This document shows, piece after piece, positions 1 to 37,857 of a stretch of 37,857 bases of DNA; position 1 is the stretch's first letter; each line of letters opens with the position of its first letter. Source of the stretch: Fibrobacter sp. UWP2. GTDB lineage: Bacteria; Fibrobacterota; Fibrobacteria; Fibrobacterales; Fibrobacteraceae. Location of the stretch: positions 1 through 37,857 of the forward strand of contig NZ_FQYM01000027.1 of NCBI RefSeq assembly GCF_900141705.1. Direction: 5' to 3'. Below the pieces are notes generated by a model. That model was not told where the DNA came from. It saw only the letters and a program-made list of their open reading frames with translations, and searched no databases. The translations under genes and the position numbers were made by a program.

Positions 1-47
1 TGAAACGGGAACTGGAAAAGAGCAGAAAGAAAGGAAATGTAGCCTAA
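1..47 (+). CDS. possible C-terminal tail of a plus-strand gene cut by the window edge
   Basis: An open frame enters from the left edge (codons from base 3) and ends at TAA at 45-47. It encodes a lysine- and arginine-rich tail, KRELEKSRKKGNVA. The charged composition looks like a real protein end, and the stop overlaps the stop of the convergent gene at 44-442 by a few bases, a common arrangement. Only 14 residues are visible, so this may be chance. No function can be assigned. Confidence 0.3.
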   Translation, partial: KRELEKSRKKGNVA

Positions 48-442
48 ATCTGATGTTGGAACAAACTATTTTTGCGAAAAACCCTTGACACTACCCCAAA
101 ATAGATGTTGCAGACATTAAAATAATATGATTTAGATTCAAAACCATTCAAAAAATCTACATATTGTCCTCCTTCATACTTGACAACTCCAATTACACCA
201 TCAATGCCATAATAATGTATATCTAATTGAACAGTGTCTTTATATATTTTTTGTGATTGATCTTCAAGAAACAAAGCATCTTCAGGTGATATACAAGAAT
301 GGCAATTCGCTGTTGTGGAAACATAGAAATAACCTGACCCCCAATCACTTTTTATTGGAGATCTTTCATACTTTATATAAGCAAATATAAAGAGAAATAT
401 TAAAAATAATACTATAAAAATTTTCTTTCCAAATTTCAGCAT
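44..442 (-). CDS. small membrane-anchored or secreted protein of unknown function
   Basis: A 132-residue protein I do not recognise. Residues about 7-23 are a strongly hydrophobic segment after a Lys-rich start (MLKFGKK), so it is a signal anchor or uncleaved signal peptide and the rest should be periplasmic or exported. A CHSC pair of cysteines follows at about residues 47-50, and aromatic residues are frequent in the C-terminal half. The ATG at 442 is preceded by AAGG six bases upstream, a good ribosome-binding site. The gene is very AT-rich (16 G+C of 60 in bases 241-300; 8 of 60 in 361-420), unlike the GC-richer genes beside it, which suggests recent acquisition. It lies downstream of ribF but has its own leader, so it need not belong to that operon. 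Confidence 0.6.
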   Translation of the reverse strand: MLKFGKKIFIVLFLIFLFIFAYIKYERSPIKSDWGSGYFYVSTTANCHSCISPEDALFLEDQSQKIYKDTVQLDIHYYGIDGVIGVVKYEGGQYVDFLNGFESKSYYFNVCNIYFGVVSRVFRKNSLFQHQI

Positions 443-510
443 CTTTAACCTTATTTCTGTATTCTAGGAATAGTTATCAAATTATTCTGAAAATTATGTC
501 TCTTGTTTCC

Positions 511-516
511 ATTATA
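511..516 (-). promoter_or_regulatory. possible -10 element for the 44-442 gene
   Basis: Read on the minus strand this is a perfect TATAAT about 70 bases before the ATG at 442. No convincing -35 element is present 17 bases upstream and the whole stretch is AT-rich, so the match could be chance. The rest of 443-584 shows no gene. Confidence 0.25.
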
Positions 517-584
517 TTTCCTTATTACTGGTTGGAGCATTTCTATCCAATCATAGGAAATTTTCAGCGGCGTGGGCCTGGTTT

Positions 585-1499
585 CTATTCGGCCCAGTGG
601 TTTCCGTTGTAGTTCTTGGCGGTGTCGGCGTCCATGCCGATTTGGCGCACAAGGTCTTCCATGCTGGCAAATTTCTGTTCCGGGCGCAAATAGGCCATCA
701 GGTCGAGCACCAGGTGCTGCCCGTAGATATCCTCGCTAAAGTCGAGAAGGTAGGCCTCGATAGCCATCTGGTGGGGCCCGGGCGCAGAGGGCTGCACTCC
801 GATATTCACCACGGCGCGGCAAATGCGGCCATCCGCAAGCCTCGCGGACGCCACGTACACGCCGGATTTCGGCAGGAACTTGTACTGTTCCACCTGCAAA
901 TTCGCGGTCGGGAACCCGATGGTATGCCCGAGGCGCTTGCCCACGACTACGGTTCCGGAGAGGCGGTAGGGGCGCCCGAGGTATGTCTGCGCGCGGGAAA
1001 CGTCGCCGTTCAATAGCGCGTTGCGCACGGCAGAAGAACTCACGCGTTCGCCCTTGTGCAGCACGATGGAAAGCATCTGCGTGCTGAGTTCCGGGAACGC
1101 GGCGGTAATCGTCTCGTAATTACCCTTGCCGCCAGCGCCAAAGCAGTGGTCGTGCCCGAAGAACATGGAGCACACGCTGCGCTTCTCGATAAGTTCCTGC
1201 CGCACAAAAACATCGAACGGGAGTTTCGCCACTTCGGGCGTAAACGGCAGCACCAAAAATTCGAGCCCGAGACTTTCGATGAACTCGCGCTTTTCTTCGG
1301 TGGTGGTAAGGAGCAGCGGGTCGCCAGGGCCGCGCAGCACATAGTTGGAATGGGGTTCGAAACTGATAACGGTCGGAGTCCAGCCGTTCACTTCGGCAAC
1401 GGCCTTCAGGGTACGGAAAAGCGCCTGGTGCCCCAGATGGCACCCGTCAAAATTACCCATCGTCACGGCTCTTTTCTGTTTGCTTGCAGTCGACATCAT
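585..1499 (-). CDS. ribF: bifunctional riboflavin kinase / FAD synthetase RibF
   Basis: Converts riboflavin to FMN and FMN to FAD in the cytoplasm. The N-terminal FAD synthetase (nucleotidyltransferase) domain carries GNFDG at residues 15-19 followed by HLGHQ, and an SSSAVR motif later. The C-terminal flavokinase domain starts around residue 180 with a GKRLGHTIGFPTANL stretch. The product is 304 residues, normal for the family. I chose the ATG at 1499 rather than the first in-frame start (1556): it overlaps the truB stop as TGATG and has GGAGG seven bases upstream. It is the last gene of the rimP-nusA-infB-rbfA-truB-ribF operon, the standard place for ribF in many bacteria. Confidence 0.95.
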   Translation of the reverse strand: MMSTASKQKRAVTMGNFDGCHLGHQALFRTLKAVAEVNGWTPTVISFEPHSNYVLRGPGDPLLLTTTEEKREFIESLGLEFLVLPFTPEVAKLPFDVFVRQELIEKRSVCSMFFGHDHCFGAGGKGNYETITAAFPELSTQMLSIVLHKGERVSSSAVRNALLNGDVSRAQTYLGRPYRLSGTVVVGKRLGHTIGFPTANLQVEQYKFLPKSGVYVASARLADGRICRAVVNIGVQPSAPGPHQMAIEAYLLDFSEDIYGQHLVLDLMAYLRPEQKFASMEDLVRQIGMDADTAKNYNGNHWAE

Positions 1500-2419
1500 C
1501 AGTCGTCCTCCGCGAGGAAAACCTTGGGCCAAAGGCGGCCCGGTTCGTAGCGGCACAGGCTAAGCACCTCGCCATTTTCGTTTGCCGCAAACACGAGGCA
1601 ATCGGCGTCAAGACCCACCGGGGTCTCTTTCCACGGGATCCAATTGCCGTTGCGGATGACGGCCATTTGCTGCCCATCCAAGCGGACCACCGGATAATTG
1701 AGCACCTCATTGACCGGCACCAAATGCGAAGCCTTGAGTTCGTCCCCGCGCACGGCGCGTTCCAAAGTCACGCCCCCAATGCGGTGACGGCGGATTTGCG
1801 ATACGCAGCCGCACGTACCCAGGGCGCGGGCCAAGTCCCTGCCGAGGGAACGGATGTAGGTACCCTTGCTGCAATCGCATTCCAGGTCAAACGTCGCGAA
1901 TTCCCTGCCCGAACAGCCTTCGGTCACGCCCCCCTCGCCCACCACCTTGAGCGAATGAATGGTCACAGCCCGTGACTTGAGTTCCACTTCCCTGCCACGA
2001 ACCGCAAGGTCACTGGCGCGGTGGCCGTCGACCTTGATGGCCGAATAACGGGGCGGCACCTGCTCTATGTCCCCGGTAAAATTAGGTAGTACCGACTGGA
2101 GGGCGGCACGGTCCAGATGCCCCAAAACCCCTTGGGGGTCACGGGAATCCTGTTCCACCACATTGCCATCCCACTCGAGTGTATCGGTTTCGTAGCCCAA
2201 ATGCAAGCGGAAAGTGTAGCACTTGTCCTTGGATTCCACAAACGGCAAAAGGCGCGTCGCGCGGCCCATGGCGGCAACAATCAGGCCGGAGGCACGCAAG
2301 TCAAGCGTGCCCGCGTGGCCCACGCGTTTAGTACAAAAGACCCTTTTCAGCGGGAAAAGGGCCTTGAAAGAGGTTTCTCCCGCCATTTTATCCAACAGGA
2401 TGAAACCGGAAGGAGTCAA
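1499..2419 (-). CDS. truB: tRNA pseudouridine-55 synthase TruB
   Basis: Makes pseudouridine 55 in the T-arm of tRNAs. The N-terminus reads GFILLDKMAGETS, the usual TruB opening, and the catalytic aspartate is D40 in GHAGTLD. The family usually continues with P-x-A-T-G; here it is LRASG. Length is 306 residues. The start is a TTG at 2417-2419 directly after the rbfA TAG stop and in the same frame, with GGGG eight bases upstream. The next ATG would delete the conserved GFILLDK, so TTG is the only sensible start. It overlaps ribF by one base. Confidence 0.95.
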   Translation of the reverse strand: MTPSGFILLDKMAGETSFKALFPLKRVFCTKRVGHAGTLDLRASGLIVAAMGRATRLLPFVESKDKCYTFRLHLGYETDTLEWDGNVVEQDSRDPQGVLGHLDRAALQSVLPNFTGDIEQVPPRYSAIKVDGHRASDLAVRGREVELKSRAVTIHSLKVVGEGGVTEGCSGREFATFDLECDCSKGTYIRSLGRDLARALGTCGCVSQIRRHRIGGVTLERAVRGDELKASHLVPVNEVLNYPVVRLDGQQMAVIRNGNWIPWKETPVGLDADCLVFAANENGEVLSLCRYEPGRLWPKVFLAEDD

Positions 2420-2773
2420 CTAGAGTTCCCCTTTTTGCTTGAGCTCCGCGAGAATGCCTTCAATGTGCATGGCGTGCTCCAGGTTCTCGTCCAGAACAAA
2501 GTTCAGTTCGGGGATTTTCCTTATCTTGAGCGCCTTGCCCAGCACGCCGCGAATAAAGCCCGCAGAATTGTTGAGGCCTATGACACTGTCACGCTTCTCT
2601 TTGTCGCTGCCCATCACAGACACCAGGGCCTTGGCATAGCTCAAGTCCTCGGTGATGTCCACGCGGGTAATGCTGGTGAGCGGCGTTACGCGAGGGTCCT
2701 TCAAGCCCTTTTGAATGAGCTTGCAAATTTCCTCGCGAAACTGTTCTCCCAGGCGGTCGGTTCTACGGCTCAT
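2420..2773 (-). CDS. rbfA: 30S ribosome-binding factor RbfA
   Basis: A small KH-like protein of 117 residues that binds the 30S subunit and assists 16S rRNA 5' end maturation, especially in the cold. It starts MSRRTDRLGEQFREEI and contains a DPRV segment and the ITEDLSYAKALVSV stretch typical of RbfA. The ATG overlaps the infB TAA by one base (TAATG), so translation is probably coupled. It lies between infB and truB as in most bacteria. The stop is TAG and the following codon begins truB. Confidence 0.95.
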   Translation of the reverse strand: MSRRTDRLGEQFREEICKLIQKGLKDPRVTPLTSITRVDITEDLSYAKALVSVMGSDKEKRDSVIGLNNSAGFIRGVLGKALKIRKIPELNFVLDENLEHAMHIEGILAELKQKGEL

Positions 2774-5700
2774 TAGGCGTCCTTCTGTTCTTCGGCGGAC
2801 TTCTTCGCCTTTTCTTCGGCTTCTTCTCGGGCCACGTCTTCGAGCGTACGGGCGACCGTCACTTCCTTGAAGAAGATCAGGCTATCGCCTTCCTTGATGT
2901 CGTCGTAACCCTTGAGGCCAATGCCGCATTCGAAACCGCGGGCGACGGACTTGACGTCGTCCTTCATTCGCTTGAGGGACTGCACCACAGTCGTGCCGAG
3001 TTCAACACCGTTGCGGTACACGCGCACATGGCTTGTACGGTCGACTTCGCCGTCGGTAACCATACAGCCGGCAATGAGGCCAACCTTCGGGACCTTGAAC
3101 ACCTGGCGGATTTCGGCTTCGCCAACAAGTTCTTCGCGCATGGTCGGCTTCAGGAGGCCTTCCACGGCGTTCTTGATGTCTTCGATGCAGTCGTAAATCA
3201 CGCGGTAGTTGCGAATCTCGATGCCTTCCTTCTCGGCCATCTCGCGCACAGAGAGCGAGGGCATAAGGTGGAACGAGATGATGATAGCCTGTGCCGTTGT
3301 CGCAAACAAGATGTCGGATTCCGTAATGGTGCCCACACCCTTGCGGATGATGTTGACACGGACTTCCTTGTTGGTAAGCTTTTCGAGGGAAGCAGCCAAG
3401 GCTTCGGCGGAACCACCCACGTCGGCCTTGACGATGAGGTTGAGTTCGGAGAGCTTGCCTTCCTTCTTCTCGTTGAACTTGCCTTCCAAAGAAGTGACGG
3501 AACGGGCACGGAGGTCGCGTTCACGAGCCGCCATACGGCGCTTGGAAGCAATTTCGCGGGCGGTCTTTTCGTCGTCCACCACCACAAGGTCGTCACCGGC
3601 CTGCGGAGTTCCGTCAAAGCCGAGCACCTGGCACGGCGTAGAGGGCGGAGCCACCTTCATTTGTTCGCCACGTTCGTTGAACATGGCGCGGACACGACCG
3701 GCGTAAACGCCGCACACAAACGGATCACCCACATGGAGCGTACCGTTCTGCACCAAAATGGTCGCCATGGAGCCCTTGCCAATGTCGAGTTTGGATTCGA
3801 CCACGGCGCCACGAGCGTGGGCATCGGGGTTCGCCTTGAGTTCCTGGACTTCGGCTTCAAGGGCCAAAATTTCGAGGAGCTGTTCCATACCCTGACCGGT
3901 GCGTGCAGAAACTTCCACACAGCTGGTCTGGCCACCCCATTGTTCCACTTCCACACCCCGTTCGGCGAGCTGGGCGCGGATCTTGTCGGGGTTTGCCGTC
4001 GGCAAGTCAATCTTTGTAATAGCGACAACCATCGGCACGTTCTCGCGCTTGGCGAGCTCAATGGATTCAACTGTCTGCGGCATCACCATGGAGTCGGCGG
4101 CGACCACAAGCACAATCACGTCGGTCACCTTGGAACCGCGGGCACGCATGGCACTAAAGGCTTCGTGACCCGGGGTATCGAGGAACGTGACCTTGCCCTG
4201 CGGGGTCGTCACTTCGTAAGCACCGATGTGCTGCGTAATGCCACCCGATTCGCCAGACACCACGTGGGTCTTGCGGATCCAGTCGAGCAAGGAAGTTTTA
4301 CCGTGGTCCACGTGGCCCATGACTGTAACCACCGGGTGACGCGGCTGAAGATTTTCCTGGGATTCCTCTTCGACACCCAGGGCGGTTTCTTCGTATTCTT
4401 CCATCAACTGGGCTTCGTAACCGAACTCGTCGGCGAGAATCTGGATGGTTTCAAAATCGAGGCGGGCGTTGATGGTCACCATCATGCCCATTTCCATGCA
4501 CTTCGCAATCACGCGGGCGGGCATGGTATCCATAAGACCGGCGAGTTCGCCCACGGTAATGAAGTCGGAAGTCTTGAGGATCTTCTTTTCTTCGCCGGCG
4601 GCACCATCGCTGTGGTCCTTGTGGTAAGTCTTTTTGACGGGTTTCTTGGAAAGGTCAGCCATCACGCGGGAGACGTTCTGGCGAACCATCTCCTGCTGCT
4701 GTTCCTTTTGCTGGTCCATGCGGTCGCGGCCGTTGTGGCGATTCTTGTCGTTGCCATGACGACCATTCTGGCCCTTGCCACCAGCCTTGCCGCCTTGACC
4801 GCCGCCCATAGGCATTCCCATGCCACCCTGGCTAGCGTTAAAGGCTTCTTGCATGGAGCCGCTGGAGAATCCTCCGCTACGGCCCGTATAGCCGCCGTGG
4901 CTGCTAGCACCGGCCATACCGGGACGACGATTGCCGCTATTGCGGTTGTCACCACCGTTGTTGCGCGGGCCAAACGAACCCGTGTAACCCTGGGCATTGC
5001 CCTGGCCGCGGTTGGGACCACCCGGACGGCGATTGCCCGGACGTCCTGTACCCTGCTGCTGTTGCTGGGATTTGGCGATACGCGCCAAGATGGCGGCATC
5101 GGGTTTAAACACTTGCGCCTTCATGGGAGGCTGCTTGAGCTCCGTGTTGGCAGTCATCATGGTCGGTGCCGGAGGAGGCACTGGCTTCGGGTCCGTCTTG
5201 GGAGCGGCCGGAGCGGGCTTCACTTCGGGTTTCACCTCGGGCATTGCCTCGGGAGCGGGCTCTGCTGCTGCGGGAGCCGGAGCCGCCGTTACAGCGGGTT
5301 TCTCTTCGGCAGGCTTGACTTCGGGCTTGGCTTCGACCTTCGGAGCCTCAGTAGCAGGAGCTGCGGGTTTCTCCTCGGTCTGCGGGGCTTCGGCAGCAGC
5401 CTTTGCCGCAGCAGACTTCAGCGTCGCCTTTGCCTTCGGCTTCGTTTCGTCGGTGGCGTCCTTTTTAGAGGCGCGCTTGATGCTCACCTTTACGCCATTC
5501 TTGATGGTCGTCGAGGAAGTCGTCTTCTTCTTTTCGGCGGGGGCTTCCCCCGATTCGGACGCAGCGGACTTTTTCAGGTTCTTGGTACGCGCACTTTGCT
5601 TTGCGCTTTCAGCGGCAACAGCCTCTTCGATCTTTTCGAATTCAGCAGCAGGCACCTTGGACACCTGAGTCAAAACCTTCACGCCATTGTCGCGCAAAAG

Positions 5701-5778
5701 TTTCATCACAAAGTCACTCTTGACTCCATGTTCACGAGCCCAGTCTACGGGTTTAATCTGTTCTAAATTACTACTCAT
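2773..5778 (-). CDS. infB: translation initiation factor IF-2
   Basis: GTPase that brings initiator tRNA to the 30S subunit and promotes 50S joining. The 1001-residue protein has a first IF2_N helical domain (about 1-55), a Lys/Glu/Pro/Ala-rich disordered segment (about 60-235), a Gly/Arg/Asn-rich segment with RPG and GG runs (about 240-350), and a second IF2_N domain (about 403-465). The GTPase domain follows with G1 GHVDHGKT (488-495), G2 GITQHIG, G3 DTPGH (534-538) and G4 TKID (588-591), then domains II-IV. G4 has Thr where NKxD is usual. It follows nusA after 56 bases and overlaps rbfA by one base. Confidence 0.97.
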   Translation of the reverse strand: MSSNLEQIKPVDWAREHGVKSDFVMKLLRDNGVKVLTQVSKVPAAEFEKIEEAVAAESAKQSARTKNLKKSAASESGEAPAEKKKTTSSTTIKNGVKVSIKRASKKDATDETKPKAKATLKSAAAKAAAEAPQTEEKPAAPATEAPKVEAKPEVKPAEEKPAVTAAPAPAAAEPAPEAMPEVKPEVKPAPAAPKTDPKPVPPPAPTMMTANTELKQPPMKAQVFKPDAAILARIAKSQQQQQGTGRPGNRRPGGPNRGQGNAQGYTGSFGPRNNGGDNRNSGNRRPGMAGASSHGGYTGRSGGFSSGSMQEAFNASQGGMGMPMGGGQGGKAGGKGQNGRHGNDKNRHNGRDRMDQQKEQQQEMVRQNVSRVMADLSKKPVKKTYHKDHSDGAAGEEKKILKTSDFITVGELAGLMDTMPARVIAKCMEMGMMVTINARLDFETIQILADEFGYEAQLMEEYEETALGVEEESQENLQPRHPVVTVMGHVDHGKTSLLDWIRKTHVVSGESGGITQHIGAYEVTTPQGKVTFLDTPGHEAFSAMRARGSKVTDVIVLVVAADSMVMPQTVESIELAKRENVPMVVAITKIDLPTANPDKIRAQLAERGVEVEQWGGQTSCVEVSARTGQGMEQLLEILALEAEVQELKANPDAHARGAVVESKLDIGKGSMATILVQNGTLHVGDPFVCGVYAGRVRAMFNERGEQMKVAPPSTPCQVLGFDGTPQAGDDLVVVDDEKTAREIASKRRMAARERDLRARSVTSLEGKFNEKKEGKLSELNLIVKADVGGSAEALAASLEKLTNKEVRVNIIRKGVGTITESDILFATTAQAIIISFHLMPSLSVREMAEKEGIEIRNYRVIYDCIEDIKNAVEGLLKPTMREELVGEAEIRQVFKVPKVGLIAGCMVTDGEVDRTSHVRVYRNGVELGTTVVQSLKRMKDDVKSVARGFECGIGLKGYDDIKEGDSLIFFKEVTVARTLEDVAREEAEEKAKKSAEEQKDA

Positions 5779-5834
5779 TAACTAGCCTTATTAAAATCCT
5801 TGATTTTTTGCGTCCAGAATCGAATGGGGTTCGA

Positions 5835-7097
5835 TTAAGCTTCGGTGGATTCCCCTTCTTCGGTTGCAGCAGCCGGTTCTTCGGCAGCGGCTTCTTCGGC
5901 GGCAGGGACAGCGAACAAGCTTTCGGCCTTGTGGAGCGCATTGCGGCGAAGTTCCTGCGGGCGCGGAGCCAAAACCTGAGCCTTAGCATCTTCATCCTTC
6001 TCGGACCATTCCTTTTCGCCGAACACGTCAAGGTCACGACCCACCAACTGGGCAGCAAGCTTCACGTTCTGGCCATTCTTGCCAATGGCCTGCGCCAAGT
6101 TCTCGTCGTTGATCACGACCACAGTACGCTGCGTCCCCGGGACTTCGGTGAGTTTCACCACGTTGGCCGGAGAAAGGGCGCGCGTGATGAACACGTCGAG
6201 GTCCGGATTCCAGTGGACGATGTCGATGCGTTCGTTGCCGAGTTCGCGGACAATCGTCTGCACGCGGGCACCCTTCATGCCAACGCACGCGCCCACCGGG
6301 TCAATCTTCTCGTCACGGGAGTACACGGCAATCTTGGCACGGTAACCCGGTTCACGGGCAACACCCTTGATTTCGACAGTGCCTTCGTAGATTTCGGGAA
6401 CTTCCTGGCGGAAGAGTTCCTTGAGGAAATCGCCGCTGGCGCGGGAGAGAACCACCTGGGCTCCACTCTTGAGGGAATCCTCGACGCGGGCGATCACGGC
6501 CTTCACGGACTGGCCTTGCACCAGGCGTTCGTGGCCAATCTGTTCACGCGGCGGAATTACAGCTTCGGTCTGCTTGCCGAGGGACACAATCACATTGCGA
6601 CCTTCGAGGCGGAGCACTTCACCGCTGATCATGGTACCGATACGGCCACGGTAGGTGTCCATCACCTTCTGGCGTTCGGCATCGCGAATCTGCTGGGTCA
6701 AAAGCTGCTTTGCAGTCTGGATGGCTTGGCGACCAAAGGCAGTCGTGGGCACTTCCATTTCGAGAACGTCGCCGGCCTGAGCATCTTCATTGAATTCGCG
6801 GGCCTCGTCCACCAGCATGTAGCCTTCGTCGAGCTTTTCGACTTCATCGGCGGTCATACTCGGGTCGTAATCGGGGAAATCGTCGACCACTTCCACACGC
6901 AAGAACACGTGGATGTCGTTCTTTTCGGTATCGATATCCACTTCGATTTTCTTGTCGATGTGCAAGTACTTGCGAGCTGCCGAAATCAAAGCCTGCCTTA
7001 AAGCATTGAGAATCACGGAGTCGTCCATGTTCTTTGCTTCAACCACGCCCTTGAGCACTTCAAGCAAATTAACCTTAGGTTCATTCTTCTTAGCCAT
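5835..7097 (-). CDS. nusA: transcription termination/antitermination factor NusA
   Basis: Binds RNA polymerase and nascent RNA and modulates pausing, termination and antitermination. The 420-residue product has the N-terminal polymerase-binding domain (about 1-130), an S1 domain (GRIGTMISGEVLRLEG, then the QTEAVIPPREQ region), KH1 with DPVGACVGMKGARVQ, and KH2 with AQAIGKNGQNVKLA. It ends in an Ala/Glu-rich acidic tail rather than the two acidic repeats of the E. coli protein. The ATG lies 14 bases after the rimP stop. It is the second gene of the operon. Confidence 0.96.
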   Translation of the reverse strand: MAKKNEPKVNLLEVLKGVVEAKNMDDSVILNALRQALISAARKYLHIDKKIEVDIDTEKNDIHVFLRVEVVDDFPDYDPSMTADEVEKLDEGYMLVDEAREFNEDAQAGDVLEMEVPTTAFGRQAIQTAKQLLTQQIRDAERQKVMDTYRGRIGTMISGEVLRLEGRNVIVSLGKQTEAVIPPREQIGHERLVQGQSVKAVIARVEDSLKSGAQVVLSRASGDFLKELFRQEVPEIYEGTVEIKGVAREPGYRAKIAVYSRDEKIDPVGACVGMKGARVQTIVRELGNERIDIVHWNPDLDVFITRALSPANVVKLTEVPGTQRTVVVINDENLAQAIGKNGQNVKLAAQLVGRDLDVFGEKEWSEKDEDAKAQVLAPRPQELRRNALHKAESLFAVPAAEEAAAEEPAAATEEGESTEA

Positions 7098-7111
7098 TTT
7101 TGACCTTCCTA

Positions 7112-7561
7112 TTATATTTGTACATCCACCTTGGCAACCAGCACCTCGGAGCGCGGAACGACTACATTCCCGGCATTTCCCTTAAGCGCCAGCGTCAAAC
7201 TTTCTTCATTTGCGTCCACAAGTTTGCCCGTAAGCGGTTTACCGGTACTGCGGGTCACCCTCACAAAGCGTCCTTTGTTGCGCATAAAATCGGCGACCGA
7301 CTTCAAGGGGCGGTCTAGCCCTGGGGAAGACACTTCCAACGTATAAGCGCCTTCAATAATCTCGGGATCCAGGTCAAGGGCATCGGATAAATGCCTGCTA
7401 ACATTGGAACAGTCGTCAATCGTCACGCCCTCGGGCCTGTCGATAAAAAGCCTTAGCGTTTTGCGCTTGCCGGCCCTGAACATATCGGACTCCACCAAGG
7501 TGACTCCGTTTGCCTTGCACGCCTCGGCGATGAGGGAATCCAATTTTTCGTTGGTTACCAA
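7112..7561 (-). CDS. rimP: ribosome maturation factor RimP
   Basis: Assists 30S subunit assembly. The 149-residue protein has the RimP pattern: an N-terminal alpha/beta domain with FIDRPEGVTIDDC and LEVSSPGLDRPL, the strongest family signature, then an SH3-like C-terminal domain. The start is TTG at 7559-7561 with GAGG five bases upstream; no ATG fits. It is the first gene of the nusA-infB operon, the normal position. Confidence 0.93.
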   Translation of the reverse strand: MVTNEKLDSLIAEACKANGVTLVESDMFRAGKRKTLRLFIDRPEGVTIDDCSNVSRHLSDALDLDPEIIEGAYTLEVSSPGLDRPLKSVADFMRNKGRFVRVTRSTGKPLTGKLVDANEESLTLALKGNAGNVVVPRSEVLVAKVDVQI

Positions 7562-7665
7562 ATAAACCTCTTATATTAAAATAGCCGTCCGCTAACGGAA
7601 GATGTCTAACCTAAAATGGCGGTCTAGGTGAGGCTTCTTCCACGGACAGTCTAAAACCGCGTACA

Positions 7666-7694
7666 AATAGAGAAAATTTACGGCTTTTGTTCAA
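7666..7694 (-). promoter_or_regulatory. possible promoter for the rimP-nusA-infB operon
   Basis: On the minus strand a TTGAAC (7689-7694) and a TCTATT (7666-7671) are separated by 17 bases, each matching four of six bases of the sigma-70 hexamers. It lies about 105 bases before the rimP start in the 150-base gap after the sulfatase-family gene. No clear terminator for that upstream gene is visible here, so read-through is possible. The match is weak. Confidence 0.3.
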
Positions 7695-7711
7695 GTCCCA
7701 AAGCCAGGCAT

Positions 7712-9694
7712 TTAGGGCTTTTGCACCCTATTTTTGGCCAAAATCCAGTCGTTGAGCCCTATCAGGGTATCGGCGAGGGCGCGCAGGCGCTTCAAGTCGG
7801 CCTCATTCTCGTTCCCGAGGGGCTTATCCTCGCCCTTGTCGATTGTATAGCGGTAGAGCTTGGCTTCGCCACCGCGGGCCGCATCGCCCAGCAGGCGGAG
7901 GTCGTCGACAGCAAAAGCAATTTTACCCGAATGGGTCCCCACGGCAAAACTTTTTTGATGCGGGCGGAGCAGGTTGTGCCCCATAAAGGAGTTGGCGGCA
8001 CGGACATGCGCCAAATGGAGGATGGTCGGGGCGACATCGCTTTGGCAGGCGGCCAGTTCGTGCAAAGTCCCCGCATTTAAACCAGGGCCGTTCAGTACCA
8101 AGGGAATCAGGGTGACGTTCGAATACGCTTCGCTCCCAATGGCCGAGACTCCATGTTCGCCCTGCGGGAAACCGTGATCGCCAAGCACAATAACGTAGGT
8201 GTCCTTGAACCAGCTCTCATGCGAAAGGCGTTCCAAAAAACGGCCCATCTGTTTGTCGGCCCAGTTCATGGTAAAGCGCATTCTCTCGGGTTGCGGGAGC
8301 GCCTTTGCCGAGTCGCTCATGTTGGGCACCAACTTGAAGGGGTAATGGTTGCTGCGGGTAATCATCGCCGCCAAGAAAGGTTTGCCTTCGCTTGCCGCCG
8401 CAGGGGCGAGCGTATCACGTATATAGTCCGCGGTCACATCAAAGAAGGTGGAGTCGTCCTCGAAAGCACGGTCGTAATGCGTACGGTCGTACCACTTTTG
8501 GAACCATACAGACAAATTATCCCACGCCGGGTCGGCGGCACTAAAGAAATGCGCCTTGTAACCGTTGTCGCGCAAAATCGAGGCAAAGCTCGGTACATCC
8601 ACATGGGCAAGTTCCGAAGCAGTCAATTTGTAACGGTGCGTCGGGAAACCAAAGTGCGTCGAGAGCACGCCGCCCACGGTAGGCACGCCGCTCGCATAAA
8701 AACGGGTCCACGCCTCGCCCACCCTCGCCATGGAATCCATCACGGGCGTCACACTCCCGCGCGGGTCTTCGGGATTCATGTAACCCACGTCTAGGCCGCG
8801 CTGCGACTCCAAAAAAATCACCAAAAAATTCGGATGTTCCGGCACGGGCGTGGCAACAGCCGTAGGCAAGTCACGCGGCACGCGATACATGGGGTATTCA
8901 TCGTCAGGATATTCGTACCCCTCGGCCTCGGGCCCTTCGACCTCGGCCCAGTATTTGCGCGACAGGTTTACGGCAGCCTTAATAAACGCCGGATCCTCTT
9001 CACCGCTGCCCCAAACAATCTGCTGCAAGTCGTGCGTAAGGATTTGCACCACCGGCTGCAGTTTGCGCATGCGGTTCGTGCCCTTCCAAATCACGTTCAA
9101 AAAGAGCTCCGAAAAAACGAAGAAAGCTACACAGCCAATAAGCCAACCCCGCAAAAGCGAAACGCGAATGTTGTGGCGAGCAAATGCCATAAAAATCAAA
9201 CGGTACAAAAATATCGCCAGCGGGACAATGCCCACCAAAAGCACCCACTGCAAATACGGAATTGACAAGTCCGACGAAACGTAGTCGGGCAAAATGGCAA
9301 GCGACGAGGCGTCCTTGTAGTTGTCCAAAAGCGAAATTGAAAAATGCGTACCCAAAAAACGTTGGATTTCGTGGTCCAAAAGGGTGAACGGCAAAAGGAT
9401 TCCTTGCAGCACGCAAAATACGGGCAGAACTCCCTTACGGACTCTGGACGCCGTCGGGAGGAACAAGGCCAACAGCAAAAACGGAAGTGCCATCTCGGCA
9501 ATCCAAATGTAGTCGATGCAGAGGGCGTGGAAAATGTACCAGTCGGGCTTGGCTACAAACGGGATACCGTACGGGTTACTGCGGAACAAAAGTACAAAAC
9601 GGAGCAAGCCATGCACCGCCCAAAAGGCAAAGACGGCGGCAATCACTCGAAATACTGCCTGCAGGCGAATTTGACGTTGGTCGTTTGTATTCAT
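7712..9694 (-). CDS. LtaS-like membrane sulfatase/phosphotransferase family protein
   Basis: A 660-residue protein with about five N-terminal membrane segments (about 12-37, 56-80, 85-105, 148-172, 182-202) followed by a large extracytoplasmic sulfatase-fold domain (about 285-640). Metal and nucleophile positions are recognisable by comparison with lipoteichoic acid synthase: E296 in FLESQ, T339 in SGVPTVGG as the probable nucleophile, H450 in SNHYPF, and D506-H507 in LGDHG. The family moves phosphoglycerol, phosphoethanolamine or similar groups from a phospholipid to a surface glycan or lipid. In a Gram-negative cell the acceptor is likely a periplasmic glucan, lipid A or a capsule, but the sequence does not say which. 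It stands alone, divergent from a 69-residue membrane protein. Confidence 0.82.
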   Translation of the reverse strand: MNTNDQRQIRLQAVFRVIAAVFAFWAVHGLLRFVLLFRSNPYGIPFVAKPDWYIFHALCIDYIWIAEMALPFLLLALFLPTASRVRKGVLPVFCVLQGILLPFTLLDHEIQRFLGTHFSISLLDNYKDASSLAILPDYVSSDLSIPYLQWVLLVGIVPLAIFLYRLIFMAFARHNIRVSLLRGWLIGCVAFFVFSELFLNVIWKGTNRMRKLQPVVQILTHDLQQIVWGSGEEDPAFIKAAVNLSRKYWAEVEGPEAEGYEYPDDEYPMYRVPRDLPTAVATPVPEHPNFLVIFLESQRGLDVGYMNPEDPRGSVTPVMDSMARVGEAWTRFYASGVPTVGGVLSTHFGFPTHRYKLTASELAHVDVPSFASILRDNGYKAHFFSAADPAWDNLSVWFQKWYDRTHYDRAFEDDSTFFDVTADYIRDTLAPAAASEGKPFLAAMITRSNHYPFKLVPNMSDSAKALPQPERMRFTMNWADKQMGRFLERLSHESWFKDTYVIVLGDHGFPQGEHGVSAIGSEAYSNVTLIPLVLNGPGLNAGTLHELAACQSDVAPTILHLAHVRAANSFMGHNLLRPHQKSFAVGTHSGKIAFAVDDLRLLGDAARGGEAKLYRYTIDKGEDKPLGNENEADLKRLRALADTLIGLNDWILAKNRVQKP

Positions 9695-9701
9695 GCACTA
9701 A

Positions 9702-9707
9702 AAAATA
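9702..9707 (-). promoter_or_regulatory. possible -10 element of a leaderless promoter for the sulfatase-family gene
   Basis: TATTTT on the minus strand ends exactly seven bases before the ATG at 9694. No ribosome-binding site lies between them. With the usual -10 to start distance, transcription would begin at or next to the start codon. Three other genes in this window show the same layout with TATATT. Confidence 0.35.
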
Positions 9708-9725
9708 GTTATCTTATGGGGCACT

Positions 9726-9935
9726 ATGGCATACGTACTTCTTATTTTGGCTAGTCTTGTCGGCATTGCGCTTTCTGTGTTTTACCTGCGGAAGAACATC
9801 ATCCGCATCAAGGAAAAAAACAAGGAAGAGCCCAAGGCCTACAAACGCGGTTTGAACTACGTGTTGACCGCACTCTGGTACGGCTACCTGCTGGTCTTTT
9901 TTGTGGGACTTTCAATCAACAATCTGGTCTTTTAA
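9726..9935 (+). CDS. small two-helix membrane protein, unknown function
   Basis: A 69-residue protein with two hydrophobic segments (about 3-20 and 46-66) around a charged loop (RKNIIRIKEKNKEEPKAYKR). Both ends probably lie on the same side, with the basic loop in the cytoplasm. GGGG stands about five bases before the ATG, a good ribosome-binding site. It is divergent from the sulfatase-family gene, with only 31 bases between the starts, and its stop overlaps the end of the convergent Nudix gene by 20 bases. I recognise no family; it could partner the neighbouring membrane phosphotransferase, but only position suggests this. Confidence 0.6.
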   Translation: MAYVLLILASLVGIALSVFYLRKNIIRIKEKNKEEPKAYKRGLNYVLTALWYGYLLVFFVGLSINNLVF

Positions 9936-10641
9936 GCCAACGCTCGTACAAAAAGAGCGCAATCAAATTCTTTCCGTCTATAAACTGGTGGGCAGCCTCT
10001 TCGTAGGGAAGAACCTCGGTACGTATCCACTCGTTCTCGTCCACGTAGGTCTGGTTCCTGCCGTCCATGGCTTTTAGCTGTTCAGAGGTCACGTCCCTCT
10101 CGATGGCATAGAGGCGAATGCGTTCGTCCAAAAGCCCGCAGCTGCCCGCAAAGCCCGGCGTAAAATCCTTCCACCAAAACGCCGAGAGGTCAATGAGTTC
10201 CGATTCGTCGGCCTTAATCTGCGCTTCTTCCTCGAGTTCCGAGAGCGCCACCTTGCGGTAGTCACCGCTCCAGTCCAAAATGCCCGCGGGAATTTCGAGA
10301 GAAGCCGTTTCTGAAATAGCGAAGCGCGGCTGGCGCACCAACAGCAAATACTTTTGCCCTTCGCATCGGAGAACCACCAGAACGCCCACCGCATTACCAC
10401 GGACCAATACGACCCCGTGTACCGGGCGACCATCGGGGAGCGTCGCCGTCGCATTCAACTTGATGAACAGCGGGCGATGTTCTCTGGCAAAATAGTTGAC
10501 CGATTCAAAATGGACCTTCTGGATTTTGAACTTGGACGAGGAGGCCTCGAACCAATCCTTATAGATTTTGCAGTTCAAAACAAGTTCGTAATCTTTCTCG
10601 GGGATTTCCGCGGCAAAGGAATATTCTACAGAATCACTCAT
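9916..10641 (-). CDS. Nudix hydrolase, resembling plant NUDX14-type nucleoside-diphosphate-sugar diphosphatases
   Basis: A 241-residue Nudix protein, probably cytoplasmic, that would cleave a nucleoside diphosphate linked to a moiety such as a sugar. The Nudix box lies at 120-142: G120, then E135-L-E-E-E139 and I142. The metal-binding ExxEE core is kept, while the canonical first Glu, Arg and second Gly positions are Gly126, Ser134 and Gln141. The N-terminal strand-rich domain (about 15-85), the LEIPAG lead-in and the DLSAF, CGLLDE and LPYEE segments resemble, from memory, ADP-sugar diphosphatase NUDX14 of Arabidopsis. The ATG has AAGG seven bases upstream. It is the last gene of the four-gene cluster from 13295, 18 bases after the lipoprotein gene. 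Confidence 0.78.
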   Translation of the reverse strand: MSDSVEYSFAAEIPEKDYELVLNCKIYKDWFEASSSKFKIQKVHFESVNYFAREHRPLFIKLNATATLPDGRPVHGVVLVRGNAVGVLVVLRCEGQKYLLLVRQPRFAISETASLEIPAGILDWSGDYRKVALSELEEEAQIKADESELIDLSAFWWKDFTPGFAGSCGLLDERIRLYAIERDVTSEQLKAMDGRNQTYVDENEWIRTEVLPYEEAAHQFIDGKNLIALFLYERWLKRPDC

Positions 10642-10659
10642 CGACGAGCCTTCCTTTTT

Positions 10660-11727
10660 TTATTTGCTCTTCACGACCTTGGCTGATTCCCACTGTTTGT
10701 AGAGGCTGTCGACATCCACCGTATCGGGAACATAGCGATTACGCGTCAGGTCAAAGACGTACAGTTCCTCGCGCGTCGAAGGACCGCACGAAGTTTCGGA
10801 CTCGTCTGGGGAATAGAGCCCACGGATTACCGTGAACGTCCCCCCCGTCAAAAAGGAATTCCTGGAGAAAGTGTTGACGGAGCCGCACTCCGGGATAGTT
10901 TCCACGTAATAAGTGGACATGTGCCACACGGTATCGGGACGTTCCTGGAGTTCGCCCAAAGACGAAGAGTCGTCCACCCAACGAGAGCTGTGACAATACA
11001 CCAAGTCGGAATCCTTGCAGGCGTAATGCACCGGGACGAGGTTCGTATCGCCCAGCCGCCACGACGCCGGGAACAAGGTATCGGCCCTCACGGAATCGCA
11101 CATGTCAATACGCAGTTCGCAATTTGACTTCATGGTACGCCACAAGAACACGCGCGGCGTGAGCGAATCCAGCACTTTCAAAACGGAGGGGGAATTCTTG
11201 GTGCGGAGCGGAAGCGAATGCACCGAATCAAAAAGGCTGTCGATATAAAACTTGAACGTGTCAACGGAAATGTCCCCTCGGCGCACCAGGATGGTATCCA
11301 AAATGGAATCCACATCATTCATCACACGGATGGTCGAAATTCCCTTCAAAATGTTTTTTCCGAGCACGATCTTGAGCGTAGTGTCGGGGGCATAAACAGG
11401 CGAAGCGCAATCATCGTTGGTGGTACGAATGTCTATGTAGGGCTTGATGATCAAGATGGAATCATCGACAGTCGAATTGCCCAAGCCAATTTTTTGCAGG
11501 GCGCAATTGGAGAAAGACCAAATGCTGTCCATATGCAAGTAAAGCGTGTCACCGACCAGGTAAATCAGCTCGCCACTATCCAGCTCGGAACTTAAAAAGA
11601 ACCCTTGCCCCGCAAAGACATCGTCTTCGGACGACAGCGGAAGCGGGCCGTCATCATCATGCGCGCAAGCCCAAAAAGCGAGCATCACGGCAGCGAGAAT
11701 CAGTATCTTTTGCAAAAAACGCATCAT
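10660..11727 (-). CDS. putative lipoprotein of unknown function
   Basis: A 355-residue protein with a hydrophobic signal segment (about 5-20) ending AFWAC; Cys21 is the likely lipidated residue, although Phe at -3 and Trp at -2 are unusual. Three aspartates follow shortly after, which in E. coli would affect sorting. The mature part is rich in Asp, Ser and Thr with scattered cysteines that could form disulfides, and no domain is recognised. The ATG overlaps the stop of the LytM-like gene as ATGA, so the two are translationally coupled and probably act together. Confidence 0.65.
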   Translation of the reverse strand: MMRFLQKILILAAVMLAFWACAHDDDGPLPLSSEDDVFAGQGFFLSSELDSGELIYLVGDTLYLHMDSIWSFSNCALQKIGLGNSTVDDSILIIKPYIDIRTTNDDCASPVYAPDTTLKIVLGKNILKGISTIRVMNDVDSILDTILVRRGDISVDTFKFYIDSLFDSVHSLPLRTKNSPSVLKVLDSLTPRVFLWRTMKSNCELRIDMCDSVRADTLFPASWRLGDTNLVPVHYACKDSDLVYCHSSRWVDDSSSLGELQERPDTVWHMSTYYVETIPECGSVNTFSRNSFLTGGTFTVIRGLYSPDESETSCGPSTREELYVFDLTRNRYVPDTVDVDSLYKQWESAKVVKSK

Positions 11728-12632
11728 CTAAATCCAATCTGTTCCTTGAATTTAGAAATTTCGGCACTGTCCACAGGGTACGCCGCCTTGTAAAAATCGT
11801 TCCAGCGCACAAAAAGCCCGTTGCGACGAACCGTTAAGAAAAATGCCGCACTATCCTTGGGCGGAAGCCTGCCCACCACGGAATTCAGGTCCAGCGAATC
11901 GCCCTCCGAGGGCGAAAAAGAAATACCTGACATCTTGGTAAAAATGTTGTTGCCATGGTCGATTTCAATAAACGCTCCCAAAGAATCCCGGCCCGCCTTC
12001 CGCACCACCCCGGGAAGCACCGGATGCACAGGAGCCTCGCCCAAGCCTAGGAACACGTCCTCGGCAAGCAAGCGGTCTTGTCCTTCAAAATCAAAATCAT
12101 TCATCACAGGAATATTCGACCATTCCAAAGGACGCTTGGGGCACAGTCCCGGAAAGCGACAGCCCGTAGCGGCATCAATCCACACATAGTTGGAATCCGA
12201 GAGTATCACGCGAAAGTACGTATAAACTAACGAATCTTCACGTTGGACCAAAATGGCGTTTTCAAAATCTTCCGCCGAAGCCACCCAATGAAGCTTCTCG
12301 GCACGAGAAGTCCTCAAAGACGCGACATAGCGCAAAAAAGCGTTGGGCAAAGCCTTTGTAGAATCATCCACCACCCAGGAGCATTGCACCAATTCGTCCT
12401 TGAGATTAAAAGGCTTTCCGCCCGCCTCGCGGCAAAGGTCCTGCCAAGTCTTTATCACTTCAACTTTTTCGTTGCCCGGGAGCGGGAGTAATTCGACGAG
12501 CTTGGAAATCCACCCCAGTTTGAATGCCACAAAAATCAACGACAGCAAAACCAATACGCGAAACACCGGAATGTTTCGCCTTTTGGACTTGTACTTTTTT
12601 TTGCAACGGTATTCGGAAAATTCCAAAGACAT
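11724..12632 (-). CDS. membrane-anchored LytM/M23-like protein without zinc ligands
   Basis: A 302-residue protein: a basic cytoplasmic N-terminus (CKKKYKSKRRN), one membrane segment (about 23-40), then a periplasmic part. Residues about 195-282 follow the shape of an M23 (LytM) domain: APVHPVLPGVVRKAG, then FIEIDHGNNIFTKMSGI, a GD...VVGRL stretch and finally AFFLTVRRNG (263-272). In active enzymes the last strand reads HLHFEVRRNG and an HxGxD motif precedes the first strand; both are missing. Such inactive domains in EnvC and NlpD activate cell-wall amidases, so a role in septal wall splitting is plausible but inferred. It follows the STAS gene after six bases and overlaps the lipoprotein gene by four. 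Confidence 0.6.
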   Translation of the reverse strand: MSLEFSEYRCKKKYKSKRRNIPVFRVLVLLSLIFVAFKLGWISKLVELLPLPGNEKVEVIKTWQDLCREAGGKPFNLKDELVQCSWVVDDSTKALPNAFLRYVASLRTSRAEKLHWVASAEDFENAILVQREDSLVYTYFRVILSDSNYVWIDAATGCRFPGLCPKRPLEWSNIPVMNDFDFEGQDRLLAEDVFLGLGEAPVHPVLPGVVRKAGRDSLGAFIEIDHGNNIFTKMSGISFSPSEGDSLDLNSVVGRLPPKDSAAFFLTVRRNGLFVRWNDFYKAAYPVDSAEISKFKEQIGFR

Positions 12633-12638
12633 TCAAAA

Positions 12639-13295
12639 CTATCGAAGCAAGAAGAATGCCACAATGCCGCCAATCACAATCAGGGCGATAATAATCGCGA
12701 AAACCGTGGAGCCCGAGGATTTTTCTTCATCGAACGGCATGGACATACCCTGCTTGGCCAACTTCTTCTCGTCCTTGGTAATGGCGTTGAAGCTCTTGGT
12801 AAAGCGGCGCTGGTGTCCCGTTTTGCGATCGGAACGGCTTTCGGGGGCGCCCGCATCGAGGGAGCGCACGTTTTGCGATGCCACGGGCGCAACGGATTCC
12901 TCCGGTGCCGGTGCGGCTGCCGGTTCCTCTGCGGGAGCCTGACTATGGAGCGAGAACGACATCATCTCGGCTTCGAAGGCGAACACCTTGAGTTTGCGGT
13001 CAAGGCCCGCCTTTTTAAGGCCGTCCATGATCGTGGCGCTGTTCGAAAGCAGGGCAAGCATGCCACCCTTGTTAGAAAGCTCGTGCTGGAACTGAAGGAA
13101 GGCGTTGTAGGCATCGCTGTAAACGAAGTCCAAGCCCATCAGGTCGACGGCGACAAACTTGTCGTCGGGATGCGAATCAATCAGGGTGCGCACATCCTGT
13201 TTGAACTGTTCCGCGTCAAACGCCCCAATAGGGTTCAACGGAGCAGACAACAAGTCAAACACACCAACTTCCCGATAATTCTTCAGATCAGACAT
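12639..13295 (-). CDS. tail-anchored STAS-domain protein
   Basis: A 218-residue protein with a STAS-like domain (about 1-115), recognised from the pattern FVAVDLMGLDFVYSDAYNAF followed by LALLSNSATIMDGLKKAGL. The position that is a phosphorylated serine in anti-sigma-factor antagonists such as SpoIIAA is Asp61 here. A Pro/Ala/Glu linker (about 118-150), a basic stretch (about 153-180) and one C-terminal membrane helix (about 198-216, ending FFLLR) follow, so the STAS domain should face the cytoplasm from a tail anchor. It leads the four-gene cluster down to the Nudix gene. No kinase or phosphatase partner is nearby. The ATG at 13295 is preferred; no strong ribosome-binding site precedes it. 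Confidence 0.68.
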   Translation of the reverse strand: MSDLKNYREVGVFDLLSAPLNPIGAFDAEQFKQDVRTLIDSHPDDKFVAVDLMGLDFVYSDAYNAFLQFQHELSNKGGMLALLSNSATIMDGLKKAGLDRKLKVFAFEAEMMSFSLHSQAPAEEPAAAPAPEESVAPVASQNVRSLDAGAPESRSDRKTGHQRRFTKSFNAITKDEKKLAKQGMSMPFDEEKSSGSTVFAIIIALIVIGGIVAFFLLR

Positions 13296-13302
13296 ATGCA
13301 AA

Positions 13303-13308
13303 AATATA
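13303..13308 (-). promoter_or_regulatory. possible -10 element of a leaderless promoter for the STAS gene cluster
   Basis: TATATT on the minus strand ends seven bases before the ATG at 13295, and an A/T-tract lies upstream where an UP-like element would be. No Shine-Dalgarno sequence is between it and the start. The 78-base gap after the PorV-like gene holds nothing else I can name. Confidence 0.4.
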
Positions 13309-13373
13309 GCCTAAATTTTTTAAAAACGTGTTTTTTTTCACAACAATAAACAAATTTATAAGCAAAAGACGGC

Positions 13374-14612
13374 CTATTCTTCCCAAAAAATGCCTCCAGC
13401 AGGGACAGATTCCTGGGCGGGAGCGGTCTCACCCTGCTCCGTCGGTTGTTCCTCGGAGCTTGGAGTTTCGCCCTCATCCGTTACTTTTTCAGCATCTTCG
13501 GGTTCCTCGGCGAGCAATGTTTTATACGCTTCGGACGGCGAAAGGTGCCCTTCTTCCTTAGCAGGCGTGTGGCTGAACAGGTACGGGCTCACACTCACGC
13601 TCACCCTGTGAACCGGAGAGAACACCGGATGCGACTCGAAGGCATAATCGACCTTGAGAAAGTTCGCAATCACAATACCAGCACCTGCGGTTACACTCTG
13701 CCAGGTGGTAAAACTACTGAGGCCGGCACGTAAAGAGAGACCAAAATCAAAATTGAACTCTATGCCACCATGGCCACCACTGAGCCAGTCCAACGGGTCA
13801 TCCCAAATTCGTCCGCCACCATTTTCGTCGGTGTCAAAATCCATGTCGCGAGCCTCATGGTGGAAAATCCCGGCACTTTGCCAATAGACTCCAAGGCTCC
13901 CGTACAGGTAATTCACCGGAAGACTGTAACTTGCCGCCAGGTAGAGTTCTGGGTCCGAGTATTCGAACTCGCCCGACTCCCAACTGGTGGCCGAAGACGT
14001 CCACCCCTTGAGGAGGCCCGAAACATAAAGTTGGTCCACGGCCCTATAACGGACACCCGCGTCGCCACGGAAGCCCCAGCCGGTCTGGTCCATGTCGCGG
14101 TAAAGCGTGTGGAACGAAACACCCAAGTCCAGGCGGTCGGTCAGGCGCTTGCCCCACGAAACCGAGAACACCCAGTCCGCAATCGAGAGCGTGTTGTAAT
14201 CGGAGCCCTCGGGAATCGGTTCGCCCTCTTTGATGTAGGGAATGTCATCGGCACCGAACCTAGAAAAGGCGATGCCCAAGCCCTGCCCGTCAGAAAGCGG
14301 GAACACGACCGACGCAAAGTCGTACTGCGTATCTTCGTAATAGGCGGTGTGCGAAAAACTCACCCAGGTGTAACGCGTATTCGTCAACTGGTACGGGTTC
14401 GACATCAATCCCAGGTTGTCGCCATCGACCGCCATGGTCGCAGAACCCAAGGCAGCGGAACGGGCTCCGGGCTCAATATCCAATGTTGCATTGGCGCCAA
14501 CGACGCGTTCCATGGCAAAAGGGGAAACCGTCAAAAAGGAAAACACCGACAAGGCAATCCACTTGCCCAAGCCGTGCGACGCGTTCTTAAAAAAAATTTC
14601 CCTTACTGACAT
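13374..14612 (-). CDS. PorV/UPF0164-like outer-membrane beta-barrel protein
   Basis: A 412-residue protein with a signal peptide (about 16-33, ending SPFA). After it comes a segment typical of the PorV/UPF0164 group: ATLDIEPGARSAALGSATMAVDGDNL, then a short Asn-Pro (MSNPYQL) motif. The rest alternates Gly/aromatic strands as in an outer-membrane barrel, and the last 60 residues form a Glu/Pro/Ser-rich acidic tail. PorV-type proteins in Bacteroidota serve type IX secretion and PorQ relatives do so elsewhere; no other such component is in this window, so that link is inference. The ATG at 14612 is chosen over an upstream in-frame start that would overlap the divergent recombinase gene. Confidence 0.7.
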   Translation of the reverse strand: MSVREIFFKNASHGLGKWIALSVFSFLTVSPFAMERVVGANATLDIEPGARSAALGSATMAVDGDNLGLMSNPYQLTNTRYTWVSFSHTAYYEDTQYDFASVVFPLSDGQGLGIAFSRFGADDIPYIKEGEPIPEGSDYNTLSIADWVFSVSWGKRLTDRLDLGVSFHTLYRDMDQTGWGFRGDAGVRYRAVDQLYVSGLLKGWTSSATSWESGEFEYSDPELYLAASYSLPVNYLYGSLGVYWQSAGIFHHEARDMDFDTDENGGGRIWDDPLDWLSGGHGGIEFNFDFGLSLRAGLSSFTTWQSVTAGAGIVIANFLKVDYAFESHPVFSPVHRVSVSVSPYLFSHTPAKEEGHLSPSEAYKTLLAEEPEDAEKVTDEGETPSSEEQPTEQGETAPAQESVPAGGIFWEE

Positions 14613-14685
14613 ATTTCTGCACCCAAGATAGATTATTTTTAAATCATCCGTTTTTGCAAAATACAAAACGTCTTTCAAACAAACC

Positions 14686-15579
14686 ATGCTTCTCTCGGAC
14701 TACACACAGCAATTCCTGACCTATTTGGAGACCCAACGCCGGTACTCCCCGCAGACAATCGACACCTACCGCAAGTCCTTGGAAAAGTTCCTGGCGTGCG
14801 TCGGTGCCGAAGCCCCGCTATCGGCGTTCTCCGAATCGAGCGTGAAGGGTTTTGTGTGGGACCTCAAAATGAAGCAGGGGCTCGCCCCCACCAGCATCTG
14901 CGAACACCTGGCGGCGCTCAAAAGCTTTGGAAAATACCTTGTCCGTTCGCAAGTCCTGCAAAAGAACCCGACCGTAAACATCCCCATGCCCAAGCGTCCC
15001 AAACGCCTAGTGAGTTTTTTGGGACAAAAGGACCTGGCCGAAGACAAATTCCCGGAACTCGAGAACCCGACACTCCCGCAAGTGCGCGCCCGAGTCCTGC
15101 TGGAACTCATCTACGGGTCGGGGCTGCGCATCTCGGAATGCCAAAGCCTCACCTGGGACCGCATCCGCGAAAAAGAACGGCTGGTCCGTGTACTCGGCAA
15201 AGGAAGCAAGGAACGCATCGTCCCCATTACTGAAGCCCTCATCGACCGCATCGGCATTTTTAAGGCCATGCTCACCAAGGCAGGGCACCTGCCCTCCCCC
15301 ACGGGCTACGTGTTTTTGAGCGAAGACGGGAAACCCTACAGCATCCGCACTTTGCGAAACGACATACACGACCTGTTGCGAAGCGTGGGCTGGGAAGGCA
15401 AGGCGAGCCCGCACGTGCTGCGGCACAGTTTTGCCACGCACCTGCTCGAGAACGGCGCCGAAATCATGAGCGTCAAAGAAATGCTCGGTCACTCGAACAT
15501 CTCGACCACGCAAATATACACGCACGTAAACGCCGAACGCCTACGCCAAGCGTTCAAGAAAACGCACCCGAGAGCTTAA
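14686..15579 (+). CDS. XerC/XerD-family tyrosine recombinase
   Basis: A 297-residue site-specific recombinase, the normal Xer length, with an N-terminal SAM-like DNA-binding domain (about 3-85) and a catalytic domain (about 107-290). All six catalytic positions are visible: R148 (GSGLRISE), K172 (GKGSKER), H243 and R246 (HVLRHSFATHLL), H269 (LGHSN) and Y278 (IYTHV). The complete set and housekeeping context favour a chromosome-dimer-resolving XerC or XerD over a mobile-element integrase, but the two cannot be told apart here. It is the only long gene read rightward, transcribed from the 73-base gap shared with the PorV-like gene and followed by a terminator at 15584-15602. Confidence 0.92.
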   Translation: MLLSDYTQQFLTYLETQRRYSPQTIDTYRKSLEKFLACVGAEAPLSAFSESSVKGFVWDLKMKQGLAPTSICEHLAALKSFGKYLVRSQVLQKNPTVNIPMPKRPKRLVSFLGQKDLAEDKFPELENPTLPQVRARVLLELIYGSGLRISECQSLTWDRIREKERLVRVLGKGSKERIVPITEALIDRIGIFKAMLTKAGHLPSPTGYVFLSEDGKPYSIRTLRNDIHDLLRSVGWEGKASPHVLRHSFATHLLENGAEIMSVKEMLGHSNISTTQIYTHVNAERLRQAFKKTHPRA

Positions 15580-15583
15580 AAAA

Positions 15584-15602
15584 AACGGCTCTTCGAGCCG
15601 TT
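15584..15602. terminator. bidirectional rho-independent terminator
   Basis: An eight-base-pair perfect stem (AACGGCTC / GAGCCGTT) with a TTC loop. On the minus strand it is followed by a run of T residues (the A-run at 15578-15585), which makes a strong terminator for the barrel-protein gene ending at 15634. On the plus strand it is followed by TCAATTTTA and probably ends the recombinase transcript, whose stop codon lies five bases upstream. Confidence 0.88.
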
Positions 15603-15633
15603 CAATTTTACATTCCACATTTCACATCTTCAA

Positions 15634-16755
15634 TTAGAAGAAGCTTCCTTTGATGCCGACGGCGATGGTCCACTGTTGTCCCAAGTCGCTCCAGTCGGGA
15701 GCATTCCATTCCTTCATCGGCTTTTCGCTGTATTCGTCGTCCGGGTCCGCTCCGCCCGCCTTATCGTGAATCGGCAGCGAGAACGCAACAAACACCGGAA
15801 TGTCGGCGCTGGAGAATTCCAGACCATACACGAGGGCAGCCGACCACGCCTGGTGATCGGGATCCGGCTTGGGGTCGTAAGTGCCGACCTTCTCGGAGGC
15901 AATCCAGGCGACACCCAGCGGTGCCGAGAACGTGAGGCCAAACGAATGAACAAAACCCGGGATGCCGCGGTAACCGTAGGCAATCGAGCCTCCTACAGAA
16001 GGCGGCGTGAAGGCGCCCAGGTCGTTTTCGCCATACGGCTTGAAACGGTACTCAAAGCGGTCGCCCTCGGTCTCGATGTTTTCCCAGTAGCTGTCGTTGA
16101 ATTCGTTTTCGCCCGAAATCAAGTGCATGGCAAACGGGTGCGTATAAGTCAACCCGTAAAGCCAAATGCCCTTGTCGGTATCGCGGCTATAGTCCCAGCC
16201 GAGAGTAAGGGAATAAAGGCCCGAACCCTTCTGGAAACTGCTCGGCAAAAATTCTTGGTTCGCATCAGTGCCGCGCTTAATATCGTACTGACCCGTTGGA
16301 ATAGTGAGGCTTGCCGAAAGCGACGCCGCACCGCCGCTGCCAATGGTCTTGCTAAAGTCGAAAGAAATGTCTCCCATGCCGCCCGTGGACTTGTCCGTCG
16401 GGTTCTGGTTGCTGCGGTACTGCACTTCGCCCTGGTGCGAAACGAATGGAATCGAGACGCCCAGCTTGGTGGACCAAGTCGGCTTGATGGAAAAATGCGG
16501 AGTCATGGTGAGCGCAGAGAAATTCTGACCCACGTTGTACTTGGTGAACACTTCGGTTTCCAGGTAACCGCCCGAAACGCCCTGGCCAATCCACTTGATG
16601 CCATCGCCGCTACCGCCGCCACTGCCGCCAGCGCCGCACCCGCCAATGGACTCCCACGGTGTCGCCGGAGTCACAGGCGCATGGTATGCCGCAAAAAAAG
16701 TAACAGAAGCGACAACCGCCAAAGCACAACTTTCAATCAAGAATTTCTTTTTCAT
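15634..16755 (-). CDS. putative outer-membrane beta-barrel protein
   Basis: A 373-residue exported protein I cannot place in a named family. It starts MKKKF with a hydrophobic signal segment (about 6-24), followed by a Gly/Ser-rich stretch (GGCGAGGSGGGSGDG, about 38-52). The body has many short amphipathic Gly/aromatic strands (SLTLGWDYS, SIAYGYRG, LTFSAPLGVAW) and ends with ...GIKGSFF, a terminal Phe typical of outer-membrane barrels. The ATG at 16755 has GAGG six bases upstream and is preferred to a GTG at 16767 that overlaps the preceding stop. It follows the lipoprotein gene with an 8-base gap and is last in the purT transcription unit. Confidence 0.68.
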   Translation of the reverse strand: MKKKFLIESCALAVVASVTFFAAYHAPVTPATPWESIGGCGAGGSGGGSGDGIKWIGQGVSGGYLETEVFTKYNVGQNFSALTMTPHFSIKPTWSTKLGVSIPFVSHQGEVQYRSNQNPTDKSTGGMGDISFDFSKTIGSGGAASLSASLTIPTGQYDIKRGTDANQEFLPSSFQKGSGLYSLTLGWDYSRDTDKGIWLYGLTYTHPFAMHLISGENEFNDSYWENIETEGDRFEYRFKPYGENDLGAFTPPSVGGSIAYGYRGIPGFVHSFGLTFSAPLGVAWIASEKVGTYDPKPDPDHQAWSAALVYGLEFSSADIPVFVAFSLPIHDKAGGADPDDEYSEKPMKEWNAPDWSDLGQQWTIAVGIKGSFF

Positions 16756-16763
16756 GTCGTGCC

Positions 16764-17948
16764 TCACGGGAGTTCAAGCAAATAAGCGTTATTGGTGCCG
16801 GTGGCAATGAACTTGCCGTCGGGAGAACGACCACCTGTTAGCGGAACAGGAGCCAGTTCACGAATTTCGCCAAGCCATTCAAAGGCGAGGTCGCTCGGGG
16901 CGTTTGCCGCAAGGCTAATCTCGCGCATCACGGTGCGACCCACGGAACCATCCTGCACCGAAGTCTCGGCAAGGTCGTTCTTGTTGAGCATCTGCGAACC
17001 GGAGGGGAACTCCGCCCACAGCACAAAGAGACGTCCGCCAAAAGCGAACCAGTGCGGTTGCGCCGGCGCCGACATCATGCCGGTCTCCTGCTCTATCTTG
17101 ACCGCGGTCGACGTCGCCGAGAGCTCCTGGATGTAGGCTTCCCACGTGGTGGAGTTCTCGACCATGTTGTAAACTACAAAGTTTCCGTCCGGCGAAATCA
17201 GGGGACTGTCAATGCTCCAGCTGCTGCGGCCTGCGGGCTTCTTCAATGTGACGGCCTTCTTGAGTCCGCCATTCGCGAAGTCAACAAAAACAATTTCGTC
17301 CTTCTTGGTCACGTACGTCAACCGGACGTTCTTGGTGCCAAAGAATCCCTCGACTGTGGAATCCGACGCGGCATCCGTCGAGTCCGTGCGGTCGAGGGCG
17401 TCTTCGCCCACCCACACGTGCGGCGTCGCGAATTCGCCAATGCCCTTGGTGTAGAACCAGAACTTTTTCTTGTCGCTCATGCGGGCGGCAAAAATTCCAT
17501 AATCCAAGTTCTCGCAAGCCTTGCTGCCATCCAGATCGTAGGCGCGCAGTGCGACAACGTAGTTCGCGTGGGTGCTCCACTCCGGATCCTGGAACTGGCA
17601 TTCCCCGGCTTCCTTGTCGATCATCATGTACCAGTTGACGTTGCCTGCCGTATCGGAGACCGTAAGGCGGTCGTGTTGCTCCACGCGGGTCGTCGTGTAG
17701 ATGGAATCGGGAGGCTTCACGTTTAGCTTGCCGCTAAAATTGAGCCAAAGCATCGAGGCCGGGTAGTTCTCCATGTCGTTGCTCACGGATGGGTTGCATA
17801 TCTGCTTCCCGCCGTTCACGAGGAAAAGCGTCCCCATCTCGGAAGTCTGGCTCGAGGCAGATTCAATTTCCTCCGCCTCGAAGGGCTCAGGGCTGTAACA
17901 GGCGGCCAGCAATAGCGCGACGCCGGGTATTGCGTATAACTTTCTCAT
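16764..17948 (-). CDS. putative lipoprotein with WD40/TolB-like repeats
   Basis: A 394-residue protein with a clear lipoprotein signal: MRKLYAIPGVALLLAAC, Cys17 being the lipidated residue. Two segments match the PD40 repeat seen in TolB-type beta-propellers, LISPDGNFVVYNMV and RSPDGKFIATGT, so the C-terminal part may be a propeller, possibly incomplete. Several cysteines lie in the first half. The ATG at 17948 is used; upstream in-frame sequence overlaps purT and has no signal character. It lies between purT and a barrel-protein gene, 25 and 8 bases away, so lipoprotein and barrel are a likely pair. Confidence 0.7.
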   Translation of the reverse strand: MRKLYAIPGVALLLAACYSPEPFEAEEIESASSQTSEMGTLFLVNGGKQICNPSVSNDMENYPASMLWLNFSGKLNVKPPDSIYTTTRVEQHDRLTVSDTAGNVNWYMMIDKEAGECQFQDPEWSTHANYVVALRAYDLDGSKACENLDYGIFAARMSDKKKFWFYTKGIGEFATPHVWVGEDALDRTDSTDAASDSTVEGFFGTKNVRLTYVTKKDEIVFVDFANGGLKKAVTLKKPAGRSSWSIDSPLISPDGNFVVYNMVENSTTWEAYIQELSATSTAVKIEQETGMMSAPAQPHWFAFGGRLFVLWAEFPSGSQMLNKNDLAETSVQDGSVGRTVMREISLAANAPSDLAFEWLGEIRELAPVPLTGGRSPDGKFIATGTNNAYLLELP

Positions 17949-17955
17949 CGGTTCC

Positions 17956-17961
17956 AATATA
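17956..17961 (-). promoter_or_regulatory. possible -10 element of a leaderless promoter inside the purT-lipoprotein gap
   Basis: TATATT on the minus strand ends seven bases before the ATG at 17948, in the 25-base gap after purT. No strong ribosome-binding site is present. It would let the lipoprotein/barrel pair be expressed independently of purT. Confidence 0.35.
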
Positions 17962-17973
17962 AGATATTTTCGC

Positions 17974-19158
17974 TTAAAGCTTGACCTGCACCTTCTCGCG
18001 CATGGCCATGACCTGCGCCTTGGCCTTTTCCACCGTGTCGCGGCGGGCAAGCAACACGCCCAGGCGGCGGTGGCCCTTGAGTTCGGGCTTGCCAAACAGG
18101 CGGAGTGCGGTGTCGGGTTCAGCGAGAACATCTTCCAGGCCGCCGAACTTCACATGGTCGGAATTGCCGTCCACTACAATTGCCTTCGAGGCGCTCGGGC
18201 CGTGGAAAGCGATGTTCGGGATGGGCAGGCCGAGAATCGCGCGGGCATGCAATGCGAATTCAGACAAATCCTGCGAAATCAAAGTCACCATGCCGGTATC
18301 GTGCGGGCGCGGGGAAACTTCGCTGAACAGCACCTGGTCCTTGCACACGAACAGTTCCACGCCAAAGATGCCGCGGCCACCGAGGGCGTCGGTAATCTTT
18401 TTTGCGATGTCCTTCGCCTGTTCCAGGAGTTCGGGTTTCATCGGCTGGGGCTGCCAGGATTCCTGGTAGTCGCCGCCCACCTGATGGTGACCCACCGGTT
18501 CAAGGAAGCTGGTACCGCCCACATGGCGCACCGTGAGGAGTGTAATCTCGTAATCGAACGGCACAAAGCCTTCCACAATCACGCGGCTGGCGTGACCGGT
18601 ACGGCCCTCGTGCTGGGAAATGTCCCACGACTTCTGGATGTCGGCCTCCGTCTTGATGACGCTCTGGCCGTGGCCCGAAGAACTCATCACCGGCTTCACC
18701 ACGCAGGGGATGCCGATTTCCTTGACGGCCTTCTGGAAATCCTCGAAGTTGTCGGCAAAGCGGTACGGGCTCGTCTTGAGGCCCAGCTCTTCGGCGGCGA
18801 GGCGGCGGATGCCCTCGCGGTTCATCGTGAGCTTGGTGGCCTTCGCGGTCGGGATGACGTTGAAGCCTTCCTTCTCAAGTTCCACGAGCGTGTCGGTCGC
18901 AATCGCCTCGACTTCCGGGACGATGTAGTCGGGCTTCTCCAGTTCAATCACGCGGCGCAGTTCGGCACCGTCGAGCATGTTGATGACGTGGCTCCTGTGG
19001 GCCACCTGCATGCCGGGCGCATTGGCATAACGGTCCACGGCGATAACCTCAACGCCGAGACGCATCATCTCGATGATGACTTCCTTGCCGAGCTCGCCCG
19101 CTCCGCAAAACAGCACCTTCGTGGCGCTAGAACTTAGAGGTGTACCGATTTCTGCCAT
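17974..19158 (-). CDS. purT: formate-dependent phosphoribosylglycinamide formyltransferase PurT
   Basis: Uses ATP and formate to formylate GAR in the third step of purine synthesis, replacing the folate-dependent PurN. The 394-residue protein is the family length and is an ATP-grasp enzyme: N-terminal nucleotide-binding [13 protein letters not shown], Glu-rich [11 protein letters not shown], the ATP loop [14 protein letters not shown] with K155, and the family signature [28 protein letters not shown] region near 266-293 (E268, E280 and R284 likely in metal or phosphate binding). AAGGAG stands six bases before the ATG, and TATATT further upstream could be its -10. It heads a unit that continues into two envelope genes, with no other purine gene nearby. 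Confidence 0.95.
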
Positions 19159-19275
19159 AAAAAACTCCTTGGTTTGCCTTAAATATAAGAATAGACGAGA
19201 AAGAAGAGGGCCATGACGTCGAGACCTACGGGATGACTTTTGACAAGAGAGTGTCTTAAGGACATGCTTGGCCCC

Positions 19276-20478
19276 TTAATAATAGCTGCGTACCGCCATG
19301 ATATTGAAATTGCCAACGGTACTGTCTGCAGCCTGGATCTTGAAACGGACCGCACCAAGGGACTTTGCTATTTCGTCGCCAGTGATTTTCGCCTTACCCC
19401 AGCCGGCCTGTTTAAATTGAGCCCAGCTCTTGCAAACCTCGTCGCCCGTTTCAGACTTCGAGAGAGTAACAAATGGGATATCATATCCCAAAAGGGCACC
19501 ATCCATCTCATCTCCCATGCTGAGTTCCAGTACCGCATTGACATCGACCGTGTAGGTAATGCAGATACCGCCCCAGGCAGAGACATCGGCGACATCGATC
19601 GAAGAACCATCGGCATCCGCTTCGCCTGCGACATTGAAGGCCACGCCGACAAACGGTTTATAAACCAAAGTTCCGGCATCAAGGATGAACTTACCACAGA
19701 CACCCCCGCATTCGTCAATGACCGGGTCTAAGGCATATTCGTAATAATCGTTACCGAGAGCAACAGGCCATTCTATTCGAGAGTTTCCTCCATCCATGGA
19801 GTCATCAAAGATATACCAATAGCCGGCCGTCTCCGTGCCGTTGTCGGCGCCCGTATTCACATAATACTCCCCTATATAGCCCTCCCAAGTCATGAATCCA
19901 CTATGGTATGTCGGCGGGGTGATTATTGGAGTATAGGAGGAACTGGATATGTTCGGAATGTTTACGGAAGAGCTGGACATTCCTGGGAAAAATACAGAAG
20001 AACTAGACAGTCCCGGCATAATCAAAACCGAAGACGACGAACGCGAGATTGCCGCCAAAATAGAATCCATCATATGCAGGGTCAACGTATCCGGATCCAG
20101 GACACCTGCCGAAGACGACGAACTATTAACCATGACATCCGGGCCTTCCCTACGTATCACCCATTTCCCGTCATAGCAGGCATAGAAGGATTTTTCGTCT
20201 TTCACGTAAGCGTCCATACCTTCCCGCTTTGCCGAGCAGACAAAAAGTTCATCGTACGAAGATACAATAAGCATGTCTTCGATTTCCGAGGACATTGCTT
20301 TCTGGGAAGACGAAGACTTCTTGGACGAAGAAGACCCTTCGTCATCGCCGACATCATCCGTTTTCGAAACGGCGTTTTTCGATTCCGATCCGCCTATGGG
20401 GTTGAATTCCGTCTCGGCAGTGCAACCTGCGAGAATAACCGCCAAAGTAAGCGGGAAAAAGATTTTTCTCAAAGCCAT
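19276..20478 (-). CDS. secreted lipoprotein with serine-run linkers and a beta-sandwich-like C-terminus
   Basis: A 400-residue exported protein with a lipobox at ILAGC (Cys19). Ser/Lys-rich tracts follow (about 49-64), then a C81...C101-x4-W106 module, another Ser tract, and four serine runs separated by short PG-containing pieces (147-181). The C-terminal domain (about 190-400) opens with GYWYIFDD...GGNSR and ends with NFNIMAVRSYY, a pattern like carbohydrate-binding beta-sandwich modules; this is tentative. Such linkers are common in secreted Fibrobacter proteins. GGGG lies six bases before the ATG. It is preceded by a 108-base gap and TATATT around 20508-20515, a likely promoter. Confidence 0.72.
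   Translation of the reverse strand: MALRKIFFPLTLAVILAGCTAETEFNPIGGSESKNAVSKTDDVGDDEGSSSSKKSSSSQKAMSSEIEDMLIVSSYDELFVCSAKREGMDAYVKDEKSFYACYDGKWVIRREGPDVMVNSSSSSAGVLDPDTLTLHMMDSILAAISRSSSSVLIMPGLSSSSVFFPGMSSSSVNIPNISSSSYTPIITPPTYHSGFMTWEGYIGEYYVNTGADNGTETAGYWYIFDDSMDGGNSRIEWPVALGNDYYEYALDPVIDECGGVCGKFILDAGTLVYKPFVGVAFNVAGEADADGSSIDVADVSAWGGICITYTVDVNAVLELSMGDEMDGALLGYDIPFVTLSKSETGDEVCKSWAQFKQAGWGKAKITGDEIAKSLGAVRFKIQAADSTVGNFNIMAVRSYY
19936..20040 (-). repeat. four serine-run linker repeats within the lipoprotein gene
   Basis: Residues 147-181 of the lipoprotein contain four copies of SSSS, each followed by five to seven residues such as VLIMPGL, VFFPGM and VNIPNI. Spacing is about 10 residues (30 bases). 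This is a flexible linker, visible as repeated serine codons, and could vary in copy number between strains. Confidence 0.75.
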
Positions 20479-20586
20479 ATGGAACCCCTTTTTAACTTCT
20501 CTAAATCAATATATACTTATTTCCTTGGATTGACCAGCCCCCGGCCACCTGGCAAAGCCAGCATGGTAACAGAAATCACAAAAACG

Positions 20587-22122
20587 CTAGAATTTCATGT
20601 CGACAGGGTTAAAGTTGAACTTGACGCCAGATCGAATCCAGCCGTCAATCCCGTCGTCGCCGCGGACGTGGCCGAGATTTTCGTAAATGCGGGCACCACC
20701 GCCCAGGTAGAAACCGAACCAATAGGTCATCTGCATCTTGTAGAGCACGTCCAGCAGGTACTGCGCCTCTTCAACACCCGAAGGGGACTTGTCTCCACCC
20801 TCGAGCGCGACGTTATAATCCGTGTACATTTCCTTGTCGCCCTGACGCAGCCAGGCAAGCGTTACAGAAAGCGAATGTACCCTGTTGCTCCAGCCGAAAT
20901 CGAACCACATATCGAGGGCATCGGCTCCACGGCGATACCCGATAGGATAATCCACGAAGTAAGCATCAGCGTAATTCGGGTCGTCCTGTTCGCGGTAGTT
21001 GCTGCGATAATTTCGGCGGCTCGTGTACTTGAGCAGAGGCAACTTGCTATTGTTTGCCACGGGGTCAGTGCGCACCACATCCAGACGCCACGAGAATTTT
21101 CCGTACCTGGCGGTCTGCAATTCGTGATAATAGCCCACCAGGTAGTTGATAACGGAGCGGCTCGTGCCCTTGTCGTCGTCTTCGCCGACCGGGCTATTGA
21201 TGTCTTCCATGTTCACCTGGGTATAGAACCGGGCCCCGTTAGAGGTCTTGTAGCCAAATTCGGCAGACGTCGCCGCCGACGTGTAGCCGGTCGCGTAGTT
21301 GTCGTGCCAATAAATAAAGGGACTCATCGAGCGGAACTCGGGAGCCTTGCCGCCAATCATGCTCTGTTCGGCCACATAAACCCAGAACTTGTCCGTTTCG
21401 ACACCGAAGCGGTGGAACATGAACGTCTTGATATTGTCGGTATAGGTACGGTTGCGCTGATTCGCCACCTGTTTCGAAGGTTCCGTACATTTCTGGGCAT
21501 AGGCTTCCGTGCCTTCGGGCGGGCATCCCGTATCGGGATCCACGTCATCACCGTACAGCCAGGCGTTCAGGGAGCTGAACAAGAAATCGTAGCGGAAGAT
21601 TCCGGGAGTAAACTTCCAGTGCACGCCGTCATGGTACGGGGCTCCCCCTACCAAGATGTCGTTTTTCGAAACCATCAGGTCGTCTACCGCGAAGCGACCG
21701 AACTGGACAAAGCCCACCGGATTGTACCACTTGGCGTAGGCGTTGTTCGGGACATTGATGTCGAGCTCGCTCGGGTCGTACGTAAAGTTGCTGTGCAAGT
21801 CGTCCTGGTACCAGGCCTCGATATCGCGGCGAAGCGGGGCTTCCAGGAGCACGTGAAAACTCTTGTAACCGGCGCGGAAACTGAGCGTAAAGAACGGATC
21901 CAGGTAGTCTTCGTAGCTGCGGGCGTTTTCGAGCGGAATCTGCAGACCGCGCCAGTTGGAACCAAACCAGTCCGCCGTATCGACCGCGAAAGTCGGGTCC
22001 GTGGGGCCGCCGTTCAAACCGAAGTTGAAGTCGGTGCCAATTTGGAAATAGCCGTCCTCGGCCAGCGCCACGCCAGCCATCAAGAACAAGCAAACAACCA
22101 AATGCTGCAACTTCAAGAGCAT
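20587..22122 (-). CDS. putative outer-membrane barrel protein, possibly related to capsule-assembly Wzi
   Basis: A 511-residue exported protein: signal peptide MLLKLQHLVVCLFLMAGVALA, then a long series of aromatic- and Gly-rich strands. Segments QFGRFAVDDLMVSKNDILVGG and, near the C-terminus, YPIGYRRGADALDMWFDFGW recall the Wzi/capsule-assembly barrel family, in which a 'G-x-G' lead-in and a terminal 'G..lGh..G.dad.l' pattern occur; this comes from memory and is only suggestive. The ATG at 22122 is chosen because an upstream in-frame extension would include the ftsZ terminator. Downstream, 20479-20586 holds no clear terminator. Confidence 0.6.
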   Translation of the reverse strand: MLLKLQHLVVCLFLMAGVALAEDGYFQIGTDFNFGLNGGPTDPTFAVDTADWFGSNWRGLQIPLENARSYEDYLDPFFTLSFRAGYKSFHVLLEAPLRRDIEAWYQDDLHSNFTYDPSELDINVPNNAYAKWYNPVGFVQFGRFAVDDLMVSKNDILVGGAPYHDGVHWKFTPGIFRYDFLFSSLNAWLYGDDVDPDTGCPPEGTEAYAQKCTEPSKQVANQRNRTYTDNIKTFMFHRFGVETDKFWVYVAEQSMIGGKAPEFRSMSPFIYWHDNYATGYTSAATSAEFGYKTSNGARFYTQVNMEDINSPVGEDDDKGTSRSVINYLVGYYHELQTARYGKFSWRLDVVRTDPVANNSKLPLLKYTSRRNYRSNYREQDDPNYADAYFVDYPIGYRRGADALDMWFDFGWSNRVHSLSVTLAWLRQGDKEMYTDYNVALEGGDKSPSGVEEAQYLLDVLYKMQMTYWFGFYLGGGARIYENLGHVRGDDGIDGWIRSGVKFNFNPVDMKF

Positions 22123-22128
22123 GCTGGT

Positions 22129-22134
22129 AATATA
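22129..22134 (-). promoter_or_regulatory. possible -10 element of a leaderless promoter for the 511-residue barrel gene
   Basis: TATATT on the minus strand ends six bases before the ATG at 22122 and no Shine-Dalgarno sequence lies between. It lies just downstream of the ftsZ terminator at 22170-22204, so this gene needs its own promoter. Confidence 0.4.
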
Positions 22135-22169
22135 ACAAAAAGAGTGGCTTGGCAGGAGCGAGCGATATA

Positions 22170-22204
22170 AGAAAGGCTGCCCGGGCAGGGAGACCCAGGC
22201 AGCC
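22170..22204 (-). terminator. rho-independent terminator of the dcw operon after ftsZ
   Basis: On the minus strand GGCTGCC (22198-22204) pairs with GGCAGCC (22175-22181). After one mismatch, GGG/CCC extends the stem, leaving an eight-base loop. TTTCTTATAT follows. It lies about 110 bases after the ftsZ stop and separates the dcw cluster from the barrel gene. Confidence 0.82.
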
Positions 22205-22218
22205 CCTTGTGTTGTGGT

Positions 22219-22238
22219 AGGCACGCTCACGCGTACCC
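22219..22238 (-). other. GNRA-tetraloop hairpin in the ftsZ 3' untranslated region
   Basis: The minus-strand RNA would form GUACGC-GUGA-GCGUGC (six pairs including one G-U, extendable by one or two) capped by a GUGA tetraloop of the GNRA class. It sits directly before the terminator hairpin. It may stabilise the 3' end or be part of a 3'-derived small RNA; neither is shown. Confidence 0.45.
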
Positions 22239-22316
22239 GTGTGTGTGTTTATCTTCTTGACAGAAGCTCTACTACAAAGACGTTTCCATCAGCAACGGGA
22301 CAAAAACCGTCACCGA

Positions 22317-23909
22317 CTAAAACGAGTCTCCGCCCATGCGGAGGAATGCCGGCAGGTCGTAGTCCACACCGTTCGTCTTGAGAGAATCCTCAGGATACTT
22401 CAAGTTGCGCGGCTGCGGAGCCGGGGCCGACTGCACGGCAGGCTGTTCAATGGCGGCCTGCTGGCGGGTGTAAGCCGGAGTCGAGGCGTAGTTGCCGTTG
22501 GAAAGAAGGTCGGCGTCGGCAACTTCGGGCATTTCCTGGGTTTCAGGCAATGTGGCCGTAGCGGTCGTCACCAGTTCTTCTTCGCAGGTCTGCGACTGGG
22601 CGTTAAAATTAACGGAACCAAATGCGGTCGTGGGGGCCGAATTGGCAGAAATCACCGGCATCGGGATGGTTCCGTGAGCCAAGGCTTCAAAATTGAAAGC
22701 CGTCGGACGCGGAGTCGCGGCAACCGGCTGCGGTGCGACCTGCTGCGGGGCGGGAGCCACTTCCTGCGCGGCGGCCTGAGCCTGGACGGCCTGCGGAGCA
22801 CCGAGTGAAGTTGCCAAATCAGCGGGCTTCGACGGCTGCGGCATGGAGGCCGACGTGAAGGAGCCTGCAGCAAACATCGGGGCAGCCGCTTCCTGCTTCA
22901 GCGTGGAGCCGCCGCAACCCGTCGCAATGATGGTGATGCAGACCTTGTCGCCCAATTCAGGCAGCATGATATCGCCCATAATGATGTTCGGGTCGTTCTT
23001 GTCGCTCACAGCGTCGCGGATGTGTTCCATCGCTTCGCAATATTCGACCATGGAGAAGTTCTCGCCATGGGAAACGTTCACGAGCACGCCAGTAGCACCG
23101 TCCACGTTGATGTCTTCAAGGAGCGGCGAAGAGAGAGCCAAGTCCGTGGCCCTGATACCGCGATTTTCGCCTTCGGCAATGCCTGTACCCATCAGGGCGC
23201 TGCCGCCGTTGGTCATCACCGTCTTGATGTCGGCAAAATCCACGTGAATAAGACCGTGACGGAACATAATGTCGCAAATGCTGCGCACAGCGTTACCGAG
23301 AATTTCGTCGGTCAGCCTAAAAGCGCTATCGAGAGTCATGTTCTTGTCGGTGCTCTGCACCACGCCCATCAGCTTTTCGTTGTCCACCACAATCATGGTA
23401 TCAACGGCAGAACGCAGATTCTGGATGCCTTCAGAGGCGAGAGAGCCACGGCGCTTGCCTTCGAACTTGAACGGCTTGGTCACCACAGCCACAGTCAAGA
23501 TGCCCAATTCACGAGCAACCTTGCCTACGACCGGTGCAGCACCAGTACCCGTTCCACCGCCCATGCCGGCAGTGATGAAGACCATGTCGGCGCCAACCAT
23601 GGCTTCCTTCAGTTCTTCAATGTTCTCTTCGGCGGCCTTGCAGCCGACTTCCGGCTTCATGCCGGCACCAAGCGACTTCGTCGTCTTTTGACCAATGGCA
23701 ATCTTGTGATCGGCAAGACTCAGTTCCAGAGCCTTGGCATCCGTATTCACGGCGTAGTATTCCACGCCTTCAATTTCCATTTTGACCATGCGGTTCACAG
23801 TGTTGCCACCGGCACCGCCGACGCCAAAGACTTTGACCTTGGCATTGTTGAGGGTTGAGTCATCCATCACGATGTGTGATGTACCGTTGTTGTTTTCGAA
23901 TTCACTCAT
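22317..23909 (-). CDS. ftsZ: cell division GTPase FtsZ
   Basis: Tubulin-like GTPase that forms the Z-ring at midcell. The 530-residue protein has the nucleotide-binding VFGVGGAGGNTVNRM (27-41), the tubulin signature GGGTGTG (117-123) and the T7 region (NGGSALMGTG, about 234-243). The folded core ends near 340. A Pro/Ala/Gln-rich disordered linker of about 165 residues leads to a conserved C-terminal peptide, DYDLPAFLRM, that binds FtsA. The protein is longer than the usual 380-400 residues because of this linker. The ATG at 23909 has GGGAG seven bases upstream and is preferred over an earlier in-frame start inside ftsA. It is the last dcw gene, 37 bases after ftsA. Confidence 0.97.
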   Translation of the reverse strand: MSEFENNNGTSHIVMDDSTLNNAKVKVFGVGGAGGNTVNRMVKMEIEGVEYYAVNTDAKALELSLADHKIAIGQKTTKSLGAGMKPEVGCKAAEENIEELKEAMVGADMVFITAGMGGGTGTGAAPVVGKVARELGILTVAVVTKPFKFEGKRRGSLASEGIQNLRSAVDTMIVVDNEKLMGVVQSTDKNMTLDSAFRLTDEILGNAVRSICDIMFRHGLIHVDFADIKTVMTNGGSALMGTGIAEGENRGIRATDLALSSPLLEDINVDGATGVLVNVSHGENFSMVEYCEAMEHIRDAVSDKNDPNIIMGDIMLPELGDKVCITIIATGCGGSTLKQEAAAPMFAAGSFTSASMPQPSKPADLATSLGAPQAVQAQAAAQEVAPAPQQVAPQPVAATPRPTAFNFEALAHGTIPMPVISANSAPTTAFGSVNFNAQSQTCEEELVTTATATLPETQEMPEVADADLLSNGNYASTPAYTRQQAAIEQPAVQSAPAPQPRNLKYPEDSLKTNGVDYDLPAFLRMGGDSF

Positions 23910-23946
23910 AGTGTATCTCCCTGATATGATTGTGAGTGGTTTGTTG

Positions 23947-25191
23947 TTAGAAATAAGTTTGAACAAAATCCTTGAATCGTTGAAAACCTTTTTTCACCGA
24001 AACAGCGATTTGTTTGCCCGTATCGCGCTTCTTGTTGCTACGCTGCTGGCGGGCGGCATAGTGCAAGAGGCCAATACCTGTGGCGTAAGAGGGGTTGCGG
24101 AAAGCTTCCTGGATACCGCTTGTGCCCTTGGAGTGGCCAATGCGCACAGGCTTTCCAAAAACCTTGTCTGCCAATTCGTCGATTCCTTCCAAGGCGCAGC
24201 ATCCGCCCGTAAGCACAATGCCACCGTTGATCAAAGCGTCCATTTTGTGCTTCTTGAGATCGGCCGCCAACAACTTGAAAATTTCTTCCACGCGGGCAGT
24301 AATCACACGAGCCAAGAGCTTGCGGGAGCACTGCACTTCGCCGCGGTCGCCAACGCCAGGCACCGGGAAGGTCTCGTCTTCAATCAAGTTGCTGATTTTG
24401 CAGGTCCCGTACTTCTTCTTGATTTCTTCGGCTTTTGAAAGCGATATAGGCACCTTGAGGCACTTGCTGATGTCGCTCGTGATGGTGTTGCCCGCAAGGT
24501 CCAGCGAAGCCGTGTAGCGGACGGACTCGCCCACAAAAACGGCCACGTCGGCAGAGCCTGCGCCGAAATCGATCAAGGCGACCCCCAGTTCCTTTTCGTC
24601 GTCGGTCAGTACCGCATGCGCTGCGGCAAGAGGTTCAAGAACAAAATCCATTACGTGGAGCCCGGCGCTGCGGACGCACTTGTCCAAATTCTGGATGGCA
24701 TTGGGTCGAGAGGTGACGACCTGGACATCCACGCCCAAACGGCGTCCGTTCATTCCCTTGGGGTTCTTAATGCCCGGTTGGTCATCGAGCGTATATTCCC
24801 CAGGGAACACATGGATAATTTGACCAGCCGATTCCGGAATGGTGCTCGCCTGGTTCTTGACATTTTCGATATCCTGGCTACGGACTTCCCCAGTGGGGAG
24901 CGTAATGAGTCCCTTGTAGTTAAATGAGGACACATGCTTGCCCGCGATGCCCACATAAACGTCGTGGACATCCACCGACGCAAGGGACTCCAGCTGGCGA
25001 GCCGCCTTTTGCAGGTTCTCCACCACCGAATCCATTTCGTCGGCATTGGTGAGCGGCAGGTCGCCGCATTCCAAAACGCGAACGGAGTTCTCGGTAATGG
25101 CCCCCATGAACAGGTTGATTTTGGAAGCCCCGATATCGAGACCAAAAATCAGGTCTTCCTTTCTTATTTCATTTTGTCTGTTATCATCCAT
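23947..25191 (-). CDS. ftsA: cell division actin-like protein FtsA
   Basis: Actin-fold ATPase that tethers FtsZ to the membrane. The 414-residue protein has the phosphate-1 motif FGLDIGASKINL (about 16-27), the phosphate-2 motif ALIDFGAGSADVAV, and an adenosine-type GGIVLTGGCCALEGI. It ends in a basic amphipathic helix (VKKGFQRFKDFVQTYF), the usual membrane-targeting sequence. The ATG at 25191 has GAGG seven bases upstream and overlaps the ftsQ stop by eight bases; a TTG six codons earlier is less likely. It lies between ftsQ and ftsZ as in most bacteria. Confidence 0.95.
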   Translation of the reverse strand: MDDNRQNEIRKEDLIFGLDIGASKINLFMGAITENSVRVLECGDLPLTNADEMDSVVENLQKAARQLESLASVDVHDVYVGIAGKHVSSFNYKGLITLPTGEVRSQDIENVKNQASTIPESAGQIIHVFPGEYTLDDQPGIKNPKGMNGRRLGVDVQVVTSRPNAIQNLDKCVRSAGLHVMDFVLEPLAAAHAVLTDDEKELGVALIDFGAGSADVAVFVGESVRYTASLDLAGNTITSDISKCLKVPISLSKAEEIKKKYGTCKISNLIEDETFPVPGVGDRGEVQCSRKLLARVITARVEEIFKLLAADLKKHKMDALINGGIVLTGGCCALEGIDELADKVFGKPVRIGHSKGTSGIQEAFRNPSYATGIGLLHYAARQQRSNKKRDTGKQIAVSVKKGFQRFKDFVQTYF

Positions 25192-26032
25192 TGACACACC
25201 TCTTGTCAAAATTTCTTACATAGGCAAAACCGGCGTAACGCATGTCTACTTCGCCAGCACAACGCATATCTTGCGGGAATCCCGCCTTTACAGATTCGTA
25301 AAGCACGAACATGTCCTTGTTCCACCCCTGTTCGGGGAACAAGGTCTTATGCCCAACATCCTTGAAGTACACTTCAAAAGCCCGGTCGGCTTCGCTCCAA
25401 GCGACTTGGGAAACTTTTTCATAAAGCTTTTTGTCTTCGCTACGCATGGTATACAAGAAGTTCGAAATCGCCTTTATCTTGTCGACCGACTCCAAATCGA
25501 TCACGGGCAAATGGAAAGCGGTCGTCATTGAGAGCGGCATCACCATGCCTCGTTCCGAATACACCGTCGCCTTGCCGCCTTCAAAAGCCGAGACCACGGG
25601 CGACGCCTCCTTGAGTTTGATATCCAGCGACGACGGGAAATACTTTTTCACGGACACCTCGTGAATAAGCGGCATTTGCAGCAACGCCTTTTCCACAGAG
25701 TCCGCATTCACTTCCGACATCAGCATCCCTGGTTCCACCTGGGCGTTTTGCACCACGTCTTCCCAAGAGAGCATGCGGTTGCCCTCAATATCAATGTATT
25801 GCAAGTGCCTCAGTTCCATTGGGTTCAAACGCTGCAGGTAAAAACGGTTGTTCCACGCGGCCACGCCAAGGGCAATCAGGGCAACGCACAAAAGCCAGCC
25901 ACGACGCCTGAACCAGCGGAAAGTTCCACTGACGCCGTGCTTCACTCTTTGAGCACGGGCCTGCTTCCGCTTTTCTTCGTTGTAACCGATTCGGCGGCCC
26001 AAGAATGTCGTCTTGGATAGGCTCAAACGCAT
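25184..26032 (-). CDS. ftsQ: cell division protein FtsQ/DivIB
   Basis: Bitopic inner-membrane divisome protein that links FtsL/FtsB to the septal synthase. The 282-residue protein has a basic cytoplasmic N-terminus, one membrane helix (about 46-62, WLLCVALIALGVAAW), a POTRA domain (about 75-145: LQYIDIEGNRMLSWEDVV, then YFPSSLDIKLKEASPV) and a beta domain. It overlaps murC by ten bases and ftsA by eight. Identity rests on architecture, the POTRA pattern and position rather than on strongly conserved residues. Confidence 0.9.
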   Translation of the reverse strand: MRLSLSKTTFLGRRIGYNEEKRKQARAQRVKHGVSGTFRWFRRRGWLLCVALIALGVAAWNNRFYLQRLNPMELRHLQYIDIEGNRMLSWEDVVQNAQVEPGMLMSEVNADSVEKALLQMPLIHEVSVKKYFPSSLDIKLKEASPVVSAFEGGKATVYSERGMVMPLSMTTAFHLPVIDLESVDKIKAISNFLYTMRSEDKKLYEKVSQVAWSEADRAFEVYFKDVGHKTLFPEQGWNKDMFVLYESVKAGFPQDMRCAGEVDMRYAGFAYVRNFDKRCVNG

Positions 26033-27405
26033 TCCTCCAATATCTTGCTCCCCAGCTTGTAGATGTTGCCGGCGCCCATCAGCACGACCACATCGCCCTG
26101 GCGGAGTTCCTCTTTCAGGATAGGCAGCAAATTCATCTGGTCACCCACGAAACGGGCGTTCCTGTGGCCGCGATCGCTCGCGCTATTGGCCACGAGAGCA
26201 CCGGTAACACCTTCTATCGGGCGTTCACGGGCCGGATACACGTCGGTCACCAAAAGCACGTCACAGTTGGCAAAAGCCATGCCAAATGCCTCGTGCTGGT
26301 CACGCGTACGGCTGAACAAATGCGGCTGGAACGCAACCACGATTCTCTTGTCCGGGAATGCTTCGCGGAAGCCGAGAAGAGTCGCCGTCGCTTCGGTCGG
26401 ATGGTGGGCATAGTCATCGAACACCATCACGCCGTTCTTTTCGCCGATGAATTCAAAGCGGCGGGTCACACCCTCAAACTCGGCGCACGCCTTGCGCGCC
26501 ACATCGGGGGCAATCCCTTCTTCCATGGCAAGCGCCACGGCGGCGGTGGCATTCAGTACGTTATGACGGCCGGGAATCTTGAGACGGAATTCGCCAAGAG
26601 ATTCGCCGTCGTTCAAAATCTCGAATACGGGATAGCCCTTTTCAAAGCGAAGGTTCTCGACGCGGTACTTGGCCTGACGGCTAAAGCCGTAGGTAATCAC
26701 CGGCTTACGGACGCGGGAAAGGATCGACTGCACGTTCGCATCGTCAAGGCAGAGAATCGCCTGGCCGTAAAACGGAATCTTGTTTACGAACTGCACGAAC
26801 GCGTCCTTGATTTCTTCGATGTTCTCGTAAGTATCCAGGTGGTCGGCATCGATATTGGTCACGATAGCCGAAGACGGCATCATCGAAAGGAAACTGCGGT
26901 CGAACTCGTCGCTTTCGGCAATCAGGTAATCGCCGCGGCCCACCTTGGCGCCGCTGCCCTTGCCCTTCACCACACCGCCCACGATAATGGTCGGGTCAAG
27001 GCCGGCTTCTTCCCAAATCTGCCCGACAATGGAAGTGGTGGTCGTCTTGCCATGAGTACCGCAAATGGCGAGCGTGTACTTAAGACGCATCAGTTCGCCA
27101 AGCATTTCGGCACGGCGGATTACGGGAATGCGGCGATTTCGCGCTTCTACAAGTTCCGGGTTGTCGTACGGAATAGCAGAAGAATATACAACGAGGTCGG
27201 CATTCTCTACGTTCTTTGCCTCGTGTTTCGAATCTACACGGATACCCAAGTTCTTGAGATAATCGATAACCTGGCCCTCGCCCATGTCGGAACCGGTCAC
27301 CTCGAATCCGTTCTCGTGCAAGACTTCGGCAATGCCCGACATACCGGCGCCACCAATACCCACAAAGTGAAGACGACGAACACGTTTGCAATCATTAATC
27401 TGCAT
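26023..27405 (-). CDS. murC: UDP-N-acetylmuramate-L-alanine ligase MurC
   Basis: Adds L-Ala to UDP-MurNAc, the first step of peptide-stem synthesis, in the cytoplasm. The 460-residue ligase has the N-terminal UDP-binding HFVGIGGAGMSGIAE (13-27), the ATP loop GTHGKTT (116-122), a central HH...EAFEGVTRRFE region and the C-terminal Rossmann-like domain (VDDYAHHPTE, about 330). Its ATG overlaps the murG stop (TAATG). It is followed directly by ftsQ; no ddl lies between them as in E. coli. Confidence 0.96.
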   Translation of the reverse strand: MQINDCKRVRRLHFVGIGGAGMSGIAEVLHENGFEVTGSDMGEGQVIDYLKNLGIRVDSKHEAKNVENADLVVYSSAIPYDNPELVEARNRRIPVIRRAEMLGELMRLKYTLAICGTHGKTTTTSIVGQIWEEAGLDPTIIVGGVVKGKGSGAKVGRGDYLIAESDEFDRSFLSMMPSSAIVTNIDADHLDTYENIEEIKDAFVQFVNKIPFYGQAILCLDDANVQSILSRVRKPVITYGFSRQAKYRVENLRFEKGYPVFEILNDGESLGEFRLKIPGRHNVLNATAAVALAMEEGIAPDVARKACAEFEGVTRRFEFIGEKNGVMVFDDYAHHPTEATATLLGFREAFPDKRIVVAFQPHLFSRTRDQHEAFGMAFANCDVLLVTDVYPARERPIEGVTGALVANSASDRGHRNARFVGDQMNLLPILKEELRQGDVVVLMGAGNIYKLGSKILEECV

Positions 27406-28475
27406 TATGCATTTTCCTTTTCCATAATGACTCTCGCAATCTGGTCGGCGGCATCGGGCATCCCGAGACCCTTCGCTGCGATGGCCATTTTATTCAATTT
27501 TTCGCTGTCAAACAAAAGTGACTCCACCTTGTTCCACAAATCATTGGGGTCGCCGTCCAGCTCCACTAGGCAGGCGCCGGCCTTCTCGACCACGCGGGCG
27601 TTATGTTCTTGGTGGTTAGCAGTCGCATGCGGGTACGGCAACAAAATGCTCGGCTTGCCAAACGCAAGGATTTCGGCAAGAGCCGAGGCCCCTGCACGGC
27701 TGATAATCAAGTCGGCATAGTTCATGTAGGCGTAAATGTCATTCAGGAACCCGCGAATCGCCACATTCGGCACGTCGCCCACGCGACTGCTAATGGATTC
27801 CACATTCTTGACGCCCACCTGCCAAACCACATTCACGTCGTTACGGGCGGCAATGGTCTTGATGCTCTCTTCAATCTTGGCGTTGATGCCTGCGGCACCC
27901 TGGGAGCCTCCCACAATAAACACAGCCTTTTTGCCTTCGGCAAATTCTACGGGACGCTTAAGCTCGTCCGCCTGCGGGAGCTTGCGAACCGGGTTGCCAA
28001 AAACGCGGGTCTTTTCGATCGGGAAACCATGGGCGGCTTCTTCGCTCGTCACAAAGATTGTCTTGGCATAGCGGGCGCCCACCTTGTTGGCGACACCGGC
28101 CACCGCATTTTGCTCTTGCAGGTAAACAGGAATCCCGAGGCTACCGGCGGCAAGCACAATCGGAAGCGAAACATACCCGCCCGTAGCCACGACCACGTCG
28201 GGGTTCACTTTTTTGACAACGCTCTTGGCACGCACCAGCGACTTGGAGAGCTTGAAAGGCAAAGCCAAATTCTTGAGGAACGGGCCGCGGTGCAGCGGTT
28301 CCGCGGTAATGTATTCGTAAGGCCAGTTAGAGGCCACCAGGCGTTCTTCCATGGAATCCTTACGTCCGGCAAACGTGATGTCGGTAACGCCCATCTTTTT
28401 GAGGCTTTCGGCAATCGCTACTGCCGGGAAAATATGGCCACCGGTGCCGCCACATACAAACAGGAACTTTTTCAT
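27405..28475 (-). CDS. murG: UDP-GlcNAc:lipid I N-acetylglucosaminyltransferase MurG
   Basis: Transfers GlcNAc to lipid I to make lipid II at the inner face of the inner membrane. The 356-residue GT28-family protein shows the N-terminal glycine loop CGGTGGHIFPAVAIAE (9-24), the second G-loop NPDVVVATGGYVSLP and the donor-binding GGSQGAAGIN and SRAGASALAE segments. The ATG overlaps the ftsW stop as ATGA. It sits between ftsW and murC, the classical order. Confidence 0.96.
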   Translation of the reverse strand: MKKFLFVCGGTGGHIFPAVAIAESLKKMGVTDITFAGRKDSMEERLVASNWPYEYITAEPLHRGPFLKNLALPFKLSKSLVRAKSVVKKVNPDVVVATGGYVSLPIVLAAGSLGIPVYLQEQNAVAGVANKVGARYAKTIFVTSEEAAHGFPIEKTRVFGNPVRKLPQADELKRPVEFAEGKKAVFIVGGSQGAAGINAKIEESIKTIAARNDVNVVWQVGVKNVESISSRVGDVPNVAIRGFLNDIYAYMNYADLIISRAGASALAEILAFGKPSILLPYPHATANHQEHNARVVEKAGACLVELDGDPNDLWNKVESLLFDSEKLNKMAIAAKGLGMPDAADQIARVIMEKENA

Positions 28476-29644
28476 ACGTCATTCCTCGCAATTTCAAAAT
28501 CACTAAAGGCATGAGCCGCCGTATTGTCGGTACTACTCATGTAAGGTTCAACAATCTTTTTGCCCGTGCCCGCCTTGGAAATGTTCAACAGGATTCCCAC
28601 AAACAGCGCCGAGAAAATCAGGTTGGTTCCGCCAAAGCTCAAGAACGGGAGCGGCTGCCCCGTCGTGGGAAAAAGTCCAGTACTCACGCTCACATGGACC
28701 AAGAAATTCAAGAAAAGCGATATCGTCAACGCCACAGCCATGTACTTTCCAAAGCGGGTCGAAGAATTCCTGGCGATTTCGAACCCCTGGTAAAACAGGC
28801 AGCCGAACAAAAGCAATATAATGGACGTCCCAATGAACCCAGCCTCTTCGCCAAGCACTGCATAGACCACGTCCTTGTGCGCCTCGGGCAAATAACCGAG
28901 TTTTTGCATGCCCATGCCAAAGCCCGTTCCAAAAAATCCGCCATTGCCGAGCGCTTCCAAGGCGCGTTCGCCCTGCATTGCCGAATTCTGGTTCGCCGTG
29001 GGGTCCAAGAATGCCGCGATGCGTTTGGACGTGTGCGACTTGATCAATAGCACAATGACGCCCACCAAGGCGCTCCCTCCCAGGGCAGGCAACAAGTACT
29101 TGGCTCGCGCTCCCGCCACAATCAAAACCGTCACAGTAATGCCCGCAAAAAGAATCAACATCGAGAAGTTCGGTTGCAACGCCAACAAAAGCGCCGAAAT
29201 CATGAATGGGACTCCCGGCTGGATTAAACTGCACTTGAGCGTCTTGATTTCGAACCCAGCTTCCGAGAGCTTGGTGCAAACCATGGCAATCAACCCAAGT
29301 TTCAATATTTCGGACGGCTGGATGCCCCAAATCCAGCGGCTCGCACCCTTCACGTCGCCGCCAGCCACAATCGCCGCGATGGTCAGCACGCAGCCAATGC
29401 CAAATATGACTCGCGCCCCCTTCTTCCAAATCGAATAATCCACCTTCGCCGCAAGGAACATCGCCACCAGGGCCACCACCACCTTCATGCAGTGCGCCTT
29501 CAGGTAATGTTCCGGCGTAAGCCCAAGCTTTATCGCATGCGTCGTCGAAGCCGTGTAGACGACGGCACAACCGACACACATCAACACGAGTGTCGAAAGC
29601 AGCAAAAGCTTGTTCACGCCAGATTTTGTGGTTGTATTGCCCAT
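28472..29644 (-). CDS. ftsW: septal peptidoglycan glycosyltransferase FtsW
   Basis: SEDS-family polymerase that works with FtsI at the septum. The 390-residue protein has about ten hydrophobic segments. Family marks include the GGDVKGASRWIWG loop, LQPNFSMLILF, and AHKDVVYAVLGEEAGFIG, where the Asp corresponds to the catalytic Asp of RodA-type enzymes. TGLFPTTGQPLPFLSFGGTNLI near the C-terminus is the SEDS signature. It starts 11 bases after murF, where mraY and murD would be in E. coli. Confidence 0.95.
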   Translation of the reverse strand: MGNTTTKSGVNKLLLLSTLVLMCVGCAVVYTASTTHAIKLGLTPEHYLKAHCMKVVVALVAMFLAAKVDYSIWKKGARVIFGIGCVLTIAAIVAGGDVKGASRWIWGIQPSEILKLGLIAMVCTKLSEAGFEIKTLKCSLIQPGVPFMISALLLALQPNFSMLILFAGITVTVLIVAGARAKYLLPALGGSALVGVIVLLIKSHTSKRIAAFLDPTANQNSAMQGERALEALGNGGFFGTGFGMGMQKLGYLPEAHKDVVYAVLGEEAGFIGTSIILLLFGCLFYQGFEIARNSSTRFGKYMAVALTISLFLNFLVHVSVSTGLFPTTGQPLPFLSFGGTNLIFSALFVGILLNISKAGTGKKIVEPYMSSTDNTAAHAFSDFEIARNDV

Positions 29645-29654
29645 AAGTTCTTTT

Positions 29655-31043
29655 TTACGCCCTCACTACCGGAGTCAGTTTCACAAGGGCGTCCACGACG
29701 CGTTCCATGTGCATGCCGCGGCTGCCCTTCACCAAAAGCACATCGCCCTCGGCCACCGTGCCCTTGAGGAATTCAATAATGTCGTCCACAGAATCAAAAT
29801 GGAACACCGCCTTCATTCCCTTCGCCTTGGCACCCTTCACATAGTTGCGGGCGTCCTTGCCCACGGTCAAAAGCAGGTCAAAGTTCATTTCGGGGACCAT
29901 CGCGCCAATTTGCGCGTGGAGTTCGCCGCTTTGCTTGCCAAGTTCAAGCATGTCGCCCAGAACCGCAATGCGCTTGCCCGGGGCCTTCATGTTGCCAATC
30001 GTCTGCAGCGCCATCTTAGTCGACGAGGGATTTGCATTGTAGCAGTCCGAAACAATCTTGAAACCGTTCGCCTTCTTGAATTCCATGCGCATGTTGGTGG
30101 CACGGTAAGCGTTCAATGCCTTAGCAATGTCCGTCTTGCTCACGCCAAAGGTAATACCCACCGCAATCGCGGCCAGGGCATCGTAAAGGTTATGGATCCC
30201 CTGCACATTCAAGGCAAACTTGGTGCGACCGATATAGAACGTCGCGCAGGCGTTCTCGTTCCAAACGAGCTTTTCGGGGCGGATGGTGCCGCGGTTCACG
30301 CCAAATGTCAAAACCTTCATCTTCCTGGTGGTCTTCACCTTGCAAAGGCGCGGGTCATCGGCGTTCACAATCAGGGTGCCGCCATCCTTGAGGCCGTCCT
30401 TGATGGTAATCTTTTCGCGGAAAACGCCGTCGTAGTCAATCAGCTTTTCCAGGTGGCTTGCGCCAATGTTCGTAATCACCGCCACGTCAGGTTCCGTCGC
30501 CAAAGACAGCGGGCGGATTTCGTCAGGACCGCTGGTGCCCATCTCGACCACGGCCGCCTCGTGCGAATGCTTCAGCTGGAACAGCGTCATGGGCACGCCA
30601 ATGTGATTGTTGAAATTGCCCTGGGTGGCATGGGTGTTGTACTTCATCGAAAGTACAGCCTTCGTCATCTCCTTCGTAGTCGTCTTGCCGTTGCTACCGG
30701 TAATCGCGACCTTCTTCAACTTGAAGCGGCGCTGGTAATCCTTGGCGAGTTTAAGCAACGCCTTGGTAGTATCATTCACCGGGGCATACGCTTTAAACGT
30801 GTTCATTTTTACGGCTTCCTGGTTTACTACGCTCATCAGGGCTCCTTCGTTTTCCATTTGGTTAACAAACTGGTGGGCATCAAAACGGACGCCCTTAATT
30901 GGCCAAAACACAACGCCTTTAGCCGGTTCGCGGGAATCCATGCACAGATTCACCTTGCGTTTGAGAGAGCGCTTATTCACCCCGACCGCTGTGGTCTCGA
31001 GGCTCTCGAGCATCTCCCCTATTGTCATATCAAGTTTTAGCAT
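29655..31043 (-). CDS. murF: UDP-MurNAc-tripeptide:D-Ala-D-Ala ligase MurF
   Basis: Adds the D-Ala-D-Ala dipeptide to complete the UDP-MurNAc-pentapeptide. The 462-residue ligase has an N-terminal domain with DSREPAKGVVFWPIKG, the ATP loop GSNGKTT (116-122), ATQGNFNNHIGVP typical of MurF, and SDCYNANPSS. The stop of murE lies inside its first codons (seven-base overlap). The ATG at 31043 fits the usual N-terminus; a second ATG five codons on is possible. ftsW follows directly. Confidence 0.96.
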   Translation of the reverse strand: MLKLDMTIGEMLESLETTAVGVNKRSLKRKVNLCMDSREPAKGVVFWPIKGVRFDAHQFVNQMENEGALMSVVNQEAVKMNTFKAYAPVNDTTKALLKLAKDYQRRFKLKKVAITGSNGKTTTKEMTKAVLSMKYNTHATQGNFNNHIGVPMTLFQLKHSHEAAVVEMGTSGPDEIRPLSLATEPDVAVITNIGASHLEKLIDYDGVFREKITIKDGLKDGGTLIVNADDPRLCKVKTTRKMKVLTFGVNRGTIRPEKLVWNENACATFYIGRTKFALNVQGIHNLYDALAAIAVGITFGVSKTDIAKALNAYRATNMRMEFKKANGFKIVSDCYNANPSSTKMALQTIGNMKAPGKRIAVLGDMLELGKQSGELHAQIGAMVPEMNFDLLLTVGKDARNYVKGAKAKGMKAVFHFDSVDDIIEFLKGTVAEGDVLLVKGSRGMHMERVVDALVKLTPVVRA

Positions 31044-32461
31044 CCTTCCATTGCCTTCACCGCCTCTTCGCGGTCGTCAAAATGGTGTTTCGTCTTGCCG
31101 ACGATCTGGTAGTCTTCGTGGCCCTTGCCCGCAATCACAAGCCAGTCCCCTTCTTGCAGGGCAGCACAGGCGCGCCTGATGGCCTCGGCGCGGTCCTCGA
31201 CCACCTCGAACTTCTTGGTCGTCATGCCGGCGCGCACGTCGGCGATTATGGCGCCGGGGTTCTCGGTACGCGGGTTATCGCTCGTAAGCCAAGCCCTGTC
31301 GGCAAGGGTCTCGGCGATATGCCCCATAATAGGGCGCTTGGTGCGGTCGCGATCCCCGCCGCATCCAAACACGGTGCTCAGGCAACCGCGGCAAAGGCTA
31401 CGTGCCGTCGTGAGCACACGTTCCAAGGCGTCGGGCGTATGCGCGTAATCCACAATCACGTGCTTCCCGTTCTTGTTCCACACCTTTTCAAAGCGGCCCG
31501 GCACACGGACGCTCGCCAAGGCGGCACGCATGGCCAGTTCCGGGACGCCTACTGCGTTCGCCCATGCCAAAACCAGCAAAACGTTGTCGACGTTAAAGTC
31601 GCCGCACAAGGGAGTCTCGAATTTTTCCTTCGCAATCATCGGAAGCAAAAATTCCAGACCGTCCTCGGTATTCTTCACCTCGCCCTCGGGCTTCACAAAG
31701 GCCTTTGCCTTACCCAAGCGCGACACAGCAACGGTACGCAGGGCACTTCCGTTCAGGCTGTCAAACAGTTTTTCGCCATGAGCGTCATCAATATTGATGA
31801 CGGCCACGCCACCTTCGGCCAAATACTTAGTGAACAAGAGCTTTTTAGCCTCAAAGTAGGCATCCATAGTCTTGTGGTAATCCAAGTGGTCCTGAGTCAA
31901 GTTGCTGAACAGGCCGCTCTTAAAGCGGATTCCCGCCACACGGCCCTGGTGCAGCGAGTGGCTGGAAGTTTCCATCACCAGATCGGTGCAGCCCGCCGCC
32001 ACGGCCTTCGCCGCAAAGGCGAACAAGTCCAAAAGTCCTGGAGTCGTGAGCGTCGCCGGCACGGCATTGGCGCCAATCTTGTTCATGATGGTGCCGAGCA
32101 GCGCCACCTTGTGACCCGCCGATTCCAGCATCGCGTTCATCAAAAATGCGCTGGTTGTCTTGCCGTTCGTACCCGTAACCGCATGGCAACTAAGCTTGGC
32201 GAACGGATCCTTGTAGAATATCTTTGCCGCTTCCAAACGGGCAGCCTTCACGTCTGCCACCTGGATCCACTTCGAAGTCAGGCCTTCGGGGGCAGGCACC
32301 TCGCCCACCACGGCGACCGCACCGGCAGCGACCGCATTGCGTGCAAATTCCTCGAACCCTTCGGCAGGGATGGAGAAGAACAGATTCCCCGGTTTTACAC
32401 GGCGGGAATCATCGCAAAGCCCCGTCACGGACAACTTTTGCATCAGTCCTTCCGAAATCAT
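31037..32461 (-). CDS. murE: UDP-MurNAc-L-Ala-D-Glu:meso-diaminopimelate ligase MurE
   Basis: Adds the third residue of the peptide stem. The 474-residue ligase has DDSRRVKPGNLFFSIPAEG, the ATP loop GTNGKTT (97-103), SSHSLHQGRV, and DNPR (about 395-398), the motif that marks meso-DAP rather than lysine specificity. The wall is therefore DAP-type, as expected in a Gram-negative. The ATG at 32461 overlaps the ftsI stop as TGATG with AGGAG eight bases upstream; an in-frame GTG ten codons earlier inside ftsI is less likely. Confidence 0.97.
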   Translation of the reverse strand: MISEGLMQKLSVTGLCDDSRRVKPGNLFFSIPAEGFEEFARNAVAAGAVAVVGEVPAPEGLTSKWIQVADVKAARLEAAKIFYKDPFAKLSCHAVTGTNGKTTSAFLMNAMLESAGHKVALLGTIMNKIGANAVPATLTTPGLLDLFAFAAKAVAAGCTDLVMETSSHSLHQGRVAGIRFKSGLFSNLTQDHLDYHKTMDAYFEAKKLLFTKYLAEGGVAVINIDDAHGEKLFDSLNGSALRTVAVSRLGKAKAFVKPEGEVKNTEDGLEFLLPMIAKEKFETPLCGDFNVDNVLLVLAWANAVGVPELAMRAALASVRVPGRFEKVWNKNGKHVIVDYAHTPDALERVLTTARSLCRGCLSTVFGCGGDRDRTKRPIMGHIAETLADRAWLTSDNPRTENPGAIIADVRAGMTTKKFEVVEDRAEAIRRACAALQEGDWLVIAGKGHEDYQIVGKTKHHFDDREEAVKAMEGC

Positions 32462-34353
32462 CAGCCTCTCTCCTTTAAAGTCAACTTGCACACAGTCCCC
32501 TTGCGGAGCGTCTCGTCTGCTTTGGGGGTCTGAGCGACCACACGGCCCTTGCCCTCGTATTCCACGTTCATGCGAATGTTCCCCATCACCTCGAGGGCAT
32601 CCTTCAGCGAAAGACCCTTGAGGTCGGGCATCTTGGTCGCCACAGTCTCACCAAGCATCAGCACCACGCCCATCGAGTCGAGCATGTCGTTACGCTGCGA
32701 AATCACTCGGTCTCCCTCGCCTTGCAAAGTCACCGGGCATCCCCTGTCGCCAGCCAAACGCTTCGCCGCATTCACGGTCATGCCCATAAAGTCCACGTCG
32801 CAGGGATTGTCCACCTTGACTTGCACCAGGTTGTGCGAAAGCGGCGAAAGTTCCGGATGGTAATAGACGCCTTCCATAATGCGACGGAAAATCGGCCCCG
32901 CCGTCACACCGCCGGCATGAACCCCTTGCGGGTCATCCACCAGCACCATGCACACATAGCGGGCATTTTCCACAGGCGCAAGCCCAATGAACGAAGCCAC
33001 CTGATGGTTGCGGTCGTACTTGCCCAATTCCTGACTGTACTTTTCGGCCGTACCCGTCTTGCCCCCAAACAGCACGTCGGGAATCTTTTTAGAGGCCACG
33101 CGCTTTGCCGTTCCGCTATTCACCACACGGTTGAGCATGGCGCGGATCTTGGCCGCAGTCTGTTCGCTAATCACGCGGCGCACTTCCACCGGTTCCTTCT
33201 TCTCGACCAAATTCCCATTGGCGTCCCGCCATTCCTTCACAATCATAGGTTCCATCAGCTTGCCGCCATTCGCCACAGCAGAGTACGCCATCACCATCTG
33301 GATGGGCGTCACCATCACAGCATGCCCAAAGCCCATTTGCTTAAGGTCACTGCCGCTGTTGCTCGCAAGCGTGTACGGATCCTTCAACATTCCCGATTCC
33401 TCGCCGTAAAAGGCGTCGGAGGTCTTCATTCCCAAACCGTAATGGCTCGCCATCTGGTAAAGTTTTTGCGCGCCCACCGCATCGGCGATCTTTGCAAACA
33501 CAATGTTCGAGGACTGCACCATCGCTTCGCTCATGTTCATGTCACCATACTCATGGGTGTCACGTATCGGGTTCGCCCTCGGGTTCCACTTCCACGACTT
33601 ACCCTCATTCGGGAAAATCCGGTTCGTATCGACAATGCCGTTCTCAAGCGCCGCCGAAGCGGTAATGACCTTGAAGGTGGATCCCGGTTCATAGGACATC
33701 GATACAATGTCGTTTTTCGCCATGCGGCCTATGCCCTGCGTTTTGGAGTTCGGGTCAAAGGTCGGGTAGCTCGCCATGGCGAGGATTTCGCCCGTGTACG
33801 GGTCCACCACCACGGCGCTCGCGCTCTTTGCGCTAAATTCCGCGACGCCGTCCTTAAGAGCCTTCTCCACAATCTCCTGCATGTTCTTGTCAATCGTCAA
33901 AACCAGGTTCTTGCCCGGTTCTGCCTGGGCCACGTCTTCGCTGCGGCTGTAAATTTCACGGTGGCGCACGTCCTGCACGCTCACGCGGAAGCCCTCCACA
34001 CCCGTAAGGCGGGAGTCGAACACGCGTTCAATGCCCATGTTGCCGTGTCCGTTAAAGTCCAACTTGCCCACAATCTGGCTTGCAAGCTTGCCCTGCAAAA
34101 AGATTCGGCTGTAATCCAGCACCTTGTTCGCCGTGTCGCGAAGGTTGTCGGCAAGCACCACGCCATTGCGGTCCATAATCTGACCGCGCTCGGCATAGAC
34201 GTTCTTGGAACGCACCACCATGTCCTTGGTCTTGGACTGATAAGCCTTCTGGTTCAAAACCTGGATGTTGAAAGTCTGCAGCATGAGTACGGCCACAAGA
34301 CTCATCACGAGCCACTTGATAAATGCCAAAGGTTCCAATCTGAACTTGTTCAC
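32461..34353 (-). CDS. ftsI: septal transpeptidase FtsI (class B penicillin-binding protein) with two PASTA domains
   Basis: Crosslinks septal peptidoglycan with FtsW. The 630-residue protein has one N-terminal membrane helix (about 13-27), a dimerisation domain, and the transpeptidase with S225-T-F-K228, S281-S-N283 and K432-T-G434. Two PASTA-like repeats follow (about 514-569 and 572-629), which the short E. coli FtsI lacks. It starts with GTG (GTGA overlap with the ftsL stop) and has GGAGG six bases upstream. Confidence 0.96.
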   Translation of the reverse strand: MNKFRLEPLAFIKWLVMSLVAVLMLQTFNIQVLNQKAYQSKTKDMVVRSKNVYAERGQIMDRNGVVLADNLRDTANKVLDYSRIFLQGKLASQIVGKLDFNGHGNMGIERVFDSRLTGVEGFRVSVQDVRHREIYSRSEDVAQAEPGKNLVLTIDKNMQEIVEKALKDGVAEFSAKSASAVVVDPYTGEILAMASYPTFDPNSKTQGIGRMAKNDIVSMSYEPGSTFKVITASAALENGIVDTNRIFPNEGKSWKWNPRANPIRDTHEYGDMNMSEAMVQSSNIVFAKIADAVGAQKLYQMASHYGLGMKTSDAFYGEESGMLKDPYTLASNSGSDLKQMGFGHAVMVTPIQMVMAYSAVANGGKLMEPMIVKEWRDANGNLVEKKEPVEVRRVISEQTAAKIRAMLNRVVNSGTAKRVASKKIPDVLFGGKTGTAEKYSQELGKYDRNHQVASFIGLAPVENARYVCMVLVDDPQGVHAGGVTAGPIFRRIMEGVYYHPELSPLSHNLVQVKVDNPCDVDFMGMTVNAAKRLAGDRGCPVTLQGEGDRVISQRNDMLDSMGVVLMLGETVATKMPDLKGLSLKDALEVMGNIRMNVEYEGKGRVVAQTPKADETLRKGTVCKLTLKERG

Positions 34354-34661
34354 TTGGAGCCTCCTTGCGGCATCACCTTCACCGGCAGCACATTCAAGCC
34401 AAGTTCAGCCTGTTCCGCGAACTCAGCCATATTTTCTAAAGACGAAAGCTGATTGATCTTGAGCTCCAGCAAAAGCGCGTCCCGCTGCAAAAACGTCAGT
34501 TCCTCAGAGAGCTTGTGCTTGGTCTCGTACAAGCTGTTTAAGCGGTTTTGCAGGTAGAGGGGCGTCATGCAGAACAGCACCAAAAAGAGCAGCACCAAAG
34601 ACACGATCCAAAAGATGGAGCGGTTGGTCGTAGGAACGAGTATTTTCTTGGTATCACTCAT
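34350..34661 (-). CDS. ftsL: FtsL-like divisome protein
   Basis: A 103-residue bitopic protein: a short cytoplasmic N-terminus, one membrane helix (about 16-37, IFWIVSLVLLFLVLF) and a periplasmic heptad-like stretch (about 38-75) that would form the FtsB/FtsL coiled coil. Sequence conservation in this family is low, so the assignment rests on size, topology and position between rsmH and ftsI. It overlaps both by four bases. Confidence 0.82.
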   Translation of the reverse strand: MSDTKKILVPTTNRSIFWIVSLVLLFLVLFCMTPLYLQNRLNSLYETKHKLSEELTFLQRDALLLELKINQLSSLENMAEFAEQAELGLNVLPVKVMPQGGSK

Positions 34662-35653
34662 ACGCGTTCGTACACCCTCAGTTTCGCAGAGCGAGCCCTG
34701 CTATTCCTTGCAATTTCTTCATCACTGGGCAGAATCGGCTTGCGATTCACCTTCTTTAGGCGCTGGTGGTTGCCGCCGCACATGCACACCGGCAAGTTCT
34801 CGGGGCAAATGCAGGCCTTCTCGAACTTGGCGCAAGTGTCCTTCACACAGCGGTCTTCCACGCTGTGGTAGCTCATCACCACCAAGCGGCCGCCCACCTT
34901 GAGGCAATCCACCGCCGCAGTCAGGCTCTGTTCAATTTGGGCGAGTTCGCCGTTCACTTCCATGCGAACCGCCTGGAACACGCGTGCCAGCAGGCTGTTC
35001 ACATCGCGGCGCTTGTCGGGGAACACCGCTTCCACAATCGCCTTCACGTCGCTCGGCAAAATGTCACGGTTCTCCGCAGCCGTCTTTACCGCGACTTCCA
35101 CAAGGCGGGTCGCCAGTTTATAGGCGCGGTCCATGTCCGCATTCTTGCGGAGGGCATCGGCCAAGTCGTCGGCGCTCACCGAACGTAGCCATTCCTGGGC
35201 GCTCACGCCCTCGCGGCGGTCCATGCGCAAATCCAGCGGGTTGTTTCCCACAAAGGTGAACCCGCGGCTTGAATCATCGACCTGGTGGCTGCTGATTCCC
35301 AGATCATACAATATTCCGTCGACCGAATTTGCCGCAATCTCTTCACCCAGCTTGGCAAAAGCCACCGGGTGTACAACGAACTTCGGCGATTTCTCGACAG
35401 GGATAGTCGCCATGCGCTTTGTGGCAAAAGCCACCGCCTCTTCGTCGCGGTCAAAGGAGTGCAGCGTCCCCGCAGGGCTCAACTTATTCGCTATGGCATA
35501 CGAATGACCGCCGCCGCCAAGAGTACAATCCACAAACGTCCCTCCCACAAGGGAGGCGTCACTTAGCCGCAGGCCCTCGAGGCATTCTGCGAGCATCACC
35601 GGTTCGTGATAGTTTATTTGTAATTTAGCTTGACGAAGGTCAGCGTTTTCCAT
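34658..35653 (-). CDS. rsmH: 16S rRNA N4-methylcytidine-1402 methyltransferase RsmH
   Basis: Methylates C1402 of 16S rRNA using S-adenosylmethionine; formerly MraW. The 331-residue protein shows the family order: INYHEPVMLAECLEGL, the SAM-binding loop FVDCTLGGGGHS, ILYDLGISSHQVDD, and toward the end LVVMSYHSVEDRCVK and the Cys-rich CICPENLPVCMCGG segment. It overlaps mraZ by 14 bases and ftsL by four. Confidence 0.97.
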   Translation of the reverse strand: MENADLRQAKLQINYHEPVMLAECLEGLRLSDASLVGGTFVDCTLGGGGHSYAIANKLSPAGTLHSFDRDEEAVAFATKRMATIPVEKSPKFVVHPVAFAKLGEEIAANSVDGILYDLGISSHQVDDSSRGFTFVGNNPLDLRMDRREGVSAQEWLRSVSADDLADALRKNADMDRAYKLATRLVEVAVKTAAENRDILPSDVKAIVEAVFPDKRRDVNSLLARVFQAVRMEVNGELAQIEQSLTAAVDCLKVGGRLVVMSYHSVEDRCVKDTCAKFEKACICPENLPVCMCGGNHQRLKKVNRKPILPSDEEIARNSRARSAKLRVYERV

Positions 35654-36116
35654 CCGGGCCCTCCGTCAAACCTTCACCGTAGAATGCAGCATCGAATGCA
35701 GCCATCGCTTCATTTGTCTGTAAGCCATACTTGGCGTTGAAGCGATCCGGGTTCCATAATTCAAGAGTCTTACCGCTTGCCTGCACGTAAAGGACTTCGT
35801 CCTTAAGGCCAGCATACTCCAACAAAATCTTGGGGAGTAAAATGCGATTTTGGCCGTCTAGCTCTACGAATGTAGCGCAGAGGCCTCTCCGAACTAGGTC
35901 GGTTTGACGGCGGTCGGACCTCTGGTCCAAGTCCGCCATGAATTTCTCGTACTCCGAAAGGACGAACAACCTCAGGGTCTGGTCCGGTCCGCGAGTGACC
36001 ACGAACTCATTCCCATCGGCAGCCGAAAGCTGACGACGGAAATCCCTGGGGAAGGAGGTCCTCCCCTTTCCGTCGATAGCCGTCTGGGCTTGTCCTATGA
36101 AAGAAGTGAAATTCAT
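35640..36116 (-). CDS. mraZ: transcriptional regulator MraZ
   Basis: DNA-binding protein with two AbrB/SpoVT-like halves that represses the dcw operon. The 158-residue product shows both halves: FIGQAQTAIDGKGRTSFP (6-23) and ELDGQNRILLPKILLEYAGL (85-104), with the DxKGR and DxxxRI marks. The ATG at 36116 begins MNFTSFIG, the usual start; an in-frame start 15 codons earlier would run into the operator repeats. It overlaps rsmH and opens the dcw cluster, with four candidate target boxes directly upstream. Confidence 0.95.
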   Translation of the reverse strand: MNFTSFIGQAQTAIDGKGRTSFPRDFRRQLSAADGNEFVVTRGPDQTLRLFVLSEYEKFMADLDQRSDRRQTDLVRRGLCATFVELDGQNRILLPKILLEYAGLKDEVLYVQASGKTLELWNPDRFNAKYGLQTNEAMAAFDAAFYGEGLTEGPDGKR

Positions 36117-36124
36117 TTTGTTTT

Positions 36125-36171
36125 TACCACATTTTACCACAACACGCAATAAATCTACCACTTTCTACCAC
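36125..36171 (-). promoter_or_regulatory. four phased direct repeats, candidate MraZ operator
   Basis: On the minus strand GTGGTA occurs four times, occupying 36125-36130, 36135-36140, 36156-36161 and 36166-36171. Spacings are 10, 21 and 10 bases, one or two DNA turns. MraZ in E. coli and mycoplasmas binds tandem TGGG- or GTGG-type boxes spaced about 10 bases apart. The boxes end nine bases before the mraZ start. An inverted repeat CCACTT-n5-AAGTGG at 36168-36184 adds a fifth half-site in the opposite direction. Confidence 0.75.
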
Positions 36172-36195
36172 TTCTTGCAAGTGGTTCTTACGAAA

Positions 36196-36201
36196 ATCAT
36201 A
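36196..36201 (-). promoter_or_regulatory. extended -10 promoter of the dcw operon
   Basis: TATGAT on the minus strand, preceded by TGG to give the extended -10 form TGnTATGAT. No clear -35 hexamer is seen, which an extended -10 can tolerate. Transcription would start around 36188, so the GTGGTA boxes lie in the early transcribed region, a position where bound MraZ would block RNA polymerase. Confidence 0.45.
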
Positions 36202-36249
36202 CCAGATATTGTGGTCCGGCGTCGTTGTACTACACAAGAGAGCACTAAA

Positions 36250-36282
36250 CAAAGAAAACACCAATGCATTTTAACATTGGTG
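36250..36282 (-). terminator. rho-independent terminator of the FISUMP gene
   Basis: A perfect eight-base-pair stem, CACCAATG/CATTGGTG (36259-36266 with 36275-36282), and an eight-base loop. On the minus strand TTTTCTTTG follows immediately, which fits termination of the gene ending at 36325. On the plus strand a T-run also follows about eight bases later. It isolates the dcw operon from the upstream gene. Confidence 0.85.
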
Positions 36283-36324
36283 CTCATTCTTTTTTTATGA
36301 TGTTTATTTAGTCAAGCGACGGAT

Positions 36325-37857
36325 TTATTCGGCATCCTTTACGCAGCGGACGGAGTAGCCATTCATTATGTCAGCTTCCTCGTCTAAGAACTCATTACTA
36401 AAAAATGAGACATTCCAACTGATGGCTTCAGAGGTAATTTCACTAGACCGTCTAGACAGAGTTGATGTCCAAAAATAGGCCCCCATTCCAGCATCCATAA
36501 ATTTGCCTGTCGAACTGCTTCTTTGGCCTGCGGGGACAACCGAAAAGCCAACATCATCAGTTCCATTTTCTCCTTCGTACCATCCTTTTTTGGATTTGCC
36601 TATACGTGCAGTACCCTTGTCAATATCAGATTCCATTAGGTCCAAAAATTCCAATGAATTGGGCAAATGCCAACCTCTTGGGCATGCGTTTAAAGCAGCC
36701 TCATATGTATACAAACGTCCACCTGCAAGGCAATTAGACTCTCTGTCGTCATAACACCAGCTTCCGGTTTCTGTTTCGCGATTCAAATTTTGGGCCATCC
36801 ATATACCGCTAGAGAGCTCTACTGTCTTGTAAACCTTGTTGTTATCGGAAGAATCAACCCATGTTCCGTAGATTATACTTTCACTGTTGTTCAGCCAACT
36901 TACTGCAGGAACATCCCAGTTCCAATCATTCATGTGCACCCATACACCCTTACGAGTACAGGAATAGAGTTCTCCGTGAAATTCAGTTGTTTCACCAATA
37001 TGGGAGCCAGTACAGCCAACACCTATCAATTCCTCAACTGTAGTCATCAATCTCCAATAGTAATCAGTAGAATCATAACTACCCGCAACTTTCGTGTCGC
37101 AAACATAATGATTTTCCTGATTAATTCTTCCATAAAGCAAGTTTCCTTCATACGATGTAATCGGCCTTATGACGCCATCTAATACCATATAATAAAATTT
37201 ACATGGTTCTTCATGAGTGTCATTGTATAATTCAGGAGCAACGATCCAATGATATGTAGTGTCTTCCATTTTATACGTTGGGTCATAAGCGCATACATAA
37301 TACAAATCATCTACTTTGACAAAACTTGTGTCACCCTTTATTTTTTCAGTGCAAGCAAAACCACCTGCATTTTTCATCAAGAAATCCACCACGGTGCCGC
37401 GGCGCCAACTGGCGCCGTTGTAAACATAGACAAAGTCGGCATTCACGGCGCCGTTGCGCACGTCGCCTTCGACAAAGGTCGTATTGAGTCCGCCCCAACC
37501 GAGAGTATCCTTCTCGATGTCTTTCGACGAACGCCAATGCCTGTTGTCGCAGGTGTAGAAAGAGCCACCATTCGAGTCGACCATCGTATTGCGCAAGGCG
37601 GTGCAGCCGCCAAACCCGAGAGTGATATCGAGCTGGTCGCCAGTACGCCAACCGGTACCAAGCGAGTCAAAAACGTAGACGCTGTTTGTATCCACGTTGC
37701 CGGTTCTTACGGTGCCGTCAAAGGCATCGTGGGGCCAGCCGCATGTATCGTATTCTATGGGTTTGGCGCTTTGCCATGCGCGGTCTCTGCAAATGTACCA
37801 TTTCTTTTCGGCAGAGTCTTGCGCAATGTTCCCTTCTTTAGAACTGGTGCAACCCAG
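36325..37857 (-). CDS. secreted FISUMP-domain protein, 5' end beyond the window
   Basis: The frame is open through the right edge, so only the last 510 residues are visible; a GTG at 37695 is an internal Val codon, not a start. The N-terminal visible part has repeated Cys/Trp modules (see repeat entry). The C-terminal about 190 residues match the FISUMP type: GIWMAQNLN, GRLYTYEAALNACPRGWHLPNSLEF, then GFSVVPAGQR, YFWTSTL and the final GYSVRCVKDAE. These proteins are abundant in Fibrobacter and are presumably surface-exposed; their function is not established. A G+C step occurs near 37375: 62% in 37561-37620 but 33% in 37141-37200. Confidence 0.85.
   Translation of the reverse strand: MGCTSSKEGNIAQDSAEKKWYICRDRAWQSAKPIEYDTCGWPHDAFDGTVRTGNVDTNSVYVFDSLGTGWRTGDQLDITLGFGGCTALRNTMVDSNGGSFYTCDNRHWRSSKDIEKDTLGWGGLNTTFVEGDVRNGAVNADFVYVYNGASWRRGTVVDFLMKNAGGFACTEKIKGDTSFVKVDDLYYVCAYDPTYKMEDTTYHWIVAPELYNDTHEEPCKFYYMVLDGVIRPITSYEGNLLYGRINQENHYVCDTKVAGSYDSTDYYWRLMTTVEELIGVGCTGSHIGETTEFHGELYSCTRKGVWVHMNDWNWDVPAVSWLNNSESIIYGTWVDSSDNNKVYKTVELSSGIWMAQNLNRETETGSWCYDDRESNCLAGGRLYTYEAALNACPRGWHLPNSLEFLDLMESDIDKGTARIGKSKKGWYEGENGTDDVGFSVVPAGQRSSSTGKFMDAGMGAYFWTSTLSRRSSEITSEAISWNVSFFSNEFLDEEADIMNGYSVRCVKDAE
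37357..37854 (-). repeat. two tandem 82-84-residue repeats in the FISUMP protein
   Basis: Two consecutive units, 37609-37854 (82 residues) and 37357-37608 (84 residues), share the order GCT, YxC-x4-W, D-T-x-GW, a V-R-x-G-x-V segment, a Y-V-[FY] strand and W-R-x-G. Divergent C-terminal relatives (YYVC, HYVC, LYSC) continue to about 36930. The paired cysteines suggest disulfide-stabilised modules. Confidence 0.7.

Follow-up and report, generated by a model that had tools for sequence, protein, structure and literature searches.

What do the four GTGGTA repeats directly upstream of mraZ do in Fibrobacter, and how are they placed with respect to the promoter that they might control? MraZ is a widespread bacterial regulator. 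The window analysed here is a stretch of 37,857 nucleotides from Fibrobacter sp. UWP2 (assembly GCF_900141705.1, contig NZ_FQYM01000027.1), and its features are collected in Table 1. Sequence comparison suggests that the four boxes are probably the operator by which MraZ would repress its own dcw operon, through occlusion of RNA polymerase.

Table 1. Features of the mraZ region (positions of the window; fractions refer to the 76 upstream sequences of the genus Fibrobacter)
Feature	Position	Strand	Remarks
ftsI-type transpeptidase with PASTA domain	32461..34353	-	PF00905, 266.5 bits
Small ORF at the ftsL position	34350..34661	-	Without Pfam match; assigned from position only
rsmH (mraW)	34658..35653	-	PF01795, 278.6 bits; overlaps the end of mraZ
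mraZ, 158 aa	35640..36116	-	Start codon ATG 36116-36114; Pfam PF02381, 67.2 bits against a cut-off of 23; model matches solved MraZ
MraZ box 4 (predicted), GTGGTA	36125..36130	-	Least conserved; GTGG 7/76, GTGT 51/76
MraZ box 3 (predicted), GTGGTA	36135..36140	-	About +6 to +11 of the predicted transcript; GTGG 63/76, GTGT 13/76
Putative -10, TAGATT	36152..36157	-	Extended (TGG in front); most relatives have TATATT
MraZ box 2 (predicted), GTGGTA	36156..36161	-	Shares its final two bases with the start of the -10; GTGG 53/76, ATGG 16/76
MraZ box 1 (predicted), GTGGTA	36166..36171	-	In the -35/-10 spacer; GTGG 74/76
Putative -35, TTGCAA	36175..36180	-	TTGNNN 16-18 bp from the -10 in 74/76; relatives usually TTGCCA or TTGCCG
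Inverted half-site	36181..36185	+	Minus strand reads ACCAC; CCAC at most 25 nt upstream of box 1 in 8/76
TGGTATGAT, extended -10 of the preliminary description	36196..36204	-	Possible second promoter; exact in 2/76, looser TATGNT in 48/76
Terminator-like hairpin	36256..36285	both	Between the Fib_succ_major gene and mraZ

The mraZ gene is the first gene of a dcw cluster and is followed by rsmH. The AlphaFold model of its product has a pLDDT of 82.1. All 16 PDB matches of this model in a Foldseek search (E <= 0.001) are solved MraZ structures, including 9r4j ("in complex with its promoter") and 9sz7 ("MraZ in complex with 4 box promoter", M. genitalium, cryo-EM). The protein scores below the NCBIfam equivalog cut-offs (TIGR00242 and PRK00326 models), with 66.1 against 98.35 bits for TIGR00242. 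The TIGR00242 cut-off is exceeded in just 17 of the 167 genomes of the phylum; it is a threshold for transferring names automatically and does not define the family, and the Pfam match, the fold and the gene order are all those of MraZ. As the MraZ proteins of the phylum lie mostly under the NCBI naming cut-off, automatic annotation may miss them.

Upstream of mraZ, and in the same direction, lies the end of a gene for a protein with a Fib_succ_major domain. The terminator-like hairpin lies between the two genes; therefore, the mraZ promoter is probably located within about 36117-36255. The hairpin is also covered by a sub-threshold Rfam match (STnc240, E 0.075), which is probably due to chance.

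The four GTGGTA boxes on the minus strand have start-to-start steps of 10, 21 and 10 bp, and the positions and steps given in the preliminary description were confirmed. The paired motif GTGGTANNNNGTGGTA occurs twice in the window, with 0 occurrences expected from 100 dinucleotide shuffles. The genome of 3,234,975 bases contains no copy beyond these two upstream of mraZ, and the reversed control gave 0. The four-box GTGG frame has one genomic site with 0 mismatches, and the next best site has 2 mismatches; at up to 3 mismatches, 27 sites compare with 27 for the reversed control. By both scans, the predicted MraZ site is confined to the dcw promoter in this genome. A search for further MraZ targets in the genome gave 124 sites of the paired motif at up to 2 mismatches, compared with 231 for the reversed control, and only the two exact sites stand out.

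The conservation of the boxes was analysed within the genus. Among 80 genomes searched, 79 had a match, and G023 and G051 had no usable mraZ. Of the 80 upstream sequences, four were too short (L014, L030, L031, and L036), and the remaining 76 came from 75 genomes, with two mraZ genes in G007. On visual inspection, two of the short sequences, L014 and L036, carry these boxes as well. In all 76 upstream sequences, a TG core is kept in three or more of the boxes; the sequences are related by descent, so that the genome counts are not independent. GTGG at all four boxes was found only in the window, L056, and L057. The window is an unusually perfect example, and the genus pattern is conserved but looser. 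The preliminary description had staked its reading on the boxes being kept upstream of mraZ in related genomes, and they are kept there, box 4 least (Table 1).

The promoter was placed from two hexamers. A -10-like hexamer touching box 2 served as the anchoring rule for the genus upstream sequences and is present in all 76 (TATATT 47, TAGATT 18, TAATTT 5, TAAATT 4, and TACATT 2). Because the -10 was used for anchoring, the -35 is the more independent part of the promoter call; the rules for box, gap, promoter and layout calling were all written after the sequences had been viewed. In the window, the TTGCAA/TAGATT pair has a 17-bp spacer. Genome-wide, CTTG-N18-20-TATATTTG gave 15 matches, compared with 3 when the motif was reversed; CTTGA begins 11 of these matches, and CTTGACA begins 7. 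As a bare consensus with up to 3 mismatches allowed, TTGCAA-N17-TAGATT has 30 window sites where 26.4 are expected, and a generic scan of the window did not have this pair among its calls. The consensus is unremarkable, and therefore the case for the promoter rests on conservation. The hexamer pair would place the transcription start near 36145. Boxes 1 and 2 would thus lie within the -35/-10 spacer, with box 2 overlapping the -10, and boxes 3 and 4 would lie at about +6 to +21. This layout points to the likely promoter of the dcw operon in Fibrobacter.

Such a layout suggests how repression might work. One MraZ subunit would read each GTGG box, and the 10-bp step would set the boxes on one helix face. 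Bound MraZ would then cover the -10 and the start site from both sides. We take this two-sided coverage to mean that RNA polymerase is probably occluded: MraZ would keep the polymerase off the promoter, rather than stop it after starting. The outcome would be an autorepression loop on the dcw operon.

The preliminary description placed the boxes downstream of the extended -10 TGGTATGAT and proposed a roadblock-type repression. Transcription would then start near 36190, and MraZ on all four downstream boxes would stop or slow the elongating polymerase. TGGTATGAT is present in the window and is a good extended -10; as the main promoter, it appears to be wrong or incomplete, being intact in 2 of the 76 genus upstream sequences, compared with 74 for the hexamer pair around boxes 1 and 2. 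The looser TATGNT is found upstream of box 1 in 48 of the 76, at a varying distance and often before a T run, and leaves room for a possible second promoter upstream of the boxes. The boxes also lie downstream of the -10 in E. coli and, according to the accessible part of PMC7761207, in B. cenocepacia. However, a roadblock is not the natural reading, because boxes 1 and 2 sit inside the putative -35/-10 promoter. The genomic enrichment of CTTG-N18-20-TATATTTG also argues against it, as does the TATATT after box 2, which is kept in most members of the family outside the genus. A roadblock from TGGTATGAT was thus rejected as the main reading and, in view of the TATGNT elements, kept as a rival that we consider unlikely. 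Occlusion of RNA polymerase would be the likelier of the two.

The boxes fit an MraZ operator, as had been proposed from their layout: they have 10-bp steps and are kept with mraZ in relatives. Less can be said for the claim that the GTGGTA core is unusual compared with the TGGG of E. coli. E. coli K-12 MG1655 (NC_000913.3) itself has GTGGG boxes every 10 bp directly upstream of mraZ-rsmH-ftsL. Within the phylum of Fibrobacter, GTGG/TGGG boxes with this 10-bp spacing likewise lie ahead of mraZ in further families and in other classes, so that there is nothing unusual about the core. The accessible parts of the literature describe similar sites. B. subtilis, E. coli, and mycoplasmas all have GTG repeats in their MraZ sites (PMC7761207); for Mollicutes, the site is written (AAAGTGKN3)3 (PMC5282649); and the sole AAAGTG[T/G] site of M. 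genitalium lies at the mraZ promoter (PMC8475190). The Mollicute operator, including that of M. genitalium in 9sz7, shares with the window the GTG core, the 10-bp period (in the window within each box pair), the four boxes and the single genomic site. P-mra of B. cenocepacia J2315 likewise has four repeats with a 10-bp period (7 nt with 3-nt spacers), and this fragment was bound by MraZ in a gel shift (PMC7761207).

The differences lie in the arrangement of the boxes. In E. coli, an uninterrupted run of boxes comes after a TTGACA/TAAACT pair, whereas the window boxes are split two and two around the putative -10. The Mollicute repeats, as given in the accessible sources, are contiguous at 10 bp; the window has a 21-bp middle step. 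In B. cenocepacia, the repeats are described as lying past the -10 and covering the start site (accessible part of PMC7761207), whereas boxes 1 and 2 of the window would lie inside the -35/-10 spacer. A literature search, with most subscription journals beyond its reach, found no description of a split layout around the -10 with gap classes for MraZ, and no paper on MraZ sites in Fibrobacter was recognised in it. The core and the step are already known; the split layout and its gap classes appear to be new.

The boxes might instead bind a regulator other than MraZ, or serve both. Mollicute HsdC has a similar repeat, which is also bound by MraZ in vitro (accessible part of PMC5282649). Against this, most of the phylum has the boxes at mraZ, their sequence agrees with MraZ sites in the literature, and the genome contains them only once, which makes another regulator rather improbable.

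An inverted half-site had also been described upstream of box 1. It is present in the window but is not a conserved part of the layout, with CCAC in just 8 of the 76 genus upstream sequences, and was rejected as a part of the operator for this reason. The same count bears on control at the RNA level, in which the repeats and the inverted repeat ACCACTT/AAGTGGT would form a leader hairpin. A transcript from the upstream site would fold with z = -2.1, chiefly through this hairpin; however, a leader from about the start proposed here folds poorly (z = +1.3), and an Rfam search gave no match at the gathering score. A leader RNA element was rejected accordingly, and we regard control of this kind as highly improbable.

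The layout was then compared across the phylum. Matches were found in 77 genomes outside the genus, of which 71 were taken and 69 parsed (L104 and L109 were left out); the remaining six comprise five genomes of genus g4, in which the layout breaks down, and G137, which has a partial match near a contig end. Promoter and box chain were callable in 29 of 33 rows from other classes, and in 24 of 36 rows from Fibrobacter's class outside the genus. The other classes typically have TTGACA-N17/18-TATTCT followed by TGGG boxes every 10 bp, and all boxes lie after the -10 in 28 of the 29 callable upstream sequences, L111 being the exception. Within Fibrobacter's class outside the genus, the boxes lie on both sides of the -10 in 21 of the 24 callable; the exceptions are L139 and L150, both of g4, and L145, with a weak box 3. 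By these calls, the layout straddling the putative -10 is lineage-specific to Fibrobacter's class. In families f3 and f4, the usual arrangement is a row of boxes 10 bp apart, with TAGATT or TAGTTT in the middle. In the window's own family, steps of 10, 20 and 10 bp prevail among the other genera, with the exception of genus g4. A chance repeat, or mere descent of unconstrained sequence, has a negligible probability: the sequences are related and the genome counts non-independent, but the shuffles gave an expectation of 0, and the boxes persist across families and classes while their flanks diverge, which contradicts chance.

The predicted operator of the window consists of two box pairs at 10 bp with a middle step of 21 bp. 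Given the 10, 20 and 10 bp found in most other genera of the family, this would amount to an unbroken 10-bp register in which one position is passed over. In the genus, the gap between boxes 2 and 3 is 21 in 40 of the 76 upstream sequences, 31 in 25, 39-41 in 10, and 48 in one. A few gaps were set by hand: 31 instead of 41 in L061 and L062, where the rule had caught box 4; 21 in L082; and 20 in five outgroup rows. On a tree of MraZ and RsmH (90 rows; a quick tree with long outgroup branches), the fewest changes were 9 for the exact gap and 5 for the turn class. Gap 31 occurs in two separate clades, and gap 21 (L063 and L064) is nested in one of them. Five multi-base gap changes were read from the tree by eye (+10, +10, -10, about +19, and +8), of which four are within 1 nt of a multiple of 10. 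The gap classes fit a constraint on helical phase, which is suggestive only, as the events are few and the rule was set after the data had been seen. Against such a constraint, the gap of 48 in L076 is out of phase, and the 39-41 class falls 1-3 nt short of four 10.5-bp turns. Shifts of the -10 relative to box 2 account for 9 changes, compared with 8 gap changes on the same 75 rows, and a general compensation between the two was not borne out by these counts. The clade of L038, L039, L042, and L045 is a clear case, in which a one-base shift of the -10 goes with an unchanged gap of 21.

A further reading is offered tentatively, as a possibility that we would not yet call probable. MraZ might read a 10-bp register with positions that may stay empty, and the box pairs would be free to separate by near-whole turns (20/21, 31, or 39-41). 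One ring, or two in contact, could then clamp a bent stretch of variable length that holds the -10 and the start site. In this way, a tandem operator located downstream may have become, in the class, a split clamp around the -10. Boxes on differing sides of the -10, pulled apart in near-whole turns, form a natural series within one phylum. This series bears on how much of the MraZ ring must touch DNA to repress, and on whether the position relative to the promoter matters; structures of MraZ with a four-box promoter now exist.

Several variations were observed in individual lineages. Box 3 is enclosed by an inverted repeat, ATTCCAT...ATGGAAT, immediately ahead of mraZ in the clade with the 40-bp gap (L070 at about 340-380, and most of L071-L080); the window is without it, and it might be an extra leader element. 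Genus g4 (L139, L141, and L149-L152) has a TATATTT-like element a few bases before the mraZ ATG, with the boxes upstream of it, which suggests a leaderless message. The MraZ proteins of the same six g4 rows all contain DGNGR, compared with DxKGR in most relatives. In family f4 (L128, L131, L133, L135-L137, L143, and L144), MraZ is without the DxKGR lysine (DAT, DAA, DSA, or DTA for DxK), yet TGG boxes are found at 10-bp steps. Family f2 (L153 and L154) has a fifth TGGG-like box midway between the pairs, as if there were five contiguous boxes.
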